DNA of 35,023 bases from a virus: the IMG/VR virus record IMGVR_UViG_3300042691_017573, positions 1 to 35,023 of that record, one strand, 5' to 3'. Both the position numbers and the translations under genes were made by a program. Shown piece after piece: positions 1 through 35,023 of this stretch (positions are counted from its first letter, which is position 1; every line of letters begins with the position of its first letter). The notes under the pieces were generated by a model. It had not been told where the DNA came from. It was given only the letters and a program-made list of their open reading frames with translations, and did no database searches.

Positions 1-69
1 CTGTACCTGCACCTGAAGCACTTGCTTTTGTATATAATTTATCTGTTGCTGATACTAGCAATGTATCAT
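1..69. repeat. Terminal 69-bp direct repeat, left copy
   Basis: Bases 1-69 are identical to 34955-35023. It lies inside a gene and reads in frame across, so it marks a circular assembly, not a phage-specific repeat. Confidence 0.95.
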
Positions 70-397
70 TAAACAGTTCTATATCTGAATAATCTGCTGA
101 ACAGTTTGTAGGAGGGTACAACAGTCCGTTGTTAGAAGTATCTTCTGAAAAATTACCCTGAGGTGTACCTCCGTTAAAGAATATACGAGTACCTGCAATG
201 GTAAACCATTTAGTATCAAAGTATTTGAACCCAATAGGTAGACCCATGTTAGTGATACTATCGGTTGTTATTATAGTTCGTGGAGCAAGAGATACTTTTC
301 CTTGATTAAAAGACAAATCTAAATTAAAACTATCCCAAAGTTTACCCTGAATATCTCCGATATTAAGTTGTGTGATTTCTCCGTTAAATAATTTCAT
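1..397 (-). CDS. Tail/nozzle-type structural protein, N-terminal part (gene continues at 33609-35023)
   Basis: The ATG is at 397-395 and the frame is open to base 1. Because bases 1-69 repeat 34955-35023, it continues in frame into the sequence ending at 33609, giving a 580-residue protein of which residues 1-112 precede the Met at 61 (equal to 35015). The start opens MKLFNGEITQLNIG. Its ATG overlaps the TGA of the upstream 88-aa gene (ATGA, 397-394), so translation is probably coupled. The region is beta-strand and glycine rich, without signal peptide or membrane segment. Position between the fibre gene and the ejection-type proteins suggests a tail tube, nozzle or hub subunit, comparable in place to T7 gp12; that role is inference. 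Confidence 0.8.
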   Translation of the reverse strand, partial: MKLFNGEITQLNIGDIQGKLWDSFNLDLSFNQGKVSLAPRTIITTDSITNMGLPIGFKYFDTKWFTIAGTRIFFNGGTPQGNFSEDTSNNGLLYPPTNCSADYSDIELFNDTLLVSATDKLYTKASASGAGT

Positions 398-660
398 AGA
401 CGTGGTATTTTATATTCTTTACCTCTCCAGTTAAATACTAATATCCCTGTAGGATTTACAGGTAAAGTCAAATCGTATGGAGTACCTGTAATTGTTATAT
501 CTCTAGTCACTGCCGTCACACTGTCCTCTCCTTTTATAACTTCATTACGAATAATCTCTTTCAAATCATATGGCATGTCTTGAATAGTAAGCATACTTGA
601 TAAAGCTTCAACTTGTCTTCTTAGCTCGTCTATTTGATTTTGAAGTTCTTGATTATTCAT
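394..660 (-). CDS. Small structural protein with N-terminal coiled coil (88 aa)
   Basis: The protein starts at MNNQELQNQI (ATG 660-658). An in-frame upstream extension to 759 only reads an out-of-frame shadow of the fibre gene. The ATG shares one base with the TAA of the upstream fibre gene (TAATG), and the gene ends in an ATGA overlap with the tail gene, so the three are translationally chained. Residues 1-25 form heptads typical of a short trimeric coiled coil (LQNQIDELRRQVEALSS); the rest is beta-prone, with TGTPYDLTLP and a basic end. It could be a fibre-attachment or capping subunit. No family is recognised. Confidence 0.75.
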   Translation of the reverse strand: MNNQELQNQIDELRRQVEALSSMLTIQDMPYDLKEIIRNEVIKGEDSVTAVTRDITITGTPYDLTLPVNPTGILVFNWRGKEYKIPRL

Positions 661-1922
661 TATGATAGATAAATTCTTTCGTATTGTGATGAAGAAGCAC
701 CTCCTCCTGGGTCTATACGATACCCTGCAAAGAAATTGCCTAATATATTTGCCACACATTGCATTGAACGATACGAACCAGTTGTGTATTGAAGTGTACC
801 TGATGAGTTAAACTTTCTAATAAAACTGTCTGATGTGCTAAATCCATACACATTGTTACTTGAATCTACTGCGAATGCTCTAACAGAATCGGCTGTTGAG
901 CCACAAACAATGTCTGAAACATAAGTTAATGTTGTCCCAGAGATAGTATATCTTGATACCCTATAATCATTTGCTGAGTTACCACCTTTGTAGTTAAAGA
1001 AGAAGTCTGTACCATTTGATGTCATTCTAACATCATTACCGCCAGTAGTAGCAAAAGCTTGACCTGATATAGTCATAAGTGTGCCACCACTTGCTAAATC
1101 TGTAACACTATACCGATAAAGTCTGTAATTATTTGAACTATCTCTAATAAATACATAGATATATGAGCCAAGTACAACGGCAGAGTTTACGGCATTAGAC
1201 GAAGCCCAGTCTGATGTAGTATCTCTCCTTTGCATGTATGAAGTAGTATATTCAAACTTAAATTCTGTACTTGAGTTTGAATAAATTGAATATACATCTG
1301 AATAAAATCCACCTGTTGTCTGGAAGTAGTTGTGATGAGTTGTTGAAATGTAAAAAGGTACGGATTGTGATGGACTTGCAAAAGATAAATTACCAGAACC
1401 GTCAGTTTGAAGTACCTGTCCTGATGTTCCATCTGCATTAGGTAGTTTTATATTTGCTGTACCGAATTTTACATTACCAGTACCTTTTCCTTTTAGAGAT
1501 AAATCAATATTAGTATCATCTCCTTGCACATCAATGGTAGGTGAATTACCTGTTGAAGCATTTGCTACTCGTATTTCATTGACTGCATTTGCCGTTGTTG
1601 AAAATTCTATTTGTTCATTCCCATTTTCATCTGCTATAAACCCTCCTGTTGCTATTTTTGGAGCTGTCAATGTTTTGTTTGTAAGTGTTTGCGTGGCACT
1701 TTTACCAACAGCTTTATCAGTAGATGTTATTTCACTGAGTTTATAGTCATGTGATGTGGTAACTGCTGAACCATTAGCACCAACTTTATCCTTTAGAGCT
1801 TTAATACTTTCATTTTGGAATGTTTCAAGACCTGCATGGTCAAATGTCGCCACCTCTGTATTAGCAGTAGGAGATGACGGGTTCTGTATTGATGTTGGAA
1901 AGTCGTTTGATGTATATGTCAT
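660..1922 (-). CDS. Tail fibre / receptor-binding protein (420 aa)
   Basis: Residues 1-190 carry features common in phage fibres: a short helical N-terminal segment, a TQTLTNKTLTAPKI linker seen in many tail fibres, then repetitive beta blades (LSLKGKGTGNVKFG, GQVLQTDGSGNLSF). Residues 190-420 are a run of short aromatic and serine/threonine-rich strands with repeating hydrophobic-turn patterns, resembling a beta-propeller or beta-sandwich tip that could bind the host surface. No peptidase S74 chaperone or hydrolase motif is seen. It follows the 55-aa gene by one base and overlaps the 88-aa gene by one base. Receptor binding is inferred from architecture and place. Confidence 0.8.
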   Translation of the reverse strand: MTYTSNDFPTSIQNPSSPTANTEVATFDHAGLETFQNESIKALKDKVGANGSAVTTSHDYKLSEITSTDKAVGKSATQTLTNKTLTAPKIATGGFIADENGNEQIEFSTTANAVNEIRVANASTGNSPTIDVQGDDTNIDLSLKGKGTGNVKFGTANIKLPNADGTSGQVLQTDGSGNLSFASPSQSVPFYISTTHHNYFQTTGGFYSDVYSIYSNSSTEFKFEYTTSYMQRRDTTSDWASSNAVNSAVVLGSYIYVFIRDSSNNYRLYRYSVTDLASGGTLMTISGQAFATTGGNDVRMTSNGTDFFFNYKGGNSANDYRVSRYTISGTTLTYVSDIVCGSTADSVRAFAVDSSNNVYGFSTSDSFIRKFNSSGTLQYTTGSYRSMQCVANILGNFFAGYRIDPGGGASSSQYERIYLS

Positions 1923-1923
1923 A

Positions 1924-2091
1924 TTATGATTTTGAAATATTAGTCCATGTTGTTGATAATCCTAGACCATTAAAATAAACTGTATTGCCTGAATCTGGGT
2001 CTATTGACTGGTTAAATGTTAGATTAGGTTCGTTGAACTCCCACCCACCATTTCCTGTTCCTGATTTTTCTATATTATCCCACGTTGTCAT
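1924..2091 (-). CDS. 55-aa structural-module protein
   Basis: A short open frame from ATG 2091-2089 to TAA 1926-1924 fills the gap between the adaptor and fibre genes. It begins MTTWDNIEKSGTGNGGWEFN and ends WTNISKS. It is rich in Gly, Asn and Trp and has no charged clusters or membrane segment. It starts three bases after the adaptor stop and ends one base before the fibre ATG, the same tight spacing as its neighbours, which is the main argument that it is real. The Trp/Asn pattern suggests a small beta protein decorating the tail or joining fibre to tail. No family recognised. Confidence 0.65.
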   Translation of the reverse strand: MTTWDNIEKSGTGNGGWEFNEPNLTFNQSIDPDSGNTVYFNGLGLSTTWTNISKS

Positions 2092-2094
2092 AGT

Positions 2095-2823
2095 TTATTT
2101 ATTATTTTGATAAGCTGGTCTTAATCTAGGTATTTCATCTTTATTCCTTTGAGAATAAAATGTCTGTATAGACTTTTCTTCTTCTGTTAAAAGTGGAAAC
2201 CAGTTTTTAGCCTGACTCATTTCCCTGTCTACTGCATAATGAGTAGATGAAAAATTTACAAGGTATTTATGGAATATTGACGGAAATCCAGGTACTTTAG
2301 TTGTATCTGTTGTAGTAAAATATGATGCACCTCTTTTAAAGTACACTTTAAGTGCATTTGTACCTGAATAATTAGGCACAGCATCAAGAAAGATAGTATT
2401 CCCACGCTTATCGTATTTTGTTGGTACTCCTACATTTCCTGTATTGTTCTGCAAATATGTAATAGCTTTTCTGTCTGATTCATCAATAGGGTCTAATATT
2501 TTCCATGTACCATTACTATCGGCAATTAATACTTTTTCAATTACAAGGTGTTCTAATGCAAATTGATAATCTCGTTGACCATTAACAATATTAGTTTGAG
2601 CGATAGATAGGTCGGTATAGTTATCATCATCCCATTGCCATCTTCCGTCTGCTGTCATAGCTAAAAACACAAACCTATCAAGACCTCTGTTTACTAAATT
2701 AGTAAATATAGATAGTTTATTTGTATCTCCTGTTATTTTTCCATATCCACTATCACCGAATACCTTTACTTCGATGTTTTGTAATATTCCTGATTTAGCT
2801 GTTGATGTGTCGTTAAATTGCAT
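2095..2823 (-). CDS. Head-tail adaptor / connector protein (242 aa)
   Basis: An early helical segment (KLSIFTNLVNRGLDRFVFLA) is followed by DGRWQWDDDNYTDL, a middle beta region around FALEHLVIEKVLI, and a C-terminal helical stretch (FPSIFHKYLVN) with a basic tail. This helix-strand-helix layout and the placement shortly after the capsid gene match the adaptor proteins that dock under the portal in short-tailed phages. No signal peptide or membrane segment. The upstream spacer (2824-2880) holds a hairpin. The start has no SD: the ATG follows an A-rich run. Adaptor assignment comes from pattern and context. Confidence 0.65.
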   Translation of the reverse strand: MQFNDTSTAKSGILQNIEVKVFGDSGYGKITGDTNKLSIFTNLVNRGLDRFVFLAMTADGRWQWDDDNYTDLSIAQTNIVNGQRDYQFALEHLVIEKVLIADSNGTWKILDPIDESDRKAITYLQNNTGNVGVPTKYDKRGNTIFLDAVPNYSGTNALKVYFKRGASYFTTTDTTKVPGFPSIFHKYLVNFSSTHYAVDREMSQAKNWFPLLTEEEKSIQTFYSQRNKDEIPRLRPAYQNNK

Positions 2824-2846
2824 TTTTTATTTGTTACAGGCTAACC

Positions 2847-2864
2847 TCAAGGCTTTTGCCCTGA
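2847..2864 (-). other. Short hairpin between head gene and adaptor gene
   Basis: On the minus strand, 7 bp pair around an AAAA loop, including one G-U pair that is A-C on the plus strand, so the RNA of the minus transcript is the stable form. No U-tract follows, so it is more likely a stability or processing hairpin than a terminator. Confidence 0.4.
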
Positions 2865-2880
2865 AGTAAACCGATAAAGT

Positions 2881-3138
2881 TTAACTAGCTGTTGTACAAG
2901 CTACCCAAGCTGTCGCACCTGTTGAGTTAATATACATTCGAGTTGCTGATGTTGAACCATCTGTTCGGATATATAGAGAACCTTTAGTTGCTGACAATGT
3001 AGGAACACCTGAACCAACTGCTACAACAAAGTCTGATGAACCGAGGTGAAATAGTGCTACCCCCCCTGCTCGTACATCAATCTGTCTTCCTGAACCTGCA
3101 TCTCCTAGGAACTGTGGATTTAGTGCGTTACCTTGCAT
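2881..3138 (-). CDS. Small head/decoration-type structural protein (85 aa)
   Basis: A Gly/Ser/Ala/Thr-rich beta protein with no membrane segment. The C-terminal half has the pattern ATKGSLYIRTDGSTSATRMY followed by INSTGATAWVA, a small beta module that recurs in phage fibres and head-surface proteins. It starts in a TAATG overlap with the 58-aa gene and lies between the capsid and adaptor genes, so a capsid decoration or head-fibre subunit is the best guess. It is very short for a fibre. The assignment is inference from composition and context. Confidence 0.65.
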   Translation of the reverse strand: MQGNALNPQFLGDAGSGRQIDVRAGGVALFHLGSSDFVVAVGSGVPTLSATKGSLYIRTDGSTSATRMYINSTGATAWVACTTAS

Positions 3139-3314
3139 TATAGTGATTTAAGTTTAGCTTCTAATTCGTCTTTTTTATCTTCGTACTTTTTAGGATTTTT
3201 TGTTTTATAGATTTCAATTATTTCAAGTAGCTTTCTTTTAGCTTCTGAAATATCTGTTGTATCCACAACTTCTTCCTTAATTTCCTCTGATGTTTTGATT
3301 GTTTTCTTTGCCAT
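3138..3314 (-). CDS. 58-aa charged helical protein of the head module
   Basis: ATG 3314-3312 to TAA 3140-3138, opening MAKKTIKTSEEIKEEVVDTT and ending LEAKLKSL. It is almost entirely Lys/Glu-rich and predicted helical or coiled coil. It has one of the few good Shine-Dalgarno sequences in the genome: AGGAGAAG about nine bases upstream of the ATG, at the foot of the large hairpin that follows the capsid gene. Its stop overlaps the next ATG (TAATG). It may be a head-assembly or minor capsid protein; no family recognised. Confidence 0.65.
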   Translation of the reverse strand: MAKKTIKTSEEIKEEVVDTTDISEAKRKLLEIIEIYKTKNPKKYEDKKDELEAKLKSL

Positions 3315-3330
3315 GAGTGTATCTTCTCCT

Positions 3331-3397
3331 GTGGGGAGTGAAACAGTAGAGATGCTGGGAAGCGAGTTCTACTGCTTCACCCCACACAAGAGTGGGG
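3331..3397 (-). other. Alternative-pairing hairpin after the capsid gene
   Basis: CCCCAC at 3380-3385 (plus-strand sense) can pair with GTGGGG at 3331-3336 or with GTGGGG at 3392-3397. The first option is part of a long stem: 3331-3350 with 3368-3385, about 17 pairs with a small bulge and one mismatch. The second is a compact 6-bp hairpin. The element lies between the capsid stop (3405) and the SD of the 58-aa gene. It has no U-tract, so RNA processing, stabilisation of capsid mRNA or control of the following SD is more likely than termination. Confidence 0.6.
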
Positions 3398-3404
3398 ATT
3401 ATTT

Positions 3405-4259
3405 TTACGCTGTAAGAGTGATGTCAATCAAAAGGTCTGACTTTGAAGCCCATGCTTTAGCACCTACAAGAGCGTAAGCTACGATTTCCATACCAGTTTT
3501 ACCTGATACTTGCTTTTCTTCGTAATTAACTCCTCGTGGTGATGCAAAAGTAGCAACTTTCTTGATACCGAATAGTCGGTGTCCTGCGTTAGTGAAAGTC
3601 TGAGTTCCAAAAGTATCATCTGCGAATGTACCTGTTCTAGTTACATAGATGTCTACACCCATGTAAGAGTTCATAAATCCGTTTTTGTATACTGAGTCTG
3701 CAAATGAGAATCCTGAAGCCGCCTGAGCTACGATAAGTCCAGGGATTTCAGTGTTTTCAATTACGATGAACATTCCGTTAGACATTTCTGAATAACCTGA
3801 AACTTTAGAAATCAAGTTACCAAAGATAGTTGTTACGTTTGTTGATGTTCCAAATCCTCCTGCTGGAGTTGAGTATGAGCCAGTAGCTCCCTCTGTAATT
3901 ACGTTGAGAGCGTAAGCATCTGCTTTATCCTTAACTGCAAACATAATCTGCTCCATTCGTGAAGCAAATAGGTCAAAGTTTGATAGGATATTTTCAAATC
4001 CGTATACGTGTTCTGCTACCTTAATTTCGTCTGCAACTGTCAATGTGTCATCAGTAGTTGTATATGTACTAACTGAGTATGTTCCGTTGATAGCTGTTAC
4101 TGAAGCTGTTGGTGATGAGCCGTATGGATTGTCAATGTACTTGTTTTCTGTTCTATCTACGTTAAAGATAGCTTCAGAAATCAATGCTCGTCTGAGAAGT
4201 ATAGCCAGAGTGTTCTGGAAATATTTTCGACGATATGTATATGTTGATATTGTGTTCAT
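3405..4259 (-). CDS. Major capsid protein, HK97-like fold (284 aa)
   Basis: The protein begins with a helical N-arm (YTYRRKYFQNTLAILLRRAL), followed by a Ser/Thr-rich beta region, a long central helix (FENILSNFDLFASRMEQIMF), and a C-terminal section of alternating strands ending IVAYALVGAKAW. It follows the acidic scaffold-like gene directly, downstream of the strong promoter at 4899-4928, the standard order portal-scaffold-capsid. Length is normal for an HK97-fold subunit. No protease gene or cleaved N-terminal domain is obvious; the separate scaffold gene fits that. A structured RNA hairpin follows the stop. Identification rests on size, composition and order rather than a single diagnostic motif. 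Confidence 0.8.
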   Translation of the reverse strand: MNTISTYTYRRKYFQNTLAILLRRALISEAIFNVDRTENKYIDNPYGSSPTASVTAINGTYSVSTYTTTDDTLTVADEIKVAEHVYGFENILSNFDLFASRMEQIMFAVKDKADAYALNVITEGATGSYSTPAGGFGTSTNVTTIFGNLISKVSGYSEMSNGMFIVIENTEIPGLIVAQAASGFSFADSVYKNGFMNSYMGVDIYVTRTGTFADDTFGTQTFTNAGHRLFGIKKVATFASPRGVNYEEKQVSGKTGMEIVAYALVGAKAWASKSDLLIDITLTA

Positions 4260-4288
4260 TAGGGTTATTATTTAACCCCAGCATCTTT

Positions 4289-4834
4289 CTATCTTAATCC
4301 ATGCCTTGCATTGAACAGTCTTTCCATGTCTTCATCTGATTCAGGTAATACACCTTTAGATGCGTTCTGGAGGATAGTTTCATCAGTAACTTTACCTGAC
4401 GGTCTTTTGTTACTTGTATGTGAAGCCTTTGCTGATTTTCTAAATTCATCTTTTTCTTGTAGCAAGTTCTTTACTACTGGATGTTTTAGAGCATCAATGA
4501 CAGAAATCTTTTTGTATGAAGCAAAATCAATCACTTCATCAATATCTTCTGGGTTCACATCTGCTTTAACTATTGCTAACTGTTCTTTCAAGGATAGAGT
4601 TGGGATAGCTTCCTCTTTTTTAACAAGAGTTACAGGCTTGACTTCTTTAGGGTCTTTATTAGCCTTTTTTCTCCAATGTTCTTTTTGTGCTTGTAGTGTA
4701 GATATTCTTTTTTTAAGAGTTTCTACGTCATCTACATCTTCTGAACTTTCTATTTCATCTTCTAGTTCGACTTCAATAGGCTGTTCAAGTTCGTCATTTT
4801 CAAGGTTGACTTCCTTTGTGTCATTTTCGTTCAT
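4289..4834 (-). CDS. Scaffolding-type protein (181 aa)
   Basis: The N-terminal 55 residues are strongly acidic, followed by a basic coiled coil (VETLKKRISTLQAQKEHWRK), a central helical part with a VNPEDIDEVIDFA segment, and a basic C-terminus (FNARHGLR). Acidic, helical, low-aromatic proteins with a basic end directly before the capsid gene are typical capsid scaffolds. It is the first gene after the 4899-4928 promoter and sits 29 bases before the capsid ATG. No SD is visible. The opposite strand has a long open frame that is a shadow of this gene's composition. Confidence 0.75.
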   Translation of the reverse strand: MNENDTKEVNLENDELEQPIEVELEDEIESSEDVDDVETLKKRISTLQAQKEHWRKKANKDPKEVKPVTLVKKEEAIPTLSLKEQLAIVKADVNPEDIDEVIDFASYKKISVIDALKHPVVKNLLQEKDEFRKSAKASHTSNKRPSGKVTDETILQNASKGVLPESDEDMERLFNARHGLR

Positions 4835-4898
4835 CTTTTGTGATGTATTGTGTTAATTTTCCCTTTATTTCAAGTTCGGTTTTTTCCTGTTCTTTATA

Positions 4899-4928
4899 AT
4901 TATACCACACTAAATATTTGCAATGCAA
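4899..4928 (-). promoter_or_regulatory. Sigma70-type promoter for scaffold and capsid genes
   Basis: Minus strand: -35 TTGCAT (4928-4923), 18-base spacer, -10 TATAAT (4904-4899) preceded by TGG, an extended -10. It lies in the 101-base gap before the scaffold gene, with a predicted start near 4892. A small inverted repeat (ATTTGC-AAT-GCAAAT, 4915-4929) overlaps the -35 region and could be an operator. Confidence 0.75.
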
Positions 4929-4935
4929 ATTATTT

Positions 4936-5484
4936 TTATTTTGTGGAATTTTGTTCTAATCTTTTAGCTAATTGTTCAAGAGTTTCACCCTCCTCACCAG
5001 CTAAAACTTTAATACCTCTTAAAGTTGTTTCAACTGATGAAAGGATAAGACTTCGTGTAATAATATTGATTAGATTATCTGTATCTGATTTTAATGGACT
5101 GAAATCAAATTCAAGAACTGTTCTGTTTACATTGCTCTTTAGAACGTCATTCATAAAGTTTCTTTGTCCCTCTACTGCTTTCATAAAGATAATCGCATCA
5201 GAAGCTGATTTGTCTTTGAGATTGATTTGAAACCAAATATCATTGACCATAAATACTTCTTCATTACCATTAACTGTTGGATTTAGAACTGAAAGTAGAT
5301 AATCCATAAGGTCTTTATTTGCCTTTATAGAGTCAATCTTCTTTTGTTCTTCTTCGTCTAGAGCATCCAAACCAAGCACAACTTTTCGAGTGGTCTTTAG
5401 CATGTCAGGTTTCCCAGCATACACAGACTTCAAAAGCTGAACTTTTAGCTTGTCGCTATCAGACATTTCTACTTTGTTTTGCAT
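4936..5484 (-). CDS. Head-module protein of unknown function (182 aa)
   Basis: A soluble protein with helical ends: an N-terminal part KLKVQLLKSVYAGKPDML, a central beta portion around VFMVNDIWFQINLKD, and a C-terminal helix ending LEQLAKRLEQNSTK. It has no membrane segment, signal peptide or catalytic motif I recognise. It lies between portal and scaffold, a position often held by head-completion or portal-associated proteins, or by head maturation proteases. No protease signature is visible, so a protease is not supported. Starts behind an A/T-rich linker without clear SD. Confidence 0.7.
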   Translation of the reverse strand: MQNKVEMSDSDKLKVQLLKSVYAGKPDMLKTTRKVVLGLDALDEEEQKKIDSIKANKDLMDYLLSVLNPTVNGNEEVFMVNDIWFQINLKDKSASDAIIFMKAVEGQRNFMNDVLKSNVNRTVLEFDFSPLKSDTDNLINIITRSLILSSVETTLRGIKVLAGEEGETLEQLAKRLEQNSTK

Positions 5485-5516
5485 TTTGATTTGTTAAATA
5501 ACTAATAACCCTCCTG

Positions 5517-7298
5517 CTATGGTGTAGCTGGAGTTGTTTGTGGAGTTGGTGTCATAGATTGTTCTACTTGTGATAGTTCTAGTGGTGACATAGCACCTGC
5601 TGTTTCTAATACCTTTGAGAATATAGTCTTAAATGTAGGATTTTGTAGTATCTGAGGATTTGTAGCGATAGTCTGGAGTATAGTTGTAAGTGAATCAAGC
5701 ATAGCTTGTTTGTCTGAACTTTCTCCTGATACTTCAACTTCTACTTCCCATTCAAATCCTTTAAATATATCTTTCCAAGTTGTATCATCTAATTCTGACG
5801 GCTTTATAAATCTTGTGTTTCCGAGTGCAGATAGTTGCGATTGTAGCTTTGCCGTTTCTTCTGCTACCATTTCAGACTGTTGTTCTGGTGTCACTACTGC
5901 TCCGTTCAATACTTCATCAACAACTCTTTTGTTTACAATTTTTGTTACTTCTGAAGAAAGATACCATGTGTCTAGTTGTTTTATTCCATTTGCATCAAGT
6001 ACCGCGACTATTTCGTCTGTCGTGTTTAGTTTGGTTTTAATAAAAGGAATAATGTATTCTCGCATCATATCCTCAATAGCAAGTCCTTTATTTTCTATCA
6101 TTAACTGGAAAAGTGAATTTGCTTCTTGATTAAGAATAGCTACTTGTCTATACGCTGTACCTGACGGCATTGTGTTGCCTGATATTGCATCTGGTGTTGA
6201 TGTAATTTCTTTAGCTAATCCTCTCCATTCATTTGCAAAGTTTTGTACAGATACAAGGTTATTTGATGCATTATTAACCTGAGTTAGAGGTTGGTTTACT
6301 GCATGAGTTAATATATCACCTGTTTCAAGGTCTGTAAGAACATTTCTACCTACAAAATTAGCATCTGCTGTTTGATAGATAGTCTTTGATATGAGTTCTA
6401 GCTGGTCTTTAATTAGCTTTGCTGAATGATTTACCATCCACTGTGCTTGGAATAGATGCTCTACTGCACCAATACCCATAGCTCTTGTTGGCTCTTTTAT
6501 TAAGTCTGCTTTATGATGCTGTAATTTTTTAAGTTTACCTCTGTATAAATAAAAATCTTTTTTATTAGATGAATTATAAGAAAATACGTGAATTTGATTT
6601 ACAAAAGTAAGCTGGTCTTTTTCTTTCTCTGTAATCATTGATAGAGGTAAATTTCCTTGTACTTCGTATATCTCAATATAGTCTGCAAGAGTATCTATCT
6701 GCGTACCATTTTGTAATTCTCTAGTTTGTTTTGTAGATTCTATCAGTTCCTCTACTACGTCTTGGTTATATACAGGATTAAGTCTTAACTGTGATGGAGT
6801 TAAAAACTTCTTTTCTATTCGTACATTATTCTCAAAGTCTATATCATCTGTGATAAGAGTACTCCACGGAACTACTGATACGTTTAGTTCGCCCTCTGAT
6901 TCTATAAATTTAGACACAGCAGAACCATATGTAGCAAGTGTTAGCCCCCAGTCGTTTAAGAAAACACCAAATCTAGCTTTGTTCATCCATTCTTGCAATA
7001 TGATGTTACCTAGAAATGCTGGAATAATGTCAGTAACCTTTGTAGCCTTTAGCTTAATATTTTTTCTATCTATGTCAGTTGCTCTATACCAAATATTACG
7101 AGCTGATGTGACTATGTTAAAAAAAGGTTTTTCTCTACCTAGTGCATCTTCTGAACCTGAGATATGTTTTGAATATACGTATGCTTCAATAGTGTTTATA
7201 GTTTCATATTGAGAATATGATACATACTTTGAGATGTTGGTATTACCTGATTGATACGATGTTTCTCTTTGAGTTACAATTTCTGTTATTTTTTGCAT
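5517..7298 (-). CDS. Portal protein (593 aa)
   Basis: The ATG at 7298 (MQKITEIVTQ) is preferred to a TTG seven codons upstream, because GGGGAG lies about 10 bases before it and the promoter at 7334-7362 fits. It directly follows the terminases. It has the usual portal layout: an N-terminal alpha/beta clip/wing region (PFFNIVTSARNIWYRATDID), a long central helical stem segment (EHLFQAQWMVNHSAKLIKDQ), and a C-terminal helical and Pro/Thr-rich tail ending PQTTPATP. About 590 residues is normal for the dodecameric portal of short-tailed and some siphovirus-like phages. It forms the DNA gate at one capsid vertex. Confidence 0.8.
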   Translation of the reverse strand: MQKITEIVTQRETSYQSGNTNISKYVSYSQYETINTIEAYVYSKHISGSEDALGREKPFFNIVTSARNIWYRATDIDRKNIKLKATKVTDIIPAFLGNIILQEWMNKARFGVFLNDWGLTLATYGSAVSKFIESEGELNVSVVPWSTLITDDIDFENNVRIEKKFLTPSQLRLNPVYNQDVVEELIESTKQTRELQNGTQIDTLADYIEIYEVQGNLPLSMITEKEKDQLTFVNQIHVFSYNSSNKKDFYLYRGKLKKLQHHKADLIKEPTRAMGIGAVEHLFQAQWMVNHSAKLIKDQLELISKTIYQTADANFVGRNVLTDLETGDILTHAVNQPLTQVNNASNNLVSVQNFANEWRGLAKEITSTPDAISGNTMPSGTAYRQVAILNQEANSLFQLMIENKGLAIEDMMREYIIPFIKTKLNTTDEIVAVLDANGIKQLDTWYLSSEVTKIVNKRVVDEVLNGAVVTPEQQSEMVAEETAKLQSQLSALGNTRFIKPSELDDTTWKDIFKGFEWEVEVEVSGESSDKQAMLDSLTTILQTIATNPQILQNPTFKTIFSKVLETAGAMSPLELSQVEQSMTPTPQTTPATP

Positions 7299-7333
7299 TA
7301 TGTATTTGCTCCCCAACAAATTACTTTTATATA

Positions 7334-7362
7334 ATTATATCAATGTTTTTTATTTGTAACAA
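7334..7362 (-). promoter_or_regulatory. Sigma70-type promoter for the portal gene
   Basis: Minus strand: -35 TTGTTA (7362-7357), 17-base spacer, -10 TATAAT (7339-7334). It lies in the 95-base gap between the large terminase stop and the portal ATG, with a predicted start near 7327. Confidence 0.75.
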
Positions 7363-7393
7363 GTTTTGATAAGTCAATAACGTTATACACAGT

Positions 7394-8593
7394 CTATCTT
7401 GTTGAGTTTCTTCCTTGCATATTTCTACGCATAACCATATGTTGATTTACTTTTTGTGTAACTTCACTATCTTTTGGCTTCATACTAGCTAAAGCATATC
7501 TGACAGCATCTAGAATGTGGTCATATCCACTTTCAGGCACATTAATAACCTTTCCGTCTTTGTCTGTTTGCCATAAATAGTTTCGATATTCTTTAATCAA
7601 ATTGACTGAGCGTTTAGTCATAGACATTTTTTGTGCTTGGACATACTGAATACCTTGATTTATAGAACCTGCACCTTTTTCTGCTGGTAGTATATTTATT
7701 CCATAAAGCCTTATTTCATCTATTGATTTAGGTTCTGCACTATCCGCAATAACAAGACTACCTGTAACATTTTTCAATGTTTCGGCTATTTCTTTATTGC
7801 TCATTCCATTCTTGTAGCAAATTTCATCAAGAATATACCCACCATTATAATAATATACAGCAACGATAGCAGTAGGGTCATTTGTATATCCAAAGTCTAA
7901 TCCATATCGCTCTAACCTAGCTTCATGTGGTATATCGTCAATAATTTGCCAGTCTTTGTAAATTTTTCCCTCTACTTCTCCAAGTTGTCCAAGTCCGTAT
8001 ACCTGCCACCAGCCTTTTCTGTTTTGTCTTGATTCAATAGCTTTCACGATTTCTTGTGATAGTCCCTCGTTATCTTTGTATGTCAAAATAATATGGTCTA
8101 CATCATCTCTTTTGTGTAATACGTCTGTATAAAACCAAAATTCGTTAGTCGGATTCCAGTCTAGGAACATAAATTCTTTAGTTCTAACTTCTAGTTGGTC
8201 AAAAGCATCAAGACTCATGTTGTTACATTCGTTCATAAAACATCTGTCTCGTCTTGCACCTCTGAGTTTATCTGATTGGTCGGCACTAAAAAATTCTATT
8301 TGAGAACCTGTTTCAAACTCATATATGTTATCTGTGGCACTCCACCGTTCTTCTTTCCAATAGCCATGCTCTTTCATTATGTTTATAAAATCTCGTCTTG
8401 CACCTCGTTTTAAGTGAGGTGTAGATTCTGCAATAACTGATGTAAGTGTCTTATGTGTGTCGGACTGAGCTTTGTCTATCAAGAATAAAAGAATACTAAT
8501 AGTCTTTGAACTAGAAGTACCTCCTTGTATAGCTCGTATCTTTTTATTGAGCTTCGCTATCTTCTTTAGAGCTGTCGTTACTTGATAAGCCAT
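7394..8593 (-). CDS. terL: Terminase large subunit, PBSX/XtmB type (399 aa)
   Basis: DNA-packaging motor and headful or site-specific nuclease. The Walker A-like loop GGTSSSKT is at residues 24-31, with a Walker B/catalytic segment near 117-126 (RCFMNECNN). The C-terminal RNase H-like nuclease domain has the metal-binding blocks GLDFGYTNDP, VIADSAEP and DHILDAVRYA in order. Length is normal for the Terminase_3 group. The ATG lies 50 bases inside the small-terminase gene; no later start would keep the ATPase loop intact, so the overlap is accepted. Confidence 0.95.
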   Translation of the reverse strand: MAYQVTTALKKIAKLNKKIRAIQGGTSSSKTISILLFLIDKAQSDTHKTLTSVIAESTPHLKRGARRDFINIMKEHGYWKEERWSATDNIYEFETGSQIEFFSADQSDKLRGARRDRCFMNECNNMSLDAFDQLEVRTKEFMFLDWNPTNEFWFYTDVLHKRDDVDHIILTYKDNEGLSQEIVKAIESRQNRKGWWQVYGLGQLGEVEGKIYKDWQIIDDIPHEARLERYGLDFGYTNDPTAIVAVYYYNGGYILDEICYKNGMSNKEIAETLKNVTGSLVIADSAEPKSIDEIRLYGINILPAEKGAGSINQGIQYVQAQKMSMTKRSVNLIKEYRNYLWQTDKDGKVINVPESGYDHILDAVRYALASMKPKDSEVTQKVNQHMVMRRNMQGRNSTR

Positions 8594-8948
8594 TTAGTAT
8601 AGGTGTTGGTACATTAAGATTTACTTCTGATTCAGTTTTATCTCTCCAGCCATAATTATTCTTTAGATTGAATATTGAGAATGTAGCATTAGCTTTTCCC
8701 ATTAGGGCGTTTTGTTCTACCCACTTCTCACATCTTGACTTTGCTTCTTTAATAGTGCGTAAAAACTCGTCTTTTTCTTCATAATCAACTAGCGTATTTC
8801 TTGTAGTCCCTAGTGCTATTGCTAATCCAGTTATAGTAGGAGGTTCTGTATACTCTCCTTTATCATCTGTGATAGACAAAAAGTATGCATCTATTAGCTT
8901 TTGTACTTCTTCAACATTTTTCCATTTTGGTGGTCTTCCTCCTGCCAT
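8544..8948 (-). CDS. terS: Terminase small subunit (134 aa)
   Basis: DNA-recognition subunit of the packaging motor. Residues 1-20 show the GRPPKWKNVEEV opening common to these proteins, followed by an HTH-like region (ITGLAIALGTTRNTLVDYEE) and a C-terminal oligomerisation segment with the typical FNLKNNYGWRDK pattern, then an acidic Ser-rich tail. The 3' end overlaps the large-terminase start by 50 bases. It starts two bases after the 84-aa gene. A packaging (cos or pac) site may lie nearby but none could be defined by eye. Confidence 0.9.
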   Translation of the reverse strand: MAGGRPPKWKNVEEVQKLIDAYFLSITDDKGEYTEPPTITGLAIALGTTRNTLVDYEEKDEFLRTIKEAKSRCEKWVEQNALMGKANATFSIFNLKNNYGWRDKTESEVNLNVPTPILNGLSSNDSSKEDSEAQ

Positions 8949-8950
8949 AG

Positions 8951-9205
8951 TTATATCTTCTTACCTTTAGGGATTCTTAATGTCTTTCCAATAAGGAGAT
9001 TACCTTTCTCCCATTGCTTATCGTTAATATATTGCTTTGCTGTTTTGTTACCATGTCTAGCTTTGAAAGCTGATGTTCTACTACCTCCGAGTTTAGTACC
9101 TTTCTGTCCTCCTTGGATAGTCTTAATCTTCTTTCCGTTCTCAAAGATTTCTGCTTTCCATGATTTACCTTTAGCTGTTGCTCTCTGTATCTTTGCTGTA
9201 GGCAT
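8951..9205 (-). CDS. Small basic protein upstream of terminase (84 aa)
   Basis: A strongly basic, Lys/Gly-rich protein (opening MPTAKIQRATAKGKSWKAEI, ending LRIPKGKKI) with no membrane segment. Composition suggests nucleic-acid contact. It follows the 44-aa gene by a single spacer base and precedes the small terminase. It might be a DNA-binding accessory of packaging or a small HNH-neighbour protein; no HNH histidines or cysteines are present. No family recognised. Confidence 0.65.
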   Translation of the reverse strand: MPTAKIQRATAKGKSWKAEIFENGKKIKTIQGGQKGTKLGGSRTSAFKARHGNKTAKQYINDKQWEKGNLLIGKTLRIPKGKKI

Positions 9206-9206
9206 G

Positions 9207-9341
9207 TTACTTTCTTTTCTTTTCTACTCCTTTAATAGTTCCTTTATTTTTTGATGCGTAAAATACTTTTTTACCTGTTTTAGCTCCGTACTCTTTTTTC
9301 ATAGCTTTCATAATTTTAGTTCCTTTTTTGTTTAGTGGCAT
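9207..9341 (-). CDS. 44-aa basic microprotein
   Basis: ATG 9341-9339 to TAA 9209-9207. The protein is about one third lysine and contains KIMKAMKKEYGAKTGKKVFY followed by ASKNKGTIKGV, a small motif I associate with short proteins in many phage genomes. It is the first gene after the promoter at 9369-9398 and is separated from the 84-aa gene by one base. Possible role in DNA binding or packaging; uncertain. Confidence 0.65.
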   Translation of the reverse strand: MPLNKKGTKIMKAMKKEYGAKTGKKVFYASKNKGTIKGVEKKRK

Positions 9342-9368
9342 GTGTGTATAGTTAATGTATATGGATAT

Positions 9369-9398
9369 ATTATATCACGTTTATTGAGTTTGTATCAA
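9369..9398 (-). promoter_or_regulatory. Sigma70-type promoter for the packaging genes
   Basis: Minus strand: -35 TTGATA (9398-9393), 18-base spacer, -10 TATAAT (9374-9369). The -35 lies inside the 3' end of the preceding 102-aa gene. It would drive the 44-aa, 84-aa and terminase genes. Confidence 0.7.
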
Positions 9399-9689
9399 CT
9401 TTTCATACTTAGATTTGCTTAATAAATACTGTTGATGTTGCGAGAGAAAGTATGTTTCTGGGTATGTTATCTCTATACTTCCTTTTTGTTCTAGTTCATT
9501 TATCTTATCTGACATTTCTTTCATTCTCAAATCCCATAAAGAAATGTTTTCAAATTTGTTAGAGCAGTACTCGATACCATGATACCTAGTTATTATTGAA
9601 TGGTATAGTTCACCTTGTAAAATAGTATACGGATAAAATACCTGTTTTAGCCTTTTTAAGTCAGTTATTATCTCTGTATTAGATTTCAT
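9381..9689 (-). CDS. Hypothetical protein (102 aa)
   Basis: A soluble, mostly helical protein (MKSNTEIITDLKRLKQVFYP opening) with a coiled-coil-like middle (LRMKEMSDKINELEQKGSIE). It overlaps the preceding 83-aa gene by 11 bases. Its 3' end contains the -35 box of the packaging promoter. Not recognised. Confidence 0.65.
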   Translation of the reverse strand: MKSNTEIITDLKRLKQVFYPYTILQGELYHSIITRYHGIEYCSNKFENISLWDLRMKEMSDKINELEQKGSIEITYPETYFLSQHQQYLLSKSKYEKLIQTQ

Positions 9690-9930
9690 ATAATGGCTTA
9701 AACTTTAGTGCTTCTTGTGTTAAAGCGTGTATGAGTCTGTCTTGTGCATCATGCGGTATATTCTTGTTAGGTATCTGCATTTCTGAATTGAGTACTATAA
9801 CTTCCGTGTTATCGTTTTGTTCTTTTGTTATTTGATTTCCTTTTGTGTCTATCATTGTTTCTGCAACTACAAAATACCCCCTGTACCCTTTCTTCTTGTT
9901 TAGTTCGAATGTTATATATTTTTTGTCCAT
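9679..9930 (-). CDS. Hypothetical protein (83 aa)
   Basis: A small alpha/beta protein, ITFELNKKKGYRGYFVVAET at the N-terminus, with a C-terminal helix (DAQDRLIHALTQEALKF). It overlaps the next gene by 11 bases. A 65-codon frame on the same strand overlaps its first 122 bases; this 83-aa frame looks the more protein-like over the shared stretch. Confidence 0.65.
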   Translation of the reverse strand: MDKKYITFELNKKKGYRGYFVVAETMIDTKGNQITKEQNDNTEVIVLNSEMQIPNKNIPHDAQDRLIHALTQEALKFKPLYEI

Positions 9931-10006
9931 GTTTGTATAAAACTATAAGAGCGATTAAGCCTAAAAAAATCTTAATGTATTGTACTATCGTTTCGTGTCG
10001 AGTCAT
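9809..10006 (-). CDS. Possible small membrane protein overlapping its neighbour (65 aa)
   Basis: ATG at 10006 with a clear transmembrane helix at residues 11-24 (IKIFLGLIALIVLY), but from about residue 26 the frame runs over the 83-aa gene and reads as low-complexity basic sequence. The N-terminal half may be a real membrane peptide whose stop happens to lie far downstream. A frameshift joining it to the 83-aa frame near the A-run at 9920 is conceivable but unsupported. The 43-aa gene overlaps its start by 35 bases. Confidence 0.3.
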   Translation of the reverse strand: MTRHETIVQYIKIFLGLIALIVLYKHGQKIYNIRTKQEERVQGVFCSCRNNDRHKRKSNNKRTKR

Positions 10007-10103
10007 GTTGTCCTAGTGTATACCCATAGCCAAATCCCATAGAACTACCTACAAGAAATCCGACTAAAAGTGCTAATATAATTAAAGCCCCAGCAAATAT
10101 CAT
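9972..10103 (-). CDS. 43-aa membrane microprotein
   Basis: ATG 10103-10101 to TAA 9974-9972. Residues 2-27 form one hydrophobic Gly-rich helix (FAGALIILALLVGFLVGSSM), followed by GFGYGYTLGQ and a polar tail. It lies 7 bases after the predicted -10 at 10110-10115, so its mRNA would be nearly leaderless. Possible holin-like or membrane-modulating microprotein; function unknown. Confidence 0.5.
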   Translation of the reverse strand: MIFAGALIILALLVGFLVGSSMGFGYGYTLGQHDSTRNDSTIH

Positions 10104-10109
10104 GCGTAT

Positions 10110-10138
10110 ATTATACTATATCTCTCAACATTTTCCAA
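10110..10138 (-). promoter_or_regulatory. Sigma70-type promoter before the 43-aa gene
   Basis: Minus strand: -35 TTGGAA (10138-10133), 17-base spacer, -10 TATAAT (10115-10110). It overlaps the 3' end of the 283-aa gene. The expected start near 10103 coincides with the ATG of the 43-aa gene, implying a leaderless or near-leaderless message. Confidence 0.6.
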
Positions 10139-10962
10139 CCTTTCTTGTTAATAAACTCTTTTTTTTCTTCAGTATTCATTCCGAGTACTTTATAATCTGA
10201 TTTATATAAAGCCCAATATATATCTTCTTCTTGAAGTTGCATGTTATCTAAAATCATATGTTCAACTGCATTGATGTATGCTCTTTTTATAGACGGTATT
10301 TTAAGTGCCAAAAATAGCAATGTTGCGATAGCATTCACTTTAGAACCCCATACGTTGTTATAGTTTCGTTCATGGAATAAATGCAATAATCTCTTTATTT
10401 CTCTAACATTCTTGAGCTTGTGCTTTTTTGTTTCACTTAGAATATCCATAATTCTATACCTATAAGCATCATCATTCTCTATGGCGACTGATACTATTTC
10501 GGAAAAATCTTCGGCATCCTGTTCGTTAGTCAGATGACGCATGAAATTGAATATAAAGAACTGTAATTCTATGCCAAATGAAGTCCTATGAATATCCTTT
10601 AGTATTTCATGGCTTATAATGCGTTTTCCGAGCTTATTAAACGCATATATGGTGCTTTGTCTATATTTTGGTAAAAGTATCGTTATAAGCGTTCCTGTGA
10701 CGTTCTGTGGCATTGTAGCTATCTTTATCGACTCTATAATCACAGACTTTATCATGTTTGTTGAATAAAGCGCTGTATCCATGACACATGTCCGTCTTGG
10801 AAACTCTGCTCCAGCAACGTGAAGTTTTATTTCTTTTTCTTCTTCTACTCCAATAGCTTCAAAATTTTCTTTACTTTCACTATGTATTTGTGATTCTGGA
10901 CTTCCGTACTTGTGGTACTCTCTACGATAGTATTTATTTAAAAAATCTTGGATACTTAACAT
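10111..10962 (-). CDS. Hypothetical protein (283 aa)
   Basis: The largest unassigned gene of this region. It begins with a helical segment (MLSIQDFLNKYYRREYHKYG), then polar sequence, a central block (PRRTCVMDTALYSTNMIKSV) and long helical stretches to the end. There is no signal peptide, no convincing transmembrane helix and no catalytic motif I can name. Its ATG shares its first base with the stop of the 86-aa secreted protein (TAATG), so the two are coupled. All-alpha content suggests a protein-interaction or structural role. Not recognised. Confidence 0.7.
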   Translation of the reverse strand: MLSIQDFLNKYYRREYHKYGSPESQIHSESKENFEAIGVEEEKEIKLHVAGAEFPRRTCVMDTALYSTNMIKSVIIESIKIATMPQNVTGTLITILLPKYRQSTIYAFNKLGKRIISHEILKDIHRTSFGIELQFFIFNFMRHLTNEQDAEDFSEIVSVAIENDDAYRYRIMDILSETKKHKLKNVREIKRLLHLFHERNYNNVWGSKVNAIATLLFLALKIPSIKRAYINAVEHMILDNMQLQEEDIYWALYKSDYKVLGMNTEEKKEFINKKGWKMLRDIV

Positions 10963-11222
10963 TATTTAACACAGCTTATTGAGGTTGAATCTACAATTTT
11001 ACCAATATTTGTATTACGTGAGGCGAAAGTACCAAAACATGTTACTGTTGAACTTCCTATTTTTTCTTCAAATCTATACACTGTAACAGTTTCAGTATCT
11101 ACGAGCTGATTTGTTATTTTAACAAAAGAAGAGTTTGTTCTTGTGGTATAAGTAGCAAAAGCATATACGCTACCTGCTGTGAACGTTAGTACTAGTATTG
11201 CTGTTAGAATTATTGTTTTCAT
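10962..11222 (-). CDS. Small secreted or lipid-bilayer-exported protein (86 aa)
   Basis: Residues 1-22 form a standard signal peptide: Lys at position 2, a hydrophobic core (IILTAILVLTFTAG), and an AFA-type cleavage region. The mature part is about 64 residues of beta-prone Thr/Val-rich sequence with two cysteines (TVTCFGTF and SISCVK) that could form a disulphide outside the cytoplasm. A phage-encoded exported small protein might act in superinfection exclusion or at the host surface; no family recognised. It begins 10 bases after the 55-aa gene and is coupled to the 283-aa gene by TAATG. Confidence 0.65.
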   Translation of the reverse strand: MKTIILTAILVLTFTAGSVYAFATYTTRTNSSFVKITNQLVDTETVTVYRFEEKIGSSTVTCFGTFASRNTNIGKIVDSTSISCVK

Positions 11223-11231
11223 ATTTGTATA

Positions 11232-11399
11232 TTACTTTGTTTTTTTAATTTTGTCAACTTTCTTAACCCTATCCACCGTAAAATTATATCTTATCTTCAC
11301 CCCTGTTTTATTCTCCATTCGGTCTATAAATTCCTCCATTTCATCATAGATAAGGTTTATAATCTCGTTTTCTGTTAGTATTTTGTAGTTTTTAGGCAT
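11232..11399 (-). CDS. 55-aa charged microprotein
   Basis: ATG 11399-11397 to TAA 11234-11232. The N-terminal half is acidic and helical (EIINLIYDEMEEFIDRMENK), the C-terminal third is Lys-rich (VDRVKKVDKIKKTK). It is packed between the 122-aa and 86-aa genes with short spacers, as in the rest of the operon. No family recognised. Confidence 0.5.
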   Translation of the reverse strand: MPKNYKILTENEIINLIYDEMEEFIDRMENKTGVKIRYNFTVDRVKKVDKIKKTK

Positions 11400-11406
11400 G
11401 TTTATT

Positions 11407-11775
11407 TTATCTATAAAATTCTTTACACTTTACACACCTCGACTGTGGTGGATTACTTGTATACGATAGTCCGTCTGATTCGTGAGTGCATTTATTAAGA
11501 CTTGGTAGAGTTTCTTCTGTTGCTTTTGTAATGGCAGGTATCAATGCAACACGTTCATCTTCTCCAAATAGTTGAAAATGATTAAGTATTCTAGCGTTGT
11601 GTTTACCTATAGTTTCTTTTACCCTCTCCTCTAGTATGGTGTCTATTTTTGAGAGCCAGAAGTCTGGTGTTTCAACAATAATATCAGTTGGAATTATCTC
11701 CTTTGCTTTCTTTACAGCCCAATCCTGATACTCTCTTTTTATTTTATCTTTTTCCTCAAGTGTTAGTTTTATCAT
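11407..11775 (-). CDS. Hypothetical protein with C-terminal zinc-binding knuckle (122 aa)
   Basis: The N-terminal 90 residues are helical and charged. The C-terminus holds a CTH...CVKC arrangement (LNKCTHESDG, then SRCVKCKEFY), a plausible Cys-His-Cys-Cys zinc site. The ATG overlaps the TGA of the 37-aa frame (ATGA, 11775-11772). Might be a small regulatory or nucleic-acid-binding protein. Not recognised. Confidence 0.65.
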   Translation of the reverse strand: MIKLTLEEKDKIKREYQDWAVKKAKEIIPTDIIVETPDFWLSKIDTILEERVKETIGKHNARILNHFQLFGEDERVALIPAITKATEETLPSLNKCTHESDGLSYTSNPPQSRCVKCKEFYR

Positions 11776-11885
11776 TTTAATTTATTATGAACGTATAATC
11801 TATAAAGTCTGAATATATGGTACTCGAATAATGTTAAGTTTCCTCTATATTTCCTAGTATTCCAAGTGATATATAGTTGTTTCAT
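11772..11885 (-). CDS. 37-aa microprotein
   Basis: ATG 11885-11883 to TGA 11774-11772; basic and aromatic (MKQLYITWNTRKYRGN opening). Support comes from its ATGA junction with the 122-aa gene and from a start region identical over 22 bases to that of the 53-aa gene upstream. Short enough to be chance otherwise. Confidence 0.4.
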   Translation of the reverse strand: MKQLYITWNTRKYRGNLTLFEYHIFRLYRLYVHNKLK

Positions 11886-11901
11886 TTGTTTATAAGGTTA
11901 T
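11880..11901 (-). repeat. 22-bp direct repeat over a translation start, copy 1
   Basis: Identical to 12046-12067. The minus-strand reading contains the stop of the 53-aa gene, an A/T-rich linker and the ATG of the 37-aa frame. Confidence 0.7.
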
Positions 11902-12051
11902 AAGTGGTACTTCAAATATTGTAACTTCTCCACATTTAGGGCATGTATGTTGATAAGTTCCTGCTTCAAATACCTTCATTGTAGGTGGCTCATGTTGCGG
12001 ACACATGCATGGTAATTTAGGCTCTGATATTTTTATAGTGTTTTCTTTCAT
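11890..12051 (-). CDS. 53-aa zinc-ribbon microprotein
   Basis: ATG 12051-12049 to TAA 11892-11890. Cysteines and a histidine are spaced as CMCPQH at residues 15-20 and CPKCGE at 37-42, a classic zinc-ribbon half-knuckle pair, in a beta-rich context (TYQHTCPKCGEVTIFEV). Such microproteins can bind nucleic acid or RNA polymerase; no partner is shown here. The start lies in the 22-bp repeat. Confidence 0.6.
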   Translation of the reverse strand: MKENTIKISEPKLPCMCPQHEPPTMKVFEAGTYQHTCPKCGEVTIFEVPLITL

Positions 12052-12067
12052 TTGTTTATAAGGTTAT
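12046..12067 (-). repeat. 22-bp direct repeat over a translation start, copy 2
   Basis: Identical to 11880-11901. Here it spans the ATG of the 53-aa zinc-ribbon gene and its upstream linker. Confidence 0.7.
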
Positions 12068-12068
12068 T

Positions 12069-12173
12069 TTAATAAGGGTGACTTCTAAAAAACACAATGG
12101 TAAATACAAAGAATGCTATAAATCCAAGTATTTTTAATCCATTTCCATCTTGCCAATATTCAAGTGTGTTCAT
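12069..12173 (-). CDS. 34-aa membrane microprotein
   Basis: ATG 12173-12171 to TAA 12071-12069. A polar start (MNTLEYWQDGNG) followed by one transmembrane helix (ILGFIAFFVFTIVFF) and a short basic end. Packed one base from the 78-aa gene. Real status uncertain because of the length. Confidence 0.4.
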   Translation of the reverse strand: MNTLEYWQDGNGLKILGFIAFFVFTIVFFRSHPY

Positions 12174-12174
12174 A

Positions 12175-12411
12175 CTATTTCCCTTGTTTTATTATTGATA
12201 ATACTTTCTCTTTAATGCTATCTGTGTACACATCTCCTTCACAGTATCTCTCTAACAATTCCTCCACCTCCTCTGCTATACGGGTACGTTCTGTTTGGAG
12301 GAGGGTTTTAACCTTATCTACTAGAAATTCATTAAAATCAAACCCAAAATCTCCTTTGAGCCATTCCCCATACCAACCTTCTGCTTCTTTCCATTTTTCA
12401 ATGTTTGTCAT
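12175..12411 (-). CDS. Hypothetical acidic protein (78 aa)
   Basis: A soluble acidic helical protein with several tryptophans in the N-terminal third (EKWKEAEGWYGEWLKGDFGF) and a helical C-terminal half. No motif recognised. It starts three bases after the 40-aa frame. Confidence 0.6.
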   Translation of the reverse strand: MTNIEKWKEAEGWYGEWLKGDFGFDFNEFLVDKVKTLLQTERTRIAEEVEELLERYCEGDVYTDSIKEKVLSIIKQGK

Positions 12412-12414
12412 ATG

Positions 12415-12537
12415 TTATTTAACATAAATTATTACTGATAAAGTGTAGTTAAAAGCCCATATTGCTGATGTAATATTGTCTGATAGCAACGAGAATGTAA
12501 CTCCAGTTATTCCACATATTATTCCTAGTGTTTTCAT
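12415..12537 (-). CDS. 40-aa membrane microprotein
   Basis: ATG 12537-12535 to TAA 12417-12415. Hydrophobic through most of its length (LGIICGITGVTFSLL and YTLSVIIYV), suggesting one or two membrane passes. Tight spacing to the 78-aa gene supports it. Confidence 0.4.
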   Translation of the reverse strand: MKTLGIICGITGVTFSLLSDNITSAIWAFNYTLSVIIYVK

Positions 12538-12540
12538 CTT

Positions 12541-12651
12541 TTATTTAGTTAATGTTAAAGTTCCAAAAAACCATCTAAAACACCAACAGCCATAGGCAGA
12601 TTTATATATACTAAATTTTCCTCTAAACGCTTTACTTGTAAATATGTTCAT
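12541..12651 (-). CDS. 36-aa microprotein
   Basis: ATG 12651-12649 to TAA 12543-12541. Aromatic and basic with a CWCFRWFF block, so possibly membrane-associated. It fits the spacing between the 91-aa and 40-aa genes but could be chance. Confidence 0.3.
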   Translation of the reverse strand: MNIFTSKAFRGKFSIYKSAYGCWCFRWFFGTLTLTK

Positions 12652-12653
12652 AG

Positions 12654-12929
12654 TTATTTGGTTAATGGTCTTAGTTTTAAACCACTTTGTGTTATTTCCA
12701 GTGGTAGCTCATTCTCCTTAATAATCAAGTCAATAATATCTGCTAGGTTTTTATCTGCTCTTATGTCAGGATAATGGTCTACAATTCGCATCTCTTGACC
12801 TGTAACTAAAACAGTCTGTATTAATACATAGGCAAGTAGTGTAGTTCTGCCACTCTTTCTTGCTCCCATATACAGCCATTGGATAGACTTTAAATGTTTC
12901 TTTTGTTCATTAGTTAATTTTATTTTCAT
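12654..12929 (-). CDS. P-loop-like small protein (91 aa)
   Basis: Residues 22-31 read MGARKSGRTT, a Walker A-like loop (G-x4-G-R-T) preceded by a hydrophobic strand (IQWLYM). A following helix and strand (LLAYVLIQTVLVTG, MRIVDHYP) match the start of a P-loop NTPase fold. At 91 residues it lacks the Walker B half, so it is a truncated or minimal P-loop protein, perhaps a nucleotide-binding remnant. Lysine in the loop is replaced in position by Arg-Thr, so ATP hydrolysis is doubtful. Confidence 0.6.
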   Translation of the reverse strand: MKIKLTNEQKKHLKSIQWLYMGARKSGRTTLLAYVLIQTVLVTGQEMRIVDHYPDIRADKNLADIIDLIIKENELPLEITQSGLKLRPLTK

Positions 12930-12941
12930 CTCTAGTTAAGG

Positions 12942-13220
12942 TTATCTAAGGTTTTTAATTATAAAGTCTATCTGTGATTCATAGCCAAATAGCATAGTAG
13001 GTATTTTAGATTGTTCTATAATTCTATTTACCCTCTCCAACATATCCTGTTGACCTGCTTTGAAGGATTTTTCTATTTGCTTTGAAAGAAAGTTTCTAAC
13101 ATTGTCAGGGTTACTCATATCTAATGCAAGTACTTCTTTACCCATAAAAGGTCTTAGATGACACATTTTATGTATAAACTCATTATCCCCCTCCTCCTGT
13201 AATTGTTGTAGGTTAGTCAT
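12942..13220 (-). CDS. Hypothetical protein (92 aa)
   Basis: A soluble helical protein (NPDNVRNFLSKQIEKSFKAG in the middle) with no membrane segment or motif I recognise. It is part of the tightly packed microprotein operon. Confidence 0.6.
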   Translation of the reverse strand: MTNLQQLQEEGDNEFIHKMCHLRPFMGKEVLALDMSNPDNVRNFLSKQIEKSFKAGQQDMLERVNRIIEQSKIPTMLFGYESQIDFIIKNLR

Positions 13221-13226
13221 TGTGGA

Positions 13227-13547
13227 TTATTTATGATTGTTTAATATATTTACCATCTCAAGCCACTTCTCAAAGGTCATATGACCAAATACATAACCGT
13301 TACATTCCTCTGAGAATTTAGATGCAAGTAATTGATACACAGTGTCAGAGCAAATAGGCATCACTTCTACTGTGTCGCTTCCCCATTTTAGTCTTTCTTG
13401 GTAATCATAATTCTTTATATTTTCATCTTCCGAGTATCTATCGTAATTCTCTGAATAACTACCTGCTCCCCAAATTGTAGATAATGAATTCCCATTAGGG
13501 AATGTCAGTAATATTCCGTTTGTTTTATGTGATACAAATGCTTTCAT
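13227..13547 (-). CDS. Hypothetical protein (106 aa)
   Basis: A soluble alpha/beta protein, Asn/Tyr-rich around NYDYQERLKWGSDTVEVMPI, with a C-terminal amphipathic helix (FEKWLEMVNILNNHK). No motif recognised. Its upstream linker is an 18-base repeat (13546-13563) also found at 13870-13887. Confidence 0.6.
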   Translation of the reverse strand: MKAFVSHKTNGILLTFPNGNSLSTIWGAGSYSENYDRYSEDENIKNYDYQERLKWGSDTVEVMPICSDTVYQLLASKFSEECNGYVFGHMTFEKWLEMVNILNNHK

Positions 13548-13563
13548 ATTATTTAAGTTTATT
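13546..13563 (-). repeat. 18-bp repeat upstream of a start codon, copy 1
   Basis: Exact copy of 13870-13887. It ends at the ATG of the 106-aa gene and is A/T only apart from one G/C; it appears to serve as an SD-less initiation leader. Confidence 0.6.
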
Positions 13564-13568
13564 GTGGG

Positions 13569-13862
13569 TTAGTTAAGCAAACCAATCTTTTTAAGAAACT
13601 CATTCACATCTCCCATTAAATCATTGATAGTAGATAGCGAGTGTCCCTTACCCTTTAGATATGTTTTCATAATATCCATGCTTACCCCAGACTTCTTGTA
13701 TTCCCTGAGAGCATTGCCGACCTTTTCTACTTCCTTAGTGATTCGTTCTAGTGGCTCATAGGAGTCAATATAGTCAATCTGTGATGCACCGACTTCCTGC
13801 ATGAATACCGCTAATCTCTCGTCTGCTTTCTTGTTTTTTACTTCTAGTATGTATCTTGTCAT
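13569..13862 (-). CDS. Hypothetical helical protein (97 aa)
   Basis: Mainly helical with a possible coiled coil (EPLERITKEVEKVGNALREY) and a C-terminal helix (LMGDVNEFLKKIGLLN). No motif recognised. Upstream leader is shared with the 106-aa gene through the 18-bp repeat. Confidence 0.6.
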   Translation of the reverse strand: MTRYILEVKNKKADERLAVFMQEVGASQIDYIDSYEPLERITKEVEKVGNALREYKKSGVSMDIMKTYLKGKGHSLSTINDLMGDVNEFLKKIGLLN

Positions 13863-13869
13863 TTTGTTT

Positions 13870-13887
13870 ATATTATTTAAGTTTATT
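13870..13887 (-). repeat. 18-bp repeat upstream of a start codon, copy 2
   Basis: Exact copy of 13546-13563, lying a few bases upstream of the ATG of the 97-aa gene and overlapping the end of the 102-aa gene. Confidence 0.6.
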
Positions 13888-14181
13888 TTTCCAGTAATTG
13901 ATTTGGTCTTCTATCGCTAGATTGTAGCCACCTATATCCTTAAACACGCAATTGCACGGTTGTATCTGTGTTTTTCCATCCCAGTTCTTTTTGTGTATAC
14001 ATTCTTGCTTCAATCCCTCAAGCCTTTCCACCTCTGCCTGTACCATAGATGTGTATGTTTGGGTGAGGAATTTGTTAACCGCCATAAGGTATACAATTTT
14101 ATTTCCTTGTTCGTCGGTCAATTCAACTAGCTCGTTTTTACACCAATCTTCAAATTCTTTTAATATTTCTGGGAGTGTCAT
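13873..14181 (-). CDS. Hypothetical protein (102 aa)
   Basis: Helical N-terminal half (LPEILKEFEDWCKNELVEL) and a cysteine/histidine set later (LKQECIHKKNW, IQPCNCVFKD) that might bind metal. No recognised family. It begins two bases after the 87-aa gene. Confidence 0.6.
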   Translation of the reverse strand: MTLPEILKEFEDWCKNELVELTDEQGNKIVYLMAVNKFLTQTYTSMVQAEVERLEGLKQECIHKKNWDGKTQIQPCNCVFKDIGGYNLAIEDQINYWKNKLK

Positions 14182-14183
14182 GG

Positions 14184-14447
14184 TTATAGTAATACAATTA
14201 CAATTCCAATAATTAATATAGGTACAAAGAAAGATAAGAAACTGTTTTCTGGTATTTTACTCTTTAAGTCTTCAATTTCTTTTTCCATTTTTTCTTTGTA
14301 TTTTATATGAATATCCATTTCTTTTACCATACCCTGAATGCTTTGTAGTATTCTCTCGACTGTCATATCGTACGTCTTTATCTTATGTCTTTGTTTTATA
14401 TCCTTAATATATTTTATTAAGTCCTTATCTTTTATTTTGATTTTCAT
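14184..14447 (-). CDS. Tail-anchored coiled-coil protein (87 aa)
   Basis: A charged helical protein with a coiled coil at about residues 45-65 (HIKYKEKMEKEIEDLKSKIP), ending in a transmembrane helix (FLSFFVPILIIGIVIVLL) right at the C-terminus, so it is probably anchored with the N-terminus in the cytoplasm. Its own promoter (14454-14482) lies directly upstream. A holin-accessory, spanin-like or membrane-remodelling role is possible but not shown. Confidence 0.65.
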   Translation of the reverse strand: MKIKIKDKDLIKYIKDIKQRHKIKTYDMTVERILQSIQGMVKEMDIHIKYKEKMEKEIEDLKSKIPENSFLSFFVPILIIGIVIVLL

Positions 14448-14453
14448 AGTTAT

Positions 14454-14482
14454 ATTATAGCGTGGTTACTTTACTTTGTCAG
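14454..14482 (-). promoter_or_regulatory. Sigma70-type promoter for the 87-aa gene and downstream operon
   Basis: Minus strand: -35 CTGACA (14482-14477), 17-base spacer, -10 TATAAT (14459-14454). The start would fall at about 14447, the A of the ATG, so the mRNA may be leaderless. Confidence 0.65.
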
Positions 14483-14531
14483 AGAGTTATCAACAGGCTC
14501 TATTTTTATATCTTCAACATCTATATTGTTG

Positions 14532-14846
14532 TTAGTCTTTTAATTTAATCTCATTCCAAAACTCCTTACCTACTTTATAAAACTCATTATCTAGTTCCTT
14601 TTGTTCATTGTGCTTTATCTTAACAAGGTGCATTCTATGTCCTTTCTCTTTAGCAACGATAACTTTATCTTTGAAGAACTCTCTATCTGCTTTTAGCTTT
14701 TTCCATATTCTCAAATACTCATGTATTTTATATAAGCCCATTTCACCAAATATCTTGTAGACTTCTTTGTCTAGGATATATCCTTGCTTATCAAGTATCT
14801 CAAATACCTGCTCTTTCTTTGATTTCTTATAGTTTATAATCTTCAT
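14532..14846 (-). CDS. Hypothetical DNA-binding-like protein (104 aa)
   Basis: Basic and helical. Residues 10-50 (KKEQVFEILDKQGYILDKEV and a following helix) resemble the helical core of a winged helix, and a basic strand-like region (DKVIVAKEKGHRMHLVKI) could be the wing. The ATG overlaps the TGA of the ribbon-helix-helix gene (ATGA). The similarity is by eye only. Confidence 0.55.
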   Translation of the reverse strand: MKIINYKKSKKEQVFEILDKQGYILDKEVYKIFGEMGLYKIHEYLRIWKKLKADREFFKDKVIVAKEKGHRMHLVKIKHNEQKELDNEFYKVGKEFWNEIKLKD

Positions 14847-15007
14847 ATATTTTTATGTTTAGCGTATACTTTCTCTTTTCCTAGTAATTTGAGGAGAAAG
14901 ACGTTCCAAGATAGTTTAGATTTAATCCTTTCTTCTTTTAATAGTTTCCAAGTGTCTTCGTGCATTTTGATAGATTTACCTTTGTATTTTAATACTTTAG
15001 TTTTCAT
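14843..15007 (-). CDS. Ribbon-helix-helix-type regulator (54 aa)
   Basis: ATG 15007-15005 to TGA 14845-14843. After a short beta stretch (KSIKMHEDTW) come two helices (WKLLKEERIKSK and SWNVFLLKLLG) separated by a turn with Ser, the usual CopG/Arc layout. It overlaps the end of the IbrA-like gene by 11 bases and the next gene by ATGA. It may regulate this operon by binding an operator such as the palindrome at 17384-17399; the link is inference. Confidence 0.55.
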   Translation of the reverse strand: MKTKVLKYKGKSIKMHEDTWKLLKEERIKSKLSWNVFLLKLLGKEKVYAKHKNI

Positions 15008-16220
15008 TTTTAATAGATTCTTTCTTTAAACGTAAAGATTTTATCTGTTTGAATTTCTCGTATGCTTCACTTTTAGGTTGTGTCTGTCCAAGTCCTTTAC
15101 ACCAATAATCATTTCTCAATATAACTCTGCACATTCTTCGCCAAGATGGTGCCCAACATTTTACTTCTAGTTCATGAGGTGCTTGGTCTGGTATTTTTGT
15201 GTACCCTCTATCTTGCCAACCCTTTATAAACTTTTTAAATCTATATCGGTAATGCTTTGATGTTTTCTCTGGTAGCGTTGATAGCAATAAGTTACAGAAT
15301 GATTCCCATGTGTGATTATCTGGCTTTGTGATGTGGTTGTAGCCTGTCATGTTTCCGTTTTCCTCGATGTACAAAGCTCCTGAATTTACACCGTTTACTC
15401 TTGCAATAAGTTTAGTCCATGTATCTGGTTCGAGAATGTGATATAGCCATAATCCTCGTCTTTGGTCATCTCCAAATGGCTGACAGAGTCTTTGGTCTGA
15501 TAGCTTAACTCCTGCTTTTGTCATTCTGTCGTAAATCGTATTGTGTGGCTTGTGTGGATTCTTCCCATGATATACCCAAATATCTTCAGTTTTCCAATCA
15601 TAAATCGGGTAAACATTAAAAAGATTTTTAGATACCTTTGTAGTCCATTTGTAATTGTCTACCATAAGTCCGTCTTTTCGAGATACAATAGCTCGGTATC
15701 GGTGCAAACTTTCATCTGCCCTAATTCCAATCATTCCAGCCGTTCTATATTTTCCATTCTCTGAATACCATTGTCCAAAGATAACCATAAGTTCCTCGAA
15801 CTCCATTTTAGGCACATAGAAATCATATTGAGATAAATCAGAAGCATATTTAGGTTTTTCTCTTACCCATACATCTTTTTTATCTTCGTCCCAACATACC
15901 CAACGTGGCTCGTAATTTGTTACAGCATTTCGCAATAGTAGCTCTCCACAAAACCAATGCAAATCAATATTATCTTTGTACATTTCTACAATTTCGTGCA
16001 TGTGTTCCACTGTCTGCTTATACTGTGCTTCGAGGTCTATAATCAATACACCTACTTTCTTGTTTCGTTTTATAGCTTCGTCCATAACAAGATGAAGCAT
16101 AGTTGTACTATCTTTACCTCCTGAAAAAGATACATAGATTTTATCGAACAAATCAAATGTTTTACTTATTCTATCCCTTGCACCTGTGAGTACGTTATAA
16201 GTCTGATATATTTTTGCCAT
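14997..16220 (-). CDS. ibrA: IbrA-like PAPS reductase-family protein (407 aa)
   Basis: An N-type ATP pyrophosphatase (PP-loop) protein of the phosphoadenosine-phosphosulfate reductase superfamily. The PP-loop SGGKDS is at residues 33-38 after a hydrophobic strand (IYVSF), followed by strand VGVLIIDLEAQY and a WVCWDEDKKDVWVREKP block that I associate with the DUF3440/IbrA subgroup. The C-terminal half carries Arg/Trp-rich segments. The ATG lies one base after the stop of the ParB-like gene, the ibrB-ibrA order known from Escherichia phages and prophages. Its biochemical role is unsettled; DndC-like sulphur chemistry on DNA and transcription control have both been considered for this superfamily. 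Confidence 0.8.
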   Translation of the reverse strand: MAKIYQTYNVLTGARDRISKTFDLFDKIYVSFSGGKDSTTMLHLVMDEAIKRNKKVGVLIIDLEAQYKQTVEHMHEIVEMYKDNIDLHWFCGELLLRNAVTNYEPRWVCWDEDKKDVWVREKPKYASDLSQYDFYVPKMEFEELMVIFGQWYSENGKYRTAGMIGIRADESLHRYRAIVSRKDGLMVDNYKWTTKVSKNLFNVYPIYDWKTEDIWVYHGKNPHKPHNTIYDRMTKAGVKLSDQRLCQPFGDDQRRGLWLYHILEPDTWTKLIARVNGVNSGALYIEENGNMTGYNHITKPDNHTWESFCNLLLSTLPEKTSKHYRYRFKKFIKGWQDRGYTKIPDQAPHELEVKCWAPSWRRMCRVILRNDYWCKGLGQTQPKSEAYEKFKQIKSLRLKKESIKNEN

Positions 16221-16221
16221 A

Positions 16222-17358
16222 TTAGTATATTTCTACTTGTCGCCCAACTGATAATGCTTCCTCCATTGTGATAGCTTCTCTACCATTCGCAATAAACCAT
16301 TTATTAAGGTATTCAAGTGCTACCTCGTTAGCTTTTTCCTGTTCATCTGGTGTTAATAGACTCCAACCTGATGAAAATTGACTTGGTATGCCCTTTGCAT
16401 AACAAACAGAAGCCTGACCTAACCACGCAATTCTATTCATAGCTCTGTTAGTTAGATAATGTTCGCATGAATGCTTCCATTCTGTAATTACTTTTTGCAA
16501 AGTTTCTGCAAATAAATCTGTGTCTTTTAGAAATTCTGCGAATACTCTTTGGCATTGTTCTGATGTCATACCGTCTTTAGTACTTGCATAAAATCCAGCT
16601 TTTGCACATTCCCACTTGTCGTATGTATGGAATATTCTACCCTCGTCTGATGTGTTTACTGTTCGCCCATAATCCTCGTTGTCTTCAAACTCATCTGTTA
16701 AAGGTTCAAATCCATGAATACTATCTCCAGCTTCCCATGCTTTGTTAAAGTCATTATCAGAGAACAAATCAGTAAGTCCTGATATTTGGCACAATCGCAA
16801 AATCTCATCTTCATCCATTCCCAACTCTTTAGCAATTCTTTTATTAGTCCAATTTCTGTTTTTAAGTTCTAGTACAATCTCTGACATAGCGTCTACTTGG
16901 TGCTTCCCTCTTGCTCTGTTGTGTCGAATTGTAGAAGCAATACGATTGTTTTTATCTGTCTGTTCGTCTCGAATAACTACAACAGGCAAATAGTTGTGAA
17001 CTCGTTTATTGATTATCGGCGATTCTTTACCTACTCTACTTCTATGAAATCCGTCAATTACTTCATTTTTACCGTCTACGTTGTATGTTACGATAGGTTG
17101 CGTATATCCGTCACTATCAATACTCACTTCAAGTAGTTGCATCTCTGGTGGTGCTACTTTGTTAGGGTTGTAATCGTTTGCGACTACTGTATCTGATTTT
17201 ACCCATAAAACACAATCAACAGGTTCGTTAGCAAATGGCGATTTTTTATGAAGCATTTGTTTAACTGCATTTATAAAATTTACTTTTTCGTCTAGTTCAT
17301 AAGAATCTAGTTTTTGTATAATTTCTTTAATTTTCAAAATGTCGTTTTTTTCTTCCAT
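16222..17358 (-). CDS. ibrB: IbrB-like ParB-domain protein (378 aa)
   Basis: Residues 45-150 form a ParB/sulfiredoxin-type nuclease domain: the ND-YNPNKVAPPEM box near 61-73, GYTQPIV at 84-90, and the diagnostic DGFHRSR at 102-108, then NRIASTIRHNRARGKHQ. An HTH-like region follows (WTNKRIAKELGMDEDEILRL). The C-terminal 200 residues are unrecognised and make it longer than usual IbrB proteins. It is directly upstream of the IbrA-like gene. It is the first coding gene after the 640-nt structured leader and a palindrome 26 bases before its ATG. ParB domains of this kind can hydrolyse nucleotides or act as ATPase switches; which applies here is not shown. Confidence 0.8.
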   Translation of the reverse strand: MEEKNDILKIKEIIQKLDSYELDEKVNFINAVKQMLHKKSPFANEPVDCVLWVKSDTVVANDYNPNKVAPPEMQLLEVSIDSDGYTQPIVTYNVDGKNEVIDGFHRSRVGKESPIINKRVHNYLPVVVIRDEQTDKNNRIASTIRHNRARGKHQVDAMSEIVLELKNRNWTNKRIAKELGMDEDEILRLCQISGLTDLFSDNDFNKAWEAGDSIHGFEPLTDEFEDNEDYGRTVNTSDEGRIFHTYDKWECAKAGFYASTKDGMTSEQCQRVFAEFLKDTDLFAETLQKVITEWKHSCEHYLTNRAMNRIAWLGQASVCYAKGIPSQFSSGWSLLTPDEQEKANEVALEYLNKWFIANGREAITMEEALSVGRQVEIY

Positions 17359-17383
17359 TTATTTGTTATTTATTTAGTAATCC

Positions 17384-17399
17384 TATGGTATATACCATA
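17384..17399. promoter_or_regulatory. 16-bp perfect palindrome upstream of ibrB (operator candidate)
   Basis: TATGGTATATACCATA, centred 33 bases upstream of the ibrB ATG. Its left arm extends to CCTATGGTAT (17382-17391), which recurs exactly at 17846-17855 in the same leader region. A perfect palindrome with a repeated half-site fits a dimeric regulator binding site. Confidence 0.6.
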
Positions 17400-17529
17400 A
17401 CCAAACCCACACAAGCCGTTTTCCGTCCAAAGGTAAAGTTATATTCTCAGTTAATTCCTCGATACTTTCCCTGTCTTGTTCCCCTTAATAGTCTTAATGT
17501 ATTAGTTGAAACTAGCTTATATTGATTTT

Positions 17530-17551
17530 AAAAAGAGCGAATTTGCTTTTT
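17530..17551 (-). terminator. Intrinsic terminator after the T-arm RNA element
   Basis: Minus strand: AAAAAGC, loop AAATTC, GCTCTTTTT. The stem is mostly A-U with one bulged base and ends in a run of U, directly following the closing stem of the 17553-17768 element. Weak to moderate; it would also read as a hairpin on the plus strand. Confidence 0.45.
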
Positions 17552-17552
17552 A

Positions 17553-17768
17553 TAAACTAAATACTGTGTGCAAGAGTCGAACTTGCTGGGTGTCTTCAAA
17601 CTCTCCTTTATACGTATTTCAGAGATGTCCTACTTGCCCTATTAAGGGTAATCTAGATAAAACTTTGAATATTTGACACATGCCCGTACGAACATAGTTT
17701 TCGTTTGTTCTAGGCAACGCTTTACCGAGTATTTCTACTACTCATTCACTAACACAGTATTCAGTTTA
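17553..17768 (-). ncRNA. Structured RNA with tRNA-like T-arm and 17-bp closing stem
   Basis: Minus strand. The ends pair over 17 consecutive positions (17752-17768 with 17553-17569); the one non-Watson-Crick position is G-U on the minus RNA but A-C on plus. Immediately inside the 3' strand is a perfect T-arm: stem GCAAG/CTTGC (17570-17586) with loop TTCGACT, the tRNA T-loop consensus. Next to it GACAC (17590-17594) pairs with GTGTC (17675-17679). Hairpins GAGTA/TACTC and GAACA/TGTTC fall in the 5' half. It is too long for a tRNA, no D-arm or anticodon stem fits, and no tmRNA tag frame is found. No known RNA family assigned. Confidence 0.55.
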
Positions 17769-17802
17769 CAAAGAGCAAACCCTTTTAACTTTACCTCCGT
17801 TA

Positions 17803-17823
17803 CGTATTCCGTATTGCGTATAC
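17803..17823. repeat. Three tandem heptamers CGTATNN
   Basis: CGTATTC, CGTATTG, CGTATAC in direct succession, one copy per 7 bp. Could be a small protein-binding array or coincidence in an RNA-rich region. Confidence 0.4.
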
Positions 17824-17892
17824 ATGCCCCATAACATTTTTAGTCCCTATGGTATCTTGTATCAGATTTTGGCGACTTTGTGAAAAGATTTT

Positions 17893-17992
17893 AAAAATAA
17901 AAACCCTTTCACGACACGCCCAGACTTTCGCCTGAGAGCATCCTGAAAAGGTTCTTAGATGCTTTTCGAGTCGTGGTTAGTATTTCACTAAC
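17893..17992 (-). ncRNA. Switch-like structured RNA: 5' hairpin, three-way junction, competing terminator
   Basis: Minus strand, beginning at the predicted start of the 17999-18026 promoter. Hairpin GTTAGT/ACTAAC (17976-17992) is followed without gap by a three-way junction: P1 CACGAC/GTCGTG (17970-17975 with 17910-17915), P2 AGCATC/GATGCT (17958-17963 with 17937-17942) and P3 CAGGC-GAAA-GTCTG (17921-17934, GNRA tetraloop, one G-U pair). An alternative 9-bp stem, ACCTTTTCA in the P2 loop (17944-17952) with TGAAAGGGT (17903-17911), shares bases with P1 and is followed by TTTTATTTTT, a good terminator. This is riboswitch or attenuator architecture; the ligand, if any, is unknown. Confidence 0.6.
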
Positions 17993-17998
17993 ATAAAT

Positions 17999-18026
17999 AT
18001 TATACACCCCTCTTTTTAAAAGTCAA
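17999..18026 (-). promoter_or_regulatory. Strong sigma70-type promoter for the structured leader and ibrBA operon
   Basis: Minus strand: -35 TTGACT (18026-18021), 16-base spacer, -10 TATAAT (18004-17999). The predicted start, 17992, is the first base of the 5' hairpin of the switch-like RNA. It overlaps the 3' end of the 101-aa gene. Confidence 0.75.
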
Positions 18027-18305
18027 ATATTTCTTTTCCACAGTCTTTCTATCAGTCTTTAAAGCCCCCCACCATACCTTTGAAAAACTATCTCCTTTCT
18101 CACAAGTTTTCAAGAAAAAATATAAATCAGATATATTCAAATGTGACATTTTAAAAGCTACAAAACTAGGTTTTAAAGGTTTTAGATTTCCTCTCTCTTT
18201 ATTAAGTCTATCTACAAATAGTGATATAACGTAAGCTCTTTCTGACTTTATCTTCGGTCTAACGTCTGCTACCGATATATCTTTTAAGAGTAATGCTATT
18301 TCCAT
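18000..18305 (-). CDS. Conserved-looking hypothetical protein next to the origin candidate (101 aa)
   Basis: A soluble basic protein. The block FVAFKMSHLNISDLYFFLKT and the following FSKVWWGALK have the look of a short conserved module (hydrophobic helix, Ser-His-Leu turn, aromatic C-terminal helix), but I cannot name the family. It is divergently oriented to the plus-strand early operon, with DnaA boxes in the 181-base gap between them. It could be an early regulator or replication accessory; no motif proves it. Confidence 0.65.
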   Translation of the reverse strand: MEIALLLKDISVADVRPKIKSERAYVISLFVDRLNKERGNLKPLKPSFVAFKMSHLNISDLYFFLKTCEKGDSFSKVWWGALKTDRKTVEKKYLTFKKRGV

Positions 18306-18335
18306 GCAATAAGTATATCAAATATAATTTTATGT

Positions 18336-18344
18336 TGTGGATAA
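18336..18344 (-). promoter_or_regulatory. DnaA box 1
   Basis: Perfect TTATCCACA on the minus strand, in the AT-rich gap between divergent early genes. Confidence 0.6.
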
Positions 18345-18380
18345 GTAACAAAAGTAAAGTAAATTCGTCTTAATAGTATT

Positions 18381-18397
18381 CTTGCAACTACGGCAAG
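18381..18397. promoter_or_regulatory. Inverted repeat in the divergent intergenic region
   Basis: CTTGC, 7 bases, GCAAG. Placed between the divergent genes and upstream of the early-operon terminator; a possible operator. Confidence 0.35.
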
Positions 18398-18436
18398 TTA
18401 CGCTTGGTTAGTATAAAAACCCTATATAGAAAAAGA

Positions 18437-18462
18437 ACTGTGGATAATCGCCACAGTTTTTT
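18437..18462 (+). terminator. Intrinsic terminator or attenuator before the early plus-strand operon
   Basis: ACTGTGG, 7-base loop, CCACAGT, then TTTTT. It is 25 bases upstream of the first plus-strand ATG (18487), so it lies in the leader and would have to be read through. A DnaA box (18439-18447) overlaps its 5' arm. The reverse strand also has U-rich sequence after the stem, so it may act in both directions. Confidence 0.7.
18439..18447 (-). promoter_or_regulatory. DnaA box 2
   Basis: Perfect TTATCCACA on the minus strand, overlapping the terminator hairpin. Confidence 0.55.
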
Positions 18463-18486
18463 ATTGTTTAGTGTTAAGATATTTCT

Positions 18487-18936
18487 ATGCTTATACCTGC
18501 AAAACATCTAAAAATAGGAATGACAATTGGAAATGGACTGATAATAAAATTAGAATATTATGACTCACTTAAAAATGGAAAGCCAAGAATACGTGTATAT
18601 ACAGATAAAAGTGTATTCACATATGGAGAAAATATTTTAGTTATGACACATGAAGAACCTGAAAAGGAAAAAAAACCTATACCCACTATAAGAGAACAAT
18701 TAGAAAAAGACGGATTTAGAACTAGATTTTATATAAAACCTACATATACAAAGACACAATTAAGAGCAATTAGAGATGTAAAGTTAAAAGCATATTTTCA
18801 TAACATAAGACCGTATATGCGTGGTGGAGATATATGTGAATGTGGAACTATATATCCGTGGAAATCTGTATGTAATATTTGTGGGTATCACTGTAAAAGA
18901 TACTCGTTTGATAAGATAAAGTTATCCACAGATTAA
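18487..18936 (+). CDS. Zinc-ribbon early protein (149 aa)
   Basis: First gene of the plus-strand early operon. The N-terminal 55 residues are a small beta barrel-like region (opening MLIPAKHLKIGMTIGNGLII), a charged linker follows, then a helical part, and the C-terminus holds a zinc ribbon: CECGTIYPWKS and CNICGYHC. The arrangement CxC-x10-CxxC suits a DNA- or protein-binding zinc ribbon. Adjacent DnaA boxes on both sides make a replication or origin-binding role possible, but no initiator motif is visible. Start chosen at ATG 18487; no SD. Confidence 0.7.
   Translation: MLIPAKHLKIGMTIGNGLIIKLEYYDSLKNGKPRIRVYTDKSVFTYGENILVMTHEEPEKEKKPIPTIREQLEKDGFRTRFYIKPTYTKTQLRAIRDVKLKAYFHNIRPYMRGGDICECGTIYPWKSVCNICGYHCKRYSFDKIKLSTD
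18922..18930 (+). promoter_or_regulatory. DnaA box 3
   Basis: Perfect TTATCCACA on the plus strand at the 3' end of the 149-aa gene. Confidence 0.55.
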
Positions 18937-18937
18937 C

Positions 18938-18968
18938 TTTACAAACGTAAAATAAAGAGTAGTATATA
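18938..18968 (+). promoter_or_regulatory. Possible promoter for the small early genes
   Basis: TTTACA (18938-18943) with TATATA at 18963-18968, spacing 19. A perfect TTGACA lies at 18992-18997 but has no -10 at the right distance. Weak call. Confidence 0.3.
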
Positions 18969-19005
18969 GATATACAGATATTGAGTGTAAATTGACAACT
19001 ACATA

Positions 19006-19133
19006 CACCTCGGTTGAGGTGACTGACACATAAGAGCTAACACTAGGGAACTCCTGTACAGATACTACCTAACGGAACAGCGTACACAAATCCGTAAGAC
19101 AGTGCTTGTGTGTCAATCACTCCAACAGGAGTT
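19006..19133 (+). ncRNA. Structured leader RNA with possible pseudoknot
   Basis: Plus strand: hairpin CACCTC-GGTT-GAGGTG (19006-19021), then P1 TGACACA/TGTGTCA (19024-19030 with 19109-19115) enclosing ACGGA/TCCGT (19072-19076 with 19091-19095). AACTCCTG at 19049-19056, inside P1, is perfectly complementary to CAGGAGTT at 19126-19133, outside P1, so the two helices interlock. The second strand contains AGGAG, SD-like, about 20 bases before the ATG at 19154; pairing would hide it. Cis-regulatory leader or ribozyme-like element; no family assigned. Confidence 0.55.
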
Positions 19134-19153
19134 TTAAAAGTAACTGTACAAAC

Positions 19154-19324
19154 ATGAAAAAAACAAGCAAGTTTGATTTCGCTCACGAAGTCTACACAAT
19201 GAAAGTTAAAAAAATTGACTGGGTAGAACTACTAACCACTGTCATGGCAATAGCATTCTCGCTATACATGATATATCTAGTAGTAGACACAGCATATATG
19301 ATTATCAAATATATTTACGCATAA
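19154..19324 (+). CDS. Small membrane protein (56 aa)
   Basis: ATG 19154 is preferred to an upstream TTG at 19106, which would read through the structured leader. Residues 1-22 are polar, then a transmembrane helix (LLTTVMAIAFSLYMIYLVV) and a second hydrophobic end (TAYMIIKYIYA). It follows the structured leader and precedes the coiled-coil gene by one base. Function unknown. Confidence 0.65.
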   Translation: MKKTSKFDFAHEVYTMKVKKIDWVELLTTVMAIAFSLYMIYLVVDTAYMIIKYIYA

Positions 19325-19325
19325 C

Positions 19326-19562
19326 ATGGAAGACAAAATCAACGAGCTACGAGATAAACGAGATGCTCTCATAGAAGAACTATGTGTAGTAGAAGAAAAT
19401 ATCTTAAAAGCTACAACTGATACACCTGAATACGATACTTTGTGTCAAACACAAGATACTATTGAGGAACAAATTGCAGTTATAGACAAAGAGATAGAAT
19501 TATTAACAACAGTGCCACAGTATGATGATACTGATTTTACTGGGGTAACAGAAGATAGATAA
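19326..19562 (+). CDS. Acidic coiled-coil protein (78 aa)
   Basis: Two heptad-rich helices (INELRDKRDALIEELCVVEE and DTIEEQIAVIDKEIELL) joined by a short acidic turn, so probably an antiparallel helical hairpin. The acidic C-terminus (YDDTDFTGVTEDR) may mimic nucleic acid or bind a basic partner. No family recognised. It starts one base after the preceding stop. Confidence 0.65.
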   Translation: MEDKINELRDKRDALIEELCVVEENILKATTDTPEYDTLCQTQDTIEEQIAVIDKEIELLTTVPQYDDTDFTGVTEDR

Positions 19563-19563
19563 T

Positions 19564-19746
19564 ATGAAAACAAAAACAAACAATGGACAGTTAGTAGTTG
19601 AAACATATGTCTTTCAAACTAAAAACGGTGCTGTGCATATTGACTGGGGCAATACAACAATAAAACTAGGCAAAGATGATGCTTCAATTATCGCATATGA
19701 AATACCAGACTTTGATATAGACGCATTTAACAAATATTATAAATAA
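19564..19746 (+). CDS. Small beta protein (60 aa)
   Basis: Strand-rich (GQLVVETYVFQTKNGAVHID) with an acidic C-terminus. No cysteines, no membrane segment. It is packed one base after and one base before its neighbours in the early operon. Not recognised; a small inhibitor-type protein is possible. Confidence 0.6.
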   Translation: MKTKTNNGQLVVETYVFQTKNGAVHIDWGNTTIKLGKDDASIIAYEIPDFDIDAFNKYYK

Positions 19747-19747
19747 C

Positions 19748-19978
19748 ATGAAATACTACGAAATATTAAAAAACTTTGACCATAATACTAATGCAAGAGC
19801 TATAATCCTAAACTGGATAGAGAAGTATAAGAGTACTAAAAACCCTTACTTTGCTAGATGTGTATTTGAAGCTACTGGCAACTATCCAGATGACCTAAAA
19901 AGTTTTGGACTAGATGTAGGCAAAGGCTGGAAAAGTAGAGAGCTAGAATTTATCAACGTACCTAATATGATTTACTAA
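19748..19978 (+). CDS. Hypothetical early protein (76 aa)
   Basis: Alpha/beta mix with a helical N-terminal half (MKYYEILKNFDHNTNARAII) and a C-terminal part containing GKGWKSRELEFI. No motif recognised. It directly precedes the ERF recombinase gene. Confidence 0.6.
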   Translation: MKYYEILKNFDHNTNARAIILNWIEKYKSTKNPYFARCVFEATGNYPDDLKSFGLDVGKGWKSRELEFINVPNMIY

Positions 19979-19979
19979 T

Positions 19980-20459
19980 ATGAAAGAAACAAATCTATAC
20001 AAAAAACTTCTAGAGATTAAGAAACTAGTACCACACCTTGAAAAAGAGAAAGAAGGATTTAATTATAAGTACACTTCACCTGAATCTGTACTAAATACGT
20101 TTAATCCACTAATGAACGAAGCTGGTATCTTTCTAAAGACCGAAGTACTAGAAGCTATACCTGAAAGAGTTACAGTAATAACAAAAACAAGCGAGAAGAT
20201 AGAAACTCTTTACACCCTTAAAATGAAATTTACTTTTATAGATGTAGACTCTGACGACATACTAGAGTGCCTATGGTGTTCTAGTGGTTGCAACGGAGAC
20301 GAGAAAGGTCTAGGCTCTGCCCTGACATATGCTGAACGATACTTTTTGCTAAAGACATTCAACGTATCAACAGGGGAAGATGACCCTGATGCAAGACAAG
20401 AAGAACGAGGTGAACAACCAAGGGGAACTTATAAAAAATCTAACGACTATGAAATCTAA
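19980..20459 (+). CDS. erf: ERF-family single-strand annealing protein (159 aa)
   Basis: Phage recombinase that anneals complementary single strands in recombination-dependent replication and repair. Residues 22-42 carry the N-terminal ERF block (GFNYKYTSPESVLN), and the core signature GLGSALTYAERYFLL is at 110-124, followed by TGEDDPD. The C-terminus is short and polar. Length is at the lower end of the family. The SSB-like gene follows after four bases, the usual pairing of annealase and single-strand binder. Confidence 0.9.
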   Translation: MKETNLYKKLLEIKKLVPHLEKEKEGFNYKYTSPESVLNTFNPLMNEAGIFLKTEVLEAIPERVTVITKTSEKIETLYTLKMKFTFIDVDSDDILECLWCSSGCNGDEKGLGSALTYAERYFLLKTFNVSTGEDDPDARQEERGEQPRGTYKKSNDYEI

Positions 20460-20463
20460 TTAT

Positions 20464-20862
20464 ATGGAAAACGAAAAACAAGACACAATATTTGTACAAG
20501 GTATGTTCTGGCGACCACGCCCTGAAACAGCACCAGAATTTGTAAGAGGGAAAATTGCTATGAACGTGCGAGATATGAAGCAGTTTTTTATAGACAATGC
20601 ACAACATATCAGTGGTAAAGGCTTTATCAATGTAGACCTTATGAAATCACAGAAAGGTACTTACTACTTCAAGCTAGATACATGGAAGCCTAAAAATACT
20701 GATACTGTTGCAGAGATTAAACAGGACATCAGAAAAACTCTTAATCCTAATATCACAGCAGAGGAAGCTGAAATCCTTGCTGAACACAGAGCGAAGCATA
20801 ATAAAAAAGTAGAAATTGAATACCCAGAAGAAGAGATTGACGAATCAATGATTCCCTTTTAA
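20464..20862 (+). CDS. ssb: SSB-like single-stranded DNA-binding protein (132 aa)
   Basis: Start taken at MENEKQDTIF (20464); an upstream in-frame ATG at 20380 would overlap the ERF gene by 80 bases. The body (FVRGKIAMNVRDMKQFFIDN and following strands) is compatible with an OB fold but diverged. The last residues, EIDESMIPF, are an SSB-type acidic tip (acidic run, Met/Ile, Pro-Phe), which in bacterial SSB recruits repair and replication proteins. Position right after the annealing protein supports the call. Confidence 0.75.
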   Translation: MENEKQDTIFVQGMFWRPRPETAPEFVRGKIAMNVRDMKQFFIDNAQHISGKGFINVDLMKSQKGTYYFKLDTWKPKNTDTVAEIKQDIRKTLNPNITAEEAEILAEHRAKHNKKVEIEYPEEEIDESMIPF

Positions 20863-20872
20863 CAACTAATAA

Positions 20873-20902
20873 CCACCCACCAGCTAATGCGTAAGTGTGG
20901 GT
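20873..20902 (+). other. Hairpin before the winged-helix gene
   Basis: ACCCAC pairs with GTGGGT across an 18-base loop, just upstream of the ATG at 20915. No U-tract; possible translational or stability element. Confidence 0.35.
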
Positions 20903-20914
20903 AATAAAAACAAT

Positions 20915-21133
20915 ATGAAAAAAACTGTATCAGAACTTATATACGAGTATTTGAAGAAGAACAGAAGATTTGTTTTCGGTGGAGAACTTGAGAGAAATAT
21001 ATCAAACTTTCATAAGCCGTCTTATGTATCAAGAGAATTAAGAAGAATGGCAGAAGAAGATTTGATATATAAAGATTATAGAAAAGTAGACGGTAAGAGA
21101 GTGGTAGTTTATCGGTATAAAAAACATGCGTAA
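20915..21133 (+). CDS. Winged-helix-type protein (72 aa)
   Basis: ATG 20915 is chosen over a GTG six codons upstream. Helix VSELIYEYLKKNRRFVFGGE, a turn, a second helix (SYVSRELRRMAEEDLI) and a basic beta hairpin (YRKVDGKRVVVYRYKK) give the order of a winged helix. Probably DNA-binding, possibly regulating the recombination genes. The last bases overlap the NinB start. Confidence 0.65.
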   Translation: MKKTVSELIYEYLKKNRRFVFGGELERNISNFHKPSYVSRELRRMAEEDLIYKDYRKVDGKRVVVYRYKKHA

Positions 21134-21533
21134 TGTCTATCTAGCAAAATCAGTAGACGGAAAGCTATCTCTAGGTAGTGAGTTAAACAAGGCTTTATTT
21201 CAACAGGACTTGAAAGAACACGAGGGAAAGACGTACAGAATTGAAAGGGTGATACCAAAAAGGAGTAACTCACAAAATCGAATGTACTGGGCGTATCTTA
21301 ATATTATCGAGTATGAAACAGGTAATAATGCGAACGACCTCCACGAGTTATTCAAACGTACCCTATTACCCCCAAAATTCATTACTGTTATGGGCAAAGA
21401 AATAAAGATACCTAAAAGCACTACTGAATTAACCAAACTAGAGTTCGGAGAGTATCTCGACAAAATTGGAGCTGAAACTGGAGTACCCGTACCTGACCCT
21501 AGAGAGCTTGAAAACTTTATACCGAACTACTAA
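21126..21533 (+). CDS. ninB: NinB-type recombination protein (135 aa)
   Basis: Residues 46-58 (RSNSQNRMYWAYL) and the following GNNANDLHELFKR match the lambda NinB/Orf family, which binds single-stranded DNA and helps load annealing proteins. The C-terminal part (LENFIPNY) is ordinary. It overlaps the winged-helix stop by 8 bases and its own stop overlaps the next ATG (TAATG). Context with ERF, SSB and RusA is the classic lambdoid recombination set. Confidence 0.85.
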   Translation: MRNVYLAKSVDGKLSLGSELNKALFQQDLKEHEGKTYRIERVIPKRSNSQNRMYWAYLNIIEYETGNNANDLHELFKRTLLPPKFITVMGKEIKIPKSTTELTKLEFGEYLDKIGAETGVPVPDPRELENFIPNY

Positions 21534-21871
21534 TGCGACCAATATCACCACGAGTTAGAAAAATACTAGACGAACGTAAGCCTGTATGTGCTAGACGTAT
21601 TGACGGAGGTTGTGCAGGTAGACTAACACGGGAGCATAGTTTGATATATGCTTCACGCCAAATTGACGAAGCGTGGGCAATAGTTTTCTTATGTGCGTAC
21701 CACCATGCAGTAGATGAGTATCAAGACGGTGGAGATTTACAGAAAGAAAAGAATGTATGGATTGCACTTAATCAAGCGACTGATGAAGAACTTAAAAAGT
21801 ATTCAAAAGCTATTAACTATATCCGTATGCGTGATATACTAAACCTAAAGTATGGTAAATATTATCCTTAA
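21533..21871 (+). CDS. HNH-like / zinc-binding nuclease candidate (112 aa)
   Basis: A Cys-His set in the order C19, C27, EH at 34-35, C54, HH at 57-58 (CARRIDGGCAGRLTREH and CAYHHAVDEYQ) looks like the treble-clef core of an HNH-type endonuclease or NinG-like protein, with a helical C-terminal third. The last 20 bases overlap the RusA start. Nuclease activity is inferred, not shown; a structural zinc site without catalysis is the alternative. Confidence 0.65.
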   Translation: MRPISPRVRKILDERKPVCARRIDGGCAGRLTREHSLIYASRQIDEAWAIVFLCAYHHAVDEYQDGGDLQKEKNVWIALNQATDEELKKYSKAINYIRMRDILNLKYGKYYP

Positions 21872-22226
21872 AGGTGAACCAAAAAGCACTAGTCATATAT
21901 ACAAGATTACATGTAAAGGTAGATTTGCAAGTATGTACATGAGTCGTGAGGGAAAAGCGATTAAAGAAAGTTATCAGTGGCAAGTTAAATCTCAGTGGAA
22001 AAGTAAACCTATTGAAACTGATATTGCTATAAATATAAAACTATATTTTGGCACTAAAAGAAAATCTGATTGGGATAATTACAATAAGTTATCTATGGAT
22101 AGTATGTCAGGTATTCTTTGGAAAGATGATAGTCAAATATTAAAAGCAACAGTTGAGAAGTTTTACGATAAAGAAAATCCTAGAATTGAGATAATATTAT
22201 CAGAATATAAACAAATAGAGAGATGA
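21852..22226 (+). CDS. rusA: RusA-family Holliday junction resolvase (124 aa)
   Basis: Resolves four-way junctions arising from annealing and replication. The catalytic pattern DWDNYNKLSMDSM (residues 73-85) with D73, D75 and D83 and the following GILWKDDSQI is the RusA signature. Length is typical (about 120). The gene overlaps the HNH-like gene by 20 bases and ends in an ATGA overlap with the YopX gene. Confidence 0.9.
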   Translation: MVNIILKGEPKSTSHIYKITCKGRFASMYMSREGKAIKESYQWQVKSQWKSKPIETDIAINIKLYFGTKRKSDWDNYNKLSMDSMSGILWKDDSQILKATVEKFYDKENPRIEIILSEYKQIER

Positions 22227-22564
22227 GACTAATAAAATTTAGAGCTTGGAATAAGAATGACTCGCGTTCAAATGAAAGAATGATTTACGGAGTTACTCTT
22301 CATCACGATGGACAAGTAATAATGCCAGACGGTTGCTTATACAATTATCCATTAATGCAATACACAGGAATCAAGGATAGCGAAGGAGTAGAAATATACG
22401 AAGGTGACATTGTTCAATGGCTAGACAGAGACTACGCACACAATGAACTTATAGAATATGACGTAGAAAAATGTGCTTTTACTCTCGGTGGAACATATAT
22501 AAACACCAAAGTAGAGTTAAGTGTTATTGGGAATATTTATGAGAATCCAGAGCTACTTAAATAA
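22223..22564 (+). CDS. YopX-family protein (113 aa)
   Basis: Opens MRLIKFRAWNKN and contains LMQYTGIKDSEGVEIYEGD, then ends VIGNIYENPELLK, the three conserved blocks of the YopX family found in many phages. The fold is a small beta protein; function is unknown. Coupled to rusA by ATGA and to the HTH gene by a direct TAA-ATG junction. Confidence 0.9.
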   Translation: MRLIKFRAWNKNDSRSNERMIYGVTLHHDGQVIMPDGCLYNYPLMQYTGIKDSEGVEIYEGDIVQWLDRDYAHNELIEYDVEKCAFTLGGTYINTKVELSVIGNIYENPELLK

Positions 22565-22738
22565 ATGAAAAAACTTCCTGAAAAAGCAAAACAGATAAAA
22601 CACTACATACAGCATAGTAGACTGTCATATCAAAAGATAGCTGATAAAGTAGGATTAAGAACAAGACAAGCTGTACTCTGGTATATTAAAAAATATCAGA
22701 TTACAAGCAAGGTTAAGGATTATATCGTGAAAAAGTAG
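22565..22738 (+). CDS. Small HTH regulator (57 aa)
   Basis: ATG 22565 to TAG 22736-22738. A basic protein with a helix-turn-helix (YQKIADKVGLRTRQAVLWYI) after a charged N-terminus and a lysine-rich end. Last gene of the plus-strand operon, followed by an intrinsic terminator. Could repress the early operon or a site in the intergenic regions; its operator is not known. Confidence 0.7.
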   Translation: MKKLPEKAKQIKHYIQHSRLSYQKIADKVGLRTRQAVLWYIKKYQITSKVKDYIVKK

Positions 22739-22762
22739 TATAGTGCCTAGAAACGCAGAATT

Positions 22763-22784
22763 TGCCCAATAAAGGGCATTTTTT
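22763..22784 (+). terminator. Intrinsic terminator of the early operon
   Basis: TGCCC, loop AATAAA, GGGCA, then TTTTTT. Strong and correctly placed 25 bases after the last plus-strand stop. Confidence 0.9.
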
Positions 22785-22788
22785 GTTA

Positions 22789-22820
22789 CATAAAAGCCCC
22801 CGTCATATTTCAGACGGGAG
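22789..22820 (-). terminator. Intrinsic terminator of the Cys-rich gene
   Basis: Minus strand: CCCGTC (22818-22813), 8-base loop, GACGGG (22804-22799), then GGCTTTTAT. Faces the plus-strand terminator, so the two operons converge here. Two further small hairpins (22824-22839 and 22839-22854) lie between it and the gene. Confidence 0.75.
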
Positions 22821-22872
22821 CAGTCGCTATTTCAAGCGAGGTCAATTAAGACCTAGATAATCACCTCCATTT

Positions 22873-23052
22873 CTATTTGAGTGTTAGCTCAAGTTGTTGC
22901 CCCTCATAGGACAACGAAATTAGTTCAGGGTGATGTTGTGGTACATCTTGGTGCTTTGCGAGTTCGGCACAAGTGCTATCGCAAAAACTTCCTTGTTCGG
23001 TTTCCACAGGGCTTATTCCGTGAAGTGAGCAGTTGCAGTAATCGCAGTGCAT
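22873..23052 (-). CDS. Cys-rich zinc-finger-like microprotein (59 aa)
   Basis: ATG 23052-23050 to TAG 22875-22873; 59 residues. It has an N-terminal CDYCNC and a later FCDSTCAEL, i.e. two cysteine pairs spaced like a small treble-clef or TRASH-type zinc site, then a polar tail with several histidines. AGGAG is present about 9 bases upstream, a good SD in a genome that rarely has one. It has its own promoter (23357-23386), a structured leader and a terminator. A 37-codon frame beginning at a nearby ATG in another frame overlaps it but looks less protein-like. Confidence 0.65.
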   Translation of the reverse strand: MHCDYCNCSLHGISPVETEQGSFCDSTCAELAKHQDVPQHHPELISLSYEGQQLELTLK

Positions 23053-23356
23053 ATGGATTTTCTCCTCTCTTGTTGTGTTTGAGTTTCATAGATTTACAGG
23101 TAGGGAACAAAACTGGATATTGTCTACTGGGTAATCCCAATACTTATGTATTATCCCCTATCTATAAACCTATTTGATTACACGCTATACCCTCAATACA
23201 ATTACAGGATTGGCAAGTAATAAACCTCGAAAGGTCTATGGCGTGTTATTTCAATATATTTTCACTTTCCAATAATTATATTCAGGGCTAAGTACATATC
23301 CCCACCCTTCAGTGAGGGTATAACGCATAATCTACTCAAAAAGAACTTCTGTATCT
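23053..23356 (-). promoter_or_regulatory. Long structured 5' leader of the Cys-rich gene
   Basis: About 300 nt between the predicted start and the ATG with no convincing gene. It holds hairpin ACCCT/AGGGT (about 23309-23325), the three-way element at 23180-23246, and an AATAC/GTATT hairpin (about 23139-23152). Such a leader is long for a 59-aa protein and suggests RNA-level control. Confidence 0.5.
23180..23246 (-). ncRNA. Three-way-junction RNA element in the leader
   Basis: Minus strand: P1 ACACGC/GCGTGT (23241-23246 with 23180-23185), P2 AGACCT-TTCG-AGGTTT (23222-23237, UUCG tetraloop with one G-U), P3 ATTAC/GTAAT (23217-23221 with 23201-23205) with an 11-base loop (TTGCCAATCCT). P2 and P3 are directly adjacent. 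Compact aptamer-like fold; no known family assigned. Confidence 0.5.
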
Positions 23357-23386
23357 ATTATACTATGCAAATAATCTTATAATCAA
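23357..23386 (-). promoter_or_regulatory. Sigma70-type promoter for the Cys-rich unit
   Basis: Minus strand: -35 TTGATT (23386-23381), 18-base spacer, -10 TATAAT (23362-23357). It overlaps the 3' end of the 102-aa membrane gene; start near 23350. Confidence 0.7.
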
Positions 23387-23671
23387 CCCTGCTATCCCCA
23401 ATATAGCAACTGTGTATATAATAAATGTAACAAGTCTACCTATAAATTGAGATAGATTTTCTACTGCTATTTTGTCTATATCTTTAGGTATTTCTTCTCC
23501 ATCTTGATTTATTGCTTCGTATTCATCAATTATCATATTAGGATTTTCTTTTAAGTTATATTTCCAGCCGTCTTGAAATTCTAAAAAGAATCCATTAGGT
23601 GTATCTAACATTGTAGCTTTTTCTATTTTCTTTGTTCGTGGATTTATTGCTTTTGTGTAAAAATTGCTCAT
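23363..23671 (-). CDS. Membrane-anchored protein (102 aa)
   Basis: Start set at ATG 23671, which forms an ATGA overlap with the HExxH gene; an ATG three codons earlier is less likely. Residues 1-75 are polar with a beta-prone part (NGFFLEFQDGWKYNL), and the C-terminus is a transmembrane helix (LVTFIIYTVAILGIAGLIIR). Probably a cytoplasmic domain anchored in the inner membrane. Family not recognised. Confidence 0.7.
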   Translation of the reverse strand: MSNFYTKAINPRTKKIEKATMLDTPNGFFLEFQDGWKYNLKENPNMIIDEYEAINQDGEEIPKDIDKIAVENLSQFIGRLVTFIIYTVAILGIAGLIIRLFA

Positions 23672-24036
23672 ATATTGCATGATTGAGTTAAATATCCTAA
23701 TAAATATGCGTATGCTTCTTCTGATTCTTGTGTCAGAGGTATTCCTTTTTCTCTTAGCATATAAGCAGTGGAATGGAATAATTCATGAATCAATACTGGT
23801 TTATTTTCTTTGATAATCCAAATAATACTGCCTCCACCATGTAGACAAGCTGTTCTAGCTCGTGTATATGATTGTACATCTACTATACCTTTAGCTGATT
23901 CCTTAACATCATCTTCAACATTTTTGTCTATCCACTTCAGTACCTCTTCTTTTGTGTGACCGATTAAAACAATAACTTGTGAGTCGTAAACATTGACTGG
24001 TATAAAGATTTCTCTAAGAGTACGTTTCTTTTTCAT
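23668..24036 (-). CDS. HExxH metallopeptidase-like protein (122 aa)
   Basis: The correct start is ATG 24036 (MKKKRTLREIFIPVNVYDSQ); an in-frame extension upstream to 24213 reads through the tRNA and is not coding. The C-terminal half has HELFH (VLIHELFHST), the zinc-metallopeptidase signature, with a downstream Glu-rich helix (SEEAYAYLLGYL) that could supply the third ligand. No signal peptide, so it would act in the cytoplasm, or in the virion after packaging. It is compact for a peptidase. Starts two bases after the tRNA 3' end and is coupled to the membrane gene by ATGA. Confidence 0.7.
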   Translation of the reverse strand: MKKKRTLREIFIPVNVYDSQVIVLIGHTKEEVLKWIDKNVEDDVKESAKGIVDVQSYTRARTACLHGGGSIIWIIKENKPVLIHELFHSTAYMLREKGIPLTQESEEAYAYLLGYLTQSCNI

Positions 24037-24038
24037 AG

Positions 24039-24123
24039 TGGGGAGTGTAGGAGTCGAACCTACCGAGCCAATACTGACAATAGATTTACAGTCTATCCTT
24101 GCTCCGTACAAGTTTAACGCCCC
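24039..24123 (-). tRNA. tRNA-Tyr: tRNA-Tyr (GTA anticodon), class II
   Basis: 85 nt on the minus strand. Acceptor GGGGCGT pairs with ACTCCCC (one C-U mismatch); D-arm CTTG/CAAG with GG in the loop; anticodon stem ATAGA/TCTAT with loop CTGTAAA; a long variable arm (about 16 nt); T-arm GTAGG-TTCGACT-CCTAC; discriminator A; no encoded CCA. The long variable arm and GTA anticodon are typical of bacterial tRNA-Tyr. Only two bases separate its 3' end from the ATG of the next gene. Confidence 0.88.
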
Positions 24124-24151
24124 ATGCTTGTAACTTACACATAAATAATAA

Positions 24152-24184
24152 CACAAAAGCCCCAATGGATAAAGGGCTTCTGTG
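24152..24184 (-). other. Strong hairpin upstream of tRNA-Tyr
   Basis: Eleven consecutive pairs on the minus strand, including one G-U that is A-C on plus, so it belongs to the minus transcript. It is followed by a short U-run. It may be a terminator for the lysis genes or a processing hairpin for the tRNA precursor. Confidence 0.55.
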
Positions 24185-24191
24185 CAAAACA

Positions 24192-24213
24192 TGAAAAGTG
24201 GTACGTCTACCAC
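24192..24213 (-). terminator. Hairpin with U-run after the transglycosylase gene
   Basis: Minus strand: GTGGTA, loop GACG, TACCAC, then TTTT. It is either the terminator of the lysis operon or, since it begins at the predicted start of the 24220-24247 promoter, a 5' cap hairpin of the tRNA transcript. Confidence 0.55.
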
Positions 24214-24219
24214 GTGGGT

Positions 24220-24247
24220 ATTATATTCTATTTTATACTAGATGCAA
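24220..24247 (-). promoter_or_regulatory. Possible promoter for the tRNA unit
   Basis: Minus strand: TTGCAT (24247-24242), 16-base spacer, TATAAT (24225-24220), overlapping the end of the transglycosylase-like gene. Confidence 0.5.
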
Positions 24248-24758
24248 TACTTTGAGCGTATGAACATGAATCAAATTTTACGCCATATTTATTGATACCT
24301 TTTGAACATTTACCCATATGACCTTGATTATGAAGTAGTGCTACCTGATATGGTGTGTACCCTTTTTCTAGGTAAAGCGTATTTACTGTTACCATAAGAT
24401 TATATTCATTCTCAAATGTCATAGGTAATGTAGTAGTACCTAGATATTTCTTAATGTACGCTTTGTAGGTAGTGGGTAAGAATTGAAAGCAACCCCTTTC
24501 TCCTGATGCACCTTTAGCGTTACAGTTTCCTCCTGATTCTTTCTGTAAAATAGCATTAGTAATTTGTATACCTAACACTTTATTTTTAGGTATATATTCT
24601 ATCGTTCGCACTTCTTTGAGTCGGATAATATCTTGTATCAAAGCATGTGCATATATTAATTGTAATGAAGTAAGTAAAACAAATGTGTAAATTATAAATC
24701 GTTTCAAGTTGTAATGTGGGGATAGACTGAAATGCTTATATATTGCTACCAGCGACAC
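24228..24758 (-). CDS. Transglycosylase-like wall enzyme with N-terminal anchor (176 aa, or about 159 from a TTG)
   Basis: The region after the hydrophobic segment contains an SLT-type lysozyme motif: ILQKESGGNCNAKG with the candidate catalytic Glu, then GERGCFQFLPTTYKAY. A hydrophobic helix (FIIYTFVLLTSLQLIYAHA) near residues 21-39 acts as signal or anchor. The GTG start gives 17 polar residues before it; a TTG at 24707 would start directly MKRFIIY, which looks more like a signal sequence. The enzyme would cut peptidoglycan glycan strands at lysis or infection. Follows the small-RNA candidate. Confidence 0.7.
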   Translation of the reverse strand: MSLVAIYKHFSLSPHYNLKRFIIYTFVLLTSLQLIYAHALIQDIIRLKEVRTIEYIPKNKVLGIQITNAILQKESGGNCNAKGASGERGCFQFLPTTYKAYIKKYLGTTTLPMTFENEYNLMVTVNTLYLEKGYTPYQVALLHNQGHMGKCSKGINKYGVKFDSCSYAQSIASSIK

Positions 24759-24865
24759 TGGTTATATAACATGAGTACAGTATGTGCTACATAAGAAGTA
24801 CGCTCAAACTGGATATATATAATTTTACTATCTACAAATAGTTACGCAAGGGCGTTATACACAAA

Positions 24866-24890
24866 GAAAAAACCACTGTTGACCCAGTGA
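24866..24890 (-). terminator. Intrinsic terminator
   Basis: Minus strand: TCACTG, loop GGTCAA, CAGTGG, then TTTTTT. Ends the endolysin transcript and the small-RNA candidate. Confidence 0.75.
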
Positions 24891-25004
24891 TTTGTTCTTC
24901 ATTGCCTAGATGTCGCACCACGATAATCTACGCAGTAACTAACCGTATTAAAAGTGAAACGCTACCTTTAATTAAAATGAAATATAATTTGTACGTTCAC
25001 TTTC
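24866..25004 (-). ncRNA. Small RNA candidate between promoter and terminator
   Basis: A 139-nt unit on the minus strand. The promoter at 25011-25038 predicts a start near 25004; the 5' end pairs as AAAGTGAA with TTCACTTT (24996-25003 with 24951-24958, plus CG/CG), and the unit ends in the terminator at 24866-24890. No ORF longer than about 15 codons is present. It lies in the only sizeable gap of the lysis region, between the endolysin stop and the transglycosylase-like gene. Confidence 0.55.
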
Positions 25005-25010
25005 TGATTT

Positions 25011-25038
25011 ATTATACTACTTTATTCTATAAATCAAA
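25011..25038 (-). promoter_or_regulatory. Promoter for the small-RNA candidate
   Basis: Minus strand: TTTGAT (25038-25033), 16-base spacer, TATAAT (25016-25011), overlapping the 3' end of the endolysin gene. Confidence 0.5.
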
Positions 25039-25460
25039 ATAGGATATCCACCTTGTTCTCTGTATCTTTTAATCCATGATGCGAATGTAAAGTTTGTTGT
25101 CCATAATCCTGTAGAAGATGAGTTTGACATAATCTCATCATTCTCTCCTACAATTCCAACATGACCATGTTTTACTTTTCCAGTTTTACCCATACCTGTT
25201 GGCGACATAACAATATCACCAGCTCGAATATCTTTAGGCTTGAAGAAGAATGGAGAAGCTTTGAGCTGATTATTTAACTCTGCTGTACTTACACTTCCTC
25301 GGATAGCTTGTGGAAAAAGTGATTTTATAATAGCTGATACACTATCTGCACACCCTAAATCATCTATTGCCATGTCTAAAGGTGATGCATCTGTACCTAA
25401 AAATGACAATGCTTGTGCATATAATCGTACTCTATTTGTTTGATCTTTTGTTGTTTTCAT
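25017..25460 (-). CDS. NlpC/P60- or CHAP-like endolysin (147 aa)
   Basis: A cysteine-peptidase order is visible: catalytic Cys in LGCADSVSAIIK (residues 36-47), later AGDIVMSPTGMGK, then KHGHVGIVGEND with the candidate His, and an acidic/aromatic C-terminus. This Cys-then-His order is that of NlpC/P60 and CHAP amidases, which cleave peptidoglycan peptides. No signal peptide, so a holin is needed for access to the wall, consistent with the coiled-coil membrane gene just upstream. Length is minimal for the family, without a separate cell-wall-binding domain. Confidence 0.75.
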   Translation of the reverse strand: MKTTKDQTNRVRLYAQALSFLGTDASPLDMAIDDLGCADSVSAIIKSLFPQAIRGSVSTAELNNQLKASPFFFKPKDIRAGDIVMSPTGMGKTGKVKHGHVGIVGENDEIMSNSSSTGLWTTNFTFASWIKRYREQGGYPILIYRIK

Positions 25461-25464
25461 TGAT

Positions 25465-25863
25465 TTAATCTAGTTTACTAATACCATATTTAATTGCTAA
25501 ATAGGCTGATACTACTGTGGGAAACCATGCTAGTACAGTCAAAACAATCTTTTCTCTCAAAGACAGTCTTGACTCTAATATCATTTTATCTTTATCAAAA
25601 TTTATATTTTTTACTTTTTCAACATGTTCCTCTAAAGGCTTTAATCTCTTGTTTACTTCCATTATTGCCATTTCTTTTTCATCAGTTATATGTTGTTCTA
25701 GTCTATTTTTCCAAGAGTCCAATCCATAGATTTTTTTATCTATTTCTTTGATAGTAATTGCATTTATATCATGTACTTCTTTCATGGATTTAACTATCCC
25801 AGTGAGTTCACCGAACTTTGTACTCAAATCTATAAGTATTTTTGTCTGTTCGTCTATTTGCAT
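25465..25863 (-). CDS. Holin candidate: coiled coil with C-terminal membrane helix (132 aa)
   Basis: Residues 1-90 are a long charged helix with a strong coiled coil (NKRLKPLEEHVEKVKNINFD); the last 25 residues include one transmembrane helix (IVLTVLAWFPTVVSAYLAIK). This is the layout of XhlA-type holin or haemolysin proteins. It lies between two wall-hydrolase genes, as expected for a holin. It could instead be a membrane-bound accessory. One transmembrane pass would need oligomerisation to make holes. Confidence 0.65.
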   Translation of the reverse strand: MQIDEQTKILIDLSTKFGELTGIVKSMKEVHDINAITIKEIDKKIYGLDSWKNRLEQHITDEKEMAIMEVNKRLKPLEEHVEKVKNINFDKDKMILESRLSLREKIVLTVLAWFPTVVSAYLAIKYGISKLD

Positions 25864-25864
25864 G

Positions 25865-26341
25865 TTAAAAATCTATATTATCTAGTATAGTACGCATAGT
25901 AGAGTTGCCTTTTTCTGCTAACTTGTAATATGTAAAATAGTTAACAAGTTCTGAACATACATGAGCGTGATTATCATCTGCTATAAGAGGTATACCAAAT
26001 AATCTGTTAAACAAAAATGCTATTATTTTTTTTCTATCATACGGTTTTCCTAGTTCCTCTAACACCTTTGAAATAGGCATGATAGGCGTATCAACTCGGA
26101 TAATTGTGTAGTTTCTCCACTCTTGGAGTCTATTTATAACAACACCTACACCGTCTTGCGACTCGATAAATAGATTATGTCCGTATTTTCTACCTAAATA
26201 CATTCCCACATGAGAGTATGGTGAGCCGTCTATGACAGGTATAAGACGTGAAAACAAGGAAGAAGTAGGAGTGAAAAATATCAAATCTCCATACTGTGCA
26301 TCTTTTATATCTTCTATTTTAGTTGCTTTTATCTTCGGCAT
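25865..26341 (-). CDS. Permuted papain-like (YiiX/NlpC-permuted) hydrolase (158 aa)
   Basis: Residues 15-55 hold the first half of an NlpC/P60-related fold, GDLIFFTP and then SHVGMYLG with the candidate catalytic His. A Cys-containing block comes later (HAHVCSELVNYF). Histidine before cysteine is the permuted order known from YiiX/YaeF- and LRAT-like enzymes, and KPYD lies between them. Substrate may be peptidoglycan peptide or a lipid/acyl bond; this cannot be told from sequence. The ATG overlaps the 44-aa gene by 23 bases. Confidence 0.7.
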   Translation of the reverse strand: MPKIKATKIEDIKDAQYGDLIFFTPTSSLFSRLIPVIDGSPYSHVGMYLGRKYGHNLFIESQDGVGVVINRLQEWRNYTIIRVDTPIMPISKVLEELGKPYDRKKIIAFLFNRLFGIPLIADDNHAHVCSELVNYFTYYKLAEKGNSTMRTILDNIDF

Positions 26342-26453
26342 TTGGAAGTTCTTTTAATATCTTATCAATCGCATCATAGAACTGTACTGGTACATTACCC
26401 TGATATACGAGCTTCATAATTGTATCAATTTGTGTTTGCGTGATAGTTTTCAT
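26319..26453 (-). CDS. 44-aa microprotein before the permuted hydrolase
   Basis: ATG 26453-26451 to TAA 26321-26319. A polar helical peptide (MKTITQTQIDTIMKLVYQGN opening). It overlaps the hydrolase start by 23 bases in another frame. Possibly a leader-type peptide; no family recognised. Confidence 0.4.
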   Translation of the reverse strand: MKTITQTQIDTIMKLVYQGNVPVQFYDAIDKILKELPNAEDKSN

Positions 26454-26472
26454 AATAATATTATACAATATT

Positions 26473-26742
26473 TTATTCTGTAATGGTAGTTTCTACTTCT
26501 AAAGCACCAGTATTCATAGCTTCTACTATCGCATCAAACATAGCTTTATCCTTTTCTCCAAAATATCTTTCAAGATATGGGAGAATAAGAAGTATATTAG
26601 CCTGTCTGTGAGCTTCATTGAGTACTCGTATAATAGTTTCATTTACTGTTTCTTCGTCTAGTTTTAATTTACCAGCAATATAAGGAACAAAAGGTTTATT
26701 CTGTTCTGATATATGTTGAATTGTTGTTGTTGTGATTTTCAT
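26473..26742 (-). CDS. Hypothetical helical protein (89 aa)
   Basis: A soluble helical protein: KLKLDEETVNETIIRVLNEA, then LLILPYLERYFGEKDKAMFD and an acidic end. It starts five bases after the fibre gene's stop, in the tail-to-lysis transition, so it may be a fibre chaperone or lysis accessory. Not recognised. Confidence 0.6.
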   Translation of the reverse strand: MKITTTTIQHISEQNKPFVPYIAGKLKLDEETVNETIIRVLNEAHRQANILLILPYLERYFGEKDKAMFDAIVEAMNTGALEVETTITE

Positions 26743-26746
26743 ATAT

Positions 26747-29700
26747 TTAATTTAATACTTTTAATAGCAAGTTTGTTAAAGCAAAACTGTTAGAAGTTGA
26801 AGCAGAGTCCCATTGAGCTGTTATAGTGAGAGCCTGTGAAGTTGTTGTGTTAATCGTGGTTGTTGTGGTATTTGCCATACTTCCTTTAGCACCAGAACCA
26901 TGAACCTCCTCATAATATCCTTGTGCCATAAGTGTACCACTTGAACCAGTTGTTCTACATGTAATAATTCCATCAACAATAAATGATGCGTTTGTAACAT
27001 TTCCACTTGGGACATTTCCTGTATCTAGGATAGTTGTAGAACCTAATTTAACTCTAATTCTCATATTTGGATTAGAAGCAGAAGATACAATACCAAATCC
27101 TGCAATTTGAATTGTCTTTCCTGCTACAAAGAAGTTTGCTGGAAGTGTAAGAGTCCCAACACCTGTACTTGTTACAGTAGTTTCTGTTGTTGTGTTTGTT
27201 ACAGTTACTGTTGCTGTTTGAGTAAAGAGTGTAGTGTCCATTACTTGAGTAACTCCATTTACTCGAACACTTATTTCTTTTTGTGTACTATCGTTCCAAA
27301 TATCTCCGTCATTTGGAGAACTTGGAGAAGTACCACTTCTTAATCTAAAAGATGCGATTGATGTTGTAGAAGCTGGTGCATCTATAAATGCTGTGAGAGT
27401 GGTATTGCCTACTCCAAATCTTCCTGATGAATCAAATCTAGCTCTTTCAGTACCTCCTGTAACAAATCCTAAAGTATCTGCACTTGGAAAATAAATACCA
27501 GTGTTAGTATCACTTCTGCAAGATAAAGACGGGGTTCCAACTGCACCTGTTGAACCTCTCCACCAGCCACCTAGAGTTATTTCGGCATTATACGTACCTG
27601 CACTTGTTTCAATTCTTAATAGAGTAGAGCTATCAGTCATACTAGAATGTCCTTTGAGTACTTGGTTCACATCACTAGAACGTGAAGCCCATATCTGAAC
27701 AGTTGCCTGTGGGTCGCCAGATAGAGCCTGTCCAAATCCAACTGTGTCCATATCTGAACGTGTATTTATCAGTGAGCTATCATTTTGACCCTTTACTACA
27801 AAATGACTTGATGCTGAGTTTGTATTGTTAAATACGTTTGTATTGCCCAAAATGGTTAACGGCGTTCCAGAAAGTGAGCCAAATCGAATTTCAAACCTGC
27901 TACCTGTATATATTAGATAACCAGTACTTATTTCAACACCTAATCTTCCTTGATATGTTGCACCTACTGTACTACTTGTAGCTGTACCGAATCCGATATC
28001 TGCAAAACGTGTTCCAGTTGAAGCTGTGTTTATAACAGACACGATAGGAATATCAGTTGCAGATGTATTAGCCTTATCAAATCGTGAAGCTGTCGGAACA
28101 ATAGAGTTAGGTGTCACTGTACTTCCACTTGACCATGTTCTTAATGAGTCATCATCAAATGATGTAGTTGTAAAATCTAAAAACTGATTATATGTAACTC
28201 CGTCAGTTGAACGCAAAACACGAACACGTGAAGAACCTGTCCATGATACTGTATTGTATTTTGTACCACCTGTGTTTGATGAATTTGTGACTACCCCACT
28301 TGGAGAATAAATACCAAGTCCTGCATCATAGTTAAACACCTTGTAGTATCTTACTTGGTTTGAACCAGTCCAGCCATACGAATTTGGCGTTACTGTTGTA
28401 CCACTACCCCATGAAGTATATCCAACGTCATAAAAAACATTTGAACTTATTGTCTGACCATATGTTGAAATATCAGTTTCTATAATCTTTGCATTACTGC
28501 TTCCTGACCATGTATGTTTAATTATGTAATAATCAGAAGTTGTAATATTTACTGAATATGTTGTAGGAGTTGAACCATATACAGTTGCACCAGACGGAGA
28601 TAAGTCCTGTGCATAAATACTAAAGTTATATGTAGTACCTGTACCTGAATATGTTTGTCCCCAACGAGCTTCGGCACTTGTATCGTTTGATAGTGATGTG
28701 AATGTATACGGACCTGTTGTGTTTCCAACGTATTGATAATACCAAGTAGAACCACCGTCTTGTGATATTCTTGCAATAGCATTTGTAGCATTTCCGTTAT
28801 CAGTCCATGATATTTCCGCATCATATGAACTTAATCCAGTATCGTCAAAACTACCAGCAGTAGGAGAACCAGAAACATAATCAGTACCAGAAATTGTCTT
28901 AACAGAGTCTACTTCCAATAATATAGTTGTGCCAACTTCTGATAATCCACCAGAACCAGTGTTTGTTGCTTGTGCCGAGCCACCAGAGAAAGCTGTTGGT
29001 GCTGTCATAGAGTTTGTATAGAAAGAACCCCACCCAGATGTAGGGTCTGAACCAGAAAGAGAGGTAAATGTTTCACCTGAACCTGTGTAAACTCCTAAAG
29101 GAGAAAATGATGAACCGTCTGTTGAGTACTCTATAAAATACTGTACAGTTTCTCCACTTATTGTCACTGAACCCCAACTTACTTGTACATCATATCCTTG
29201 AGAGTCATTAGGGTCTGTTGCACTAACCTCCTCATAATATTGAGATTTATAGTATGTAGTCGTAGCTGCAACATATAAACATGGGTGTATTCTAAAATAA
29301 TGTGTAGTTCCATTTGCTGTTATTGCTGAACCAGAACCACCATTTACAAAGTTTACCGAACCACCACTTCCTCCCGCTGGTTCTTCAATAGCTGTTGCTG
29401 TACCGCCTGAAGCAGTTGGCAATACTTCGCTAGACTGAACTGTACTTGCTGATGTTACTTCGGCAATAGTTGAGCCTGTACTAGATACAGCGTGAACTGG
29501 TGCTTGTGGGCTAGTAGCTTGGACACCAAGTCTGTCGTTTGTTTTATCAAATACGAGATTAGGGTCATCTTCTAAGGTATCTGTGTTAAGTGCAAAAGGT
29601 ACACGAGTAGCTGTCAATGTTCCGTCAATTCCTCCTCCTACTGGAACTCCATCAAGGTTTATATCCCATGATGAGTAAGTACCTGAACCTGTTTTATGTT

Positions 29701-30358
29701 GAATATCTACTACAAGAGTTGTACCTGAATATGAATTAACCTGACCATGCATGTGGTTAGATGAATTGTGAGCGATTATTACATCTTGCAGGGGAATATA
29801 TGAAAGCCCTGAATCAACTGTGAATGAGAGAGTACCTGTTGGTACAATAGTGTGAGATGTTGTAGAGGTTGTTTTGTATCTGTCTGACAATGAAGATACA
29901 ATAGGATTTTGAGGGTCTGTGTTGTCTACGGATACGTTTGTACCTGCGACTACTGATTGAACACCCCCTGAACTTCCACCTCCACTATAATAATTTTTTA
30001 CTTCTTTAGGTTGCCTTGCAAGTTTAGATATTTCATCATAGTCTTCAAGACCTTTTATCGCATCAATATTAAGACGTTCATTTCCTTGTAAAAGTTCAAG
30101 AGAATCTCTAATCGGTTGCCCTAATTTTGGAATATCTAGTTCTATCTGCTCGATAGTAGGGATAGACGGTTTAATCTTCTCTAAAGCGATTGTAGAGGCT
30201 TCTAGGGCTATATTTTCTGTATCAATCTCTGGTGTATCACCTTTCTCTCCGTCAAAATAATCTACACCTTTAATCGGCGTATATCCGTCTTTAATATTGA
30301 GCTTCTTTTTTAGCTCGTCTGCTTTGATATTAAGTTTTATGTCGAGCTTTTTTGCCAT
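26747..30358 (-). CDS. Large tail fibre / tailspike-type protein (1203 aa)
   Basis: The N-terminus (about 1-130) is charged and helical with a short Gly/Asp stretch (DGYTPIKGVDYFDGEKGD), a usual anchor for fibres to the tail, then a Gly/Ser-rich hinge (YYSGGGSSGGVQS). Residues about 130-850 are repetitive beta modules rich in Thr, Ser and Gly, with Ig/Fn3-like spacing. Near 985-1010, ADTLGFVTGGTERARFDSSG matches a segment common before fibre tips; the C-terminal 180 residues form a further beta-rich tip. No peptidase S74 domain or enzymatic motif is seen. Largest gene of the genome; probably the main adsorption organelle. Confidence 0.85.
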   Translation of the reverse strand: MAKKLDIKLNIKADELKKKLNIKDGYTPIKGVDYFDGEKGDTPEIDTENIALEASTIALEKIKPSIPTIEQIELDIPKLGQPIRDSLELLQGNERLNIDAIKGLEDYDEISKLARQPKEVKNYYSGGGSSGGVQSVVAGTNVSVDNTDPQNPIVSSLSDRYKTTSTTSHTIVPTGTLSFTVDSGLSYIPLQDVIIAHNSSNHMHGQVNSYSGTTLVVDIQHKTGSGTYSSWDINLDGVPVGGGIDGTLTATRVPFALNTDTLEDDPNLVFDKTNDRLGVQATSPQAPVHAVSSTGSTIAEVTSASTVQSSEVLPTASGGTATAIEEPAGGSGGSVNFVNGGSGSAITANGTTHYFRIHPCLYVAATTTYYKSQYYEEVSATDPNDSQGYDVQVSWGSVTISGETVQYFIEYSTDGSSFSPLGVYTGSGETFTSLSGSDPTSGWGSFYTNSMTAPTAFSGGSAQATNTGSGGLSEVGTTILLEVDSVKTISGTDYVSGSPTAGSFDDTGLSSYDAEISWTDNGNATNAIARISQDGGSTWYYQYVGNTTGPYTFTSLSNDTSAEARWGQTYSGTGTTYNFSIYAQDLSPSGATVYGSTPTTYSVNITTSDYYIIKHTWSGSSNAKIIETDISTYGQTISSNVFYDVGYTSWGSGTTVTPNSYGWTGSNQVRYYKVFNYDAGLGIYSPSGVVTNSSNTGGTKYNTVSWTGSSRVRVLRSTDGVTYNQFLDFTTTSFDDDSLRTWSSGSTVTPNSIVPTASRFDKANTSATDIPIVSVINTASTGTRFADIGFGTATSSTVGATYQGRLGVEISTGYLIYTGSRFEIRFGSLSGTPLTILGNTNVFNNTNSASSHFVVKGQNDSSLINTRSDMDTVGFGQALSGDPQATVQIWASRSSDVNQVLKGHSSMTDSSTLLRIETSAGTYNAEITLGGWWRGSTGAVGTPSLSCRSDTNTGIYFPSADTLGFVTGGTERARFDSSGRFGVGNTTLTAFIDAPASTTSIASFRLRSGTSPSSPNDGDIWNDSTQKEISVRVNGVTQVMDTTLFTQTATVTVTNTTTETTVTSTGVGTLTLPANFFVAGKTIQIAGFGIVSSASNPNMRIRVKLGSTTILDTGNVPSGNVTNASFIVDGIITCRTTGSSGTLMAQGYYEEVHGSGAKGSMANTTTTTINTTTSQALTITAQWDSASTSNSFALTNLLLKVLN

Positions 30359-30660
30359 TATATTATATTAAGTGTTACGTTAATCTCTTGAGGTTCTTCC
30401 ATCTTATCTTTTAGAACTTGGAGAACTTCTGTATAGTCTTTTGCCTGAGGTATGTTATCTATCTTCTCTGACACTTCTTGAAACTTTGAATCCATAATAG
30501 AGGATATATCAATTAAGTTACTTTCAAGATTTGATTTTAATTCTTCGACTTTATCTTCAACTTCGTCTATTGAGTCCAACAGAGTTATACTAGCAGAGAT
30601 AGGTTCTACCATTTTCTCTAACTTCTCTAGTTTTTTTAGTTGTTTTTCTGTTGGTTGCAT
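30358..30660 (-). CDS. Coiled-coil protein before the large fibre (100 aa)
   Basis: Nearly all coiled coil, with heptads from residue 4 (EKQLKKLEKLEKMVEPISA) through the middle (IDEVEDKVEELKSNLESNLI). Its stop overlaps the fibre ATG (TAATG), so the two are translated together. A fibre-attachment or trimerisation protein is likely but not proven. Confidence 0.7.
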   Translation of the reverse strand: MQPTEKQLKKLEKLEKMVEPISASITLLDSIDEVEDKVEELKSNLESNLIDISSIMDSKFQEVSEKIDNIPQAKDYTEVLQVLKDKMEEPQEINVTLNII

Positions 30661-30663
30661 TGT

Positions 30664-31998
30664 TTATTTTGCTTTTAGTTTAACTTTATTTGCTTTTAAA
30701 TAATCTGCAAATGTTTTTAGCCCATTTTTTCCAATAAGCTCAAACGAATCACCTATGCGATATAGTACTTGACCACCAATAGTTTTAACAGGCGTGAGAG
30801 CTTTATCTGATAAATATGATAATAGAGTACCAGTTCCACCAAATCTGCCTGATTCTGTAATAGCTTTTACTCCTATTTTTTCTAACTCTTTCAAATTTCC
30901 ATAATCAAGGTAATCTTTTTTGATATTCACATCTTCAAGAGCGTTATAAGTTTTTGAGCGAATAGCATTTGCCATATCGTTATTAAGTACCTTTAATTCA
31001 TTTGCTACATTTTGACCTCTAAATATCTTTTCTGGTGTGAATTCGTCTAGATTTTTCTTTAGATTTTGTGCTGTAAGCAAATCAAAATTATCTGGAAAGT
31101 CGGCATAATCAGTCTTAATTGCCTCGTATGCATCAATAAGAGATTTTTTCTTTGTAGGGTCTACTGTTTTAGAAATTCTGTCTTCAACTCTTGAAAAAAG
31201 TTCTGACTTATTCATTGTAACTTTTCCTTTTGTAGATTCAAGGGCTGGGATTATTTTATCCGTGTATAATTTATCTGCAATTTTACCACCTTTTACAGCA
31301 ATACCTGTTTGCGTTCCTGCAATTCCTTTTTCAAGGGCTGTAGATGCTCTTGTCTGTGGAGCGAATGTTCCTTTTATTTCTGCCTGAAGTATTTTTTCTG
31401 CTTCTTTCACATTAGGAGTAATAGCAGACTGATATATTTTACCTGCACCTTGTTTAGATGCCTTTCCTGTTGCTTCAATAATATCTCCTGCTGTACCGAC
31501 GACTGAACCTGCACCTTTTAACGCTGTTTTACCTGCACCAGTTCCTAATGCTCCTACTGGAATCAATGAGCCGATATTAAGTATAGACTCAATATTAGCT
31601 GATGCTTCTGGGTACTTCTCTTTAAATTGTTGATACTCACTAATTACTGTTTCGACAGGTTTAGAACCGAATAAAGCACTAGCTCCACTTGCTATAACTT
31701 CCTCTGCTTTTTTAGGTAACACTGCCTTACCTGCTGACATTACAGTTTCTCCTACTACATCTCCTACAAATCCCGCACCTTGACCAAGTGTTTGAAGTGT
31801 CGCACCTCCTAAACTTTGCTGACCTGTAATAGATTTAGACTGTGCCTCCTGTGCCTTTCCTACTCGTGAAGAAAAATCTTCTTTAATTTTAGATGCAAGA
31901 CTAGGTTTTACACTTATAACATCATCAGTTGTTATTGGTGTACTTGATAGAGCAAGTCTAGCTTTTAGTTTTGTAAGTTCTTCTTGTGATAATGACAT
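30664..31998 (-). CDS. Ejection-type internal virion protein (444 aa)
   Basis: A long Lys/Ala/Gly-rich protein. The first 120 residues carry two amphipathic Gly/Ala stretches (LQTLGQGAGFVGDVVGETVM and ASALFGSKPVET), and the middle has GSLIPVGALGTGAGKTALKG, the mild hydrophobic Gly-rich type seen in proteins that cross the host envelope with the DNA. The remainder is helical with basic ends. It lies next to the second long helical protein, as internal core and ejection proteins do in T7- and P22-like phages. No catalytic motif recognised. Confidence 0.65.
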   Translation of the reverse strand: MSLSQEELTKLKARLALSSTPITTDDVISVKPSLASKIKEDFSSRVGKAQEAQSKSITGQQSLGGATLQTLGQGAGFVGDVVGETVMSAGKAVLPKKAEEVIASGASALFGSKPVETVISEYQQFKEKYPEASANIESILNIGSLIPVGALGTGAGKTALKGAGSVVGTAGDIIEATGKASKQGAGKIYQSAITPNVKEAEKILQAEIKGTFAPQTRASTALEKGIAGTQTGIAVKGGKIADKLYTDKIIPALESTKGKVTMNKSELFSRVEDRISKTVDPTKKKSLIDAYEAIKTDYADFPDNFDLLTAQNLKKNLDEFTPEKIFRGQNVANELKVLNNDMANAIRSKTYNALEDVNIKKDYLDYGNLKELEKIGVKAITESGRFGGTGTLLSYLSDKALTPVKTIGGQVLYRIGDSFELIGKNGLKTFADYLKANKVKLKAK

Positions 31999-32002
31999 AT
32001 AT

Positions 32003-33607
32003 TTATTCGATTAGACCTGCACCTTTTAATTCTGCTAATTGTTCTGGTGAAGCCTTTTTAATAAGTTCATAAGTTTCAAATAGATTAACCTTTTCTGGTA
32101 CAAAATTAACACCCTCTGATTGTAGAGCTGATTGGACTTGAGAGTTCATAAAGTTAGTCAATCCATTTATTTTAGTTCGTACCATACTATCTGTATCAGT
32201 TGGTCTAGGGGTAAATCTATTGACCTGTTCTATTTGTTGTGCTGTAAGAGAAGCACCTGAAGCCCACTGCTGTACTTTTAGATTTACAGCTTCAAGATAT
32301 TGTCTATTCTCAATACCCTCTTTGCTAGTTAGAGTCTGTCTAAATGGTAGACCCAAACTTGTAAAAGGGATTTTAGCATCTAGGATAGCATTAAGTGGAC
32401 TTATACCTTTGAATCCAGCTGTCTGTCGAGCTTCTGCTAAATCTTTAGTTGCATTTAGTACACCTAGAATATTTGCCAACTGTGTTCGTGTACCTTGTCC
32501 TACGTTTTTAGATTTCAAAAACTCTGTAATAAGTAGATTATTTTTTGTTTCTGCTGGTAGACCTCGCATCTCTGTAATGTTATTTACATTCACGTTTCCT
32601 CCTGTACTTGCTATATCTTTCGCAATATCTCCGTACAGTTTACTTAACTGTGCTTGTTTAATCTGTCTATCCAAAGCACCAATATACTTTCCACCTGCTG
32701 TATATGCACTCGAAATATCTTTAGCACCTTGAATAGCTGATATTACTGCTGTATCTCTACCACCTCCGTTATTTACTACCTCAAGTATTGCCTTTGCTTT
32801 AGCTTCTTCCAATGCTTTAACATCTTCTTTTTGTTTATTCAATGAAGTTACAATAAGATTTAATCTTTGCTGTTGCTCTTGTGTAAGAGCGTCTACGTTA
32901 TCTTTTCCAAAAGTAGTGAAATATTGAATTTGATTTTCAATAGGAGCGAGAGCTAGTTTAACTTTTCTCTCTGCATCTGATTGTATAGCTGATATATTTC
33001 CTTGTGACGCACTTTGTCTAATTGCAAGGTCTGCAAGTCGTCTGCCGAAAGTATCTTGGATAGCACCAATCTCGACAGCTCTTTGAGCTTGACTCATAGG
33101 TGTGTTACGTATCCTGTCTTGTTCTGCTCTGAGTTGAATATTAGTATTTGCAATTTCTGTATTCACTTCTCTGAGAGCTTTTTGTTCATCTGCAATACCA
33201 GCCTGTTCTTCTAAAACTGTCTGACTTGCTTGTGTCTGACCTCTTTGTGTAAATAGATTTTTAACTGTATCTGCTAAAGTCTTTCTTGCTTCTTGTGCTT
33301 GTGTTCCGACTGAACCCTGCAACATGTCTGCTTCTTGTTTAGCAATATCTAATTGTGTTTGTGTTCTTGTAACAATATCTGTTGTGTCTGGTGTTTGTGT
33401 CTGAACATTCGGTACTTTTACTAAAGGCTGATTAGAAGTCAATGAAGATGCTGATATAGCAGTTGTTGGTGTTTGTGTAATTGTCTGATTAACAGGTGTA
33501 GTTGATGTTGGTGTAGGGTCGTTAAAATAGATAGGATTATCTGGTGTGCCTCCTATACGATTATATTTTATTGTTTCACCTGTTACTTTGTTTGTTGTTT
33601 CGTTCAT
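32003..33607 (-). CDS. Long helical ejection-type virion protein (534 aa)
   Basis: Residues 1-90 are Thr/Pro-rich and disordered. From about 85 to 290 the sequence is dominated by long Gln/Glu/Lys helices (TRTQTQLDIAKQEADMLQGS and others), as in phage internal core proteins. The rest is alternating helical and compact. There is no signal peptide and no enzymatic motif, so it is not an obvious transglycosylase. It starts one base after the tail gene stop and ends four bases before the next gene. The assignment is by composition and gene order. Confidence 0.65.
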   Translation of the reverse strand: MNETTNKVTGETIKYNRIGGTPDNPIYFNDPTPTSTTPVNQTITQTPTTAISASSLTSNQPLVKVPNVQTQTPDTTDIVTRTQTQLDIAKQEADMLQGSVGTQAQEARKTLADTVKNLFTQRGQTQASQTVLEEQAGIADEQKALREVNTEIANTNIQLRAEQDRIRNTPMSQAQRAVEIGAIQDTFGRRLADLAIRQSASQGNISAIQSDAERKVKLALAPIENQIQYFTTFGKDNVDALTQEQQQRLNLIVTSLNKQKEDVKALEEAKAKAILEVVNNGGGRDTAVISAIQGAKDISSAYTAGGKYIGALDRQIKQAQLSKLYGDIAKDIASTGGNVNVNNITEMRGLPAETKNNLLITEFLKSKNVGQGTRTQLANILGVLNATKDLAEARQTAGFKGISPLNAILDAKIPFTSLGLPFRQTLTSKEGIENRQYLEAVNLKVQQWASGASLTAQQIEQVNRFTPRPTDTDSMVRTKINGLTNFMNSQVQSALQSEGVNFVPEKVNLFETYELIKKASPEQLAELKGAGLIE

Positions 33608-33608
33608 C

Positions 33609-35023
33609 TTATTCTTGTTTAGTGTTATCTAGTACTAATTCATCTATCGTTGCTTCACCTGTCCATTTCATAGCTATTTTCAACTCAATCAGTGTATCTG
33701 GTGATTGAATTGGTACGCTATCAAATTTCACACCAGTATTATTAGCTGTTCCACATTTCACCCAGTTTTGTTTTCTTGCTCTTGCTGTCCCTGAAACTCC
33801 AGTTATTTCTTCATCGAGTGTGATTGTATAATTAGGAGAACTGAATGTAGGTGTCCCTGTTATGTGTGCTACTCTACCACTTCCTTTTCCTTGAATAACA
33901 GTTATCTCATCACCCTCTGATAATCCTGCTTGTGTTGTTGTGAATGTATTAGTACCAGTCCACGTTATGTCAAAATCTGTATGATTAACACGTTCTGTCC
34001 TATATTTTATCACAAAACTAAATCCTGATACAGGTACATATAGTGTTGTTAATCTCTGCCATAAGTCTGTAAAATTTTGGGAACGTATTTGAACAGTTGA
34101 AAACCATCCTGATTTTTCTACATCGTCATAATAATTGTCTGTCCATATACCTTGTCCTGTTGAACTTGCATTAGTGAAGTATGTTGCACCTGCCAAGAAG
34201 TTTCCTTTAAGTGTTTGTGCCGTTCCAAATATATCTGGAGTTTCTGCAAGTCCTCCTACTCTTGAAAGAGTAACCTGACCATAGTCTGTTATTGAACCTC
34301 CTGCATCTGGTCTTGTTCTATATGATAAAGAATATTTATGATATAGAGATTTTCCATCACTTTCCCATATACCAGCATGGATATTTGGTTCATATGTAAC
34401 TTCTGAAGTATTGTTATTTCTTGAGTTTATTAGCATTGAAATACGACCATCAATGGATGCGAGTCCATTTGGGTGTATAAACCTCTCAGAAGTACTTACA
34501 TTTGTTGCTCTAATCAATAAATCTCTTCTTAATGGAAGTCTACCAATAGTTCTAAATGAAGAACCTGAAAACTCTAACAATTCTCCATTTGAATTTACTA
34601 CAACAGGAACATCATCTTTTACATATCCAGCTAAAGCACCCTGAGCATATACTTTATAAGCTCTATTCCATTTGTTTGTTGTTACTCCATCCCAGTCAAA
34701 TACAAGCCCCTCACCACCAAATCTATGAATTGTACCAATTAGTATTCCGTTAGAATACGCTCTCATCCAAGTTACTACGTATTCTTGTGGTAGTTGTATT
34801 GTATAATCTCCAGATGTAGATACTGCATATGAAGTGTCCATTGAGAATATTCTTGGAGGCTGATTTGAATCTAGCCAATATGCTCTGTTGTTATATACAC
34901 ATAATGCGTGGAAATCTGTGGAGCTAGAGAATGTTCTACGTGGAGTATACAGTCCTGTACCTGCACCTGAAGCACTTGCTTTTGTATATAATTTATCTGT
35001 TGCTGATACTAGCAATGTATCAT
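33609..35023 (-). CDS. Tail/nozzle-type structural protein, C-terminal part (gene starts at 397)
   Basis: This is the remainder of the 580-residue protein begun at 397, rejoined across the terminal repeat; stop TAA is at 33611-33609. Treating the in-frame ATG at 35015 as a start gives a 468-residue fragment and is an edge artefact. The sequence is beta-rich with repeated Trp/Tyr/Asp-containing turns (AYWLDSNQPPRIFS, VFDWDGVTTNKW) compatible with propeller blades, and a C-terminal beta-sandwich-like part (IELKIAMKWTGEATIDELVL). Followed one base later by the 534-aa ejection-type gene. Confidence 0.75.
   Translation of the reverse strand, partial: DTLLVSATDKLYTKASASGAGTGLYTPRRTFSSSTDFHALCVYNNRAYWLDSNQPPRIFSMDTSYAVSTSGDYTIQLPQEYVVTWMRAYSNGILIGTIHRFGGEGLVFDWDGVTTNKWNRAYKVYAQGALAGYVKDDVPVVVNSNGELLEFSGSSFRTIGRLPLRRDLLIRATNVSTSERFIHPNGLASIDGRISMLINSRNNNTSEVTYEPNIHAGIWESDGKSLYHKYSLSYRTRPDAGGSITDYGQVTLSRVGGLAETPDIFGTAQTLKGNFLAGATYFTNASSTGQGIWTDNYYDDVEKSGWFSTVQIRSQNFTDLWQRLTTLYVPVSGFSFVIKYRTERVNHTDFDITWTGTNTFTTTQAGLSEGDEITVIQGKGSGRVAHITGTPTFSSPNYTITLDEEITGVSGTARARKQNWVKCGTANNTGVKFDSVPIQSPDTLIELKIAMKWTGEATIDELVLDNTKQE
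34955..35023. repeat. Terminal 69-bp direct repeat, right copy
   Basis: Identical to 1-69. The two copies make the unique genome about 34,954 bp. Confidence 0.95.

Follow-up and report, generated by a model that had tools for sequence, protein, structure and literature searches.

A candidate two-state terminator at the 5' end of a large noncoding RNA in phages and integrative elements, probably of Patescibacteria

The locus and its predicted transcript start

The window analyzed here is a 35,023-nt stretch of the virus record IMGVR_UViG_3300042691_017573, and the element of interest is read on its minus strand, from a predicted start at 17992 to a U-tract ending at 17893 (Table 1). These positions, marked out by an earlier note made from the sequence alone, cover only the first 100 nt of a conserved noncoding region that extends well past 17893 and continues to the start of ibrB, 634 nt from +1. 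The IbrB-like protein (16222-17358, minus strand) had no Pfam match, and its hundreds of phage relatives are annotated as ParB/sulfiredoxin. On the upstream side, the end of a gene for a 101-aa small protein without Pfam match (18000-18305, minus strand) meets the RNA promoter; this protein has a 41% identical relative with the same end position in locus L086 (3312-3587) and is present in locus L002 too; it is a conserved upstream neighbor of the RNA, perhaps a partner.

The strong promoter claimed in the earlier note, with its start at the first base of a 6-bp hairpin, held up as a prediction: TTGACT-16-TATAAT has 11 of 12 matches and was the top-scoring promoter in the region, and the hairpin (P0) begins exactly 7 nt past the -10 box. 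The arrangement recurs at all 16 loci described below, where P0 lies 6 or 7 nt (6 nt in 14 loci) from the end of a -10-like box; these boxes scored at least 5.5 of 6.5 in 15 of the 16 loci, vs. 7.5% of random positions. A hairpin at the P0 position was likewise found in 16 of 16 loci, with varying stem sequence.

Table 1. Features of the element and of the noncoding region that follows it, in window coordinates
Feature	Position	Strand	Sequence or remarks
Promoter	17999..18026	-	-35 TTGACT 18026-18021, 16-nt spacer, -10 TATAAT 18004-17999, predicted +1 at 17992
P0 hairpin, transcript 5' end	17976..17992	-	GTTAGT-GAAAT-ACTAAC
P1, 5' strand	17970..17975	-	CACGAC
P1, 3' strand	17910..17915	-	GTCGTG; final two bases common to P1 and B
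P2 stem-loop	17938..17962	-	GCATC 17962-17958 / GATGC 17942-17938; element A in loop
P3 stem-loop	17919..17936	-	17936-17930 with 17925-17919; GAAA loop 17929-17926
Element A, 5' arm of terminator hairpin	17944..17953	-	AACCTTTTCA, exposed in P2 loop
Element B, 3' arm of terminator hairpin	17902..17911	-	TGAAAGGGTT, just after P1
U-tract, predicted termination site	17893..17903	-	TTTTTATTTTT
Hairpin in downstream RNA	17854..17867	-	ATCT-GATACA-AGAT; ATCC-GATACA-GGAT in L002
H4 hairpin	17829..17852	-	GGACTAAAAA-type loop; similar in L002, L137, L140 and L099
Long-range helix, 5' strand	17786..17796	-	AGGTAAAGTTA
Inserted domain, 233 nt	17553..17785	-	closed by 28-nt inverted repeat; absent in L002
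Long-range helix, 3' strand	17431..17441	-	TAACTTTACCT
3' part of conserved noncoding region, up to ibrB start	17361..17552	-	70% identical to L002; GGAAAACGGCTTG segment also in L137

Two folds in the window

The three-way junction of P1, P2 and P3 with its GAAA tetraloop is present just as the earlier note had drawn it. Element A, in the P2 loop, can instead pair with element B; this alternative stem, which the note had built from the P2 loop and bases overlapping P1, also stands, at 10 bp rather than the 9 bp given there. It is extended inward by a P2':P1' pairing (GAUGC/GUGUC) and by P3, and runs into the U-tract. P3 is present in both folds at the phage-type loci. The junction and terminator folds are mutually exclusive, because the terminator hairpin is lengthened by pairing between the 3' strands of P2 and P1. 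The minimum free energy for 17870-17992 was -46.3 kcal/mol, vs. -24.0 +/- 3.1 in shuffles (z -7.1), and the unconstrained minimum-energy fold was the alternative, A:B one. That the minus-strand RNA is the functional one, as previously proposed, is supported concordantly by U-G pairs in P3, by the promoter, by the U-tract and by a U-G pair at A:B position 5 in 12 of the 16 loci, which would read as an A-C mismatch on the opposite strand.

Homologous loci

We found 15 homologous loci sharing this plan, nine of them viral and six in Patescibacteria chromosomes, making 16 with the window. L002 was found through its ibrB neighbor. Patterns for A and B yielded eight further copies on viral contigs (L085, L084, L086, L095, L099, L133, L137 and L140) and two on Patescibacteria chromosomes (L108, Candidatus Nomurabacteria, and L112). 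A DNA search with the L108 RNA across 147 genomes of that family added L124, L126, L127 and L128, in all of which A and B fall outside the query pattern; L126 and L128 were found by homology of the downstream RNA. One of the viral copies, L085 (2203-2298, minus strand), is a second switch on the contig of L002, lying away from ibrB and facing a peptidoglycan-binding-domain gene; this one phage accordingly has two switches, with a different RNA after each.

Most matches to the relaxed pattern were coding or simple hairpins, and these were rejected because they lacked P0/P1; matches in Fructilactobacillus, Paenibacillus, Enterococcus, Pedobacter and Paludibacter look like plain terminators. A search with CAATACGGAATACNNAACGG gave one extra match, inside a capsid-region gene, which we attribute to chance. 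A covariance model (R1) found no matches in 380 Patescibacteria genomes, with strict filters that also missed a known positive; its seeds were hand-trimmed to equal length for use as a search tool only, and all conservation tests below were run on untrimmed sequences. A DNA similarity search of named phages gave no match.

The earlier note could match the RNA to no known family, and the Rfam search that it proposed agreed: these elements had no match in Rfam 15 at the curated gathering threshold, and relaxed thresholds gave only weak, chance-level matches for the window region and the L108 RNA. We found no described match for the element in the literature either. The switch recurs at the start of long noncoding stretches in phages and bacterial mobile DNA, at 15 or more places besides the window, and so has the look of an RNA family not previously described.

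Covariation supports both folds

L002 retains the loops of the window element while P1, P2 and P3 are changed on both sides, and compensatory changes of this kind, on which the earlier note had staked its junction, are found across the homologues. For the test of P1 we fixed the register from P0 and B alone: all 64 of 64 cells at its four variable positions were Watson-Crick over the 16 loci, whereas permuting the 3' strands among loci gave 35.5 on average and never more than 53 in 20000 trials. Restricted to the 11 distinct P1 sequences, 44 of 44 were paired, vs. a permutation maximum of 39. The P2 score of 248 (permuted mean 151.5, sd 13.6) was reached in 0 of 20000 permutations. The A:B stem covaries as well, at position 3 (C-G/U-A/U-G), position 5 (U-G/U-A/C-G) and position 7 (U-A/C-G), with compensatory states such as AATCTTTTCA/TGAAAAGATT in L126, AATCTTCTCA/TGAGAGGATT in L128 and AATCTTTTCA/TGAAAGGATT in L140; this covariation thus extends to L126 and L128, which were found independently of the A/B pattern. 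L127 and L124 have one A:B mismatch apiece. These data from homologues are much stronger evidence than the fold z-score for the reality of both folds, and the earlier claim of two exclusive folds, one with terminator anatomy, gains from both being kept, through compensatory change, in the 15 homologous loci.

Constrained folding gave -22 to -35 kcal/mol for the junction and -27 to -40 kcal/mol for the terminator over all loci. As the transcript was lengthened in this calculation, the junction was favored in nearly all loci until about 4-6 nt of B had emerged, and the terminator in 16 of 16 once B and two U had emerged (only just in L140 and L127); the calculation is one without pseudoknots or kinetics, in which A:B stability rises trivially as B grows. 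B is followed by a U-tract that has 8-9 T in its first 10 nt in 15 of the 16 loci and is weak only in L095. The element thus has the anatomy of a transcription attenuator, with two exclusive conserved folds, one of them a hairpin followed by a U-tract.

We weighed whether P1 and A:B might instead coexist as a coaxial pseudoknot, the element being a structural domain of the large RNA that does not terminate transcription. The order of the two helices would permit an H-type pseudoknot, with just 2 nt shared between B and the 3' strand of P1. Full A:B pairing, however, requires P2 to open, the P2':P1' pairing extends the terminator, and the U-tract is kept directly after B in every locus, as a terminator would have it; we regard the pseudoknot as very improbable.

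Relation to ibrBA and to riboswitches

The junction strands, J1/2 included, vary freely in length and sequence across the 16 loci, and Patescibacteria loci have an apparent extra helix, seen in folds, between J1/2 and the P3 region. Fixed letters are limited to CA..UG at the base of P1 plus A and B, whose fixation is partly ascertained because A and B served as search patterns. This lack of conservation in the junction strands argues against a metabolite aptamer.

The description of the RNA as the head of the ibrBA operon is locally apt in the window and fails as a general rule: among 79 other viral ibrB loci, about five of which had too little upstream sequence to judge, L002 was the sole carrier of the element. 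Elsewhere the element has other neighbors or opposite-strand genes, with no constant downstream gene. In the window and L002, ibrBA may be co-transcribed with the RNA. The earlier note had proposed a metabolite riboswitch, in which the junction would be an aptamer whose ligand prevents termination of ibrBA, and an aptamer-like junction with a mutually exclusive terminator is indeed what one sees. Yet the two marks of such a riboswitch, conserved ligand-binding nucleotides and a consistent type of downstream gene, were both lacking: no junction or loop nucleotides are conserved outside A/B and the P1 base, 78 of the 79 other ibrB loci have no element, and what the element heads is a noncoding RNA. 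We therefore set the proposal aside as highly unlikely.

The downstream noncoding RNA

At phage-type loci the RNA that begins with the element is apparently structured, measures 418-634 nt and contains a covarying long-range helix. L002 and the window share blocks of 74% and 70% identity, flanking the 233-nt domain that L002 lacks. Covarying hairpins and the 11-bp helix (17796-17786 with 17441-17431) hold the region together; the helix reads GGTAAAGTTA/TAACTTTACC in the window, GATAAAGTTAT/ATAACTTTATC in L002 and AGTTAAAGTT/AACTTTAACT in L137, the last keeping it with other bases, a different insert and a different gene downstream. GGACTT-containing hairpins resembling H4 were recognized by eye in L002, L137, L140 and L099, on different stems.

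The inserted domain of the window carries a T-arm-like hairpin, GCAAG-TTCGACT-CTTGC (17586-17570), followed by an acceptor-like strand, and the insert at the same place in L137 carries CTAAG-TGTAAAC-CTTAG. Both domains are possibly tRNA-like; ARAGORN called no tRNA in them, and the T-arm-like string GCAAGTTCGACTCTTGCACACAGTA was not found in viral contigs.

In the Patescibacteria type, the element heads a noncoding RNA of ~740 nt, conserved over L108, L112, L124 and L126, in which a long-range helix (CGGAUAAGC/GCUUAUCCG type) covaries and a strong terminator is predicted at the end. Past this terminator lies a further conserved segment (TTACGCTATCACTCATTACTATGAGCGTGGGCGTGACTAT-like; L108 ~6690-6800, L112 ~1120-1245, also L124 and L126), possibly a second element. 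L108 also has an Rfam LOOT RNA (79.6 bits; 1683-1804, plus strand), which lies ~4 kb upstream of the large RNA and may belong to the same mobile element. Phage and Patescibacteria types have different downstream RNAs: motifs common to both were recognized by eye alone, and viral contigs gave no match to the Patescibacteria RNA core. Because 6-8-mers shared downstream of B were no more frequent than in shuffles, we make no claim of homology in this part over the full set of loci.

A long noncoding stretch follows the element in all loci examined, and in L085, L095, L112 and L124 the genes that come next are on the opposite strand, so the output is best seen as noncoding RNA. What lies downstream thus seems to be more than a leader, namely a large structured noncoding RNA. 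These long stretches also count against taking the element for an independent sRNA of ~100 nt with an ordinary terminator, the junction being simply one of its folds and the downstream RNA either read-through or transcribed separately. A stable sRNA would indeed be expected from a transcript that has P0 at +1 and closes with a terminator, but the junction that competes with the terminator is itself under selection, and we think the sRNA unlikely.

Hosts and carriers

All six genome loci, two from the pattern scan and four from the DNA search, fall within one Patescibacteria family sample. Two loci lie ~10 kb or less from a large serine recombinase gene (Pfam match for L141, sequence similarity only for L143), suggesting an integrative element, and a Patescibacteria genome encodes a partial relative of the window's terminase at 59% identity. 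The hosts are therefore likely, though not proven, to be Patescibacteria, a group of ultrasmall bacteria.

Proposed mechanism

We consider it probable that a large structured noncoding RNA, carried by phages and integrative elements (probably those of Patescibacteria), has as its first 100 nt a two-state transcription attenuator acting in cis (a regulated intrinsic terminator). P0 would form at the 5' end as RNA polymerase leaves the promoter, followed by P2, P3 and lastly P1, giving a junction that holds A in the P2 loop. On emerging, B would pair with A, breaking P1 and P2 to make a long hairpin directly before the U-tract, and the transcript would end near 17893 as an RNA of ~100 nt. Were the junction held instead, by a protein, by polymerase itself, or through speed or pausing, transcription would run on into the large RNA, in the window phage perhaps as far as ibrBA. 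That termination and read-through both occur and are regulated we infer; no conserved sensor site was identified in the element, so regulation, as opposed to a fixed partial terminator, is likewise a matter of inference. A protein, polymerase or transcription speed is a more plausible trigger than a metabolite.

The same 5' structures could act otherwise. HK022 put is an antitermination RNA, a folded RNA at the very start of phage transcripts and repeated in one genome, and by analogy nascent P0 and junction might bind RNA polymerase and confer resistance to termination, so that the long RNA is completed. Different transcripts, two of them in one phage, do have the element right at their +1, with two structured domains from the first nucleotide and no conserved ligand pocket. 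Against this, it conserves a terminator that destroys the junction, while put RNAs have, to our knowledge, no overlapping terminator of their own; we judge antitermination of this kind improbable.

More broadly, we lean towards an undescribed family of large structured RNAs carried by phages and by serine-recombinase elements of Patescibacteria. In this family a conserved two-state terminator at the RNA's own 5' end, sometimes present twice in one phage, would gate synthesis. If true, this would place a family outside Rfam in phages that probably infect a huge and hardly studied group. Few bacterial RNAs are as poorly understood as the large ornate RNAs of phages, and the evidence here suggests an on-off control over the very synthesis of such an RNA. 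Being short and self-contained, the two-state element would offer a direct way into the questions of when these RNAs are made, and why.

Comparison with known systems

Like HK022 put, the element stands at the transcript start and has two copies in one phage; unlike put, its fold competes with its own terminator. Plasmids pT181 and pIP501 have antisense-controlled attenuator leaders, which are likewise carried by mobile elements and form either a terminator or, exclusive of it, an antiterminator. Here, by contrast, we found neither a promoter-like site on the plus strand facing the element nor, within the window, a second good complement of A, and these searches gave no support for antisense control. 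Attenuators and transcriptional riboswitches in general also place two mutually exclusive folds, one being a hairpin plus U-tract, between promoter and output, but the output of the element is apparently a large noncoding RNA rather than a fixed gene, and it has no conserved ligand pocket.

The window region is likely a large folded phage RNA. Going by description, it may be likened to the abundant orf-less transcript of ~800 nt in phage ICP1 (PMC7567579), and closest in kind are GOLLD and ROOL, which are also elaborately folded noncoding RNAs of several hundred nt in phages and prophages. GOLLD combines a conserved part with a variable one, and tRNAs can be present in a linker (PMC12286853); the window RNA is similarly interrupted by a variable inserted domain with a T-arm-like hairpin. 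The window and homologue RNAs match neither Rfam model, however, and the window RNA is not beside a tRNA island, the only tRNA of the window lying ~6 kb away. The host group is apparently Patescibacteria, and the part that the RNAs share is the 5' end, with its two-state terminator.
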